In this document: positions 1-64,000 of the stretch, piece after piece
Layout: every line of letters begins with the position of its first letter
Position numbering within the stretch: the stretch's first letter is position 1
From: Basidiobolus meristosporus CBS 931.73
Taxonomy: Eukaryota; Basidiobolomycota; Basidiobolomycetes; Basidiobolales; Basidiobolaceae
NCBI GenBank assembly: GCA_002104905.1
Contig: MCFE01000106.1
Span: 105,886-169,885, forward strand
DNA length: 64,000 nucleotides
Direction: 5' to 3'
Made by a program: the position numbers and the translations under genes
The notes under the pieces: model-generated
Database searches by the model: none
Told to the model about the DNA's origin: nothing
The model's input: the letters and a program-made list of their open reading frames with translations, nothing else

Positions 1-1045
1 CACGAGCTGCTCAGCTCCTTTTATTCGGTCGAAAGAAAACTACAAACTACAAAACCGGTTCCGTGTGGTTTCACAAAATCCTATATTTGAGTATTGTGAT
101 GCATGCGAAGTGAAACCTCAGATTGATGGGTTTTGTTCAAATCTTATTTATGTAGAACACAGCATGTATCTTCTGATTAATTCGACCAATATTTCTCATA
201 CTCTGCATCAGCCAATAACTGGCCAGAAAAGGAGCATCTTTAATTGCTTCGCTCAATCTGAGACTATCATCCAGTGTCAATCAGATCTCTGTTGCTGTGA
301 GATTTCCTATCTCATGTACCTTTTTCCTATCGTCAGCCATGGCTCATCTGCCTATCAGCCTACCTCCCGCTGACAATGGATGGCGAGGAGTGCGCGCCTA
401 AGCTTCCCGGGAATCAATGGTGATCCATCTCATCTCTAAGCGGAGGGTTTTCCAGGATTCACTAGTGCTCTTTGCAGTTCCACATATGGCGATATTGGCA
501 GTTGGCCAAAAGTTGTGGGGCTTTGTCCGATTGTTTTATCTAGGATCTATCATAAGTTTAATCAAATCTATCACAGGAATGCATCCATAAATAGCTTTCC
601 ATAAGGGATTCTGTGGCATGACCCGAGAGTTTCCGCCACTCATCTACCTTGCACTTCATTTTTTTCCGACTGCAGCGCATGTGGCGTAGGAAACTTATTG
701 GCTGCGAAAGATAGATTGAATGATCACTAGATGTTGTTTTCATCGTACCACTTGAAAACAGTAGGTGGTGGATCTTGTTTTAATTCCCCAGGTTAATGAT
801 AGCTACCTATGGCATCAGGGGGATCTTAATCCGCTGGGTTGATTATCGTCGTCTAATCAAATAACGTGGTTGGGAGGGCATCATGTATAGGATAGGTCGA
901 GATAATTCTGAGGCAAGCATTCTGGCAGCTGAGGCCCGCGGATGTTGGTGGATCCAGAGTGGTTTTGCACAGTAGAGTGAAAGCCGGCATTTATGGTAGG
1001 GGCTGATCATACCTGCCTAGCACTTGAAAACACTAGATAAACAGA
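1..1045. other. No recognisable gene
   Basis: Short open frames occur on both strands, the longest about 100 codons at 65-373. None shows a domain, a signal peptide or convincing splice structure. I see nothing to annotate here. Confidence 0.5.
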
Positions 1046-1390
1046 TCATGGGCGACAAGTGTGATTGCTACATTCGAACCCCATCAGGAATTCCGATGGT
1101 AATCTCCTCCGTTTTACCGCCCTTCCTCGCACTTTCATGGCAACGGTTTCAACTTGGCATTTAGATTCATGGGTGATACATGCAGATAGAAATTCATCGA
1201 GATGAGAAGCAACATCGATCAAAACTAGAAAGAATGCCATCTGTATGAAAGGAAGCTCAGGCTTTCCGCTGGGAGGAATTCCGCACATTACCTCTAGATA
1301 AGGGGCTTGTAGCACTATGGGAGATCGCCTTCTTGTATTGTAGTAACCGTATTCGCCATTTCCCATCCGTTCAACTCGCAAATATCTCAT
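1046..1390 (-). CDS. Hypothetical protein, about 114 aa, weak
   Basis: An uninterrupted frame starts with ATG at 1390-1388. It lies divergent to the next gene with about 210 bp between the two starts, which could be a shared promoter. The product has a hydrophobic stretch near the middle and a basic patch (KRRR) near the C-terminus. No family is recognised. It may be one exon of a larger gene or a chance frame. Confidence 0.25.
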   Translation of the reverse strand: MRYLRVERMGNGEYGYYNTRRRSPIVLQAPYLEVMCGIPPSGKPELPFIQMAFFLVLIDVASHLDEFLSACITHESKCQVETVAMKVRGRAVKRRRLPSEFLMGFECSNHTCRP

Positions 1391-1600
1391 CAATGCTTTA
1401 TGACCACACTGATCGTGTGGGTTGACGAATTGATGAATAGCGCCACCACAGTGAACGAAATAGGGGCAACGGTGCTATGCTGAATACACCGAAATGATCC
1501 GAGTCCATCCAAAATTGGAATAGCATGACTGGCTACGTTCGTCAGTCAACTCTGACGCCGCTGTTTCACTTGGCTCGGCGTTTGCCATGAAGCCTATGTG

Positions 1601-3103
1601 ATGTTATTGCCATGCGAAGTGCGGTTGCCTTTGAACTTTCTTACTAGCACACAAACCGCACTTACCATGTTTCCTTTAGCTGTGTCAGCAGCCCCTTTTT
1701 CCAAACGCCCTAACCAGGCATTTGATGGCTTAAACAACATAATAAAATACCACACGGACGAGCAAACCCCTGGAAACCCCAAGTCTCTGGGAATGGCAAG
1801 ATTTCAAAATCTTGCTTCCCAGCTGGAGGAAAAGCGAGAAACAGTTGGATTGATACATGGCCTGGATGTTTTCACTCAAGACCTTGACCGGGAAATAGTG
1901 GATGTAAGAAAAGCCCTTTTATACCTCAAAAGGTTAACGCTGACAGATTTTTCCGAAGAACTATGTAAGTATTCAGAGCAAGTCTACCCGGCTTTTGGAA
2001 AGCATGCAGCTTCTACGTATAGATACGCACCTTTTGAATCTTCTGTTGCCATGGTTAGGGCTCCGTTGGAGAACACCTCCACAATGGGAGTGGTTCTAAC
2101 CGAAATCTCTAAAGAAAGAACCTCGTGGCAATACATTCAAGGCGCCGACTATATATCCAGGCTGTCAAACGAGGTATTGGCTAGAAAGCGACAGTTGGAG
2201 GAATCGCTCTACAAACTTGATCAGCTTTCGCTGAAAAACTGGAATACTAGTAACACCACGATCCAATACGTAGGCCGAAAAGTCATTCAACTATTTCGAA
2301 ACCATCAGGGACTACTTCAAGATTTGGGGAATGCAGTACGTAAAGTAGAGGAGACTTACTCTGTCCGGTTTCATCCATACGTCATATTACACGTATTAAC
2401 ATCTGCCATCCAGTACCGCCAACGACAGCTTTCAAGCTTTCTCCTAGATACAACCTACAACCGCATCGAGAAAATGGCTTCCGATATTCAAGAAGCAGTT
2501 CAAGCTTCGATATCTCTGGCATGCCAGATGGTTCAACGGTTCGACAAGCTTATGGATTGGCGAAACAAATTGTTGGAACTTTTTCTTAATAAGAAAAAGC
2601 AAATCTGCAAAGTACGAGCCAGCAGATATATGTTCGATAAAGATCACTCTTTGCAAGAAAACGGACCGCCCCGTGAGTCATTGAAGGGGTTGGGGTCACT
2701 GACATTAGAAACTGGCCAAAAAGCACAACAGTTTCTAACCCGCATCCGTAGTCTATTACAGCAAGTCGATGAGCAGCTGGTGGACAGCAGCAAGACCGAT
2801 CAACATGACTTCCTCATTCAACTGATTGTGGCTTCATTTGATGAGGCAGCAGTCACGGATATAGCGCAGCCATCTTCTGAGCATAGTCTTGTTCCATCTG
2901 CAGCCTTGAATGATCAATTAGAGCTCAATTCAGATGAATTTTCCTCTCGTACCCATGCTTTTGAAGCCGAGCACCAATTGGAACTGGAGCATCTTCTCTT
3001 TAAAATACAGGTGCTACATGTTCAAGGGGAGGTGCTAGCCACTGTAAACGAAGTATTTTCCAGCTGGCTGCAGCCATTTAGCCAGTGTGCAGAGAGTTCT
3101 TAG
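1601..3103 (+). CDS. Coiled-coil helical protein of unknown function, about 500 aa
   Basis: A single open frame of about 500 codons without introns, far longer than chance allows. The protein is almost entirely amphipathic helix rich in Leu, Gln, Glu and Lys, with long heptad-like stretches through the middle and again at the C-terminus, and no membrane segment. Two starts are possible: ATG at 1601, or an in-frame ATG at 1667 (MFPLAV) with a better purine/AC context. Helical scaffolds such as Atg17/Atg11-type autophagy proteins, augmin (HAUS) or kinetochore subunits look similar at this level, but I see no diagnostic motif for any of them. The reading frame is well supported; the function is unknown. 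Confidence 0.72.
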   Translation: MLLPCEVRLPLNFLTSTQTALTMFPLAVSAAPFSKRPNQAFDGLNNIIKYHTDEQTPGNPKSLGMARFQNLASQLEEKRETVGLIHGLDVFTQDLDREIVDVRKALLYLKRLTLTDFSEELCKYSEQVYPAFGKHAASTYRYAPFESSVAMVRAPLENTSTMGVVLTEISKERTSWQYIQGADYISRLSNEVLARKRQLEESLYKLDQLSLKNWNTSNTTIQYVGRKVIQLFRNHQGLLQDLGNAVRKVEETYSVRFHPYVILHVLTSAIQYRQRQLSSFLLDTTYNRIEKMASDIQEAVQASISLACQMVQRFDKLMDWRNKLLELFLNKKKQICKVRASRYMFDKDHSLQENGPPRESLKGLGSLTLETGQKAQQFLTRIRSLLQQVDEQLVDSSKTDQHDFLIQLIVASFDEAAVTDIAQPSSEHSLVPSAALNDQLELNSDEFSSRTHAFEAEHQLELEHLLFKIQVLHVQGEVLATVNEVFSSWLQPFSQCAESS

Positions 3104-3981
3104 ATTAATATGTTGAAAAAAGCCGTTCGCCCCCAAAAGGGTTCTCGGGCGTTCATTATGCTGGACTGTTGAGAACCAGGGCCCCAACTAAATATACATT
3201 GAATTTCACTTTTCCTGAGTTTGAGAGAAGCTATTACCCGCGTACCCAACGGTCGCAAGGACTCTCAATCAACATGTATCTTGTACATTCAATGTAGTAG
3301 TCTAGGTTTAGTGCCTTTAAGCCAAACTAAAATATCAAGTTGGTGTAAGTAACTATATAGCCTTGGTTGGCATGTGGGGTGACATTACGATCATAGGTGT
3401 GGAAATATGTAGGTAAGTTAGCATAGTGTGTATGGCTGGCACGAACAAGCATACACAATGACAACCTGTTCAATCAGAAGTCTACCAAATGTAGCTCCAC
3501 TGTATTGCTATACAAAAACAATGCCACATTCAAATTTGTGGCCAATATACTAGCACACATGCAGTGAAGCGAAGTGCCTTCATTAGTAAGTGCTTCAACA
3601 TCTGTGTTGCAATTCTCGCAAATATGTTGTTTATGTTCTACATGTCTTATGCCAAGTTTGGTGATGGTTTTGGAGTGTATGTAGCTGCAACAGTTGTACT
3701 TGTGTCACAGGAATGCCGGAAATCGCCATCTCCGGGCCCACGGTTTAACTTCCATGCTACCATGCAAGCATATTGGATTGCTGTACTCATACAAATCTTT
3801 TTTACCACCTGTGGCTTGGTTGGGCGTGTATCCCAAAACACTTACTTACCATCCATATTCTGCAAGAGCATTTGCAGTATGCTGTACTACATGATCTTGA
3901 ATGGATTCCTGAAGTGATGCATTGGATATCAGTTTATTGAATCAATGCATTGAGTTTACTGGAGTGGTGACCAGAAGGTAG
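3104..3981. other. Intergenic, no supported gene
   Basis: A hydrophobic frame at 3564-3917 (117 codons) lacks any recognised motif. It overlaps open frames on the other strand and in another forward frame, so it is not called. Confidence 0.45.
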
Positions 3982-4419
3982 CTATCCTGAGACATTTGTG
4001 GGCGATACATTGCCAAGAACATCCAGAATCTTGACTGGAGACATCGCATAGACCGTGCAATTAGCAGGCTCATAGAGAGCAAAGTAAGTGGGCAGGTCAG
4101 CGACCTGTGGGGAAACATTAATGATCACTCCCACGCGAGTTTGAAGCACCTGCTGTTTCTGAAACTGAGATGGACTTAAACTTTCCAAATCTTTGATAAA
4201 ACCCAGTTCTGGAGTGTACAACCCCAATATTAAGCGCGACTGGTGAGCTATGGTCTCGTCGATTAGCGAAATCCCAAGCCAGTTGGTGATGGAGGAGTGG
4301 ACCTGCCCAGGAGCCTGTATCGATGCTGCAGCTATATGTAGTCGTGGGCAATTGCAGGCCGCGCAGGCCAAGTGCGTCAAGCCTAATAGCACTATAAGGT
4401 GAAGTAGATGATATAGCAT
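3982..4419 (-). CDS. Small secreted protein, 145 aa
   Basis: The ATG at 4419-4417 opens a frame with a strong N-terminal signal peptide: about 20 residues of Leu, Ile and Val followed by Ala-Cys-Ala-Ala-Cys, with likely cleavage near residue 20. The mature part of about 125 aa has a CxC pair at its start, one further Cys near residue 121, and NCT and NVS sequons suggesting N-glycosylation. There is no C-terminal membrane anchor. A TATA-like box lies about 55 bp upstream, which supports the start. The product is probably exported to the wall or medium. No family is recognised, and small effector-like or wall proteins are the obvious alternatives. Confidence 0.6.
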   Translation of the reverse strand: MLYHLLHLIVLLGLTHLACAACNCPRLHIAAASIQAPGQVHSSITNWLGISLIDETIAHQSRLILGLYTPELGFIKDLESLSPSQFQKQQVLQTRVGVIINVSPQVADLPTYFALYEPANCTVYAMSPVKILDVLGNVSPTNVSG

Positions 4420-4470
4420 TGTTGGGCTGTTCGTTGGTATCTTTGCGGCAGGTTAGAAGGATGTGCCCAT

Positions 4471-4478
4471 TTTATAAA
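4471..4478 (-). promoter_or_regulatory. TATA-like box of the small secreted protein gene
   Basis: TTTATAAA lies 52 bp upstream of the ATG at 4419, a plausible core-promoter position. Confidence 0.4.
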
Positions 4479-4982
4479 GGAGTCGTCTTGACTTGGGCTG
4501 TATTGGCCTGCTTAATCAGACTCGATCATATTTGAGTCATGTGGATCTTTATGCTGTATATTTCCTGCCAGTGATATGGTTCTGTGGAGAGTCATTCCAT
4601 TCGAGTGCATGATTCTGGTAATAGTCCTCACTCATCAGCACCACGAAATTATCGTAGTGTCTTGCTTTAGAAGCCCTGCGCACCTCTTGACCATCAATAA
4701 CACCGGAAGTGACTCAAACTGATTGAACTGACCAACTCTTGGAACTTGGCATCCGCCCTTTCACAACCATCTTAATTTTGATCAAAACCCATTATAAAAG
4801 ACTTCGAAACAACCAGCTACCAAGATCCAAGCGAGCAAATTATACACAGAGCCGCGCACTAATTAATCATAAAACTTTTCCTTACAGTGATGATCCATAT
4901 CTTCTAGGTCGCAATGATGGAATCACGTGCGCGGGGAACGCCCATCTTTTTGTTTGCTGTGTTGTTCGGCCTACTCTGAATC

Positions 4983-5348
4983 ATGGAAGAGACGGACCAG
5001 ATTTTCGACGATGCTATCGAGTTTATCCAACTAGAGACGCGAATCCATAGACCTTCCTCTGTTGTCCAAGCTTCCCCTTCCGTCATTTTCCCAAGTGCGA
5101 TAGGAACTCAACGCCCAAAGCCCCTTCAAAGTACCCTTCGTCATATATACTGTGTCTGGAGTCCATTGCTTATACTTTCCCTCTCCTTGCTGTGCTTCAT
5201 AGCAACAAAGATACCGACAGGCCCGGATCCGAAATTACACGCCTATGTATTAAATCTCCAGAAAGAAAACTCTAAATCGGGTTCTAGTAAGTCTCTACCA
5301 TCAGCTCTCACCAAACATACCAGTTCTAAGACCCTCTTCAGAGAATAG
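4983..5348 (+). CDS. Possible single-pass membrane protein, 121 aa
   Basis: The ATG at 4983 opens an acidic N-terminus (MEETDQIFDD), then a proline/serine-rich stretch, then one hydrophobic segment of about 20 residues (around residues 58-78), and a Lys/Ser-rich tail. A strong GTAAGT donor sits inside the frame at about 5292, so the true 3' end may be spliced and the tail shown may be intron. No family is recognised. It could also be the 5' part of the adjacent RRM locus, although I could not join the two in frame. Confidence 0.35.
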   Translation: MEETDQIFDDAIEFIQLETRIHRPSSVVQASPSVIFPSAIGTQRPKPLQSTLRHIYCVWSPLLILSLSLLCFIATKIPTGPDPKLHAYVLNLQKENSKSGSSKSLPSALTKHTSSKTLFRE

Positions 5349-5499
5349 AGGCCAAAAATCGAGAGTTTATGAGGTATTGCTTCATTTATTCGAAACCACC
5401 GGTCGGCGTGTTGCTTCTTATGAGCAAAGCACACCGGTGAATGTACTTGGCTTATACTAAGCCTCAATGATACCAATATACTTAATTATCAATGCCTTC

Positions 5500-5960
5500 G
5501 TTTCGAAGCCACGGGTAAAGCCTGAAAGGGCTCTTGAATCAGAGAACGTGCTAGATAGAAAATCCCAAGAACTACTGGAACTCGGCTCACCCGTCGGCCA
5601 AACTGTGTTTGTGGGTAACTTGTCCAGCAGCGTATCCAACCGATTGGTTGAAGAGATCTTCAAGATATTCGATGAATGTGTCCAAGTAAAGATTGATATA
5701 TGGAAGGCCAGCGGGTTGGCGGAGTACTCATCTGGATCTCCTCACTTCTATTGATACAGGTAGAGATCGTGTGTGATCCATCGACCAAAGTGTCTCGTGG
5801 CTATGGGTTTCTTGTGTTCTCCCGAAGAGATTTGGCGGAGAAAGCCATCGTTTAGTAAGGCGGTTGAATCCATTGGCAATGGCCGCTGGGACTAACCTCC
5901 ATAGTATGCAAAATTTCCGTCTTCTAGGCAATCCTATGGTGCTGAGTTGGAGCACCACTT
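5500..5960 (+). pseudogene. RNA-recognition-motif gene remnant with one intron
   Basis: An RRM is readable in two pieces. The first carries an RNP2-like motif (TVFVGNL) and helix 1 and ends at GTCCAA. A GT-AG intron of about 71 nt (5689-5759) follows, and the second exon carries an RNP1-like motif (SRGYGFLVF) and helix 2. Directly after helix 2 the frame hits TAG and TAA. The expected continuation (AVESIGNG) appears in a different frame a few bases on, and then stops again. Upstream I find no phase-compatible exon. The pieces resemble the second RRM of TIA-1/Pub1-type proteins. The retained intron argues against a processed copy. An unrecognised further intron could rescue it, but decay is the simpler reading. 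Confidence 0.45.
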
Positions 5961-6129
5961 CAGAAGCCCCCGCCACACTCCCTGTCCTAAACAAGGTTCG
6001 CAGAAGGTAGTTTTCAAACATTCTCTCTACTCGAAGTTTGTTTTTATTAACGCATTTCCTATAAATCTAGACCCACACGGTGGCAAGTGCTGTGGGATCA
6101 AAAGACATGCAATCGAGAGCTACTTTTGA

Positions 6130-6873
6130 GTAGGTCAGTGGCATATCAACGTCCATCGTTCACTGACAGCGAAAGGGACCACTATGTAAGGGAGCACTCT
6201 AGTCAACGAAGACTTTTGGGGGTTTTGAAGTAACCTTTTATTTTGTCAGGTGAACCTTGTTTACCAGAAATTGAAGGCTCTAAGGGTTCCTTACTCGTAG
6301 TAACGAAACGTGACAAGGGGCCCCTCTTGCTGTGTCTATCGGTCTACTTGAATTCTATTCAAGGATAGACCAACCAACATCATGCTTATCATAGGCTGGG
6401 CTGTATCGAAAAATACATTATGCCATAGAACGGCCAAAAGTATCAAGCATCATGTCTCAGTACCCGCTTTTACTCATCACAGTGAAGCCCATGCGCACAT
6501 ATCCTTCAAGCCGTTCTCTTGAATGACTAAGCCCACAGGTTCGTAATATTGGGATGCTGGCTATGAGAAAATAAATCTAGAATTTCGTCCTCCCGATCAA
6601 ATCCTGGTGAAAGTACATTAGATTGTCCTCAGGTACATTGCCAGGCAGGGCCCTGAAGTATCGTGTGAGCTTGGTTTATTGAGAGCGGGGTTTCCAGATG
6701 CTCACATCAGAAGGAAATATACATGATGTGAAGGAGGGGTTCCGTACAGTAGAACTGATGAATGGTTGAATTAGAGGGATAATACATTACGGACTGTGGC
6801 TGAGAACATGAGAAAAACGTTGTTACAAATACTGCTCTTGGGGAGTAAAGAGTCCCTTGATGAAGGTTGCCAA
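6130..6873. other. Intergenic and 3' flank of the Snf2 gene
   Basis: No coding frame with recognisable content. The right side will include the 3' UTR of the minus-strand Snf2 gene. Confidence 0.5.
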
Positions 6874-9362
6874 TCATTCACGATTGCTATCGAACAAGTA
6901 TAAGAAGTCCTGCATGGTAAGCTTGCCAATCTTCATCGATTGGATTTCACCAAGGGCACCCTTCGCCAGTTGCCGTTTCTTTTCCTGAAGGTTGATGATA
7001 CGATCCTCGACTGTGCCCTCTATTGTAAGCCGCACAACATGGACAGGTAATTGCTGACCAATTCTATGAACGCGGTCGATAGCCTGCTCTTCGAGAGCAG
7101 GATTCCACCAAACATCTAATAGGATGACCCGATTGGCACAAGTCAAGTTCAGTCCAAGCGAGCCGCACTTCAATGAAATGAGCAGAACTGTGGTTTCCGG
7201 GTCTGATTTCAGTTGCTCTAGACTCTGTTCGCGAAGTTTGTTCACCATGGAGCCGTCATAGCGGCAGAACTTGAAGCCGCCCTTCTTCAGTGGTTCCTCA
7301 ACAAGGTCCAACATCGAAGTGAACTGAGAGAAGATGATGGTTTTGAAGGCAGGGTTTTCCGCTCGAGTTTTTTTCAAAATGTCCATCATTTTGCTGATCT
7401 TAGCCGATTCCATGAGATGCCCTTCATGGAGTGGTGCTTGGGAAGCAATGGCCGATACACAATCAGGGCATTGCAAATCGCTCGGGTTCTTTAAAACTTC
7501 AAAACAGGTCGAGCATTTTTTGGTTGATTTTTCCAACGCCATGCCTCCAAGAAGGTCTGCCAAGTCATCAAGCTGCTGATCTTCAGAGTCCTGTTGGGGG
7601 ACAGGATCCAAAGAGTCCAAGTCGACGCCGACAGATGAGCTCACGAGATTTGGGTGATTGCAAGCTTGACGAAGTCGTAGAAGCAAGCATAAGATGTTCG
7701 TGTACTGACGATTGGCGCCGCCTTGCTGAAGGATATCCTTGAAACGATCCTGCATTTTGTTCTCCAGCTTTTCATAGAAGAGTCGCTCTCTGGGACTGAA
7801 AGGAATGGTGCAAATATCAACTCTACGCTCGGGCAGGTTAAGCAGAGGTTTGCCTTCTATCATGGTGGTTTTGGTTCGGCGCAGCATAATCGCTTTGAGG
7901 ATCACTTGTAGACGCTTGATAGCTGTCTGCTCTCTGCCTTGTTGAAGTGGACGCGTGATTTGGTCACAGAATGTGGGATAATGCAAATACGGTTTGACTT
8001 TCAAGAAATTCAGCAGGGAGTACAGCTCATCAACGTTGTTCTGGATTGGGGTACCCGTGAGGCACCAGCGTTTAACGCTGCTCAACGAGGAGCATCCCTG
8101 AGCCGACCTGGTGGACTTGTTTTTGATGGTTTGGGCCTCATCCAGAACCACGCGGTACCATTTCATCTGGTAAAGGGGTCCCAATTTGGATTTTGCCTTG
8201 GGCACGTCGTCATCCTTCTTCTTGGATTCCTTGGTGTATTCTGACGCCACAACATTATACGTGGTGATCACAATGTCGTACTGCTTGAGCTTAAGAGGAT
8301 CCTTCGTTCTGCTAGGGCCATGGTGAACATAGACAGAGAATGCTTGCTTCTCCACTTTTGTCTGAATCTCCTTCTCCCATTGCTTGATCAATGCAAGGGG
8401 GCCAACAATTAGAGTGGATTTGGTTTCGCTGGTAGGTGGCTTGTTTGTAAGTAGTAAGGAGATGGTCTGGACAGTTTTTCCCAAACCCATATCATCCGCT
8501 AATATCCCACCGTTGTGCTGGGAGTTTTCGCGGTCAACCATCCATGCAACGCCCTTGAACTGGTGATTCATAAGAGTTACCTTGAGCCCAGGTGGGTTTT
8601 CTATATCACACTTCACGTCCACCTCCTCTGGGATGGTTTGGAAGAATTCCCGAATTTCATCCCGAGACTTCTTCATGCCGCCGTCCAAGGCACCTGCGGA
8701 ATGATCGAAGCCGTATTTCTTGCGCTCTAGTTCGTTGGCAATCTGATTCTTCTTCGTCTCAATGGGAGAGTACTCTCTGTACGGTCCGTGGTTGGCACTG
8801 TTCTTGATGTCACGGGCAGTAAATTTACGATTCCAAGTGGGGCTGTTGGGGGAGTGCAGTTCAATCAAGTTTCGGTTCTGCTGCAGATCCAACTGCTTGT
8901 TTTTGTTCAATTTCGAGGCAGGAAGTACCTCAGGTGGAGTACCTCCGTTGTTGATCATGGCCTGCTGTCTGAACTTCGATGGGAAGCGGGGATTTTCTAT
9001 CGGATATGGAGGTGAATAAAGCGTCGATAAAAGTTGTTTAGTTTATACGTACGATTATCGGGCGTAGTGTTCTTTTTATTCTGGGGAACTAGCTGGTGCG
9101 GTTTTGCACCAGGGAAGTTGTAGTTGTAGCGTGGCTTGGCTTTGTTGCTTCGATGCTTCTCGAGTAACGAAGGGGACCCGAAAGTGGGCATGTAAGCTTT
9201 CTGCTTCTCGCTAACACTTGGCTCTGGGTGACTGAGGTTTGAATGGCGGAACTTCTCGGCGTAGAAGGGCTTACGAGCCCCTTGGACAGGAGAGCTCTCG
9301 CCAGTTAAGTCAATAACTCTTGTCTCTGGGCTCTTGACATTTGGGGTATTGTGGACACTCAT
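6874..9362 (-). CDS. Snf2-family DNA translocase of the Rad5/Rad16/Uls1 group, 810 aa
   Basis: There are two exons, 9362-9053 and 8996-6874, joined across a 56-nt GTACGT...TAG intron that keeps the frame. The N-terminal 100 residues carry VIDLTGESS, a SUMO-interacting-motif type sequence followed by acid and serines. The ATPase has motif I DDMGLGKT, a DEAQ box, LTGTPIQN, and the C-terminal lobe motifs IIFSQFTSMLD, SLGLNLT and DRVHRIGQ. Between the lobes, where Rad5/Rad16/Uls1 proteins carry a RING, only CSTC and CPDC are visible about 15 residues apart with no Cys/His core, so the ubiquitin-ligase element looks lost or reduced to a small zinc knuckle. The protein probably remodels SUMOylated protein-DNA complexes in the nucleus. 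Subfamily assignment within the group is inference. Confidence 0.9.
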
Positions 9363-9762
9363 CGAAAACTGTAGGTGAAGAAAATACTACGGCACCTAGC
9401 TACCATGGGATTATATTGCGGAAGGTTATTTTTGTACATTGGGACCTTCCAAGGGCTTCGGCCAATGAAATGCGCTCGCTCCTTTGAAAACAAAACAACT
9501 TAAACCTTGCAAATTATCCAAATATATCCGTACCCTTGTTTTCCATGAAAGGTTGCATACAAAGAGTGATGATCAATTGATCATGCCCATCAGAAGGGTC
9601 CTGGTAGTCAATTTGTCTTTATTGATGAAGTGTCGCTCAGTTTAAGTCTAAGTTATTCCATGGAATAGATTCAGGGGTATTGATATAATAGTTAGAGATC
9701 CAAAAGATTGAACCGGATGTCAACAGAGCCAAGTGGATCTTTAAGCTTCTGGATTCACCAAG
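9363..9762. other. Spacer between the Snf2 gene and the wall-protein gene
   Basis: No open frame of note. It must hold the Snf2 promoter and the 3' UTR of the wall-protein gene, both on the minus strand. Confidence 0.5.
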
Positions 9763-11080
9763 CTAAAGCCACATCCAGACACCGAATGTCGTGGCAAGAA
9801 TGAGGCCAAGTGTTTTGTGACCGACTCTCTCGGCTCCAGATATTACTAAAAGCCATAGGTGAGTGTTTGTTTTGGATGCATATCCGAGCTGAGCTATACT
9901 TACAATCCAGGATCTTCTCCTGCTTAGCGGGCAGCGTGTACAGGAGTTCAAACACCTCCCCTTCGTATGTGCTCAGGTGACCAGGGAAGACAGGGGCATT
10001 CTTTCCGGCTTCAGTATATATGAAAAGTCGGTACATGCCTTCCTTCGTGCCCTGAGGTACATTCCAAGAATACGCCCTAGTGGTGCTTGGAAGATTACTA
10101 GCTACTGGAATTACTGAATTATCAAGCAGATTCCTAGCTTCAATATTGATCGATTGGGGTGCCACGATTAGTCCAATGGGGCTCCAGGATAGGTTTATGG
10201 TACCTGGGATCTGAATGGCTTGCCCCAGTGTGGGAATTTCGAATTTCAGCGTTGCAGGGGGATTAACAAAGTTGGCTTGTCCATTATAGTTGGTGCCGGG
10301 CGCATTACCCATGCCTGGGGGCGATTGTCCATCTATCGAAAGTCAGGCCACTTGTATGTCTTTACAACGTATCTAACCCAGTTACCTTGTGGCTCTGGTT
10401 CTTCTGGAACGGACTCAGTTTCATCCTCAGGAGGAAATGGCAGCGTTTCATCAGGCAGAAATTCCGGTACTTGTTGGCTATGCTCATCGATGGTTGGGTC
10501 CATGAATGTAGGTCCACCTAAATATTTATGCAGCATTTTAATAACGCATGCTCCAAGAGAGTTGCATCAGGGCTGATCTTACTTGCAGGATTTTCAGCTG
10601 TACTCTGTACGGTCGAAGCTAATCAATGATCGTCAGGTCAATATCAGAATAGACAAAGATACTAGTTTTAAGACTGTTTACAAGCTTCATCCAATCCTCG
10701 GCCCGGTTCCTGGGTATCTGTCGGAAGGACCGATTCCGGTGGGTTAGCGTCGCTTGGGGTGCCTATGTAACCTGATTAATGATCTTTATCAAATAATCCA
10801 GGCTGGTGCTTAATCATACTCTGGATGCCTATATTCTCTTGGCCAAGGTCAATGGGTGGTGCTACATCTGTATGTAGAAGGTTAGTCTGCTTTTCTACAC
10901 TCTAGTAATCCTATACTAGTCATCACCTTGAGCTCCAGCAACCTCAGATTCTGGGGCGCCAGTTGGCGAGTTTGAGCTGTCATCGGCTAAATCTTGGCTT
11001 TGAGCCTGGGATAATGTTGATACGATGACAGATGAGAGTAGCAGAGCTAGGCCGATATTGCGTTTGAAATAGACAATCAT
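9763..11080 (-). CDS. Kre9/Knh1-like secreted protein with GPI-type tail, 323 aa
   Basis: Seven exons join in frame: 11080-10927, 10867-10820, 10771-10682, 10618-10583, 10517-10386, 10332-9904 and 9845-9763. The product begins with a signal peptide (basic start, then about 18 hydrophobic residues, ending SQAQS). A 130-residue low-complexity Pro/Glu/Ser/Asp-rich spacer built from small exons follows. Next is a beta-sandwich of about 110 residues with the Kre9/Knh1 N-terminal pattern: PTLGQAIQIPGTINLSW, then a YSWNVP turn and a YRLFIYTE strand. The last exon encodes a short polar linker and a hydrophobic C-terminus (LGLILATTFGVWMWL) typical of a GPI attachment signal. It probably sits at the plasma membrane or wall and affects glucan assembly. 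The final exon is only evident after splicing. Confidence 0.8.
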
Positions 11081-12021
11081 AATAATTCGTTGTATTGGAC
11101 CTTTGAAGCGCTTGCTGAAGATAAGGCCTTAGGGGCGATACTACTTTGGTATTCGAAAACGAAAATACTGTTACTTTCAAATGTGCTGATATTTATACGC
11201 TCCTCAGCGAAGGCTGAATGAGGAAGCATATGTTGTTTAGGTATGTTTTGGTTTTGTGGAGTGAATACACACAGCGTCAGATCCACATTATTCCACATTG
11301 GATGGTGTTTTTGGCTGAGATGTCAACTTTCCGAAAGCCCTGTGTTAGTCATAAGGAAGCCCTCTAGCATGCACTCATATGCGATCATAATTCCATTCAT
11401 GCTATGAAGCATATATAGTATGAAGTGTCGCCCCCCAGATTTGAATGGTTTCATATGTAAAACGAAAGGGCTATCGTGATTGTATTGGAGTGACCTGCGT
11501 TCGCTTATTCCCCTGCCCTACCTCTGCTCTTGTCGGCATGTTTGCTTCGAATAGATTGGTGCCCGTATGTTGGTCGTCACGAATTCGTTGGTTCTTGGCC
11601 TTGTGTGGGGGCTGTATAAAGTCCATAATAGTAATAGCACTGTTCTCCTGAGCAAACATAAACGCTACCAAATTCAGAGCTCAGCCTTCTAGAGCATCAA
11701 AGCGCAAGCTTGATCGCTTTGTGGCGGTGAAGAATAAGTTGAGACCCTGCTTTGGTACTAGCCTCAATGAGACTGGAGCATGCCTGGGAACACATCAAGT
11801 TCCTCGCTAGAATTACCCTTGATATTTATTTGTATTGTTCCGATAGAAATCAGTTTATCAATGTTGAATCTCTACCGTGGTGAATGATCATTATTTACTT
11901 TAGTGTGATGACAAGTGACTCTAAGACCACAATTGTAGCTACTCATTTATTGAGTATGAAGTCAAGCGTTAGCGTTCGACTCAAGCGGCGGTGATGAGGT
12001 GGAGGTCCTGATGCGAAAGTT
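11081..12021. other. Intergenic
   Basis: Only short overlapping frames on both strands (for example 11445-11651). No motif seen. Confidence 0.5.
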
Positions 12022-12857
12022 TCAGAAACCAATGTTTTGGGTGGTGTTCCTTCTCAGAACATTACCTTTATGTGCGAAAGCCTCTTCTTCACTAGTATCG
12101 GAGTCAACAGGCTCGAATTCTGGATGGATGCTTTCAAGTGGTGGGGTCGTAATAGGAGGTAGCATACTTAGAGCAGCGCTAAACGGGCGTGGCTCATGGA
12201 TGTTTAGTGGAAAGGTAGCAGAAGTAGGTGTCCGGAGGGTTCCAAAAAGGTTAGGATATATATAATTCAGATCTCTAGAAACTGGACTAGAGCCCATGTA
12301 GTGTGGGGTGCTCCTGTGTTTCTGTGCAAGGTTTTTGAGCGGCACCAGTTGAGGCTTGGAGCTAAGGCAGGCCACCGTGGGGGTCATGGAAACAAAAGAC
12401 ACGGGGCTACCCAAATTAGAGGCATGAGTAGTCACGCAACCCTGTTGCAAGTGTGGACCCTCTGCCTTTACCCGCTTTCTACTCGGAGTTCTAGTTTAAG
12501 TCCATTGAATATCGAACGTGGAGAAAAAAATATACAACAGACATACCTGTTGTCATTAGATAGATAATGATTGTGTGTCATGCACTTTCCGGCTCGAAAC
12601 TCCCATAAATTCTTATCTGTTAAGTAAAGAACCACCCGCCAGTCACAGTTACATCTCTCTGAAGTCCTATTACGCTTCCTAATGGCATTCTTTTTGGACT
12701 CTGGATGGCCCTCCCGGGAGCAAACAATGTATATTGTAGAGCTCTTCGAGGTCCTTCTTCGTACCCCAAATCCACACCTTTTCGCTAGTTGTTGGCACCA
12801 TTCAAATGCCTCTTGTGCAGCATCAAATTGCATTGCGAAGATTTCGCGAAAGTCCAT
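12022..12857 (-). CDS. FAR1-type zinc-binding domain protein, 259 aa
   Basis: Two exons, 12857-12547 and 12490-12022, are joined in frame by a GTATGT...TAG intron. The first 100 residues match the FAR1/WRKY-GCM1 pattern: an amphipathic helix with F-D-A-A-Q-E-A, then CGFGVRRR, IVCSREG, a basic stretch, CNCDW, and a closing H-N-H, giving a C-C-C/H-x-H zinc site. The splice junction is followed by PSRKRVK, a likely nuclear signal. The rest is Pro/Ser/Thr-rich and unstructured with a short acidic run (DSDTSEEEA), plausibly an activation or interaction region. In FAR1/FHY3 and Mutator-like transposases this domain binds DNA, but here no transposase core follows. This is likely a nuclear regulator derived from such an element. 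Confidence 0.7.
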
Positions 12858-12933
12858 ATCTTGGTCGATAGCTTCTCGTATAAGAAAATAGTTTACCGAT
12901 ATACGATGGCATCAATTCACGACGGGTTCTTGC

Positions 12934-12941
12934 TTTATATA
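12934..12941 (-). promoter_or_regulatory. TATA box of the FAR1-type gene
   Basis: TATATAAA on the minus strand, 77 bp upstream of the ATG at 12857. Confidence 0.45.
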
Positions 12942-15900
12942 CAGTACCCGAGGGCTACTTTCCCAGAAGGGAAACTGGTTGTTACATAAGTCGAATTTGC
13001 AAATCCTAATATCCCGAACGGTTTACAAGATTCAGCACTAGACTGCAATCTCCTAAGATTTTGGAATCATGCAATATACAACTTATAAACCAATGGTTTA
13101 ACCCATTCATGTGGAGTGACATTTACGATAAAAATACGAAACCTTCTATACGTGTTTATTTGAAGCTCAGAGCACTTTGTTAGTCTAAGGCCTAGAGTGG
13201 AAAATTTTATGTCCACCGATCGAGGTGACTGCGACACCTAGCTTACGAAATGCTGGCATAAACTATCTTTGGCCCATGTGGTAGAGTAGATTCTGACTCT
13301 ACAGCATGGTCGTGTCACACGAGATGTTAATACATTCTTAGCATTAACCATTGGAGTTTCGACCATTGGGCTACTAGGATTATGCGTTTCTCTCAATCCT
13401 GACTCTACACCTCTTGTTCAATTTCTCGCTTAAGTTTTATTCATGGCATAACTGATCCATCAACCAACTGTGCAAGAGGTGAATTTGACGTAATCAGCCA
13501 TGTTCTTGAGCAAGACTGAATGTGGACTGGCTCATAAGCCTCCAAGTTGGTCAATAAAATTCGGGCCTCGCATACAGGTTTGTACGGAAGAAAATGATTG
13601 GTATTGTCGAGCAATAGGACTCCTATCTAGTCCTTTTGTATAAATGAAATATCGGCATATGGATCCCAAATAAAGAGCACAACCTTTAGCCCTACGATTT
13701 CGATAAAAGACGATTAGTATGATAACACCAACACAGTATACTATCTTGCTCCGAGCATCTACATCATTTCGTAGATGATTGGAATGGATTGCTGTTTCAT
13801 GTCCCCACGCATGAAAACATGTGGTCTGTGATGACGAGCAGCTTTACGAAGGCGCCTCAAGTGCTCATATTCGAAGAGAGGAGACTAGTAGCACAAACCG
13901 AGCTCAATTCAATATAACAAGGAGTGGACAAGGAAGCGAAGATAAAGGCCGCTACGCGATGGATGAACCCAGAAATATGGGGCGTTGTCCTGACATAAGA
14001 TCTATGCATGCTATCATTTCGGTGAAGGCATACACATTCCGAAGGGATTAGTCACATCGCATAGGGATACGGGCCAGTATTTTGGAGGTCTGAGACATGG
14101 GTCAATTCATGAGTATCTCCTGTTGCTATGGGCAAGCTCGATTAGCCTGCCTGGTTCTGGATCCTTGGAGGGAAGAAACCTTGTCTCAAGTGAGGCAGCG
14201 ATGAAATATCCCTCTTCTGGACCGCGTTTGTGAATAGCTTTTCCATATACTCGGAACACCTCACCTCCATACAGTTGAGACAAGATTCTATGACTGGTGT
14301 TAATGCCAAGTTACGTTTCTGCATGTGTCATCGTGATTACGACCTTCATAGGTTATAGATTAATGGATCTCGTCCAGCCAACACAACCACAATTTCGCAA
14401 TTTGCAGAATCCGAAACTTTGTTCATCCATGGATCAAGTTGGCAACGGATATACTTGTACATATATGGGACTCCTGTTGGCCTCAGTTTTCTTACGAAAC
14501 GCGAGGGGTATGCGAGGTCCACAGATTCTCACCGCACACATTACCCTGGCATTTGAGACAACCGATTCAAGTCCAGAGTACCAATCTTGACTAATATTAA
14601 GTGTTACTACTCTTAATCCGGGTTTATGCATCATGCATGGATGAAGTTAGTAATATTTCCCAGCTGTTTCAAAGTGAATTTTGAGATTGAATGTTAATGA
14701 GGCTAATCCATTAATAGGTCTCCTGAGGCTTATTCTAATGTATACAAGAATAATGTGCAAAAAGCCGATGCTACCGGTCGTAATTGATAAGAGCCGATCT
14801 CCTCCAAGATCTTGGAGGCCCCAGAGATTAGTGCTGTTCGTGACAAGATGATGAAATATGTTAATACATGCTAAATACGATACAATACAAATCAGATCCT
14901 TTCGATATACGGATAAAACACGGGGCTTAGAACTCGAGGAAAGCAGTGGTTATTGTGATTTTACCTGATCATGTCTGGCAGGCTATGCTACTAATTTGCT
15001 ACGTCACTACTCAATGCAATATCAGACTATTTTACAAGAATATCATTGGACAAACAAGCACGACAGGGATTTGTTTGGAGATTGTCAGAATAATATTATG
15101 AAGGCCCTTGTCCCTTTCTGGATATTGCAGTCATTCTATTCACCCATTCCTGGCCCCTTGCTGCGACACTCTAACCGAAAAACCATATTTCAATTGGATG
15201 CTCTGACATGGTGCTTGCATAGTCATTAGATTCAAAGACTTGAAATCCTATCAAGAATTGGTTCTGTTAGGTGCACGATAACGGCTCCCCGGCCCTCAAT
15301 TACCCTCGTATTACTGTTCTTTTTGTTTAGTTGTTGAGAGCAACCCATTACCTTGATTGTATTGTAGAAATATACTACAGTAATCAGCTGATTTGCAAGA
15401 GCATTAAAAGATTCCCGTTGATGAGGATTTACCTAGACTCACCCAGCACATACTTCCTATGAAATGGGGTGAAATAACCCGGTCAGGAGAAATGCCTTCT
15501 TTGGTGTAAACTCGACCAACGATACCTCCGGCATCAATAGTGCCTACACTGAAGCATGGAAGTGATTACGAATTGCAGTATATCGCTCTTTGAGTTTAAG
15601 GTGCTTGGAGTATTTCAGATCGCATGTTGTATGCGAAGCGAAGGATGGTGCTCAAGCATTCTTTAACGGTACGGTAAAATCAGCTAGGAATCTGACCTAC
15701 TCGGTGCTTGCTTGTCAAGGTTATCATTCCAGGCTGAATGGATATCCCTCGTCACACATTTTAGAACAATACTGAAATAGTTACGTGGAGATGGTTGAAC
15801 TACTCTCGCCAACATGTTGTTTAGCATACTCCTTGAACCCAATATAGTCATTGTGAAATACAATTGGAATTTTGACCGTAGGATCCGACAACCTAACCAC

Positions 15901-16008
15901 TTTAATTAAGAATATTCAGAGTTGACACTGCTTTGAGCATGTCCGGAACATTAAAGAATAAACCTCTCATCTGGTGTAGTTTATGAAATATCTTGGTCCT
16001 TGCATAAC
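12942..16008. other. Long spacer, no supported gene
   Basis: About 3 kb of AT-rich sequence with scattered frames of 60-100 codons on both strands (13821-14051, 14297-14590, 14142-14324, 14434-14634). None has a recognisable motif, a signal peptide or phase-consistent splice partners. I did not find repeats within it. Confidence 0.45.
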
Positions 16009-16656
16009 TTATTTCTTGTCCCATTTTTGGCTTGTATGATCGATCTTCTTTTGCGCCTTAACACCAGACTCGGTGGCCGATCGATGAATATTTTGTGCAG
16101 TCGCATTACTCTTTTGTTTGGCGTCATGGGCATGGCTATGTGCTTCCTTACGCGCACTCTCGGCACTCTTTTGAGCCTTACTGGCGGCTTGGTCGATACT
16201 TTTCTTGGTGGCCTTTGTTGCAGCCTGAACTTTCTCACGGATGGGATCAGAGTAGCCTTCCGCCTTCTGATTGATGGTGTCCAATGTTTCTTTGGCACTG
16301 TTGGCGACGTTCTCGGCACCTGTCTGGACTTTCTTGGCTGCTCCTTCCGCGGCGCCAAGAGCACTGTTGATGGTCTCGCCAACCTTTTGATTTACAGATT
16401 GAGCAGTCTCCTTAATGCTTTCCACAGTGGTTTCAGCAGCTTCTTTGACCTTATCAGTGAAAGTTTGCGGCGCCTTATTTTTCTTCTATGTTGTGTGTTA
16501 GTAAATGCAAGCAACAGAGTGGGAATTGCAACTTACATTGAAAGAATAAGTCTGGAAGGATCTCAGAGAGACAGCCCGTGGCGCATTGGCAATAGAGGAA
16601 AACCGTACAGTGGCAAGTAGAGAAGGCTTTAGGGCTGATCTGGACAACGGATGCAT
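16009..16656 (-). CDS. Mitochondrially targeted LEA-like hydrophilic protein, 198 aa
   Basis: Exon 1 (16656-16537, 40 codons) encodes a textbook mitochondrial presequence: Ser, Leu, Ala and Arg rich, no acidic residue, with RSALKPSLLATVRFSS and RSFQTYSF. A 51-nt GTAAGT...TAG intron leads to exon 2 (16485-16009), which encodes a highly charged Ala/Lys/Glu/Ser/Gln repeat protein without Cys or Trp in its repeat region. Loose 11-residue units recur (AKETLDTINQK, AGENVANS-type, SAESARKEAHSH). This is the composition of group-3 late-embryogenesis-abundant proteins, which protect membranes and enzymes during desiccation. A matrix role in stress or dormancy is inferred. The presequence is only seen after splicing. 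Confidence 0.75.
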
Positions 16657-16714
16657 GATTGTAAGCGGGAATCAATGAGGCGATATTTTGTTCAACTCTC
16701 GATATCTCTGTAGA

Positions 16715-16724
16715 CTATATATAT
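16715..16724 (-). promoter_or_regulatory. TATA box of the LEA-like gene
   Basis: An alternating TATATATAG run on the minus strand about 60 bp upstream of the ATG at 16656. Confidence 0.4.
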
Positions 16725-18547
16725 GTTTGAACCAACCCTAATTCCCTAAAGCCCTTAAAAATATCCAGTTCTTGCCCCTTTCCCAACCAGAAAGATCTCA
16801 CTAACATGCAAACGTCATCCAAAGATCCAACTGATGCTCTAATAACAATCCCATTATATACCAAGAGGGGCATTTCTCAAACTCTACAGTTGCTACCAGT
16901 ACTTAGTGGCTGAGCCCAGATTTAGAGCATATGCTATGCTTGTGATGTCACCCAACTTGCTGAGCAGGTGAGCTACTGAGCCTATAAGTTGGTCAAACGT
17001 CACACACTCGCCATCTCACCACGTCACTTCAATCAGACGATCTCTGAGAATTGATCGCTGCAACTCGTTTCAAGCCCCACTATTGGTCACATAAGCGGCC
17101 TACCACTTGAAAACGGATGATCCGGAACCTACCCTCAAGAGCTTGTTTTCGTATAGCTTTGCCAGTCACCACCGTCATCAGGTGGTTGAAAAAGGAGTTC
17201 AAGCAACTGAGAAATGATCTCATTTCACAACCACAGTCAGGACGCTGAATATATGATGATCGTCAACCTCCACTCAAGTTCTAGATATTTTCATCTCAAC
17301 CCCATGGGCCAGACCAGACTCTACTTTCTTTGGTGTAAAAGTATGCTTCGGATCTGAACATCCAATCTCTACAGTGAAGACGGTTGGTCTGTTCCAGATA
17401 GCCATGTGATCGAGGGGTGGTAATTCATCTCCCACCAAACTACTTGAACGTAATCCACCTTAGCGAGCCATCTGGCTAGGTTTGATTTTTCGGTAAGACC
17501 GAAGTTGCAGATACCATTCAATCGAGCAAACTATGAGTGTCACTGGCGCCAGTCGTCAGACCACTTTGGGCGGTAGCAGATATCGCCTGTGTATGGATCG
17601 GCTTTATGGTGGTGCCTGAACTTTCGACATCTTCACCGAAACCACGATGTACGTAGAGTCTGCATCAGTACATTAGAAGGGATCAATCTTGTTCAGTTTC
17701 GAGATATCTGGATCAACCACAAACAATTCTTCCTCATGCGTCCCCGAATAGATTATACTCAGCAAGACGAGAGTGGGCCAATCCAAACTCGACCAGGCGC
17801 CAGGTCCATGTTCTTTGAGATCGCACAGCATTCGGTGGGGTTCACCACCGCCTATTGCATTATATTAACGCCAATCTTGACGCCTATATGTTGGGAAAAC
17901 CATGGTGTACGGTATTGTAGATACCAGAGATTCAGTATCGCTTTGGGTGAAGGGAACTCCACGTGTAAACCACGCGGATATGAACAGAATGATCAGAATT
18001 ACGAGGGTTTTCAAGTATACAGTGTTGGTAACATTCGTGCAACTTCGCCAGGCGGGCTCACGTGGAGCAGTCGGCCAATGAATACCTTTGATCTACATAT
18101 TGTATTGCCTACTGCTAGTAATGGAAAAGGCAGTTGAACTAAGATTGGAATAGAAACGTCAAGATGGAACTCGTGGCTCATGTCCCATATACGTATAGTC
18201 CAGTACCCTCTTCGATACATGAGGCTTTTGTTTAAGTTGGGCCCTGCCAGTATGTACCCTTATGATTGTAGCTGACAAAGGATTATTTATTGATAAATAT
18301 ACATTAGCTCCAACATAAATAACAACGCATTCATCAATGATACTTGGATAATCACCAAACGGGGATCTACAGATTAGCTACAATTACACAAAATAAAGAA
18401 GTCCTACTAGATAGGAATGACTTATTTACATTGTTCACCAGGGTAAACGAGAAAGCAAATATTCATTTGCCAACAAAGATTATTGCTATAGCATGCGTGT
18501 AATTACATTCCATCAAGAGAGACTCCAAGTGGATGGTCCGATTGCTT
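16725..18547. other. Spacer with one unexplained forward frame
   Basis: A forward frame at 17589-18137 (182 codons) is long for chance at this base composition. It shows no signal peptide, domain or repeats and begins without an obvious promoter, so it may be a decayed gene or an exon. The rest is empty. Confidence 0.35.
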
Positions 18548-19711
18548 TCAGTAATCGGTATTGTCGGAACATGCTTCCAGGTCAATAAATTCATCCATAT
18601 CAAGTGTCAACTCAATAGACATATCCATCATATCGATAACTTCGGGCGAGATGGGAAAGGTGGCTTCGCCAGCATCATAACCAAGCATCACGTCATTTTT
18701 CAACACAGGTGAAGCTTCTATTTCTGGTGGGATATTCAGATTTAACGCCTCTTCCGGAATGTATTGGAGCGACTGCTGGACAATCTCGCTCAGTGTATGT
18801 AATTCATCCAATGTCGGATCCTCCGGTAATTTAAGGTAATCTTTTGCGAGTCGATACACGGTATAATCTACCATGAACGTATGAGCGTTCATATACTTGG
18901 TGGCCACAGAACAAGTCTGTTGTACAGTATTCGTTAACGATTTCATTGGTGTGGGTGTAACTTGTCCGGTTGCATATTTGGTAATCTCTTCCGATAATGA
19001 ATTCAAATCGAAATTCGGAAGTAACGAGCGTGATTTACCTTCGGCCAATTGAGGCTTAGTCCCACTCGGGATGGTATGTTCGTGACTGTCTTCGGGCTTG
19101 TAATAAGGCTGAGGTCTTGTTCTGCCCTTACTCTTACTTTTCCTGAATCGAGGGCTACTTTTGTCGCTGGATTTTTTCATCTCGTATCCCTTGGGTATTG
19201 ACATCTCGTTGTTGACGTAAAATTTGTGATATTCTGGTACGATGGTCCAATAGTTCCCTTTGCCTGGTGTGCCTTTTTGTCGAGCGACTTTCTGGAATGC
19301 TTTGTGTAAAGAAAGGTTGTGGCGGATACTGTTTTGCCATTGTTTTGTAGCAAACTGGTAGTAGCGATAGTTCTCGGTGATGAATGCGTAAATATCTTGC
19401 AACAGCATTTTCTGGTCAGAGGCTGACATGATTGACTGAGCAATTAATGATGCGTAGGTATATCTGGGCTCAACGAGACGTTCACCGTTGGGCAGCACAA
19501 TGACATCGGGTGCATTTAACTCCGATTCATTAGACTCGTCCGAGCTATTAAAGGATTCCTCACTGTGAAGGGTGGGCGTATTGAGTCCCGAGGAACTTGA
19601 GGACGAAACCTCAGAGTCAAACTCATTAAACAAGGTATTATTTAACTGCGCGATGACATCATCCGTAGCGCTGTAAAGTCCTTCAACAGGCATTGTCTGA
19701 ATGTTGAACAT
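18548..19711 (-). CDS. Forkhead transcription factor, 387 aa
   Basis: I start at the ATG at 19711 (MFNIQTMPVE); the frame extends a little further upstream only through a GTG. Residues about 84-165 are a complete forkhead (winged-helix) domain: YTYASLIAQSI, helix 2, the recognition helix WQNSIRHNLSLHKAF, and wing 1 with GKGNYWTI. A basic tail (KSKSKGRTR) after wing 2 is likely the nuclear signal. The N-terminus is acidic and serine-rich. The C-terminus has short acidic/hydrophobic blocks ending in a D/E-rich activation-like segment. No FHA domain is present, so it is not of the Fkh1/Fkh2 layout; Sep1/Hcm1-like or a lineage-specific factor is more likely. No intron is evident. Confidence 0.88.
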   Translation of the reverse strand: MFNIQTMPVEGLYSATDDVIAQLNNTLFNEFDSEVSSSSSSGLNTPTLHSEESFNSSDESNESELNAPDVIVLPNGERLVEPRYTYASLIAQSIMSASDQKMLLQDIYAFITENYRYYQFATKQWQNSIRHNLSLHKAFQKVARQKGTPGKGNYWTIVPEYHKFYVNNEMSIPKGYEMKKSSDKSSPRFRKSKSKGRTRPQPYYKPEDSHEHTIPSGTKPQLAEGKSRSLLPNFDLNSLSEEITKYATGQVTPTPMKSLTNTVQQTCSVATKYMNAHTFMVDYTVYRLAKDYLKLPEDPTLDELHTLSEIVQQSLQYIPEEALNLNIPPEIEASPVLKNDVMLGYDAGEATFPISPEVIDMMDMSIELTLDMDEFIDLEACSDNTDY

Positions 19712-21687
19712 CTTAAAGAGTAGTATAACTTTGGAGCTCGTCGGTAGCCAAGATGCTAAAAATGAATCGGCTTCGTTGTTGGTGTTGGCGATCACCTTTG
19801 AGAGGTTTTATAGGGAATCTCGACGAAGTTGGTCTACGAATTACGACGAGTTGAGTAATACAGGGATTGGAAATCCCATCAATTCACGGTTGATCCAGTG
19901 AAAATTTGTTGAGAAGAATTCTTAGTCGTCTACTAGCACCTTTCTACATGCCCGGATCCAGGTTTCCAAGGTGATCAAATTCCGGATTTAACCAATCCTC
20001 TTCAAGATAATCTCCAGAAAATGCAATATCAGTCGGGTACGATCGCCAATGAAGCGAGCTTCCCTGTCACGGCAAGAATCACCTGCAACAAAATGGACGT
20101 TGGTTATGTTTGGGGCTATTAAAATGATAGCCTATTCCATCGGCTCATCTGAAATTCACGGACTTTCTATATACGGATGCTTCTATATCTTAAAAATAAG
20201 GGCCAGAAGGTCTTAGCAGACAATCCACAGGCTCTTCTCACCGAAGCTCCAATCAAAAGGTCGGCAGCGATTTATAGTGAATCCATCTACTGATTTAACA
20301 TTGACACAGCAGCCTACGACAGGCCCTGTTTCCGAGTGTAGGGAAGGAATTCATACTCTGTTTATAACCCAGTTTGGTAACCTTGGCATCGCTCACTGAT
20401 GATAATATATTTAAAGGAACAGGCCAAAGGCTTGGGTGGATTCGGAACCGTCACGAGTGACAATTTGGTGGAACAGGTAACCATGACTGTTATTCAGCTA
20501 ATGCCATGTATTACTGGACAAGGCGAATATCAACTGCCACTAGAAAATAATTGACGGGGCGTGCGTTCAAGTAGGTTTTTCAATACAATAACATGATATA
20601 TCTCTATCTGGATTGGACTACGAGCTATTCATTGAATGCGATATGGCTTTTAGTGTATGATTTACGTTGAATGATAGTTAGCTATATGCATTCATTTACA
20701 ACAGGAAATAACTGGCCTTTTGACTCGATGTATGCACCAAATCTAACCAGCTCCTCGTTTCGTGATTTGGATGTACAAAACACGCGCTTGAACGGACACA
20801 TAAAGTCCTCACAGATAGCAGAGCGCGTTAGCTTTTCAAAGGATGAATGTTAGTATGTTTGTTCAGGATAGTGCGGAGCGGTGTGCAAGGCGAACTCAGC
20901 TATGACATGAGCAGCCCTCAATGCCATAAGAGTGCGTGATCTTTACTTGGACCATCACCTTTTGCTCATTGGGAATGTGCCGAATGGCTTTCACCAATCC
21001 GTGAATGTGAAACTGGGTATGATGATCGTACGAGATTCCTTAAAAATAGCATCCTGTTTGTTCATCTGATTTGTATTCATTAATGTTGGCATTAATGCAT
21101 GATCGTGAAATGAGCCTTCTTGACTGGATAAAGTCCATGAATGCTATGCCAGCACCATGGTGGATGCTCGAGCTCCTCATTGGTGCTAACTCTTACAAAA
21201 CACAAGCAAATCATATATGCAGTGCACCGAATATATTCCTTGATTTCGGTTCAACCTATTGGACGGCCTTATCTTATGGCATAGATTGAGTGGGCGAGTT
21301 TTTCGCCCGCTATTGGTCACATCCTTCGGTAAGCATTGCTAATTAGATCAATCCAAAGATTTCAGTCACATTAGAGCCTCAAGACTGTATAAATCAGTAA
21401 CCAATATGCATACAGATGGCTAACATTTGAATATACTCAATAGCCATTTACGACTATCTCCTCCAACTTAAATTCGAGACCTTCATTAATTGAGCGCTTA
21501 CAATTACAATATGAATAAGACGATTTGAATAAGATTGGAGCACCCTTTATGATAGCAGGTACAATGAAAAGATGAGTCCGAGCTTCAGAGCTAACACAGG
21601 ATTAGCTTGGGTTGCGATAAGTAGCGTGGGTTGATGGTGGGTGTGAAAGATGCATCTACGCTGAGAATAACTCCTGCGAGCTATCTC
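19712..21687. other. Intergenic
   Basis: Nearly 2 kb with only small frames (20671-20853, 21071-21289) lacking any motif. Nothing is supported. Confidence 0.5.
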
Positions 21688-23241
21688 TCAACGGGAAGCC
21701 CTGTTTAGAAACTTTCTGTAGGCCCATCTCTTCACAAGGTATGCAAATATCCCTGTCACCATAAAGGGGGAGAAGAAGTTCAGAATTTCTCGAATAGCTT
21801 GCAGAGAGCGACTCGTTTTAAATATCCCGGAATGAACACTTGATGTGAGAATGGTTAGCTGCCTCTCTAGATTGCTAACACGGGTAAGGATCTCGCTCAG
21901 TTGTATCGATGCAGCTGAATTGTTTGCCGGAACATTCGAGGGTTGTTTTTGCCCTGTAGAGCCTTTGGGTGCTTGCGTGGAATCCGCAGAGCCAGGAGCT
22001 TGTATTACACGAGACACACTCTCAGGAGGAAGTAATGAGAGTTTTTGATTCAGTTGTCGAAACGACTTTGGGAGCGCAGTGGTAGCAACTTCAAGAGTTG
22101 GTGAGTATTGATTTGATACGATTTCAACAGAAAATAATATCCGTTACCAAATTTGATCACGCTTTTCGGAATCCACCCTTTTGGATCACCATCCACAATT
22201 TGGACCACCCGGCATTTGTTGGGGAACCCAGGCTCAGAACTAACTACCTGTCCAGCAAGTCCGGCTTCCATTCTGACTGTTCCTTTACTCGTCAAATCGG
22301 GGCATTGATCATGAACGACACTTTGGGTGACATTCAAATATCTACCATCCTCTAGTTGCTTCACGTAGGATAGAAGGACAGTATCTCTGGCAGAGGTTGG
22401 CCATATTGGTTTCATCTTCACATATTGGATTTTTGTAGCTGCGTCAAGTTCCTCGATAATTCTAGTCGAGTCGCACAGATCATCCCATTCAGGTCTTTTG
22501 GTTACATCCGAGAGTAAATCAAACGCTGTCTCTGGAGTGTTGTCAGCAGTGGCGACGATTTTGTAGCAAAAGTCCGCATCCTTATGCTTGTAAATCTTTA
22601 GGAAGGATGGCTGAAGCTGGTTCACCATGATTGTCCACGGGCTCCCTGGGGCGTCGGCGTCTTCATCGATGAGTGAGCTGAAGCGCGCAGTCATCTTTTC
22701 ACATTCTTGTACATACGGATGCTTAGGCACTGCGAGTCAGGGTGACCGGAATTAGTACAAGCTTAGAAGAACGGAGTTCTAGAATACAAACCTCCCGTAG
22801 TGGCTTCCTCGGTACTTTGATATTGGTTGGTAGATTGGGTTTCAGTCACTTTATTTCCAAACTGTTGTTTTTCTACAATAGCATCCATAGCGCCAGCATC
22901 AGCTTCTGTTCCAGCACTTCCATTCATGTGGCTGTATTGGTGGGTATTCCCATTCATCACTGCCAAACGTCTATCCTTGGTAGGCACCGCTTTTGCGTTC
23001 CGAAGGAAGCCTATATGATATAGTGGTGCTAAAGAAAAGAAAAGTAGCTGGAATAAAATGTAATGAAGGGCGTCCAAAGTATGTGTCGCAAGAACTAGAT
23101 TTCAAGGAAATTAACAACAGAATGTGGCTTGAGAGAGCTCTGAATTGGAAACGTACATTGATTGAAGGAATAAATCGCAGGCAAAGGTACGGTGAGGAGT
23201 GTAAGTACGACAGCTGCTTCTTTGGTTGACATATACGACAT
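21688..23241 (-). CDS. START-domain lipid-transfer protein with terminal membrane segments, 434 aa
   Basis: Four exons join in phase: 23241-23157, 23028-22792, 22729-22148 and 22088-21688. The N-terminus has a hydrophobic segment (AAVVLTLLTVPLPAIYSF), likely a signal anchor, then about 80 residues of polar linker. The START domain spans roughly residues 120-330. Its signatures are RPEWDDLCD, a WPTSARDTVLL strand, GTVRMEAGL, DPKGWIPKSVIKF and the C-terminal lid helix spliced on by the last exon. A short coiled coil and a second hydrophobic segment (FFSPFMVTGIFAYLVKRW) close the protein. This arrangement suggests a membrane-tethered transporter of a phospholipid or sterol at an organelle contact. 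A same-strand paralogue lies about 850 bp upstream. Confidence 0.82.
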
Positions 23242-24092
23242 CTTGGGCTTGTCTTCTACTTTATATGCAATCAACTCCGCTACAAATTTTTATCCAAGCT
23301 TAACCTGACTTTGGCTCTTAGTTATACTATGGGAATTTCAGGGTCTGTGGACCAGTAATATAGCGTGACAGTCAGAGGGTGGGTATTTACATCTGATTTC
23401 TGCTCAGAGTCACATGAAATACGACAGAGCGGGGGAACGAGATGGTATAATGGAAATGACACAAATCGTAGGGTCCTTGTCCGACATGAATTTCATGAGG
23501 ATAGCCTAGTAGAATCACTATAAATCAGGACTGTTGTATCCCTGCGCTGAGGCACATAGCAGAAAACATTCGATTAGGCAATACAATATCTCGTACGGCT
23601 CGAATTGGAGAGAGGTATCAGGGTCACCTGATTGCATTCTGCTCTGAGACAAGTAATAAGCAATAAGCATGTGAAGATGATGTTGTGCATGTCATATTCA
23701 ACAATCATATGAAATCCCGCCTACCCCTACTCATCAACACCAATCAACTTCGTCCAGCTTGGAGCTTTTGTAGTTTCCACAAAACCAACTCCCATCCACA
23801 TAATACGGATGACATCAACTGGTAAGTCACGGTCTCGTGATGACAGTTAGCGGTACCAACTTCCCCCCATGTGAGCATCATCCGATTGATATTACCTCGA
23901 CTCGACCCACAGAAACCATAAAAAGGATGCAGCAATTCAACGATTAGACGGATTAAAGTTTATGACGATTCTAGAGTAGTCACACAGGACGCTGAAATCT
24001 ATCAAGTTCGGGAACGGATTAAAGAGGGGAGAGGGTGCAGATTATGTTATTTGTTGAGGGCAGGCGATATTTCCAGAATCTATACAATTACT
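23242..24092. other. Spacer between the two START genes
   Basis: No coding frame with motifs. It should hold the promoter of the downstream START gene and the 3' UTR of the upstream one. Confidence 0.5.
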
Positions 24093-25658
24093 TTAAAGTG
24101 GATTAAGACATGCTACTTTCAACCCTGGCGAGGCGCCGTTGTGATACCGCGTGAGGGATGGATCGAGCATTTTCTCGTTGAACTCTTGATGTCCTACTTT
24201 GGAGCTTGGTATTCCCATTGTGTTTTGGACTCGAAGTTTTAGCCGTCGGAGTTTACCATATATCTTTTCGGTTAAATGTTTGGGTGGAACTAATATACTG
24301 CGTCGGCGTTTAGTATGGACAACTTTAGTGCCCGTTGAAATTGTGCTGGGGGCTAGGGTGGTCGTCATGTCGTCCGAATCGGATGGTATGGTCGATCTGG
24401 AGTTGATGGCGTGAGCACACGAATCCACCAAAGACGGTAGGTAGGTTGCAGTGCTCCGAGATTCCGAAAAGGAGGGGGTTTCAGGTGGCTCAAAGGTGGA
24501 GGCGGCAGCGATTGCAGGCTTGTCTTCCCCTGCCACTGCGCTCTCTAGTGTTGGTGATTCGGATCGAGAATATTTCGAAAGGTTTGAGGCTTTTGAGGCA
24601 ACGGATGTCACGCTCCTAGCGGAGAGACTTCTTTGATATCCCTCGCCCTTGCTATTCAGCAGAAAGGAGGAAATGATGGACACTCTTGATTTAGTATTGG
24701 TTGGCGATTTCATGCTGAGCCTCAGTATACTAGAGCGCAAACTGGACAGCAAGGATGAGGGGGTTACAGGTGTGAACTCAGAAAGCGAATTCAGTATCGG
24801 CACCAGGTTATACTCAATGGAGGACAGCGACCCTAGGCTTTGACTCAAAATTCGAAGCGACATTGGTATTGCATTGGTCGCTACTGTGGAAAGAGTCAGT
24901 AAATCGTCCCTCACAATAGCGTTGAACCAGTGGCGGCTTACCGAATTTCACGATGTTTCTGGGGACCCAACCTTTGGGATCCCCGTTGGCCACGAAAATC
25001 ACTCTGCATTTCGTATTATCATTCGGGTCGGGGGACACGCACATTCCCAGGAAGTTGACCTCCATCCGAAGGACACCTTTCTTGATGGGGCATTTGTCGT
25101 GGTCCATGCTTTTGCCGACCATCACATATCTGCCATCGTTAAGTTTTTTCATCGTCGTTAGCAAGAGAACATCTCTGGCTGAGATTGGCCAGACTGGTTT
25201 TGTCCTGATATGTTGAAAGCGGGTAACTGGATCCACAGCTTCAATGATTTCCGCACAGTCACAGATTTCATCCCATTGCTTCCATCGATTAACATTCAGC
25301 ATGTACTCGAAGGCTAATTCCGGAGTGCAATTTAGATGCGCTACGATCTTGTATCCATAGCTCACATTTGGATTCTGGGAGATATGTATGAATGGCTCGT
25401 CTGCATGATGGAGCACTTTCAAGGACTCATTACTCTCCAAGGAGTCATCCAACGACTCGACAAACTGTGAAAGCATCCTTTCGCAATCCGATGAATATTC
25501 ATGGTCGAACACTAACGTAGAGCACTCGTTAATCGAAGTCAAATGAAAATGTGGCTTAGCAACTTACTGGATCCCTCGTTCAGTTTCCTATCTGCAGGTT
25601 TCACCGCGATCTCTGATTTGTTAGAGAGGTCTAAGGAGGCTCTGGTGGAGACGGTCAT
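24093..25658 (-). CDS. START-domain protein, soluble paralogue, 483 aa
   Basis: Three exons, 25658-25568, 25511-24942 and 24883-24093, join in phase 1. The START core spans about residues 45-245, with WKQWDEICD, WPISARDVLLL, GVLRMEVNF, GDPKGWVPRNIVKF and the lid helix VATNAIPMSLRILSQ. The intron before the lid helix sits at the same place and phase as in the neighbouring START gene, which shows common descent by tandem duplication. Unlike that neighbour it has no N-terminal or C-terminal membrane segment. It ends in about 200 residues of Ser/Thr-rich, low-complexity sequence with a basic patch (TKRRRS). The cargo is unknown. Confidence 0.8.
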
Positions 25659-28219
25659 AACGAAAATACAAAATATCGAAGATAGAGTGCGAATGGAGAA
25701 CAAAAACTTTGAGTTTCAAAAAGTACAGTCGGTAAACTAGGTGAGGGCTATACAACAGTGGCTAGGGTTTTTGAATACTAAACCGAGATTCAAACACAAA
25801 TAAATAGATACCCCAAAGGAGCAGTTGTATAAATACAGAGAATGCGACGCAAGTCGAGTACTCACTTAATATGGTTTAGAGAATGTACTAAGGCAATTTT
25901 TATACAGACTTTCCGTATAGACAAGGGGTGACAACGTTTGAACGAGGGAGTATTCTGTAAAGAACAGCAATGACCTGAGGAAATATACAAGAGCTGCTGA
26001 GCTGCCGTTGAAGCAACAGAGCGGAGCAACCTTTATAAGGGGAAGATATTAATCCATGCCCCAACCAACATCTGTACCTAGTGCTTGTCAGGAAATAACG
26101 CCGGCGTAACGAGAGGAATTCCCGACGACTAACTAGTTTCTTTCTGCAATAGGAAGGAAACGTTACACCAAACAGTGTTTGCAAGCTGCAGTCAGAGTCG
26201 TAGTAAATGATGGCAATTTCATGGGATCGACAATATCTCTCTACATTGGACTCTAACATATAGATCCATCTTATTGGTTCAGATAGTTACATTTCCTCGT
26301 CTATTCCATTCATGATCACTGGTGTGCTTACCGAGGCTACACTCGGAAGAATATGATAATTCAAACTTGATGGGCTTCCTGCATCAGCCCCATTTTTGGC
26401 TTTTGAAGCACAATGAAGGCTGGGAACTATTGTAGAAACAGTCCAAATGGAAATGTGAAACTGGAAAGTCCTGGATTGCACATGTTCTTACGCCACGGGC
26501 CTGGCCATCTTAGTACAATACCATGAAACTGGTGCATGAGCCAGGATATCCAAGCCGAATTGGTTGCTCTTGTGAAGTGCTTTTCAGAGATGGGCTATTG
26601 CTATCCGGAGAAAGCACGGTGCCCCAAATGCAAAAGGATTGGATCGTTGCTACGTTGATCAGCACCATATGGATGATAAATTCGGTATTGAATGCAGGCA
26701 TGCATTGGCGCTCCTTGAACTTTGTGATAGATGGTGGTTACGCAGCAATCTTGGCTGTTAGCCTCAATCAGCTTCTACGCATAGAGGTGCCTGTCCTTGG
26801 AAAAGTAAATTGGTAGCCGGAGAACTATTCTAGAATCTGTACATCTGCTCACGCTACACCAAACATGAGTGATATCTCCGGATGCCAGGTGATTCGAAGT
26901 TAAAGTTGAGGTACTGATGCAAGGAGAGTTGATAATGGTTGCATACAAAGGCACACCTCAAAACCCCCGAGGCATTGGGATATGCAGATGTCAATGATAC
27001 GCTCATGACACATTCTTGGGATTCTGTGCTACAGAGTAAACTACTGTCGCCACGATCAGGAAATACTAACTTGACATGGTGAGGATTCCCACACGGCAGC
27101 GAGTTGAACACTTCATCCCATCTTACATACTTTTCGGTGGCGAATTACCAACAAAACGTACCATATGATGATTGGGACGAATTAAGCGCATCATTGGTCA
27201 GCGCGGATAGTGCATATGTTGACCTTTAACATCTGGGATTTGAGTTATGGAGGTATGATATCATCATGTAGTTTCTGCTAGAGGCCTGTTGATTATTCAA
27301 TGTCTGACTGCTGTCGTGTACACGTTGCTGATACATTTTCTTGATCTCGCGAAGCCACGGAATGTGGTTTCTGCTGTGCCATCCTAACGGTAGGACATGT
27401 TCATACCCATAATAGCCCTCTCAACGCCACAATCTATGTAGAACCAGAAATATCTTGTAACATATAGGGCTTTATACCACGGGATGTGTTCCATGGCACA
27501 TGCACCCGTGGTTTTTCCCATGGTATCAAACATAGTCACTGCACCCGCCTGTGTTCGTCTGTATGCATCCTGACTTGTCAGATACATGCAGAATGGAGAT
27601 TCAACCAGATTGGCGATTCCCGGCGCAAGTAGCTCGGTGGGAAGTGCGATTTCCTTCGACTGTATCATTGCTGAATCTCCGATATACTAGGTCGATTTGG
27701 TTCAGTCCCCAAGCCTATTGGTGTGCACCAATAAAGCAAGGACAATGGATCCTGGAACTCAACAAATATGATTGTCTGTACTAGACAAATTTCCAACCAT
27801 CGCATTCCCAGGTGTGACTACGACTTCTGAAATCCCAGTCAGATTTCAGTTTGGATGCAACCAATAAAGTAAATTTGCGACTACATCTCATATACTATTG
27901 GCGACTACCAATGTGGAGGAGTGGGTAGCAGCCACTAAGATATAGAGGTCACTTCACTTGGCCGATTGCAGTTGCACCTCTTCTTGACATTCAGCCCCTA
28001 TTACTTAGTACATATATCACTCACCCTGAATCCCTGCTCTTGATAATATTTTTGCAGGGTTTCTTAATATATATATGATCTGACGCCCGGTTTAAGGTTG
28101 TTTGTTGAGTATCTTTTGGAAGACTTACATTCATTTCGAGTTCCTCTGTGCATTGGAGTTGATTTCATTGCAATATATTGATCCAATCCCTGACAACATA
28201 CCCTCCATTTAGGAACAGA
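25659..28219. other. Intergenic
   Basis: About 2.5 kb. Forward and reverse frames of 60-120 codons (25900-26259, 26523-26816, 27384-27668) overlap one another and show no motif. A small membrane protein at 26523-26816 cannot be excluded. Confidence 0.45.
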
Positions 28220-30505
28220 ATGGACTCTAAATACTCATTGCCAACCGATCTACACCACTCTCCAACCTCGCCAGATGCATCCTTTTCCACAACGCTCGCA
28301 CCTATCTTAGCATCCGGCCAAGTTAGTGACAATGCCTGTACCTACCTTCCACCACCGTCCAGCTTCTCTCGTACTTCAATGGATTCTGCTTTCAAGTCAC
28401 AGCTTCCTTCAGTTGCCACCGAAACGGAATCCAATCCCCTCGTCACACAACATCCCATACAAAGGCCAACAGCGAATCCCAGTATCAAGCGCTCAGATAT
28501 GGAAGGAACTATACCTGAATATAAGTCTACATTGAAACCGCCTTCAGATGTAGAGACTAGCGTTTCAAGTACAGACAAGTTTTGCAGGCTCGCTTTGGGA
28601 TCCCGGGAGAACGTGGGATCGCTTGGAGCAAAAGAACATGAATCTCCACCGGGGCCAGCTGATAACGCACGCTCTATATTGATTAGCACATGGTAATAGC
28701 CACTTTGCAGAGCACTTGCGAAATAAGAAGCTGAATGAGTTTCTCAAAACCATAGGTTAATTGACAATTACGAACAGGTGGATGATCAAAGCACTCCTAG
28801 AGAAACATTGTATAGCCATTACACCTCTTTTTGTGATAGGGTAGGCGTACCACATATAAACTCAGCCAGCTTTGGGAAAATCATTAGGTCCGTCTTTCCA
28901 AACATCACAACAAGAAGACTGGGCACTCGTGGACAGTCTAAATATCCTTTTTGATCGCGTGTCAGATGTATCCAAGAATCTCATCACAGGACCAAAGAAC
29001 CATCCTTCACTCTGCAGGTTACATACCATTACTGGGGAATCCATTCCAAGCACATCCAAACTGCCAGTGCCCCTTATGAATGGTTTGTGGTTAAGCGTAG
29101 CTAGCAATACTAATGTACAGAGTTAGTCATACTACCTGTTTCCAAGGAATGACCCACCTTCAAACGACGATCTGAACGGCCCAGGTTACTCCATTGAGTT
29201 TGAGTCACTTAATGGCGTCGATCTTGCCACAATACCGCTCCCTGCAGCAACGGACTTCATATCGCTTTACCGATCTCACTGTCAGAAGGTCTATGAACTT
29301 GCCAAGTCTCAAAACTTCGATGAGGCAAGTACTCCGATACATGACTTGCATTGGCTCCTGTGATCTAGGCCATTGGCACTTACGATCTTCTGTCGATCGT
29401 AATTATAGATTGCAGCAACCATTAAACGATTCTGGTTGGAGCTTCCACCACGATTCGAGAGCATCACTGAAGCCCCTGAGATCACCCGTATTATCGGAAA
29501 AGATGACGCGCGGCTCTATGACGTGAGTTGAGCCATATCGGTTGAATGTTGACTGCATCCATATTCATCCTATTGATAGAATATTTCCCAGTTGATGCTC
29601 ACAGACGACCCAGCCCTACTTCCATTGGACACCATTCAAGCTATCCATAACTTTGCAGCAGGCCTAAGCGGATGGATCACCACCGCCCTCTACAAATACC
29701 CACCTTTGCTTAAAACGAGGAAGCTCGAAGGTAACCTTTGAGCAATCATTTCCGATACAGACAGCGTTCTCAACTGCCTCAAGTAGCTCGTACCTTTACC
29801 GGGATCTTGCTGAAACTTTGTTCTCTCAAACATTTGAGCCGGTCTGTATCGTCGATCATACAGAACAAAGAGCAGACGGCACAAATGGCCCTTGATTGGG
29901 CTGACGTTGACTTCCATTCCTTGCGTGATCAGGCATATGTCATTTGTCATTGCACCAAGGCCGACTTGGTTCAGATATGTATGTTACAAGTACATCCACT
30001 TGATCCAACGTCATCAACTAATCTGGGATGTGAACCAGTGGAGATCGATATCAAGCAGCTGCTGGAAACCTCGGCTCCTCTTGAACAATGGGTTTGCTGG
30101 ATCGAAAAGATATACGGCAGATACGTCGGCGAGGTAGTACCTCGAGTTGATTTTGAAATTCATCCAGCCATTCTCATGCTTAATTCGCGTAGAATTCTAG
30201 TATAGATGGAATAGGCAACATTCAGTCATTTGTCATGAAATGGTCCTACTTCGGATCACTCGTTGTTCGGGATCTCTCCATTCGAAGTGCCCAGAGTTTT
30301 GGTGAGTTCACAACTGCTTCACTTGAAATAGGATGGGGATGGGGATTAACAGCAAATCACCCATTCAAACCAATGTTTAGGATCCTTTCAAATCCTGCGG
30401 CTGTTTATTGACGATTATGTATATCATCTGGCACAAAGGCACATTGCCCGACTCACGATCAGCAATGCGTCAACCCTTGGAGGGCCTATGGTATCTTATG
30501 ACTAA
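28220..30505 (+). CDS. RFX-family transcription factor, multi-exon, with a U12-type intron
   Basis: Exon 1 (28220-28692) encodes a Ser/Pro-rich N-terminus. The RFX winged-helix domain starts in exon 2 (28756-28941): WLIDNYE, LYSHYTSFC, NSASFGKIIR, FPNITTRRLGTRGQSK. It finishes in exon 3 (29023-29086) with YHYWGI after removal of an AT-AC intron. Later exons carry the conserved RFX dimerisation region: YRSHCQKVYELA, IKRFWLELP, IQAIHNFAAGLSGW, LEQWVCWIEK, KWSYFGSLVVRDLSIRSAQSFGSF, with stop at 30503-30505. Exons after 29127 are placed by motif and approximate splice sites only. RFX proteins bind X-box DNA; fungal members act in DNA-damage response, cell cycle or morphogenesis. The gene is convergent with CYP51, about 395 bp between stops. 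Confidence 0.87.
28942..29022 (+). other. AT-AC (U12-type) intron inside the RFX DNA-binding domain
   Basis: The 81-nt intron begins ATATCCTTTTT, the minor-spliceosome donor consensus, and ends GGTTAC. Thirteen nucleotides before the end is ATCCTTCAC, one mismatch from the U12 branch consensus TTCCTTRAC. Removing it restores SK-YHYWGI, the invariant end of the RFX domain. No GT-AG alternative that I tried keeps the frame. Confidence 0.85.
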
Positions 30506-30899
30506 TGACCACGCTCCAACCGAAATTTTGAATTCACGCCATGTCCGCGTAGCTCCATGGCCTTTAATCCAGGAGTAAGAGCGACGCATAGAGTTAAATA
30601 AATCAATATTCCACACATTTTCGGTCCGTCTATGGGTCTGTGTTGATTATCAATAAATCCAAGTATATCCCGTAGTACCCTCATACCCAACAGCTCCAAT
30701 AACTGCTCAGCTATCATCCTGATGTACTGCAACGCCCAAATAGTCGATGTGCAGATTATTTGGATTACCGGAGAGGGTAGCAAATTTATTAGCTTTCAAG
30801 TCGATTCTATAGGCAAAATTGAATTATTGGAGATAAGTAAGGGATGGTTAGGATCCGGGGTGCATAGAGAACGGATTAATATCCTTCTTTTCCACTTCT

Positions 30900-32853
30900 C
30901 TAATCGCGTCTTGTGTATTTGCATTTGACGGGTGCCTCAGGAGTGACAAACAATTTGGTGTAATCAGGAGAGGGGAACTCCTTGTTCGGTATCTGCTCAA
31001 TCTCGAACAGGCGTACGACAGTGGCCAGGATCGTCTTGACTTGAACGTAAGCGAATGGCTCACCGATACATCTGTGGCGTCCAGCTCCAAAGGGAAGATA
31101 GGGATTCTTGGCACCCTTTCCGGCTGTTCCGAAAATGGAATCATCCTCTTCCTCGGAGTTGATAGAATTCCAACGAGTGATGTCGAATTGCATAGGATTC
31201 TCGAAATGCTCCTCGGAAAGTTGAGTAATAATAGGACTGGCACAAAGATAATGTCCCTTGGGGACCACGATATCGGATTTGGGATAGCTGACTTCTTGGA
31301 CGACCTTTCGCATGATCGCCACTATAGGAGTGTGCATCCGAAGTGTCTCGCGAACCAGATTATCCAGGACCTTGCACTTGTTCAAATCATTGAAGTTGAG
31401 AGGCTTCAGATCCTCACCAAAGATCTCTTTCTGTTCCTTGTAGATTTGAGAACTGATCGACAACGTAAAACGTCAGCACCGGCTTGCCAGGTTCGACGTA
31501 CTTGAGAGCTTGTGCTTACCGTAATTCAGGATCATACGCAATGTGTATCAACGCCCAGGTGGAGGTGGCAGCACTAGTATGCTGGCCAGCCATCAATAAA
31601 GCAATCATCATATGAGCGACTTCCTTATCAGTCATTTGATGGCCGTCCTTGTAGGTCGCAGTCATCAGGTGCTGAAGAATATCCTCGTTGTTCTAAGAGT
31701 TCGCTTAGCCATTAATTCGAGGGATTCTACAAAAACTCGTGAAATACACACCATATCGCCGCTTTGTCTTCTATTCTTGATAATGTTCAGGAAAACATCA
31801 GTCAACTTAATATGCGCTTCATCGCGTTTTCTGTAGCTAGGAAGAGGAAGCCACTCGAAAAGAAAATTGATGGGCTGGAAACCGTTGTCCAGATCATGGA
31901 TTAAATGTGCAACTGTAGGCGCGTTAGCGGTCTGGGTAATATCTAAAAAACGTGGAGCAATCACCTGTCTCATCAAGCTGAGAACGAATCTCTTTGCCCA
32001 TAAGGCATCGGGAAGCAGTATTGATGATCAATTCTGCGAATGCAGTATCGACTTCGGCTTCGCCAGATTTCTCGCTCCAACGTCTATTTAAAGGCCATTT
32101 AGTAGAGGTAAAAAAGCGCAAGCTACCGTTTCAGATACAGTACTTGAAGTAATCCACAGTCTCTTCTACTATCATTGGGACGTAGGTTCTCAAGGCATCG
32201 AAGGACAGGCCTTCTTTGGCAAACCTATATTAAACGCCTCAGTCAGCACTTCAGAGATGCAGCAATTGCTTGGTTTAACGAAAATACCGTTTTTGATCCA
32301 TCAGCATGTGGTTTGGACAATCGTATACAACCCCCTCTCCAAACACCGGTTTGGTGAGGGCTCTGTACGCCTCTTCAGCATTGACATGACTATGCTTTGA
32401 GTTCAGGACAAAGTTGTTTCCTTCAGTACCGAGAGCGTATGTCATTTTACGTCCAAACATCAAGAAGGTAAAGACGTCTCCATACTATGCAATCAAAGTC
32501 AGTTAAACCCTTCATCGGTGAAAGGGTCCGGCCGTTTGTCACGCAGCCACTGTACCTTCTTTCGATTCTCGGTCAGAAACTCGACAGGATTCATCCCGAA
32601 ACTAATCATTGATCCGATGAAAGGAACCCAATACGGAACCATAGGAGGGGCGTTTGGATCTTTCTTTCCGTACTGAAAAACAAAACTTGTTTATGCCAAT
32701 CCATCGTGTTCGCGGCAAAAGACAGACCTATACCTTTTGATTTCCCCAGTCTGCTAGAACGCAAACAAGTAGCAAGCCGATGATAATGGTAAAGACATCG
32801 GAGAATGAACGAATGGAGAGGCAACTCTGGAAGAAATTCACTACCGCGCTCAT
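30900..32853 (-). CDS. ERG11: Sterol 14-alpha-demethylase, cytochrome P450 CYP51, 506 aa
   Basis: Eight exons join in frame: 32853-32734, 32672-32556, 32484-32288, 32224-32144, 32083-31965, 31912-31752, 31692-31520 and 31452-30900. An N-terminal membrane anchor (DVFTIIIGLLLVCVLADW) is followed by the CYP51 B-C region signature AEEAYRALTKPVFGEGVVYDCPN, shown here only as its key stretch YRALTKPVFGEGVVYD. The I-helix is AGQHTSAATSTW, the ExxR is ETLR, and the heme loop is PFGAGRHRCIGEPFA with the Cys ligand. It removes the 14-alpha-methyl group of lanosterol/eburicol in the ER during ergosterol synthesis and is the azole target. The length is normal for the family. The Tyr in YRALTKPVFG lies at the position of the conserved substrate-site Tyr, so the site looks intact. 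Confidence 0.93.
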
Positions 32854-34681
32854 GATGTCTTCAAGGGAGGAACCGCTCGATGGTATGTGCGGGCTCTGTG
32901 CCGCCGGTGTTGCGTTTATATTTTTGAAAAGCCTCGCTAGCGACCCATGCGAATTTGGTAAATAAACCCTGATTGGACTATGGAGATGGGCCTAGTGTCT
33001 GGACACAAATTCTAACACCTATTTGGGAAGAAGATGACATTTGAAGCATTACAATATATTGGATTCCATTATTGTTTTATTACCCAGATGGACTGTACAC
33101 TTATAAGAAGGCTAGATTTGATCAGTTTTTGAACACTGTATTCTGAAGTTTCCCCGCTCCAAATAGAATCTAGACAAAACCATTGCATATGCTGGTGATT
33201 CTGCCGATTAACTTTGATCTTGCTGGATTCGCGAAATCACATGCTTCTCCGAATCAGCCAATCATACTCCAGTCCCGACTAATTGTTGCCCAGAGGGGCA
33301 TATTTTGGTTAACAGCCAACCTTCTGTAACCCTCGTAATTGTTCGATGAATCTAGATTTAGCTCAATCCTACTCATTTAGGCACATGGAAGAGAGTTAAC
33401 ATGAGGACTTTTCTTGGGAAGCCAGCAGAGTATCTGAACTGGCTGATATGATCAGTCATCAAAAATATGTGGAGGTGATCTGTGGGGAGTTCTATCTGCC
33501 TCTGATTTCTATACTATCCTGGCGTGATATCGATAAGCGCAGTTGATAATTCTGGAAACATATGCCGGCTTCGGTTTGGGTTCAAGGCAACGCTTCCAGA
33601 CAATTTTCCGTGAGATTTCCGGTCAGCTTTCTAGAAGTGACCGTTGTTTATTGAGCGACATTAGTACGATTGGCAAGCGCCAATGTCACAGATTACCTAC
33701 TGGCTCTAGGCATAGGCAAGTCTCCAACATATTCAAGTAGATGGTTGGGTACAAGTATTGGTGAATGTCGAGATCATTCAGTCACGTCGGAGTGATCCAG
33801 ATTGCTCACAATAACCTATTCGGTGTACATGTATAAAATTAATTAGGATTTCCGCGATATTCGTTGCACAAGAAATGAAGTTTACCATGGAAAATTAATT
33901 AGTGGATGTGTAAATTTAGAGAATGCTGTCCCATGGTCACCTACCTTTCGTTCATTCTTCAATTCGTATTTTGTATAATACAGCCCAAGTTAAACATGCT
34001 TCTGGTAGTCACGGCAGCGTCTCACCCAACCCAGGACATACTACTTTCGAAGCTTTCTCTGATGCCGCCGAAAGCTGTTCGTAGCGCTTCAACGCTCGTA
34101 TGGGGCCTGACGACTAGATCTCTTCGAGTGCACAATACGCTGTAATATTTAACATAGTCCATACAATACTTGTAGACTTATCTAAGCAGTTATTGAGGCA
34201 TTCAAGTCAACGGCCTGGATACACGTCATCTCATGGATTAGGATGTAGGCCTACCTGGTAACACGGAGGCGGAGGCAACATTCATCCCTGGTAGCACTCC
34301 CATAATACATAATGCGTGAATAATCTTATCCGGCATGTATGTACGAATGCAAATATCCCGGAATCAATTACACGAAATCTTGATATAATTCTCAAAATAG
34401 AAAGGAATCGGAGTATTCCGAATAAATCCAACAAATGTCAGAATGCAATAGATTGAAAACCACCAAATTTCCCAAGGGGTTTGGATTGATTTATTGTACG
34501 AACGTAATGGCATTGCCACTGGATTAAGGAGGCATTTAAAAGGTAGAAACATACTTGATGGCAAAGCTAGGAGTACTCAACCAACTGCGTTTTTTGACAA
34601 TACTTGTCTTCAATCAACAACAAAAACCTTATTCGTACACAGTGTTCACACAGTCAAGTTTACTAGCCTTCAACTACAGCG
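32854..34681. other. Intergenic
   Basis: About 1.8 kb of AT-rich sequence between divergent genes (CYP51 and the Cys-rich protein gene). It must contain both promoters. No coding frame is supported. Confidence 0.5.
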
Positions 34682-35999
34682 ATGTCTGAGGTTTACTCTA
34701 CCAACTTTAAGCTTAAGCATGGCCCTGTTGCCACAAAGCCCTCTTCCACCAATCTCTTTGCCACTCAAGCCCCGTTGAATTTGCGCCCCAACGCCTGCGT
34801 CATTTGTTTGACTTGCTTAACTTGCGCCGGGAAATACGGAACTGAAGATTGCCGTTGTCCTGCTGCTGAAATCCAATGGAACAAGAAAAAGCAAGGATAC
34901 AGGGTTGAATTCCGACGCCGAAGTGTGTTTCCGGATGACGAGATTTTTATGACCTGGCTAAAAGGGAATCTCTCCCAAAGGCTAATTTGGGATGAAACCT
35001 GTAAAGAGGTGAAGCTCTGCATGGCGTGCAATTCGATATTTTGGAGGTGGAGCAAAGGTTAGCCTACTACTTTCCATATGGTTTTCAAAGCGCTTAGGGT
35101 ATACGCTGACGTTTTTCAACTATTGCAGTCTTCAAGAAGAGCAGTCTTGTAGCTGAGCCAAGTACTGGAAGTTCTAGGCTTTGTGCTAATCGGTTTTCTC
35201 CTCTCAGAACGTTGACAAATCCAGTATCAAGGAGAAGGTTAAGCAGGAGCATTCGAGGTCAAACTGATCTTATCACATGGGCCATCAAGATTTGATGTTT
35301 TAACACTTCACACTGAACCCCATGTAGATAGCGTTAATATATTTGATAATTCCGGAGATCTTTTATCGAAGCGGTCGACTTCAAGGTTCACAATACAAAG
35401 CGCCCCGAGGATGTCGGCCACTTGTCTTCAAAAAAAGGACAGGTTTTTATTAACAGTCCCTTTTCAAGCTCTCCCCATGGAAGTTGATGTACAAACTGTG
35501 ATGACAACACAGGATATATCCCCCAGCATCCTCGATAGCGATATATCTCAGCCGTCTTCGCCATCACCGCGACTGCAAACGCCTCCCAATGGGGAAAACA
35601 TCTGCTTAGTAACTTATGATCTCGCTCGGTTGGCAGCTACTGCTTGTCCCAGAGGTAATTTCTTGATAGCCAAAGCGGTTGCCAAGCAGTGACATTAAAC
35701 CATTTCCCAAAGTAGAAAGACGCCCGCTGAAAACGGTTACTCTGCGGACGAAGAACAGAGTCATCAAGGATCGAATAGTAGTCACGCCGAGAATGACATT
35801 CAGTCGATTGGCACAGCATGCAATACAAACTCCCCTTTCAAAAGGAATGCGCTATGTATTCACTAGCCCAGATAGGCAGTACGAGTATCTACCTGATGAC
35901 TTTTTATCAGAAACATTCTACGGACAGGAGCACATGGAGCTTAGCCTGGATTCTGAGATGATTCCATCAGTCAATTTGGATGATATCGATATGTGCTGA
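34682..35999 (+). CDS. Cys-rich, probably zinc-binding protein of unknown function, 372 aa
   Basis: Four exons join in phase 1 throughout: 34682-35057, 35129-35257, 35328-35654 and 35713-35999. Exon 1 holds a compact Cys-rich region: CxxCxxCxxC around residues 39-48, then CxC, then about 55 residues on CKEVKLCMAC with aromatic FWRW. The spacing does not match GATA (whose second pair is also LCxAC), RING or Zn2Cys6 domains that I know. Between the clusters are basic and aromatic residues (WNKKKQGYRVEFRRRSVF), compatible with nucleic-acid contact. The middle is Ser/Pro-rich. The C-terminus is acidic and ends DDIDMC. A transcription-related role is a guess from the layout only. Confidence 0.65.
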
Positions 36000-37494
36000 G
36001 TGCCTAATTGTTGATACTGTAGATTATCGTGTACATATTTCAACCCATTTCTGTAAGATCATGGCCGTCTTGAACACTCCATACTCGCACTATTTCCTGA
36101 TATTTGTAAATAGCCACACTAATCTCGCAAATATTGTATATTCTAATGGATTGATTGTGAAATATTATTATTATGAATGTTTCTGCTTAGCCATGCTTGC
36201 AAGTGTAATATCTCATCTGATCTGCGAATGAATCGAATAAGTGTATGATCGGTCATGATGGTAGTAGTGGTGATCTTAATTATTATGGTACTGACTTCCT
36301 TTTTTGTGTCGGTTGGCGCAGTTTGCCAAAAATCATTTCGCACTGGGTTTAGCTCAGCATTGATTTCAACCGGGTGGCTCATCCGACACAATTCATAACT
36401 CATCTGGGAGGCCCGTCCTACATGTTTGGTACATAAAGCCATCTGCTTCCAACTCCATGTCTCAAACTTTTAATAACTCAAACTCCGATATTACCAAACG
36501 GGATTTCTGGGTTGGCATTATGTCTCAAGGACATTAATTTAGCTTGGTAATCCCAAAATATCTCTGTGATAGCCAAAGGCTGGTGCCTCAACATCAATGA
36601 ACATTGGGAATTGAAATTCATTACATAAATTCACCATACATGCACTTCTAGCATCTTGATTGTGGCCTGAGAGACCATTGTATTATTTTGAGGGTCGCCT
36701 CTGTTCAAGCAAACGCAATCAAATCCACGAACGATGAGCGTTTTTTGAGCCGAGCTAAGGGTTAGAATCCTTATGGTTCTTTTGTATAAAACCATGGGTA
36801 GTTTTATCAGTTATTGAAATACATGTTTCAAGGCTCTGATAATTATTAGCATATCGAATGAATTGTCTCCCCATATGTCTTTGTGGAACCTCCGAACAGG
36901 CTAACGGTGTCTCGGATGAGGTTTCGTCCAAGCATGAGTGGGATTTTGTAGTTATACTTAAGCGTGATAGAGAGACGAAAATAGAATGTATCCCTTGATT
37001 TGAGATTCGCAACCGGTAAAAATTTCCAACAGCTCATATCGTTTGCTGATGGGCAATCATCGACCAAAATCCATTTGCCCCTGAGAAGCAAAATAAAGTG
37101 CGAATCGAAATAACTTTCAAGTATCTTGGTTGCCGTTCACTTTCAGGGGAAGTGAGATTCGAATGGTCTAGACGTGTACGCATCGTTCAAATCGGAAAGA
37201 TTGCTGATGCAATTGGGGAAATATTGGATTTCAGTCAGTATCAGGTAAAGCCCAATTTCTGATAATGGTACGAGTTCACTTTGAAATACCAGAGAGCGTC
37301 ATCGTTACATTTGAGTCAAGTCGGAAGTGCTCTTCATTACAATCCATTGGATATTTCAGTAGTTATATAACCCTGCTGCTGCTCTCCAGGACTGTTCATC
37401 CTGGGTGGCTACTCAGAATTTGAACAGTCACGAAAATACGTTCGTCTCAATTTGAATACTTTTGCGTTCAAGGATCGTAGGCTACTAAATAACA
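36000..37494. other. Intergenic
   Basis: Small frames on both strands (36143-36442, 36846-37091), none with recognisable content. The right end holds the promoter of the ethylene-receptor-like gene. Confidence 0.5.
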
Positions 37495-38678
37495 ATGCCA
37501 GGTAAATATTATGTTGCTTCCAAAACCATTGCTGTAAATTAGCATGATGCTGAACAACATCTTCCACTGCGGTCTTAGATAACACGCCAATAACCTGGGT
37601 GACTATGGTGGCAGATTTATTTATCTCCATTTCCTACCTGGCCATCCCGGTAGAAATCTTCTTCTTCCAACGCACTCTGACCCTCCCTCTCCCAATGCTC
37701 TACAAGAGTGTCCTGCTTTTATTCGAGGCTTTCATCACTGCCTGTGGCGCCACCCACTTCGTCACCGTGTGGAGGCCTTTCGCCGATACCGATCTAGCCC
37801 TGTGTGTTGTCAAGGTAGCCACCGCCGTTGTCTCTACCATCACCGCAGCCCTCCTGATCCGAGTCTTCCCCAAGGCGTTCTCGTTGCCAGCCAAGGCAGC
37901 CTGGCTGGAGGAGGAGCTCGGGTCCCATATGCGGCACGAGCAGTCGCTCCGCATGGCCAACGACCTTCTCCTGAAGTTCCGTAAAATCACCCAGCACATT
38001 CGCAAGACACTTGACACCGCATCGGTCTGTCAGACCGCGGTATTCGAACTCTCGGTGGCACTGGGAGTTGGCTGTGCCATATACATCAAGGAAGGGGATA
38101 CTTACGTTTGCACTCATGAGGATTACAGACGCATGAATGATCATTCCCTTCGCCACTCGGACAAAGATGTGTTCTGGCAAAAAATCGCCATCTCAATGGA
38201 TAACAAAGTCATCAACCGAATGACCACGTTATCATATGCCTGCTGCCTTAACAAACGGGATCTCTGTGACATGGTCGGAGAAGGAGTGAATCTACCATTC
38301 AAGGCTGCTATGGGCGTGCGTTTCGAATTAGATGAACCAGACTCAGGGTTCGTGCTGATTTATTCTAGCGATGAAAACTGGAGTTTACCCGAACAAGAGG
38401 TGGAGCTCTTTGAGGATATCGTGGGTCAGATTGAGATAGCGCTACAGCAATCCTCCCAACTTCGTAGCGAATCTCATGGAAAATCAACAATGTCACATCA
38501 CAAACAAAGAAGTCAGAAATACCTCAATGAGCAGAGACTATCCTCACTCCGACAGAGCGCAGTATGCCCTGTGATGCCATCCTCTTCACCACCACCACCA
38601 CCACCACCACCTCCGTTTTCAAGTGATGATATCCAGGAATACGAAGATTACGATACAGAACCCAAATATTGGAATTAG
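37495..38678 (+). CDS. Ethylene-receptor-like sensor lacking histidine kinase, copy 1, 368 aa
   Basis: Exon 1 is only 7 nt (37495-37501, ATGCCAG). A 77-nt GTAAAT...TAG intron leads to exon 2 (37579-38678). Residues 15-105 match the ethylene-binding domain of plant ETR1: three membrane helices with Asp15, Tyr22, Ile25-Pro26 in helix 1 and CGATH (Cys58, His62) in helix 2, the copper ligands, followed by a third helix. A helical linker (KITQHIRKTLD, as in the ETR1 dimerisation region) and a GAF domain (about residues 140-300) follow. The protein then ends in a Ser- and Pro-rich tail with a run of nine prolines and an acidic terminus. No H-box, kinase or receiver is present, and none is encoded just downstream. 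Function as an ethylene or small-olefin sensor is inferred from the intact site. Confidence 0.88.
37640..38111 (+). repeat. Inverted repeat arm 1, 472 bp with one mismatch to arm 2
   Basis: It pairs in reverse complement with 44009-44480. I compared the whole tract by eye and found one difference (C versus T in GAGTCTTCCC). Similarity falls sharply on both sides. The tract covers the second and third membrane helices, the linker and the start of the GAF domain. Confidence 0.9.
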
Positions 38679-39489
38679 GTACATTTTCGAGCATTAACGT
38701 AACTTTCGTCGGAACCCTCTGTAAAAATTGGTGTATAGCTATTTAATTATTCGACTCTAACGTTCCACTCTATCTTATAAAATCATCATCCGCTACTCAA
38801 TGGAAATAAACTATTCAAAAACTACGGTGCTACGTATTGTTGAGGGTTTGCTTAATACTGTTCAATGAAACAAGTGTTATTGACTAGTTGCAATTAAACT
38901 GGCTAGTCAAGGCTTTTCGTAGAGTTGAAATGCAAACCGAGAGCCAAGTCCCATTTAAGAGGTTTGAGTTTGCTCTCGAGATTAGAAAGAAAAGCATTAG
39001 CTCGTTTCATAAAACCACCCATCGCAAAAGATCAGGTACGAAACGGTTGAAGAGTACACTCAACATCAATGAAGTCTACTGCGGTGAGCAAAGGCGTATA
39101 ACAACACGATTGACTGGAAGGTTAGCAAAACCCTACCCTTTCAGCGTATCTCCTGCACAAGCTCATGCACCGCAGTAGCTTATCGTGGCTATGTTGATAT
39201 TACCTGCCGTCAACGATTCAGGCCAATCATGCAGTTGTAAATATCTACCGAAAATCACTTGATATAAAACATTTCCATAAATCACAAGAATTCGCTGAGA
39301 CTTCATGGGTGGTTGCTAAAACACCCTCAATAGTGACTGTAAATTCATCTGTGATTGTAAAAAATAAACATTTCACTTGCTTTATACCACCATACAATGC
39401 AATCAGCGCCCTTTGTCTGGTTAGCCCTCCAGTAACACTTGAAGCAAAATTCCTTGACATACTCACTGATACTGTAATACGCTTTGGTC
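38679..39489. other. Intergenic
   Basis: A 96-codon forward frame at 38888-39178 is basic and featureless. Nothing else was seen before the helicase start. Confidence 0.45.
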
Positions 39490-42400
39490 ATGGCTGATGA
39501 ATTTGATGACTTTGATGATCTCGCACTGGATGATGCTTTTCTGGCTGCTGTTGACCAAATAGAAAAACAGGCCGTTTCCTCACACCCAACCACTCATTCG
39601 TCCACTAATCACATACCTCCGCCTTCACACCAGACCTTCAAACCAACACCAAAAGCCAACTTTGGTTTCAATCCTCCCGATTCTGATTTTAGCAACGACG
39701 GAGCTTTTCCTGTAATATACATTCTTTTACATTACTTGAGAGTACTCTGTACAACTTACTCATATTAAACTCCGTATTAGACCATGTCACGCAACCCACC
39801 CACTTCACGCACCAAGCCGATACCCAAAACACTGAACAGTAAGAAGAAAAATACCGGCTCCAACTCCAATGCCGGAAATCAAAAAACCCTTTGGAGTATG
39901 TTTGCCATGGATAAAGAAAACCCCGATACCATTTCCAAGCCGACCAAGAAACCCACCGTATGTATACTTCTTCTATCCTAGTCTATTCCCGGTGTTTACA
40001 CCTGAATGCTCCCTGTAGAAAACACCCAGCAACGCCTCGAATTCGGTGTTGAAGTTTTCCCCAAACTCTTCGGTGGACATATCTCGATGCGACCCGGACG
40101 CGATCAATACCTGGATTTATCCAATCAATTATCCCCTCCGTGATTACCAGTTCAATATCGTGTCAAAAGCGCTGTTTCAAAACACCTTGGTATCCCTTCC
40201 AACCGGTCTCGGCAAAACGTTCATTGCTGCCGTAGTCATGTACAATCATTACCGTTGGTTTCCTCAGGGGAAGATTGTATTTATGGCCCCGACGAAGCCC
40301 TTGGTGGCCCAGCAGATTGAGGCTTGCCACAATATCTGTGGTATCCCTCAGGAAGATACAGTGGAGTTGACCGGAGCCCAGTCCCCAGACAAGAGAAAGG
40401 TTGATTGGGTCCATAAAAGAGTTTTTTTTCTAACCCCCCAGGTGCTACAAAATGACCTGGTACGGGATACTTGCCCCGCGGAGGATATCGTATGTCTGAT
40501 AATCGATGAAGCTCATAGGGCTCGAGGGGAGCACGCGAATTGCGTTGTGGTTAGGGAGCTTTCTAATAGGAACCCGCTCTTTCGGATTCTAGCGCTGTCA
40601 GCTACGCCAGGTACTGACAATACGACTGTCCAAGACGTGGTGAACAATCTGAAAATCTCCAATATCGAGCTTAGATCCGAGGAATCGCTTGATATCCAAA
40701 AGTACACTCACGGTAGAAAAGTCGATGTCATCGTGGTCCCACTGACGAACACGATCAAGGAGATATCAAAGCAGTTTTGCATATGCATGGAGCCTTACAC
40801 CTCTCGTCTTGTCAGGATGCAGGCAATCTGGGAAAAAGACCCCCAACGGGTATCCAGATATATGCTCATCTTGGCAAGAAATAAATTCCGTGCAAACTCG
40901 GCAGCCTTCTCTCCAGAGCAGAAAGCCACTGTCGAAGGTGATTTTGGGATTTGCCTTGCACTATCGCACGCTTACAGCTTATTGTGCCAACACGGGGTGA
41001 GGCCTTTTTATAGCGCACTTTATGGGATTGTTCAAGAGGCGAAGGACGGAAAGAGAATATCCAGAGCTCGTCAAGATTTGTTGAAGAACCCCGTTTTCGT
41101 CAACCTTATGAATCGTATAGAAAAGATGATGGAAGAGCCGACGTTTATCGGACATCCCAAGCTAGAGAAGCTCGTGTCTTACGTGGTCAACTACTTTGTG
41201 AACCATCAAGAGAACAACGATGGCTTGGAGGAAGACGCTCAAAGCCAAACCCGGGTTATGATCTTCGCCGAATACCGCGAATCCGTTGATGAGATTGTTA
41301 AATCACTTAACGACCATTCACCAATGATCAGACCGATGTCCTTCGTAGGTCAGGCATCTAAGAAGAGCAAGAAAGGCTACACACAGAAAGAGCAGTTGGC
41401 GGTGCTAACCGCGTTTAAAAAAGGCGGGTACAATGTGATCGTATCTACGTGCATTGGCGAAGAGGGTCTGGATATCGGTGAAGTCGATCTTATCATTTGC
41501 TACGATTCCCACAACTCTCCGATTCGACTGCTGCAACGAATGGGGCGTACGGGTCGTAAGCGAAAAGGTAGAATTTGTATGTTGCTTGCCGAAGGAAAAG
41601 AAGAGCAGATGTACAAACAATCGCAAAACACGTATAAATCTATTCAACGGGCCATTGCGTCTGGTTCAAAAATCAGTCTTTACGACGGCAATCCAAAACT
41701 ATTACCGGAAGATGTCAACCCAGTGTGCAGCAAGGAGACGCTGGTTATTCCGGAATACCTAGTCAAAGAAACCAAGAAATCTCGTCGGAAAACAATTGAG
41801 CAAAACGTGCACCTGATCAAGGACGAGGACGATGATATCGAAGGACAGTATATTCGGTTTCTTAGCAGAATCGAGGGCTCGAATATGTCTCTTTCTAAAT
41901 TTGCGAAATACCAAACTACTCCAAGTCCAACATACCTGGTCTCTCATTCCCAACGAACCATTGATTTTGTAAATATAATGAGCGGAATGGAGACATTAGG
42001 TTTTATGGACGATGAAGATCAGTACAGTGCGCAGCTGCAGGGATATCTGAATATGAACGATGTTATCCCATCCAAAATCGCCTACCCTTCCTCGAGAAGG
42101 CCCAAGTCCTTGAAGGGCAACACTAAGCCAGTAATCACCGAGATACAGGCGTCGAATGCTGATGAGAGTTTCCCGCTTATGATGGACCTCGAGGATGATG
42201 CTGACGATTTTATGATCATGCAAGGATTGGAGGGTATCTTTCCTGAAAATAACGCTTCCAGGCCGTCGACATCACGGGAAGCGGCTATCGTTTCTGAAAC
42301 ATCCGGCTCCAGAGCGTATGAAAGTTCAAATAGAGTGGCACCCATAGAAATTGACTTGGAGGATATAGAATACGACGAGTTACCCATAATCCCTCAAAGC

Positions 42401-43099
42401 CCCGAAATGAGTTTTGACACAAATACTCACGAGAATGCAGCTATCGATATTCCTGAGTCGGACGATGATATATTTATTGATGACACCATGGAGCAGGAAA
42501 TGGCGGCTTTAGTGGATTCTCATCAACTCCAGAATCAGCCGGGAACCACTTGCAACTTTCTAAATACCAAAGCAACGAAAACTGTCGGTTCGCCAACCGC
42601 GAATGGCCTAGCAAAACCCACGACCAGAGAATCCCAGCTAACATTCAAGTACAGCTACACTCCGAAGAGTGAGGCCGTAGATGAGAATCAACATTCCCAT
42701 GATGCGTTATTTGAGATCTCCAAGGACATTTCGCTAGATCTGGATAGCTCCTTCACGATTGACGACCCTCACGTCACACATTCATCAACCAAGAAACTGC
42801 CCATCAACCATAGTTACGATCCAAGCAAGGAACCTGCAGTGCAGGATATTCCTCCGTTTCCCAAGAACGTGAAATTTGGTGATTGGCGGGAAGTAGCGAA
42901 GATTTTATCGTCACGGAAGGTCGTTCACACCCCCGCCACCGAACACCAAAAGGGTGTAGATCCCCATGTAACAGATATTTCCTTGACCACAGCAGCCGCC
43001 AAACCCATTATTTCCCCAACGAAGCCACCCAGCGATACAGTTCGCCTAGCAAGTAAAAGCAAGCTGGATCAATTCCGGTTCAAGAGACGTAAATCCTGA
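39490..43099 (+). CDS. MPH1: Mph1/FANCM-type DNA helicase, 1159 aa
   Basis: Three exons join in phase 0: 39490-39711, 39781-39957 and 40019-43099. The superfamily-2 core has the Q/Ia region YPLRDYQFNIV, Walker A LPTGLGKT, APTKPLV, the DEAH box (IIDEAHRARG), LSATPG, a FANCM-type helical insert, then AEYRESVDEI, STCIGEEGLDIG and QRMGRTGRKRKG. The first 25 residues are strongly acidic with phenylalanines (FDDFDDLALDDAFLAAVD), resembling RPA-binding amphipathic helices. The last 400 residues are acidic and low-complexity and end in a basic KFRFKRRK-type cluster. No C-terminal ERCC4 nuclease is seen, as in yeast Mph1. Role: fork reversal, D-loop dissociation and crosslink repair in the nucleus. 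Confidence 0.93.
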
Positions 43100-43498
43100 G
43101 ACCCCGGTCCTAGGGTCAATTGAGCACCAAGACTTCTCGAACCACCATCTATTTTTACCGGATTCAATTTCGCTCGCATCTTCAAGGAGGCATCGATGTT
43201 TTTGGATTCATGTAAATATTGTTTTATTGTGCCGCATCACTATCATTAGAATCTACCCCCATCATGTTCTGCAACTTCGATGACAAATATCATGCTCGCC
43301 TCCAAGCACTTACCAGACATGTTGTTTGAAATGAAGGCTACGCACTTCAAGATTTACTTGCCGTCATTGAAGTAATGCGGATAAATAAAGGTCAAGATGG
43401 TTCCCTTTGATGATGTTGGGTATAGAGTTGGACCAATCAAGTGAATTAAATTAGAAAACACCAAAATTCACTAGCAAAGAGATGTCGGGATTGTTAGG
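43100..43498. other. 3' regions of convergent genes
   Basis: About 400 bp separate the helicase stop from the stop of the second ethylene-receptor-like gene. No further feature is seen. Confidence 0.5.
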
Positions 43499-44635
43499 TT
43501 ACATGGGTGTTGTATCACACTGCTTCTCCTGAGATGGATACGATGATTGTATGGAAAGTGAGGTATTCTCGTGAAGATTGGAGAGGCTGAAACCAGCTGT
43601 CTCCTCTGCTTTGGTGTGGGCCCCCGGTTCCTGTGGCTTTCCCTTGGCCTCGTTCCTTATCTGGGCAGATTGCTGAAGTGCAATCTCAATCTGGCCCACG
43701 ATATCCTCAAAAAGTTCCACCTCCTGCTCGGGTAAACTCCAGGTCGCATCACTTGAGTAAATCAATACGAATCCTGAATTACATTCATCTAGCTGGAATC
43801 GGGCGCCCATAGCAGCCTTGAATGGTAGATTCACTCCTTCCCCGACCATGTCACAGAGATCCCGCTGGTTCAAGCAACACGTATATGACAAAGTGGACAT
43901 TCTGTTGATAGCCTTGTTGTCCATGGGGATCACTACCTTCTGCCAGAAAATACTTTTCTCGACATGGCGAAAATGGCGATCGTTTGTTCTTCTGTAATCC
44001 TCATGAGCGCAAACGTAAGTATCCCCTTCCTTGATGTATATGGCACAGCCAACTCCCAGTGCCACCGAGAGTTCGAATACCGCGGTCTGACAGACCGATG
44101 CGGTGTCAAGTGTCTTGCGAATGTGCTGGGTGATTTTACGGAACTTCAGGAGAAGGTCGTTGGCCATGCGGAGCGACTGCTCGTGCCGCATATGGGACCC
44201 GAGCTCCTCCTCCAGCCAGGCTGCCTTGGCTGGCAACGAGAACGCCTTGGGAAAGACTCGGATCAGGAGGGCTGCGGTGATGGTAGAGACAACGGCGGTG
44301 GCTACCTTGACAACACACAGGGCTAGATCGGTATCGGCGAAAGGCCTCCACACGGTGACGAAGTGGGTGGCGCCACAGGCAGTGATGAAAGCCTCGAATA
44401 AAAGCAGGACACTCTTGTAGAGCATTGGGAGAGGGAGGGTCAGAGTGCGTTGGAAGAAGAAGATTTCTACCGGGATGGCCATGTACGACAAGGATATCAG
44501 TAAGTCAGCAATCATTGTTATCCACGAAAGGGCGCTGTTTTCCACTGAATTAAAAGCAATTCATTAATACAGATCATACGGTACGAGAGCAACTCATTTG
44601 CAAATGATGGGGCTAGCGTGTTACGTACTTAGCAT
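43499..44635 (-). CDS. Ethylene-receptor-like sensor lacking histidine kinase, copy 2, 350 aa
   Basis: The layout matches copy 1. Exon 1 is 7 nt (44635-44629, ATGCTAA), then an 84-nt GTACGT...CAG intron, then exon 2 (44544-43499). The ethylene-site residues are Asp16, Tyr23, Ile26-Pro27, Cys59 and His63, all kept. The GAF domain is present but diverged from copy 1 (roughly four in five residues shared), and the tail is different: copy 2 lacks the polyproline run and ends in a Ser/Gln-rich segment. Again no kinase or receiver follows. It lies inverted relative to copy 1 on the other side of the helicase. The shared micro-exon and intron phase show duplication of the whole gene, not of a processed copy. 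Confidence 0.88.
44009..44480 (-). repeat. Inverted repeat arm 2, 472 bp
   Basis: Reverse complement of 37640-38111 with a single visible mismatch. The boundaries are abrupt on both sides. Confidence 0.9.
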
Positions 44636-46777
44636 TTTATATTATATACTGAAAGCCTGCGTCAAAAGATTTGATCTGGGATGCCAAGAGACACGTCAAG
44701 GGCATTTATATGTGCGATTCCAGCAGCGATGAAGAAAGGCAACATCACAGTCAGTAGCCAAGATGCACATTGGTGGTCTAACATGGTTGTCAACCAGTTC
44801 AAACTGAAACAAAACTCCTATTGCTGCTAAACATTTAAAGATTTACTTTCCCGCGAATTCCATCCCTATTAACTTCCCTGTTTATCCTTCCAGTTTTAGG
44901 AAATATTCACCTCCAAATTCAGTTGGTAAGCCTACCGTTGATTTACCACCAGTTGACCGTACACCAATGTAAGGACATATCACTTGGGAGTATCTTGGGT
45001 TTCGTGTAGTGATTAATTAATTTCGGACGGTTGATGTTTAGGATATACGGGGCTTACTTTTGTTCTGTTGGATGATTTGTGCTTGGAATTGACGTGATCA
45101 CTCATTAAGCAAGATAAGTAATGACGATAATGCGATGTCCAATATTGCTGCTACATATTGCACGAATATAGATGACTGTTGAAATCTCTCGATACATTCG
45201 AACCTCTAAGCCATATCTGCGCTCCAGCTGCACTGACCGCCAGGCGCCTTTGTAAAGAGTGCGAGAGGTAACTGGCCATGAACTGAGTTTGGTTGCTCGT
45301 TTTAGGAAACATGCACGCTTTGGGCATCTTGTGCTAGCTATTTCAGCAACGAACTCGATTGTTAGCAGGTTGGATTTTTATGGGATGAATTAAGCCTGGA
45401 TACTCTGGCATCAAACTTGAAACCTTGTGAAGCAGAACCCGATACGACTGTTTTGGTGAAAGGATAAGCAAATCTGGAGTAGAGTATGATCGGGGCAAAC
45501 TGATGGTAGAAGACCATGCACTTCTCATCAATTCGTATAAGGTCTACCTCATCCTAGGTTTGGAGTAAACCTCAATTAGGCTGTATACCACATTAAATTC
45601 GAACTTTTCTTCGATTCATCTGTAAACCCACCCTCCATTTATTGAGCGTCGAGCCCACGCCTAAAGAATTCTTGAGCCGGATATCTGCGCTGCACGAATT
45701 GAGTAACCGGATGTAACCGTTGTCGAATCAAGGGATCGGTGGCTTTGTTATCGATTATTGGTTATCAGGATTACGAAAGAATTGCTGATAACGTTGGCGT
45801 AGAAATCGGCAGTTCAGTTAGAATCGACTCGGTTCTTTAAACCGGCCAAGTCTACTGAGACTCGCCAGGAAGCAGAAGGGATATTCCCCCGCTTACAACT
45901 CAGTACTCAGGGCGTGATAGCCCACGGCAGTACCAAAATGCATGATCGTGCCATGGATACATATACCTGGATCGCACTCATATATGGACAATTGGATTCT
46001 TAGGCTGGGTCAGATCGCAATGCTTGACACCTGTCCAAGTGGCCATCGATCAACATTGGCTCCCCTATCCTTCACCCTTTTCAAACGAATACCATGGCTA
46101 TTTCATCATGGGCTGCGGTGCCATGTGCTGCTATTAATCTTCATTGTCCGCTCCAAAGGACTGATATGGATGACAGCTTTGCCCAGAAGCACATACATTA
46201 ATTGGAACCAGCACTTTACGCACATCCTCTTACCATTAATGTACCTCGGAGTGTATCGTATGATATGATCAAGCGCCTAGGTTGGTGTTTGCGCATTGTT
46301 GGTGCCATCCTGGGCTGTATATAGATTTCGCATGAGATCAAGTCGAAGCAGCCGCTAAAAGATCGAGTCTGCATCTATGTACTCCTGTCCTCCTCACTCT
46401 CAAGCGTGTGCATATGTGTGTTGGAGCACTCTCTCACTGGTCCGGGAGAAACCCGCCCAGCAGTTTACGATAATGTAGAGGCAATGATTAGTGCATTGTT
46501 TGGGGAATAGATGATTGATGGTTAATTTGCTCTCTTGCAGAATTTTCTTATCCATGATGGCTAGATTGGATCCACTTGCTTGTAAAAAACAACCTAATTC
46601 GCAATTGATGCGGGATACAAATGTGCTTACTTGCTGATTACAGCGGGCTTGACGGAGAGTCACTTTATAACTCGGAGTCTCGGATGAACTTTCGGTATTG
46701 ATGAACCCATCCATCTCATCCGTAAAGAGATTTCAACCCCCACGCAGGAACCCCATAGAGTAGAATCCATCGCAAAA
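44636..46777. other. Intergenic
   Basis: About 2.1 kb. A forward frame at 45942-46268 (108 codons) and a reverse frame at 46400-46714 are unremarkable. It holds the divergent promoters of the receptor copy 2 and the GPCR gene. Confidence 0.45.
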
Positions 46778-47749
46778 ATGATGCAGATAGGTATCATAGT
46801 GCTGAACGTGTTTTCCATCGTCGCATCTATTCTGGTAATAGCAGTCATCATTGGCATTAGGTGCTATCGAAAAACGCTAGTGGACCGGATGTCCTTTAGG
46901 CTTACCGCGTACATTGCAACCCTTGATGCCGTACTGAGTGGTGTTCTGATCGGGTTTTCCTTCACCGACTCTGTATTTGTGACGAGATGTTTGCGTGTCA
47001 TAGCCTTGGGCGTGGACCTGAGCTCGATCTTTCTAACAATGAACATAGCATTAAATCTCCAACTAATATTTCTGAATAATAAGCGGGTTACTATGCGATA
47101 CGAATACTTCTATGTATTTGGCTCGTTGGGCTTGGGACTGATTGTTGCCGTTCTATCCGGCATCTATCGTGCGCGTACCACCTCCCTGGTCCTCCCCGTG
47201 GTGGTTTTTGTCGCCGTCACGTACTGCTTGTCTGTGGTGATTATGATCGTCTATAGGCTGATCAGAAGCAAGGATGGCCAGAGAGATCAGGCCAGGCAGC
47301 TCAACGCGCTTAGTGATAGCAACGTACGTAGAGCAGTTGTCCGGATCTTACTCTACCCATTAGTACTGATTGTAGCACAACTGCCGTTCGCCATCGCCTT
47401 TGTCTTGCTATTAACCTGCGGCGAAAGCTGCATTGACATCAATATCGGAAATACTCCAGTCACCTTGGTGGAGATGTCAATCTATACTATGTCCTTGCAG
47501 GGGATCCTGAACTCCGTAGCATTTATGTTTGATCCGGCCCTAAGAATAGTGGTGGTGATGATCAAAAATGACATGGTCAGCGACTACTTCTACTCTGAAC
47601 ACCAGGTCTTTGAGAAGGATCACAAGCCCACCATTCATCGTTGGCTGGTTCACAAGTACTTGGTACCGCACACTGAGGAATGCGCAAAGATTTCCAGCAG
47701 CTCTGAGCCATTGGTTACCAAAGACATCGAGGTCCTGAAAATGATGTAG
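46778..47749 (+). CDS. Seven-transmembrane G-protein-coupled receptor, 323 aa
   Basis: A single open exon with ATG at 46778. Seven hydrophobic segments are visible at about residues 5-27, 44-63, 76-95, 112-130, 138-160, 192-213 and 233-252. Segments 1 and 2 are joined by a basic loop (RCYRKTLVDRMSFRL), and segment 5 is followed by a charged cytoplasmic loop. Segment 6 has PLVLIVAQLPFA, and segment 7 ends NSVAFMFDPAL before a cytoplasmic tail with Ser pairs. There is no signal peptide and a very short extracellular N-terminus. This is a rhodopsin/cAMP-receptor type fold without a clear DRY motif. The ligand is unknown. It probably couples to heterotrimeric G protein at the plasma membrane. Confidence 0.78.
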   Translation: MMQIGIIVLNVFSIVASILVIAVIIGIRCYRKTLVDRMSFRLTAYIATLDAVLSGVLIGFSFTDSVFVTRCLRVIALGVDLSSIFLTMNIALNLQLIFLNNKRVTMRYEYFYVFGSLGLGLIVAVLSGIYRARTTSLVLPVVVFVAVTYCLSVVIMIVYRLIRSKDGQRDQARQLNALSDSNVRRAVVRILLYPLVLIVAQLPFAIAFVLLLTCGESCIDINIGNTPVTLVEMSIYTMSLQGILNSVAFMFDPALRIVVVMIKNDMVSDYFYSEHQVFEKDHKPTIHRWLVHKYLVPHTEECAKISSSSEPLVTKDIEVLKMM

Positions 47750-48414
47750 TGTACTCCGAGTCGTACTTTGCACCCATACCTAAGCAACAAGTATTATATC
47801 TCTAAGGCCTATTACCCTCTACATTAGATTACTATTATAACAATCGACTTTTTATCCTTGCCAACGAATTGGTTCATAGAACCGGCCTTTATATAAATAG
47901 TGATTAGCTGTCACATCATGCTTGGTGAGCATTTTGGTTCAAGCCAGCTGGCTCATAGTGTGTTGTTCAAGTCTCGATATGTATAGCAGAAACCGAGGTG
48001 TTGTATCTTTCTGCTGTCTCCAAAGGATATGGGTCGGTGCATTTGCGTGCATCCTATAGCCGCTTGATAATTGTGGTAGAATTGCGAACGGATTTGTATT
48101 TACGAAAGAACGCTAAGCAATCGCTTTGTATTTATTTTTCAAAAATCCTGTACTTGTATATCGCAAAGTTAATACCCCAGACTAATGCCGCGGCGTCCTT
48201 CAATTGAGAGGTCTACACATTATTGAAGTTGGTGTAGGATTCGGTCACCCTCACTTCTCCTTGCCTTTCCAATGGATTTCAGAAGGCTTATGGAGCCAGA
48301 AAATACAAGCTGAACAATATAAAACGGAAGATATTCACATGCATGGATACAGATATATCAAGAGTAGGCTGATTCCCTTGATATATGGATGAACCGACAG
48401 GGCGGAGGTGTTTT
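47750..48414. other. Intergenic, convergent 3' regions
   Basis: Small frames only (47998-48207, 48204-48392). No feature is supported. Confidence 0.5.
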
Positions 48415-49987
48415 TCATAGTGCTACGCAATCTAGTGGAAATAAACCCTCTTTCTCTTGGTGGCGACTAAGGTTTCTTCCATATACCCAATTTCCTGGCC
48501 GAATTTGATTCACCGCCACACTGTCGCCCATTCGAATTTCGAGCTGCTCGGCATTTACTGGAATGAAATCTTTCCGGACTCTTCCTTGACGATACGGTAC
48601 TCCTGTGACAAGGACTGGGTATGCTCTACCCGAAGGAGAATCGGGCGAGTTGACCGTGCAATCTTCTCCGGCCTTCATCGGATATTCGAGCAACTCGTTG
48701 GTAGACGAAGGTAGTCCTAGAGCACAGGTTAGCAACCACACTAAACCTCGAAACAAACTCCAGTCAACTACCTGGCCATTGTGAAGTTTTTGGCTTCCTC
48801 TTTTGCTTTCTCCTCCACCATATCACCCCTATAACCAGCCCTACAGCCACTAATACTCCAACCACTATACCAATTTTCAGGACCTCGTTGAAAGAGCGCC
48901 CATTGGATGGCAAGAGCGATTCTAGCATAACGTGATTAGTGTAAATGTGAATGCACGTGATACGCCAGCCAATGAAACAAATGATTGTACCACATGAAAT
49001 GAGATCAGATGTTCCACTACATGAGGAAGGTGCGCCAGGCCAGATGCATGTAAATTGATTTCCTTGTAAATCACAGCCATCGGCATCATCAGATAACTTA
49101 AACGGCGGTATTTGCCCAAGAAGGTGGTTATTTTTGAATCCACTAATGTTAATTGAATTAGTCAAAGATGGATTAGGTAATCAGCTCATCATTCACCACA
49201 CTTACAGATAGTTATAACTTCTAGACCCCCTTAGAGTCCCAGGTATCTCGCCCCATAGATCGTTGTCATTGAAGTTTCTAATTTGGAAGATGAGAAATCA
49301 TACCAACGTGCCTACTGAACAAATTTGATCAACTTACATATGTTGGAGCGCTAAAATGAAAAGCTCGTCAGGTATACTACCGTTAAGCTTGGATCCCTCC
49401 AGGGAACTAAATAATCGAGTCTACGGTCAAAACATGGTCAAAAGCAGTAGATACCGGTGCACTTACATATGTTTTAAGTACGCAAGTCGATCTATGTTGG
49501 AAGGGATTTTCCCATGGATATGGTTGCCATCCAATTTTCTGTTCAAAAAGGCGTTCAGTACTGGCGCCAACATGAGCGAAGCAACAACAAAGAAAAACTT
49601 TCAGCATACAGATAATTGAGACCGGATAACGTGTCAATATCGTCTGGGAATTCGCCAGTAAGGTTGTTACTAGATAGGCGGCTGAAGTAAAGTGACTTAA
49701 TCTCGAGAATTTAGGGTTCTCTTCAACAAACATTGAAGTACATACAGTCCATATACCCGACGCTCTGTATTTGTTTTGCACTCGACCCCAAACCAAGAAC
49801 AGCAATCGTCGGAATCTGGGCCGAAATCATTCCAATAATCGTCATTAATCCACCACCGGCCATGCAAGGTTGGGTAGAAGACTCGGCTGAGGTACATGCA
49901 ATCCTGTTGTAGAAGGGAGCCGTATGTCAAAGAGGGCGCGATTAAAAATAATACAAGAGTAGGTAGAAGAGAGAAGGCAAAGGACAT
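48415..49987 (-). CDS. LRR receptor-like membrane protein with cytoplasmic SH3 domain, 376 aa
   Basis: Eight exons join in frame: 49987-49746, 49681-49610, 49538-49467, 49406-49338, 49277-49206, 49142-48991, 48921-48772 and 48716-48415. Exon 1 gives a signal peptide and a plant-type LRR N-cap with a Cys pair (DDCCSWFGVEC). Exons 2-5 are 72, 72, 69 and 72 nt, all with phase-2 borders, and each encodes one leucine-rich repeat of the LxxNxLxGxIP kind (for example LSSNNLTGEFPDDI). Exon 6 adds a last repeat and a Cys-rich cap. A membrane helix (IGIVVGVLVAVGLVIGVIWW) and a basic stop (RRKQKRK) follow. The last 75 residues form an SH3 domain: VRKDFIPVNAEQLEIRMGD, NWVYGRN, GLFPLDCV. It probably senses a wall or external ligand and recruits proline-rich partners inside. 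Confidence 0.85.
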
Positions 49988-50647
49988 GAGGTAGTAACTC
50001 TTTTAGCGCATGCGGGGAGGACAACAAATAAAGAGACACTGTACTAAGTTCGAGATAAGGATTCCAAGCTGCACTCGTAAAAAGGTCGTTCAGAGATAAA
50101 TCATCAAATTGCATTGTCTATCAATTGGACCAGAGTCAGGTTCTCAAGCAATTGTCCCACATAAGCGAGCTATTACAACGACCATTAGAATAAGCAATAT
50201 TGTTTGGTTCTCTAAAAAGCACGATGCTTGTGGATATTTTAGGTTTCGGTGATTCGAACATCAGTTCGGTCATTATATATCATCAGTACCCAAAATGTTT
50301 ATATAGATGGTTACTATCTTCGATAACGGAATAACCATCATCCGCTATGGAGTGCATTCACGATCCACTGCTCATCGAAACGTTCGACTGTCACAACCAT
50401 TACAACCAATAATATTTAGTATATCAAGAACATAGAGGTAATTTTAACCTGGATAAACAGGAAAATCACCAAATTTGAGTAACCTAGCGGCCTCTCCAAG
50501 ACATTAGGCAACGCTTGCTCAATCTCGACAATATCACAGTTTTATTCATCGGAAGATTATAATTGTTCATAAATCTAATTTCTATTAAGCATTACACCAA
50601 TACAGCATCGGCACAGCGTTGGTTTGTGGCCCGCGTATTTACCATGG
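49988..50647. other. Intergenic
   Basis: AT-rich spacer containing the LRR-receptor promoter and the JMJD6 3' UTR. No coding frame is supported. Confidence 0.5.
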
Positions 50648-52386
50648 TTATGCATACCCATTGGCCTCGAGTACCTTGTATTTTCTGATCAATGCTCTCT
50701 TTCTCTTTCTCTTACATTTGCAGCACCTACACTCGCCATCGCTTCCGTCTGTTTCTGATAGCGTATCGCTAACAACAATGTCATCGCTCTCTGAGCTAGA
50801 AGTTGAGCTAGACGAACTACTGCCACTGCTAGGACATAAGGCTGGCACAAATTCCAGTGTATGAATGTGAAGCGCCAAATCTCTGTAATAGTTGGAGGAG
50901 TGGGGGGTGAAGTTTTTCACTGGGCAAGTTGCCCCATCGGTACCAAGTTGCTCCAATTGTTTGAGTAGCTTACGCGCCAACTTGGGCCGAGAATGGCGGG
51001 TGTTCAGCCATACACTCTCGAGATTGGTTGGGGAGCAAAAGTTTTGGGTTATTGCCACCGTAAAGTCTGAAGAATCAAATTTAAGTGACTGTGTATTTCG
51101 CAGGACTCGCATGGACTTACCCAGATTCATTACTACATGGTGCCAGCCACCAGGGACGAACATGGTTTCACCTGGTTTTTGCACTACTTCGATCATTCCG
51201 TATTGTTCACCTAGGGTTTTGCCCGGCATCTCCTCTGATTGTTGTTGAAACTTCGGATACACGTGTGTGAACCAGCTAACCGCCTCTCTGTCAAACGGCT
51301 TCATCGGTGGATCTACTAAAGATTTGGGGACATCGGGGGGAAACAATATCCATCTATATTGGCCTGTTGAGAAGGATACGAGACATGAATATACTAAGCT
51401 GAAGATATCATACCTTTTGTGACCAAATATTAAGGCGTTCCATGCACTCGTACCCAACGGGTCAGTATGAATTCTAATGATTAATCAACAAATAAACCAC
51501 TGCTGGTTGAGCTGAGTAGCCATATACCATAAACTTACCCGGTACCACTTCGAGCACCACCTATAACAATCCATCTATAAGGTGGCCTACGCCCTTCTCC
51601 GGTGAGACTGAACAAATCGTCTTCGAAGTAACTTGGTACAGAATAGTCACTAAGCAGATTCATTTTGGAACATTTTTCATCAACTTTGGCCTTCTTTGCA
51701 GTCGGCCCATTGTCAGAATTAGATTCCTTCGACCTTTTGGCTCTTTTGCGCGGGCCATTAAACTTGCTATCAAAAATATACAACGGGCTGTCATCGGAAA
51801 TTCCCTCGTTCTCCGTGTATCGAAGGAAATATTTCATTTTCATATAAACAGGATCGCCCTCATCATCTTCGCCGATTTTAAACTTTTCACTACCATAGTT
51901 TTTTAGTAGCGCCTAGTACACGGGCAAATTTAGTACTTCTGCTACCTTAAACTTTGTACTGGAAAGAAATCTCTTTCACTCACCTCCTTAGTCCACTCTT
52001 TATTGGCCGCCCATTTTTTGGTGACGCCAGTAAGAACTGCGGGTAAATTGGGTTTCTCAAAATTGTCTATGAATTCTTGCAGAGTAGTTGTATTCACGTC
52101 AACTCGTACTAGGGTGTCTTTTGACGACGGGATCCAATAATCGTTTTTGGCGTAATTATACTTGTTCCATTCGTGGTAATCCAGTTCTAAAAATTAGGTT
52201 GGGTTTGGTTGAGCTTTCTTTCGGAGGGGAATTCCGCGGCAAACTACGAAAATGATGATTACCTGAACGCGCCTTAACTTTGATTTTCCTGACTTTTCTT
52301 TCATATCTATATTCATCAATCTTATTCAAAGTCTTCATATACTCGACCGGATGGAGACTCAAAGAAACTACCTCATTAGGAGACAT
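50648..52386 (-). CDS. JMJD6: JMJD6-like JmjC-domain oxygenase, 470 aa
   Basis: Six exons join in frame: 52386-52263, 52186-51984, 51912-51539, 51473-51414, 51353-51121 and 51066-50648. The order of motifs follows animal JMJD6: YMKMKYFLRY, DDSPLYIFDS, EDDLFSLTGEGRRPPYRW, GARSGTGIHTDPLGTSAWNAL with the iron ligands His and Asp, GHKRWILFP with the 2-oxoglutarate lysine, and KPGETMFVPGGWHHVVMN with the distal His. DFTVAITQNF follows. A basic insert (KRAKRSK, AKKAK) interrupts the DSPLYIFDS region. The C-terminus is a serine/acid tail ending in a Cys- and Lys/Arg-rich stretch (CRCCKCKRKRKR). The family hydroxylates lysines of splicing factors, and arginine demethylation is reported; a nuclear role is likely. 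All catalytic residues are present. Confidence 0.92.
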
Positions 52387-53493
52387 GGTGTTTCTCAAGT
52401 TGCCTTAGCTGCTAAGCATGGAAACACACGTATTTAGCAAACAAAAAATCAGCAAAAAAACCACGTCTAGAACCTACACCTGAGATTGATCAGGTTTTTT
52501 ATCATCCTTTAATGTTATTGGAAGGGCAGTGATTTTTTTACACTATTTTGGGTACATATCTCGATTCCATGTCTGTGCTCTTGTCCCATAAGGTTCAGAA
52601 ACAGATTGCAAATTCTCCATCATTTGACAAAAGCTCTACACAGAGGTCAGTTGGATCTGAACCCTCCCCAAATAGCGGAGGTTTACACAGGAATTTAATA
52701 CAGTTATCCATTGCGTCATAAAGGATTCAAGCTGATCAACCGGTATTTACAGAATTTTTATCACATGCAACGGGTAGCTATAGTAAACGAAGCCTAGTCC
52801 GTGTAGTAAGGACTAATCTCAAAAGTTCATCAGACGCTTGCAATTACTGATTCATCCGTCTGCGCACACATCCTACACAACGGTATTTCTCTTCTGTTCA
52901 GTGCCCACTTCATTGATAGATGATAAGGCAAACACCCAAGAGAGAAATCCCAAAGCATTCATAACACCCAGATGGCAACTGGCATAATTTAGCGCTCCAG
53001 CCCCTTGATCCTGGATGCCAGCTTCAAGGGTATATATATTGAGCTCCTATATCCATCTCTGTACTCAGCTGACCGAAGGACCCTGATCATGAGTGTCTCT
53101 TAGAAATTAACCTGCAACTTAATTTGTTAATATTAGTTGGTGATGATTCCACCTGGATCCGGCGTTCAACAGAGTTAGCGGATGATTCTAAGCACTCCAA
53201 GCCTGAAACTCATTAGGATATGTATTTCCATGCGATAGAGGGCCAGAAATATCAGGAAATATTCCTTTTATTTCTCCTTTCTATGTGTTCACGTATGAGT
53301 CATGTGCTATAGGGATTTCGTAGGAAGGGCTATTGATGTTCGGAAATTATTTTTTAGATTAAGTTGTTGACTGAACGGACACCAGGCATAACTATATATT
53401 AAAGCGTTCCCGACAATTATAGGACTGCCTTTGCTCTGGTGGCTGAAGAGGCATTACCTTGAGGGATCGTACTGGACGTTACAACCGATCACT
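52387..53493. other. Intergenic with divergent promoters
   Basis: About 1.1 kb between JMJD6 and the small paralogue gene. A TATATATTAAAG element at about 53391-53402 precedes the ATG at 53494 by about 100 bp. No coding frame is supported. Confidence 0.45.
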
Positions 53494-53841
53494 ATGACAA
53501 TCCCCAGCTCATCCAATGAATGGCAGGCAAAGTGCGGAACTCTTCACCGTTCGAGGCCTAGCGTGTTCTCCAGAGGGGGTGTGAGCAAAAGATTTGGATG
53601 TTTGAGTAAACGCTCGTCATTTGCTGACTTGCGGTTGCAACGTAAGTTGGGGACATCCGTAAACGAGGTCAGCAGAGCCCATAGAGATAATTCAGAATTT
53701 CAAGAAGCTATATCCAAACTACGAGGAGCCGCAAATTTCGAGGATGTATTGGCTAATGGATTTTTGGACGAGACAACGGGAGTTCGCCACGATACAATCC
53801 GTTTCTCACTCACACCACCGTTGGTTCGTGACAACTACTAG
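53494..53841 (+). CDS. Small protein with a shared C-terminal motif, copy 1, 115 aa
   Basis: I take the ATG at 53494, about 100 bp after a TATA-like element; the frame itself is open from 53431. The protein is basic and Ser/Arg-rich at the N-terminus and ends with a conserved block: FEDVLANGFLDETTG, then TIRFSLTP. The same block closes the convergent gene at 54388-54696, so the two are paralogues, and the match in a protein-level pattern supports both frames as real. No signal peptide, membrane segment or known domain. The conserved end looks like a short linear interaction module. Confidence 0.6.
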   Translation: MTIPSSSNEWQAKCGTLHRSRPSVFSRGGVSKRFGCLSKRSSFADLRLQRKLGTSVNEVSRAHRDNSEFQEAISKLRGAANFEDVLANGFLDETTGVRHDTIRFSLTPPLVRDNY

Positions 53842-54387
53842 GCCCATGCATTGAGGATGTCGAGATAGAATCAATAATCTCTATAGTAAATATTTCTACC
53901 CGATATTTATCTCCACTAAGCACTTAGTTTCGGACAGAGCAACCCATCCAATGTATCTAAATATTACATGCTATACACACCATTTAACACTTTTGAGTAA
54001 GCGTTGTTTAATGAATACGGATTGCGAAGCGAATGAGCACACGTGCTTCATTGATGAAGCCGCAGAGCTATATGGGTGGTCTTGCCAGGGTTCACTCTCA
54101 AGTACTAACCTACTCCTATACTAATAAATATAAATGTAATTAGTTGAAAAATCCGCAACTTCGCTATTAAAGTTAGGTTTTGAATCTGAAATAGATTTCG
54201 CGCAAATACATGAAAATATTGTTCGCTTTTTGATATGAAGTACTGAATAACTCAAGATTGGGTTGCTTTTGGCCAAGCTTAGTCCAGAAACTTGTTTGGT
54301 TTAGTTTTAGTTTATTTGCATATCTCCAAAGAATCCTGCTTTGGAATACGATTCGATCATAAGTTACATGAGCTCCTTAGAGTTATG
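53842..54387. other. Spacer between convergent small genes
   Basis: About 550 bp between the two stop codons, without coding content. Confidence 0.5.
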
Positions 54388-54696
54388 TTACGAGGAGATT
54401 TTGGCTAGATCTGGGGTTAGAGTGAACTTGATGGTAGATTCCCTTGTTCCAGAGTTGTCAAGCAGAAATCCGTTATCTAGAATGTCTTCAAAGCTCGGTG
54501 CTTTCTTCAGAGTTTGTCTAGCGAACTCTATGGTATATACATATTCATTCTGGTGGTAGATTGCTGACTCTTCATCCTCGCTTGAACGTAAATACACAGC
54601 ATCCTCCGAGATATCAGAGCTACTCAAGCCTCTACAATGATACTTGGCTAATTTAGCTGTTGCATTCCGCCACCTAGTAGATTGTGTTCTATGCAT
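54388..54696 (-). CDS. Small protein with a shared C-terminal motif, copy 2, 102 aa
   Basis: The ATG at 54696 is chosen because a TATAAAAG box lies 72 bp upstream; the frame extends further only through GTG. The N-terminus is basic, the middle acidic and serine-rich (SSSDISEDAV, SSEDEES, candidate CK2 sites), and the C-terminus carries FEDILDNGFLLDNSG and TIKFTLTP, matching the convergent paralogue at 53494-53841. Apart from this block the two proteins have diverged strongly. The function is unknown. Confidence 0.6.
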   Translation of the reverse strand: MHRTQSTRWRNATAKLAKYHCRGLSSSDISEDAVYLRSSEDEESAIYHQNEYVYTIEFARQTLKKAPSFEDILDNGFLLDNSGTRESTIKFTLTPDLAKISS

Positions 54697-54767
54697 CTCA
54701 CGTGACAGTTTATAGTGTGGGTTGAAAAGACAGAAAGTCACTGTGGAGGCAAGGGTCTAATGATGCT

Positions 54768-54775
54768 CTTTTATA
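54768..54775 (-). promoter_or_regulatory. TATA box of small paralogue copy 2
   Basis: TATAAAAG on the minus strand, 72 bp before the ATG at 54696. Confidence 0.5.
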
Positions 54776-56056
54776 GTGGAATACACCTTTGGATCATGGG
54801 CATAGGCCATTTGGATGATAATCTGGCGCGAGGCTTGGCCGCGGAAAATATGTACTGCCAAAAATTAAGGTAATTGGCGGAACTGTATGATACGCAGGAA
54901 ATAGCGATCAACTCCTTTCATACTTAATTATTCAGGTTATTGAGGGGTCAAGTTATGCTGCTAATTAATTGCCAAAGGGCTAAACACATGGGTGTGTATA
55001 CTCCTCCTTTATGAAAAGCATAGCTTGATTATTAGTGATTTGCTAAACAAAGACCTGGACTCCAAAATTGAATCAGAATATGTTGGTTACACTGACCACT
55101 CTGCATTAGTGGGGTGTATCGCACACTTCGTACAGATTGTCGTTTTTCCCTTGTATTACACACCATCAGTGCTTAATATTGCCATTGGAGGCATTAAGTA
55201 TAATATCGCCGTACCGTTCACATTGAGAGCGCTACCAAAATGATGTTTTATTGGATCAGAGTTGTAAGCCACCCCACGTTTTCGTTGTGACTGACAAAGG
55301 TAACGGCTTTTAGAAATTGAGAATAAATAAGATTAGGTGCAATCCTAATGGCAGATGGGTTACCAAATCCAGCTACAGATTGTCTTTGCCCTAGAGGGCG
55401 TTTTACGGTCCTCCACCTTGAGCATATGGATATATTGTAGTGACCAACGAATAGCAAATATACGTCATATCAATCCAGTAAGATTGACTATGTTTGACCA
55501 TCTACGTAGATATTTCCCCAATAAGCCCAACCCCAGCTCAGCGTCCATGTCCCTGTGCATCAGTGGCCAATCAACAAAGAAACCAGACGCTTGAAATGCT
55601 TACAGAAATAAACTAGAGATTGGGGTGTTTTTAAACTCGATACATGCGCGACTGCTCTCTCACGTCGGGACCGACAATGTTGATCCGAGGTTACAAACGG
55701 TTCGTGGCGCATGGCGTAGGTGTTGGATATTCTCCACACGAATAAGAAACGTTTTCGCAGGGTTAGCATTCGTGAAAAAACTCGTCTAGTAATCCAAGAT
55801 AGGAAATGTAATAGACGTCTATGGGGTATGGATGGGAACCTCATACAGGGCACATTGGCGAATGCCCCTGCCTCAGATTATTTATAAATGAGGTAGGCCT
55901 ATTATATGGAAGGGCTTAAATGAAAGCAAGATGTGACGGCGTATTGCCAAAAGCATGTCCCATTGTTCCGGGTGATAAGCATGAAATGCCGGAAATATCT
56001 CGAGATAACCACCGCTGTTAACTGATGCTTGATGTAGACGTAATTTCAAGGCGATT
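54776..56056. other. Intergenic
   Basis: Short frames at 54992-55243, 55355-55594 and 55560-55853 overlap each other and show no motif. Confidence 0.45.
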
Positions 56057-56464
56057 TCAACGAACCAATTGCGGCCACCACTTACGAGGCTTGTCGGACG
56101 GTTCGTAGATAGGTTTTTCTTCTGCCGAATGTCGGATATGGTACATCGGGCTAGCTAAGGAAAGCAGTGCCTCAATGGTAGGATATGACTTTCCTACCAT
56201 TTCCTTGACAACTGTGAAATAGTGATATAGTATAAGGTTGCTGACCTCTTCGGTTCTTGCAGCCTTGCTAACAGCGAATCCACGACAGCTAACCTCAATT
56301 GTAAGCTGTATTCCTTCCAGGGTATGGAAGGTGAAGATAGACCAGGGAACGCAGTGATTGTTAGGGTATCCCATACGCTGAACCAACAAGCTGTCCTCTT
56401 GTATGTCAGGGAGGAGATTCCGAAGTAGATTCACAATGTCTTCCCGAGGAACGGTCGATTTCAT
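56057..56464 (-). CDS. Hypothetical protein, 135 aa
   Basis: The ATG at 56464 opens a frame with a helical N-terminus (EDIVNLLRNLLPDIQED), a beta-like middle (WSIFTFHTLEGIQLTIEVS) and a tail ending in WWPQLVR. The composition is that of a real globular protein. An upstream exon is possible because the frame stays open beyond the ATG. No family is recognised. It is the last candidate host gene before the retroelement array. Confidence 0.4.
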   Translation of the reverse strand: MKSTVPREDIVNLLRNLLPDIQEDSLLVQRMGYPNNHCVPWSIFTFHTLEGIQLTIEVSCRGFAVSKAARTEEVSNLILYHYFTVVKEMVGKSYPTIEALLSLASPMYHIRHSAEEKPIYEPSDKPRKWWPQLVR

Positions 56465-57812
56465 TGCCGCTACGAGTAGTGGGGTAAGCTTGAGGTAGAT
56501 GCTTTTCGATGCCTGCTATTCACCAATGATGAAGCAAGTGGATATAAGAGAGGGCTGGAGTGGGAGAAAATGAAGAGATGAAATGAAATCGTCTAGGCAG
56601 CAACCGATCCATTATATAATATACCGGAAACGTTTTTGGGGGCCCACTCTGGATAGACTCACCGCCAGCCTGCGATACGCTTGCTGAGTAGACATGAACT
56701 GGTGATTCCCAATATAGACAAGCTAATTCCGAGTAACGCTTAACAGCAAGTAATTTGCCAGTTGTGCAAGGTAAGCTCATATGATCTGCTTGCCTAGTGA
56801 TCGACCAATGACATTAGAAGTGTAGCATGATTACGTGGGGAGATTCGAAGCTCTAACTCAATCTTGAAAAAGCAGTCAGTCACTGTTTTCCAAGTCAGTC
56901 CAATGATCGGAAGTCTTCAGAAAACCACCCAAGTGAGACACTGCACAATTTATCGGTTGATAAACTGACGATTGGTAGGATACAACCTACATGGCCTGAT
57001 TGAGGTTATGCATTAAATCTATTACCTAATACTATTTTGTTGATTTGTGCCACTTCTATGGTGGTGATCTGAGTGTACAGTAAACTCAACCCACCAAAGC
57101 TTGGCGAGGTAGGGGAATACAGCAGTGGTGGTGTCTCGCCTAATCAGTTGATGAGCTGTAAAGATGAATTCCAGTCGAGGCAGCCTGCGGTTACCTGTCT
57201 AGTAGCTGTGCAATGGAGATATGGTTCGCCGTAGCTAAATCATATACGCGAAACAGATGGCTTATGATTTGAAAATGTGTAAGGTACCAGATGAGCCTCA
57301 CACATTGCAATACCCTAGATCTATTAGGACTAAGAAGAGCCTGAAACCAGATAATGCGTGCACAAACACCGCCAGTTGTAGCCGAGCCACTTGTTCAATC
57401 CATTCCTCATGAGCAACGGTATGGCAATGTCTGCAATCAAATGGATCCGCAATTTCATGACTAGCTGTATACCAACGGCCGGTGGAGGGAAGCTTTGGAG
57501 CTCACATCTTAATTTTTGGTCAACCTGGATGAGTATCTTGGTGTATTGGTCATTAGGTGATTGTTATTACTGTATACTTCGTATTGCAGGCTGGTAAAAT
57601 TATCAACTTGGTGGCTTAGGTGCAGTTTAGTTTTGTGCCGGCATTCAAAAAAGCTTCATATAACTTCTTAGTAATCAGATTCTAGACGCCATGATTTCTA
57701 AATTTGTATGTTGACACAATCATACAAACAATCATTCAAGTTTGAAACATTTAAAAAAACAGTTAACAACTTTCCTAGGACATTACAAAAATAGACCTGA
57801 ACTTTAATAGTG
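56465..57812. other. Transition zone before the retroelement array
   Basis: No supported gene. Frames at 56520-56780 and 57391-57597 lack motifs. The last 150 bp become AT-rich. I cannot see a clear retroelement remnant until about 57813. Confidence 0.4.
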
Positions 57813-58074
57813 GGTTGTAAGGGGTGACAACCATCAACAGGTGAAATCCTTACTTTGATGACTTAAAATAATGAAGCCAAATGCTACATGGGTTGCTATT
57901 TGTAAGTGAATAAAGAGAAGGGTCATGTTGAGAAAGCTCATAAGAAAGGCCACTAAGTTCAAGTGGAGTTAAAATATAGTTAAGTGACACTGGATGGATT
58001 GCAAAAGAAGGTAGTGGCTTATCAGCAATTGTAACCAAGTTAGATAAGTATGGATAGGAGGAAAGTAAGAATGG
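57813..58074 (-). mobile_element. LINE 3' fragment A, 5'-truncated and diverged
   Basis: The left end has a degraded form of the shared LINE 3' tail (GGTGACAACC, CAACAGGTGAAATCCTTACTT). The minus-strand frame 58038-57850 encodes about 60 residues homologous to the C-terminus of the intact LINE ORF2 (PLPSF, then a PLxxxLTPxEL pattern). It ends on the right at a TTAGGG motif. It is the most diverged copy in the array. Confidence 0.65.
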
Positions 58075-58080
58075 TTAGGG
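58073..58080 (+). repeat. Telomere-like junction motif
   Basis: GGTTAGGG sits exactly between the truncated 5' end of element A and the 3' end of element B. Confidence 0.7.
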
Positions 58081-58573
58081 AGGGAAAGTCACCATTGCAG
58101 TGAAATCTTTATTTTTGCTAAGTAGTTACCCCTATGAGAAGTTCTTGTGATGATCCTGTCAAAAGGCCATCACAAATTTAAAGTCCTGCAACTAAGAGGT
58201 ACTGATCCTGTCAGGACACCATGTAAAGTCCATCAAAAACTTAGTCAAAATTTTTCATTACAACAATATATTAGTGGCTTTTAATTGGTTCCCTGCCAAT
58301 TTGCTCACTTTCTGATCCTGGACACTTGGTCACCTCCTACATTTGTGTACATTGATTGGCTATTGCCTCTTTTTCACACTCCTTGCTTCTTGACTCAACA
58401 GTTTCTCTTACTTTCTATGCATACAAATTGCTTTATTTCTGCTGAAACTTCAGTTGTACCTCAATTGCCAATTGTATTGACCTATACAAGTCCCTATACC
58501 CTACACTAACATTATGCCCAACCCCACACTCAACAAGTAACTCCATTAAAATCCACCATCCAATAAGCATTTC
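58081..58573 (-). mobile_element. Retroelement fragment B (tail plus repeat R)
   Basis: It starts on the left with the LINE tail (AGGGAAAGTCACC, loop, GTGAAATCTTTATTT) and then runs directly into repeat R (58131-58573). No ORF2 C-terminus lies between, unlike element C. It therefore looks like an internally deleted or non-autonomous derivative. It is truncated at the next TTAGGG. Confidence 0.6.
58131..58573. repeat. Direct repeat R, copy 1
   Basis: It aligns with about 58987-59459 in the same orientation with high similarity. Shared blocks include GATCCTGTCAAAAGGCC, GTTCCCTGCCAATTTGCTCA and CTTCAGTTGTACCTCAATTG. Its right edge is the telomere-like junction at 58574, whereas copy 2 continues into other LINE sequence. 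Confidence 0.75.
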
Positions 58574-58580
58574 TTAGGGG
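58574..58580 (+). repeat. Telomere-like junction motif
   Basis: TTAGGGG between fragment B and the 3' tail of element C. Confidence 0.65.
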
Positions 58581-60282
58581 AGGGAAAGTTACCAAGTTGG
58601 TGAAATCTTTATTTGGGTCAAGAACTAATCTAAGCACAAATAAAGAAGCCAATTAAGAAGTCTAGAACCTCTCTAATAAGTAATCTAATTTATGTTTTGT
58701 TTCATCTCTAATGTTTGTTTCAATAAAGTAAAGCTCATCAGGGGTAAATATAAAATTCAAGGGTTTTGGGGGAAGTACAAATTGTAGATGTTTCTGATCA
58801 ATATAATCTAAGACTGGAACCCAGCCTGGGATTAGGTGTAGTAGGAAAGGTGTGTGGACTTGCAAGTAGCTCTGCCACATAGATCTTAGATGGTCCTGAG
58901 CCAGTAGTCTTGGTTTCTCAGTTTTTAAAGTATTGAAGCAAGCTCTGTTACTACAGCAGAGCCAACCAGGGTGTGCCAGCAAGAAGCCCTATGAAAAATT
59001 ATTGAGATGATCCTGTCAAAAGGCCGTCACAAAGTTAATGTCCTGTGACTGAGAGGTACTGATCTTGTCAGGACTCCATCCAGAGACCATTGAAAAATAA
59101 TTGCACCCCAGATTTCACAAAAAACTTTGTCAAAATTTTTCATCACAACAATGTATAAGTGGCTTTTGATTGGTTCCCTGCCAATTTGCTCACTTTTTAA
59201 TCCCATACACTCTATTGCCTCCTACATTTGTGTGAATTGATTGGCTATTGCCTCTTTTTCACACTCCTTACTTCCTGACTCAACCGTTTCTCTTACTTGT
59301 AATGCATACAAATTGATTTATTTCTGTTGAAACTTCAGTTGTACCTCAATTGCCAATTGTATTGACCTGTACAAGTCTCTATACCCTACACAAACATTAA
59401 GCCCAACCCCACACTCAACAAGTAACTCCATTAAAATTCACCACTCAATAAGTATTTCTGCTATAATGCTCTGGTTCCACAATTTTGGCGGGATCTCAAT
59501 GGCTTTATGCCACTGTTCATTCACTGGTCCCACACATCCTGGTCTTCAGCTGGCACTGCAAGGTCTAGCTCCTCATCTGCCAGTCTTTGCAATAAATCCT
59601 TGCAATATTCCAGTGCGTTTTCTTGAGCACTGCTCTTGAGGAAGTGCTGCAACCTCTTGGTGTGCCTATTAATGTTCCAAAACTCCACTGAAGGCATTGT
59701 GATAGTCTTTCAAGCTCTTGACATTGTAGCCTTGTCTGTCAGTGGGATCTCCACTCTGTCAACAATGGAGGCAGTGGAGGCTGTGGTAGACAAATTGCCG
59801 TTTTCAGCAAACTCATCTACCTTGCTGGAGTGTAGCTCAACTGGCTGCGCTTCCAACTATTGTGAAAACAGCTGTTTTCTTGTTGGTAATTCTTCTTGGC
59901 TATGATGGGATTCAGTCTGTTCCTGGCTTGCGGTGTTAATTGGCAAGAACTGCAGTTTTTTTTGCATGCCTCCCTGTCTCAGGCTTGGGTAGACATTTTT
60001 CCCTTTACCTTTCCCTTTATCACTCCCAGGTCTTTCACTGCTACTTTGTCTGAGTGCTTCTTGTAAAGAGCTACATTTTCTCCTAGATACATTCTGCTCT
60101 GACACATCTGTTTTGGCCTACTTGTCCCTGCTGGCACTCTTCTGGCAACCTGATGTTTCTTTTCAGCTTGCTTTGAGCTCTCAACTATAGATGTGACAGG
60201 CTCCTGTAAAAGCAGCTGGTTTTTATCTCTGCCAGGTCCTTCACTGCTACTTTGACTGGGTGCTTCTTGAGTGGTACTACAC
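58581..60282 (-). mobile_element. LINE copy C with ORF1-like and ORF2 C-terminal remnants
   Basis: The left end has the tail AGGGAAAGTTACC-loop-GGTGAAATCTTTATTT. Minus-strand ORF 58982-58662 is an ORF2 C-terminus (a HTPFLLHL block, then PLNFIFTPDEL) of a subfamily distinct from the rightmost copy. Upstream on the minus strand are repeat R copy 2 and then a degraded, frameshifted region with Gln/Ser/Lys-rich ORFs (60282 to about 59500), which I read as ORF1 remains. The 5' end is cut at TTAGGGTTAGG. Confidence 0.65.
58987..59459. repeat. Direct repeat R, copy 2
   Basis: Same orientation as 58131-58573 with substitutions and small indels throughout. It lies inside element C and extends beyond the end of copy 1. 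Confidence 0.75.
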
Positions 60283-60293
60283 TTAGGGTTAGG
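60283..60293 (+). repeat. Telomere-like junction motif
   Basis: TTAGGGTTAGG, nearly two full telomeric units, between element C and the tail of element D. Confidence 0.75.
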
Positions 60294-61064
60294 TGGGAGA
60301 TAGTCACCAACAGGTGTAATCTTTATTTCAGCTGAAACAAAGAAGCCAGCGCTACTGTTGCAGCTTTGATACAACTGTGGGTAGCTGAGGGGAATTTGTA
60401 GGTAAGTTTACAAGAAGTGATGATAGTTCTTCAGTGCTCAAGACACTGTTCAGGGGGAAGGGGGTAGTACAAGGGGTAAGAATGATTTGTGAACAACATT
60501 AATGAGGGGAATATGATAGGGATTGATTTTCATCATAAAGGGAGTGTGCTGCTTCAGATATTGCTGCCAAAGGTCTGTCAAGTACTTCAGGCAGGCCAGC
60601 TTGGGTTTTTCTGACTGCAGAATATAGTGAGCAAACTTCTTGACTTCAGGGTCTCCAAATATAGTTCTCCAGCAGGAGCCAGGTGTAGTGTGGTGTGTTC
60701 TCTTCCAGGTCTTGATCAGTGGGTTGTTGCAGTGGTGAAGTCTGAGATATAATCTGGTTCTAAGGTAGAGTAGTCTGATCTTGTAGGGCATAAACCCAAA
60801 AGCACCAAGAATAGCATGTCCGTAGGGGCATTCAAGTAGATGAGGCACCAGGGATGTAATGCACCAGACTGCAAACTTGTCAAGCTTAGTGCAGTCTCTA
60901 GAAGTAAGAGAGAGAAGTGGTAAGCCAAATTCCAGGACAGGGAAGACAAACTGCTTGAGTAGAAGGAGGCAGCTAGGAGCTGAAGTTGTAGGAGGAGTTA
61001 CAGCCAGTAGCTTGTGGAGTGCTTGTCTTGCCAGGATGATTCTCTTCTTCATGTGTGCTCCAAA
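60294..61064 (-). mobile_element. LINE copy D, 5'-truncated, near-identical to the rightmost copy
   Basis: It aligns to 62154-62925 almost base for base, including the tail and the ORF2 C-terminus (minus frame 61052-60450: a KKRIILARQALHKLLA block). A small indel near the end of ORF2 (G-run at about 60460) shifts the frame, so the last 40 residues present in the other copy are lost. At 61062 the match stops abruptly (GTGTGCTCCA) and telomere-like sequence begins. Confidence 0.85.
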
Positions 61065-61074
61065 GGGTTAGGGG
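61065..61074 (+). repeat. Telomere-like junction motif
   Basis: GGGTTAGGGG directly after the truncation point of copy D and before the tail of copy E. Confidence 0.75.
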
Positions 61075-61608
61075 AGGGAAAGTCACCAAGGTAGGTGAAA
61101 TCTTTATTTGATTGCAGACAAGTCTAACTACAAATAAAGGAGCCAGCTGGGAATAGAAGATTCCCAAAGTAAACACTAAGTTGAATATGAATAAATCTAA
61201 GCTAAAGTTAAGGCAGTATCCCAGAGTACACTGGAGTTCAGGTTCATGGGGGAGTGAAGTAGATAAGCTTGAGAGATATAATAATCCTTTAAGAAGTGGG
61301 TAACAGCAGGTGAAGGGGAGTTTTTGATAAGTGAAGTAAATCTTGAGATCAGAGATTCCTCTAATGAGAAGGTCTTGTAAACTGGAGAATCCGGAAACTC
61401 TTTAAAGGCATGGTCAGTAGGTTCCCAGTAAAACTGGTCAGAGACATTTTGAGAGAACTCTTTAGCAATACTTTTGTCAAGTACTACCTCCATAGTGTGA
61501 TGGTTGATAAATCTCATGTTAACAATCTTGGATAAGTTGTAACCTTGTTGCTTGAGATACATCCTATGATCAGATATAGGAATAAACTCCACATTGGCAA
61601 AGTAGCAG
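61075..61608 (-). mobile_element. Retroelement copy E with ORF1-like C-terminus
   Basis: The tail reads AGGGAAAGTCACC, loop AAGGTA, GGTGAAATCTTTATTT. Minus frame 61592-61197 encodes 131 residues (YLKQQGYNLSKIVNMRF, HTMEVVLDKSIAKEF), a pattern I associate with the end of fungal LINE ORF1 or gag-like proteins; this is inference. No reverse-transcriptase part is present, so this is a deleted or non-autonomous copy. It is truncated at the next telomere-like run. Confidence 0.6.
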
Positions 61609-61624
61609 TAGGGTTAGGGTAGGG
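61609..61624 (+). repeat. Telomere-like junction motif, longest
   Basis: TAGGGTTAGGGTAGGG, more than two telomeric units, between element E and the SINE 3' tail. Confidence 0.8.
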
Positions 61625-62147
61625 GGGAGGAAAGTCACCAAGTGGTGAAATCTTTATTTACTTATGACAAGTATCTAAAGAAGCCAAGTTAATCTGAAGT
61701 AATTCCTAGAAAGCTAGGTCTGAGAGATATCTTCCTGGTAAGCCAGGTCTGAGAGTTGAGAAGCTGAGTGGTACTATATTTCCTAGTTAGCTAGGTCTGA
61801 GAGAGGTTTCCTGGAAAGCCAGGCCTGAGAAGTGAGAATCTGAATATATCTGAGCTAAGTTATACTGGTTTGCGGTAGCTGGATTGTGGCCGGAAAGGCC
61901 AGTAGACTGGGGGAACTGAGATGAATTTCTGGGCGATCACTGGCCAAATTTACTAGGCAAATCTGGCCATTAGCATTTCAAGGATTTCAGCCAATCAGAG
62001 CCTTTACTTTGCCCGATGGTTGATCAAGCCATCTCCCAATGAGCACACATCAATTTATTAATCAAATTTTTTGCTGGATCCAGGATTTGAACCCACAGCC
62101 ATGGGTATGGAAGGGTTAGGGATAACCACAAGGCTAAGTGTTCTTGG
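61625..62147 (-). mobile_element. tRNA-headed SINE sharing the LINE 3' tail, about 520 bp
   Basis: Read on the minus strand it starts with a tRNA-like head. An A-box TTAGCCTTGTGGTTA (62137-62123) and a B-box GGTTCAAATCC (62093-62083) are correctly ordered and spaced for RNA polymerase III. The acceptor arm does not pair, so it is not a functional tRNA. A unique body with four short hairpin repeats follows, and it ends with the same AATAAAGATTTCACC-loop-GGTGACTTTCC tail as the LINE copies. It appears full length between two telomere-like junctions. It presumably uses the LINE reverse transcriptase. Confidence 0.82.
61704..61831. repeat. Four covarying hairpin repeats in the SINE body
   Basis: Units of about 23 nt at 61704-61726, 61733-61755, 61781-61803 and 61809-61831. 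Each has a 5-bp stem and a 4-nt loop followed by GTCTGAGAG (or GCCTGAGAA). Units 1 and 3 have stem CCTAG/CTAGG; units 2 and 4 have CCTGG/CCAGG. This is a compensatory change that keeps pairing. Confidence 0.75.
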
Positions 62148-62153
62148 TTAGGG
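62148..62153 (+). repeat. Telomere-like junction motif
   Basis: TTAGGG followed by a short G-run, between the SINE 5' end and the 3' tail of the rightmost LINE. Confidence 0.7.
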
Positions 62154-64000
62154 GGGAGACAGTCACCAACAGGTGAAATCTTTATTTCAGTTGAAACAAA
62201 GAAGCCAGCGCTACTGTTGTAGCTTTGATACAAGAGTGTGTAGCTGAGGGGAATTTGTAGGTAAGTTAATAAGAAGTGATGATAGTTCTTCAGTGCTCAA
62301 GACACTGTTCAGTGGGAAGGGGGGTAGCAAGAGAGGTAAGAATGACTTGTGAACAACATTAATGAGGGGAATGTGATAAGGATTGATATTCATCATAAAG
62401 GGAGTATGCTGCTGCAGATATTGCTGCCAAAGGTCTGTCAAGTACTTCAGGTAGGCCAGCTTGGGTTTTTCTGACTGCAGAATATAGTGAGCAAACTTCT
62501 TGACTTCAGGATCTCCAAGTATAGTTCTCCAGCAGGAGCCAGGTGTTGTGTGGTGTGTTCTCTTCCAGGCCTTAATCAGTGGGTTGTTGCAGTTGTGAAG
62601 TCTGAGGTATAATCTGGTTCTAAGGTAGAGAAGTCTGATCTTATAGGGCATAAACCCAAAAGCACCAAGAATAGCATGTCTGTAGGGGCATTCAGGCAAA
62701 TGAGGCACCAAGGAGGTAATGCACCATACTGCAAACTTGTCAAGCTTAGTGCAGTCTCTAGAAGTAAGAGAGAGAAGTGGTAAGCCAAATTCCAGGACAG
62801 GGAAGACAAACTGCTTGAGTAGAAGGAGGCAGCTGGGAGCTGAAGTTGTAGGAGGAGTAACAGCCAGTAGCTTGTGGAGTGCCTGTCTTGCCAGGATAAT
62901 TCTCTTCTTCAGGTGTGCTCCAGAGTCTAGTCCAGTAGGAAGGAAAGGAAAGCCAAGATATGTAGCAGAAACCTGAGCAGGTAGAGTGGAGTTCTCCAAG
63001 TTGATGGGAGAGCCCAAAGGTACTGTCTTTGCAATGGAAAGCTGGAGATTATTCTTCTGCAGATACTGGTGGATGGTCTGGGAGTCTTGTTGCACATTGG
63101 AGGAGGATATTCTGATGTCATCAGCAAAGAGAGTAACCAGGCAGTCAGCTGAGAGTCTTGGGAAATCATTCAGGAAGATGGCAAACAGTATAGGACCAAG
63201 CACAGAGCCTTGAACCACTCCATTAGGAACTGAGAACACAGCTGATTGCTCACTTGGGTGCAGAATTCTTGCTTGTGGATCCAGAAACAGAGACCTGACA
63301 AGGAGGGTGAGAGAGGTACTGGAGAAGCATTGCAACTTGGACCAAAGCAGATTTCTGTCAACTGAATCAAAGGCCTTAGTAATATCAAACAGAACAGAGG
63401 GATACTTGCACTGGAGAGAGTGATCTTGGCTAAGTATGACTGCATATTCCAAGGAGAGGCCAGGAACAAAGCCAAACTGTGCAGGATGAAACTTGAGAGA
63501 GTCAGAGTAGAGCTCCTGAGCAAGCAGAAGCTCAAACACCTTTCTGCAGGTGGGCAGCAGAGATATTGGCCTGTAGGAGCTAGGATCCAGGTGCTTTCCT
63601 TTACCCTTGTACAGTGGCAGAACATTTGCAAAGGACCATTCCTCAGGAGTAGAAAGCTGGGCTGAGCATTGCTGAAACAGTGGAAGCAGAAGTGCAGACA
63701 TGGCCTTGGTACTAGTCTTCAGAAGCTCATAGGAGATTGTGTCCACACCTGGAGCAGTAGAGTTGGGAAGCCTCTTGAGCACATTATGGATTCTCCTTTG
63801 ATCAAGTGCAAGTGGGATGGGCAGAGTCTTGAAGTCAGGATGAAAGCCAGGAGTTGAGTGCTGCTTTGTAGAGAAGAAGATGTTAGCCAGCTGTTCTGTT
63901 GAAGGTAACTTCCTGGAAGAGGGCCTCATTGCCCTGTAGAGTCTTGATACTGTTCTTGTTATAGAGTTGGAAGATTGCAGAGGCAAGGAACTCATAATAT
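62154..64000 (-). mobile_element. LINE copy G, the most intact, running off the right edge
   Basis: The 3' end is at 62154 with tail AGTCACC-AACA-GGTGAAATCTTTATTT. Only about 57 bp separate it from the ORF2 stop, so the 3' UTR is very short. The element continues beyond the window, so its 5' end and any endonuclease or ORF1 are not visible. It is the likely source type for copy D. Confidence 0.88.
62211..64000 (-). CDS. LINE ORF2 reverse transcriptase, partial (N-terminus outside the window)
   Basis: About 595 codons are open to the window edge. Reverse-transcriptase blocks are in order: APGVDTISYELLK (block 1), ANVLPLYKGKG and SYRPISLLPTCRKVFE (block 2), AQFGFVPG (block 3), LFDITKAFDSVDR (block 4, block A Asp), NGVVQGSVLGPILF (block 5), LFADDIRI (catalytic FADD, block C), and thumb sequence. 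No RNase H domain follows. The C-terminal 250 residues are an element-specific domain with a CxxCxxx-free helical pattern that recurs in fragments A, C and D. Endonuclease, if any, would lie beyond 64000. The frame is uninterrupted, so the copy could be active. Confidence 0.9.
   Translation of the reverse strand, partial: IMSSLPLQSSNSITRTVSRLYRAMRPSSRKLPSTEQLANIFFSTKQHSTPGFHPDFKTLPIPLALDQRRIHNVLKRLPNSTAPGVDTISYELLKTSTKAMSALLLPLFQQCSAQLSTPEEWSFANVLPLYKGKGKHLDPSSYRPISLLPTCRKVFELLLAQELYSDSLKFHPAQFGFVPGLSLEYAVILSQDHSLQCKYPSVLFDITKAFDSVDRNLLWSKLQCFSSTSLTLLVRSLFLDPQARILHPSEQSAVFSVPNGVVQGSVLGPILFAIFLNDFPRLSADCLVTLFADDIRISSSNVQQDSQTIHQYLQKNNLQLSIAKTVPLGSPINLENSTLPAQVSATYLGFPFLPTGLDSGAHLKKRIILARQALHKLLAVTPPTTSAPSCLLLLKQFVFPVLEFGLPLLSLTSRDCTKLDKFAVWCITSLVPHLPECPYRHAILGAFGFMPYKIRLLYLRTRLYLRLHNCNNPLIKAWKRTHHTTPGSCWRTILGDPEVKKFAHYILQSEKPKLAYLKYLTDLWQQYLQQHTPFMMNINPYHIPLINVVHKSFLPLLLPPFPLNSVLSTEELSSLLINLPTNSPQLHTLVSKLQQ

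Follow-up and report, generated by a model that had tools for sequence, protein, structure and literature searches.

A stack of retroelements at a contig end

The right-hand part of the 64-kb stretch of Basidiobolus meristosporus DNA analysed here (the window) contains a stack of retroelements whose seven 3′ ends, on inspection of the sequence, all face left on the minus strand, as an earlier note on this DNA had stated. TTAGGG-type sequence stands immediately to the left of six of them (58075, 58574, 60283, 61065, 61609 and 62148), again as claimed, while the leftmost, at 57813, has TAAGGGG alone without TTAGGG. The observation of elements stacked at telomere-like motifs is confirmed. Sites resembling (TTAGGG)2 with at most one mismatch occur twice in the window against 0.13 expected by chance; single TTAGGG units are more frequent (0.25% of 26-nt windows in the window's interior).

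From left to right, the stack starts with a degenerate element (57813–58074, minus strand), which matches another contig end at 79% over part of its length, followed by TTAGGG (58075–58080) with the short 3′ remnant of an element that has the tail (58075–58129, minus strand). An unclassified repeat unit (58130–58573, no strand assigned), whose outer end lies at TTAGGG, and a second unclassified repeat (58987–59459) are 83.5% alike, the match covering 58130–58574. Between them lies TTAGGG with a 5′-truncated family D LINE (58574–58986, minus strand), which retains the reverse transcriptase (RT) C-terminus in a 106-aa ORF (58662–58982). The unclassified blocks, including 59460–60282, have a telomeric motif at their outer boundary only (58574 and 60283). 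Further right, the telomeric motif TTAGGGTTAGGT (60283–60294, plus strand) is followed by a 5′-truncated family A LINE (60290–61065, minus strand) comprising the final 777 bp of the 4585-bp reference; GGGTTAGGG (61065–61073, plus strand) by a 5′-truncated, non-autonomous family B element (61075–61608, minus strand) with an ORF1-like protein only (131-aa ORF, 61197–61592); and the telomeric tract TAGGGTTAGGGTAGGGG (61609–61626, plus strand) by a full-length family C SINE with a tRNA-like head (61624–62146, minus strand). The last motif, TTAGGG and then extra G's (62148–62153, plus strand), is followed by a family A LINE (62149–64000, minus strand) with 99.8% identity to the copy on contig C713. 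This copy has a 3′ hairpin (TCACC..GGTGA, 62163–62176, minus strand) just ahead of the C-rich, CCCTAA-facing family A end, and a partial ORF2 encoding RT (62211–63998, minus strand) in the same frame that gives 922 aa in other copies. The source contig stops inside it, at window base 64000, and thus does not continue to the right. The earlier note also held that each truncation point meets the next motif, which alignment bears out for the A copy (60290–61065) and the B copy (61075–61608); the full-length C copy (61624–62146) also reaches the next telomeric motif, but the D copy (58574–58986) and the short element at 58075 each abut unclassified repeat instead.

The autonomous LINE and predicted stop codon readthrough

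The autonomous family A element is about 4.6 kb long and encodes two ORFs in one frame around an in-frame TGA-CTA, ORF1 being followed by an ORF2 with endonuclease and RT. In the intact C713 copy, an ORF1 of 502 aa ends at TGA and is followed by an ORF2 of 922 aa, and TGA-CTA is exact in all 100 copies listed, of 152. A second family, D, is 49% identical to A and has the same TCTGCC TGA CTAC junction, which was found in four of eight fetched D loci. Coding sequence is conserved on both sides of the in-frame stop in A and D (pS 0.756 and pN 0.357 between them), and ORF2 of both families has no methionine ahead of endonuclease motif I. UGA followed by CUA is described as sufficient for readthrough in Ustilago maydis (PMC4207609), and, because family D keeps the junction at only 49% identity, ORF2 is likely to be made through readthrough of the conserved UGA-CUA that closes ORF1.

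The RT matches both RVT_1 (2.6e-25 for P0001) and LINE-1 ORF2. The endonuclease has the APE-like motifs NCNS, GDLN and SDH; its motif II reads LIDVQ or LIDVK, QE being the usual residues at this place, and the Exo_endo_phos_2 match of P0001 (0.00029) is under its cut-off, with the relative P0006 scoring 27.5 bits against a cut-off of 27.4. A pattern search for the C-terminal REL motif (CCHC, RHD/N) found it in none of seven proteins (P0001, family D and P0002–P0006), the family D protein being represented by 866 of about 949 aa with its C-terminus missing. In a tree built without a named R1 element, A, D and five metagenomic proteins formed a single group with 100/100 support, and a profile search with seven sequences retrieved no further close relatives. 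The endonuclease–RT protein, 5′ truncation and conserved 3′ end are features of an APE-type non-LTR retrotransposon (LINE). Many near-identical copies are present in the genome. A segment of the 5′ UTR is duplicated in the C427 copy, and a search with the start of the C323 copy matched only C323 itself, because this copy begins further in than three others.

A 3′ tail shared with non-autonomous elements

The 3′ end common to the family consists of AATAAA, a TCACC/GGTGA hairpin and a C-run, then CCCTAA; when folded, two of four tails were clearly more stable than their shuffles. The 3′ tail of the LINE recurs in the ORF1-only element and in the tRNA-like SINE, and the coexistence of autonomous (LINE A) and non-autonomous members (ORF1-only B, SINE C) proposed in the earlier note was found. 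A/B-box-like motifs were recognised in the SINE head by eye from the usual consensus, and neither ARAGORN nor Rfam returned anything for this head. The smaller elements look like parasites exploiting the LINE lineage.

Telomeric joins and positions across the genome

The tail core GTGAAATCTTTATTT occurs in 1589 forward and 159 reverse copies in the genome (1748 exact cores), compared with 2 and 0 for a reversed control. In the segments analysed, which were mostly picked for holding tails, TTAGGG lies within 26 nt of 62 of 74 compiled tails, TAGGG of six and a G-run only of the remaining six, against backgrounds of 1.8% for TTAGGG and 2.9% for TAGGG in the same segments. Telomeric sequence precedes 68 of 74 tails when TAGGG is counted, as a telomere-directed element would predict. 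At their other end, the elements abut telomeric sequence at 45 of 60 5′ boundaries, and truncated 5′ ends lead through it into a terminal array or the tail that follows; overlap at the 38 filler-free telomeric 5′ joins averages 2.87 nt (0.75 in the null). The 15 boundaries without a telomeric word include some with a G-run only, some passing straight into another tail and about five abutting a different family.

The telomeric tract per join is short (median 11 nt, range 4–37 nt, 73 of 74 joins parsed), with exactly one TTAGGG-type unit at 46 of 74 joins and a register that varies between joins. Uniform insertion into present arrays would leave about 90 nt per join, and a median of ≤11 nt arose in none of 10,000 simulations. 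Joins of family A copies 98–99.8% like the reference also have short tracts, as judged by eye. Truncation points are dispersed along the element and all 74 tail contexts are distinct, on which ground duplication of one old array was rejected.

The earlier note proposed checking whether elements lie within about 50 kb of (TTAGGG)n ends. All 38 listed tails on the ten contigs >100 kb lie ≤25 kb from the contig end that their G strand faces; C558 and C726 are the exceptions among the fetched contigs: one stack on C558 (218 kb) is 96–99 kb away from the end pointed to, and one copy on C726 is oriented away from the near end. With these two excepted, the 38 tails led us to reject an ordinary dispersed LINE; the remaining 62 of the 100 listed tail places are on contigs of 18–20 kb, where end proximity is almost automatic. 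The prevailing orientation places the element 5′ end toward the contig end, and terminal TTAGGG arrays cap truncated 5′ ends directly. An identified element directly adjoins the array in 16 of 21 segments with a terminal array, the other five having no identified member there, and the element beside the array on C82 is only 75% like B. TERT RBD (PF12009) was matched above its cut-off on C880, in two exon-like matches with a TAG within one; a fragment of a telomerase gene is present in this genome.

Probable addition to chromosome ends and alternative explanations

Taken at the level of sequence, these data suggest that B. meristosporus probably harbours a family of APE-type LINEs that add themselves to chromosome ends and have non-autonomous elements in their train, and they support the earlier reading of a telomere-directed LINE cycle. 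With about 11 nt per join rather than the expected 90 or so, priming at nearly bare ends is favoured, and from the anatomy of the joins we infer that the G-strand 3′-OH primes reverse transcription. In such a cycle, a telomere that had become short or eroded would pair, through its G-strand 3′ end, with the C-rich/CCCUAA terminus of the RNA and prime reverse transcription, which would often halt early; telomerase or the next round would then supply one or two repeats via microhomology, and addition would recur. Readthrough of the conserved UGA-CUA would provide the endonuclease and RT of ORF2, machinery that the ORF1-only element and tRNA-like SINE would borrow through the common tail. Counting against this cycle are the 15 boundaries without a telomeric word, the six tails that lack TAGGG, the C558 and C726 exceptions, which lowered our confidence slightly, the five terminal arrays with no identified member beside them and the two of four folded tails that were not clearly more stable than shuffles; the endonuclease is also kept and may cut telomeric repeats.

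It is conceivable, though we consider it unlikely, that the LINE endonuclease instead cuts one strand within terminal TTAGGG arrays, the mechanism proposed for SART/TRAS and MoTeR, with the leftover repeats subsequently contracting to a unit or two. The presence of NCNS, GDLN and SDH and the join tracts of 20–37 nt would fit such nicking, and shrinkage is plausible in that MoTeR interstitial tracts of more than three units are described as breaking easily (PMC7367193), but the 11-nt median is far from the value under uniform insertion, the family A copies closest to the reference also have short tracts, and both the sub-threshold Pfam score of P0001 and the LIDVQ/LIDVK motif weaken the case for an active nick. 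More doubtful still is a reading in which the element RNA serves as a telomerase-like template, its C-run/CCCUAA end annealing repeatedly while the LINE RT itself, rather than telomerase, writes the short and variable TTAGGG/TAGGG and G-run tracts; if true, LINEs, ORF1-only element and SINE would make up a second, layered means of telomere extension alongside telomerase, its dose set by UGA-CUA readthrough. That TTAGGG is an element-encoded 3′ terminus, with stacks built by ordinary side-by-side insertion away from telomeres, is very improbable: the single unit at 46 of 74 joins and the remote C558 stack agree with it, but neither the length nor the register of the tracts is constant, truncated 5′ ends directly adjoin terminal arrays, and all 38 listed long-contig tails are close to the end predicted for them. 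Multiplication of a few old arrays through subtelomeric recombination or break-induced copying, by which MoTeR arrays are described as able to grow (PMC7367193) and with which the duplicated C427 segment would agree, can be practically discounted as the main source of the stacks given the 74 distinct contexts and scattered truncation points.

Comparison with known telomere retroelements

The Basidiobolus stacks look like an unreported retrotransposon lineage adding copies onto telomeres. If so, the telomere retrotransposons of fungi would gain a lineage of APE type, distinct from the REL-bearing MoTeR/FoTeR and found in the phylum Basidiobolomycota, together with an apparent case of a LINE ORF2 expressed by readthrough of a conserved stop codon and what may be a telomere-bound SINE; with 1748 tail cores and many near-identical copies, the sharing of one chromosome end by LINE and telomerase is directly testable. 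MoTeR of Magnaporthe oryzae and FoTeR of Fusarium oxysporum are likewise fungal LINEs at telomeres, and MoTeR, as described, shares the head-to-tail arrangement, with 5′ ends facing the chromosome terminus and TTAGGG separating the copies, as well as 5′ truncation and a non-autonomous partner, the stack on C558 and the copy on C726 being exceptions to this layout in Basidiobolus. The earlier note expected a fungal telomere LINE system with both member types to be notable; both types exist, but such a pairing was already known in MoTeR1/MoTeR2 (PMC7367193), and what is new here is the lineage, its SINE tier and its ORF1–ORF2 junction. While MoTeR/FoTeR belong to the CRE/SLACS group with a C-terminal REL endonuclease, the Basidiobolus elements have an N-terminal APE-like endonuclease, two ORFs sharing one frame on either side of TGA-CTA and a follower in the form of a tRNA-like SINE, and MoTeR/CRE membership was rejected as the pattern search found no REL motif in the seven proteins.

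SART/TRAS are of the APE type, and an APE-type endonuclease with RT in ORF2 and a separate ORF1 are also found here; SART1 ORF2 is made by reinitiation, in contrast to the readthrough predicted in Basidiobolus. These Bombyx mori elements (R1 group) are described as two-ORF LINEs at telomeric repeats, whose 3′ UTR has been suggested to base-pair with the target, that cut inside TTAGG repeats and are full length at telomeres (PMC4700185), whereas most of the Basidiobolus copies are truncated and a join contains about 11 nt of telomeric sequence. The short tracts of variable register argue against fixed-site insertion in long arrays, although contraction may also have produced them. Athena, a group of endonuclease-deficient Penelope-like elements, is likewise described as telomere-associated; the Basidiobolus RT differs in matching RVT_1 and LINE-1 ORF2 and is accompanied by an APE-like domain, and Penelope-like elements were rejected on the basis of this LINE-type RT. 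HeT-A/TART/TAHRE of Drosophila are added serially at chromosome ends with the 5′ end outward, in a host that is not known to have telomerase. Basidiobolus, in contrast, has TERT RBD sequence and terminal TTAGGG arrays, which speaks against a stand-in for absent telomerase, and its joins consist of TTAGGG or G-runs rather than oligo(A).

Layout of the stack and genome-wide orientation

Orientation, 5′ truncation, telomeric joins, terminal caps and shared 3′ tails are features read directly from the sequence. The Basidiobolus meristosporus assembly comprises 89.0 Mb in 1311 contigs, and the window (positions 105886–169885 of its contig, C69) is a right contig end, base 64000 being the last base. 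The element stack occupies 57.8–64.0 kb, and apart from two ORFs within it, the ORFs of ≥190 aa lie at 1.6–51.5 kb. A TTAGGG-type motif was found to the left of the 3′ end in six of the seven elements, as the earlier note had reported. Its further claim that each truncation point meets the next motif held in part, with alignment showing that the first neighbour of the family D LINE copy (58574–58986) and of the short element at 58075 is an unclassified repeat rather than a telomeric motif. Two copies of this repeat unit (58130–58574 and 58987–59459) are 83.5% alike, each adjoining a truncated tail-bearing element.

Across the genome, a search for the tail core GTGAAATCTTTATTT gave 1589 forward and 159 reverse copies (reversed control: 2 and 0), with the same strand bias in TTAGGGTTAGGG (9082 vs 237) and in (TTAGGG)3 starts (179 vs 12). 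At every one of the first 100 of the 1748 tail-core places, the G strand points to a contig end <25 kb away (median distance 4,144, maximum 24,745). Of these places only 38, on 10 contigs >100 kb totalling 1.98 Mb, are informative, because the other 62 sit on ~18–20 kb contigs where nearness to an end is almost automatic. Among contigs listed up to C83, array starts fall on seven, five of which carry a listed exact tail core; none was among the listed places on the array-bearing contigs C35 and C81. Exceptions were sought on contigs of known size (20 of 74 reverse transcriptase (RT) places, 18 of 100 listed junction places and 19 of 150 family D places). On the 218-kb contig C558, one copy (C558:96130, within C558:94630–99411, segment L046) lies 96 kb away from the end where it is expected, with TTAGGG still present at both C558 tails. 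On C726 (69.6 kb), the corresponding distance for one copy (C726:56441–59221) is 56–59 kb, and this copy is oriented away from the end nearest to it. Such copies may reflect a fusion or inversion at an end, or a join made in assembly.

Tails, joins and terminal arrays

Using a pattern that excludes the most degenerate tails, we gathered 74 from 42 merged segments, four of the window's seven among them. Within 26 nt of these tails, TTAGGG occurs in 62/74, TAGGG in 6/74 and a G-run only in 6/74, against backgrounds of 1.8% (TTAGGG) and 2.9% (TAGGG) in the same segments; in the interior of the window the corresponding values are 0.25% and 0.95%. No two of the 74 contexts are identical. The G-run ahead of the tail measures 5–10 nt in family A, 3–5 in family B and 4–8 in family C, and the tails share AATAAA and a 5-bp TCACC/GGTGA stem and are rich in C at the end. 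The stem formed in all four tails folded as RNA (A, B, C and E), with stability clearly higher than that of shuffles for A (z −4.2) and E (z −4.0), but not clearly so for B (−1.5) and C (−1.2).

Family A truncation points are scattered over the element length. Sequence extends past 60 boundaries of families A and C, and a telomeric word lies at the join in 45 of them; 38 of these joins are filler-free, with a mean overlap with the telomeric phase of 2.87 nt (null 0.75), and seven contain 1–5 nt of filler. The 15 boundaries without a telomeric word show a direct G-run or tail, a SINE deletion variant, a 5′ UTR duplication or a different family, whose plus-strand sequence opens with TTGTTGTA or TTGTAAAA (C14:163554–166568, C25:166260–169274, C43:15365–18000, C62:17300–18635 and C558:94630–99411). 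This family, possibly an (ACA)n-ended retroelement resident in the same stacks, adjoins truncated elements without TTAGGG.

Terminal arrays of 49–243 bp run to the end of 21 segments, mostly chosen for their tails, and an identified member directly adjoins the array in 16, including one on C82 only 75% like family B. On C1, ~56 nt of other sequence separates element and array; C23, C45 and C427 have no clear identified member there, and the C58 array adjoins what by eye resembles the TTGTTGTA/TTGTAAAA family.

These observations are most likely explained by end-priming followed by telomerase extension of truncated cDNA in repeated rounds. A short telomere would supply, through its G-strand end, the primer from which the RNA is reverse-transcribed, starting at the C-rich/CCCUAA end; telomerase would then lengthen the truncated cDNA ends, presumably acting at each join, and the cycle would recur. 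A TERT RNA-binding domain (RBD) was found on C880. The main rival is that an endonuclease cuts inside arrays, which contract afterwards. Tracts between elements have a median length of 11 nt (range 4–37, G-run included; 73/74 parsed), with one TTAGGG-type unit in 46/74 joins; had elements inserted at random into arrays as long as those observed, the median would be ~90 nt, and the observed value was reached in 0 of 10000 simulations. In the family A ORF2 protein, RVT_1 matched at 2.6e-25, and the match to an APE-type endonuclease was weak (0.00029, below the cut-off), the latter domain being barely above the cut-off in the metagenomic relative P0006 (27.5 vs 27.4 bits). The endonuclease motifs NCNS, YLPPS, GDLN and SDH were found. 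Motif II, which usually carries QE, reads LIDVQ or LIDVK at the ORF2 N-terminus in A (L041), D (L084) and the relatives P0002 and P0004, and from this motif the endonuclease is possibly altered.

Element families and the ORF1–ORF2 junction

Family A is an autonomous element. Its copy on C713 extends from a tail near 192.7 kb to a 5′ UTR near 197.27 kb and encodes ORF1 (502 aa), one TGA and ORF2 (922 aa); beyond it lie a SINE fragment and a terminal array from 197,425 on a contig of 197,580. Each of the 74 RT places scored, from 1566 candidates, is 99–100% identical to the window RT, and 70 lack an internal stop. Family D has a recurring frame of 949 aa, its ORF2 being 49% identical to that of A. 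Family B on C343 encodes a 240-aa protein as its sole product, and the window copy is 33% identical (E 1e-13) to the C-terminal part of A ORF1. The family C SINE is 523 bp long and starts at base 1 in 14 of 29 aligned pieces. Families B and C may be mobilised by A or D proteins. The motif CCCTAACCCTAA and GGAT repeats lie inside the A 5′ UTR (L071, C713:194400–197500), and CCCTAACCC is also present in the SINE head (window 62100–62146).

Families A and D both have ORF1 and ORF2 in one frame with TGA CTA C between them, and the first Met of ORF2 comes no earlier than residue 142 in A and residue 59 in D. The 13 nt TCTGCCTGACTAC at the junction are identical in A and D despite saturated synonymous sites (pS 0.756, pN 0.357). 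The A junction occurs in 152 copies at ≤3 mismatches, exact in all of the 100 listed; since these copies are young, more weight falls on the A–D comparison as evidence of probable readthrough. Of the eight D loci fetched, four gave the junction sequence, the other four having no exact match to the searched motif. In Ustilago maydis, the three letters CUA after UGA were enough for readthrough (PMC4207609). No paper on UGA–CUA readthrough in a non-LTR element, or on telomeric elements in Basidiobolus, was among those listed from one library of open-access papers.

In the RT tree, a single long-stemmed group (100/100) unites A, D and five metagenomic proteins. Within it, P0003 is the partner of A and P0006 that of D, which makes the A–D split older and means that the lineage is present elsewhere too. 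MoTeR and FoTeR are nearest in behaviour but differ in being REL-type (PMC7367193; PMC12857005). The main text of a 2023 paper on telomere elements gives insects, Giardia, Chlorella, Pyricularia, anole and rotifers as hosts, and does not name Basidiobolus (PMC10088271).

Outside the stack, a FANCM/Mph1-like helicase ORF (named by eye; window 40046–43099) is 100% identical over 56% of length to a B. meristosporus protein. A second protein of this species, 75% identical and on another contig, hints at a duplicated or hybrid genome. On either side of the helicase ORF lie two membrane-sensor-like ORFs (named by eye; 37599–38678, plus strand; 43499–44545, minus strand), alike and inverted relative to each other.
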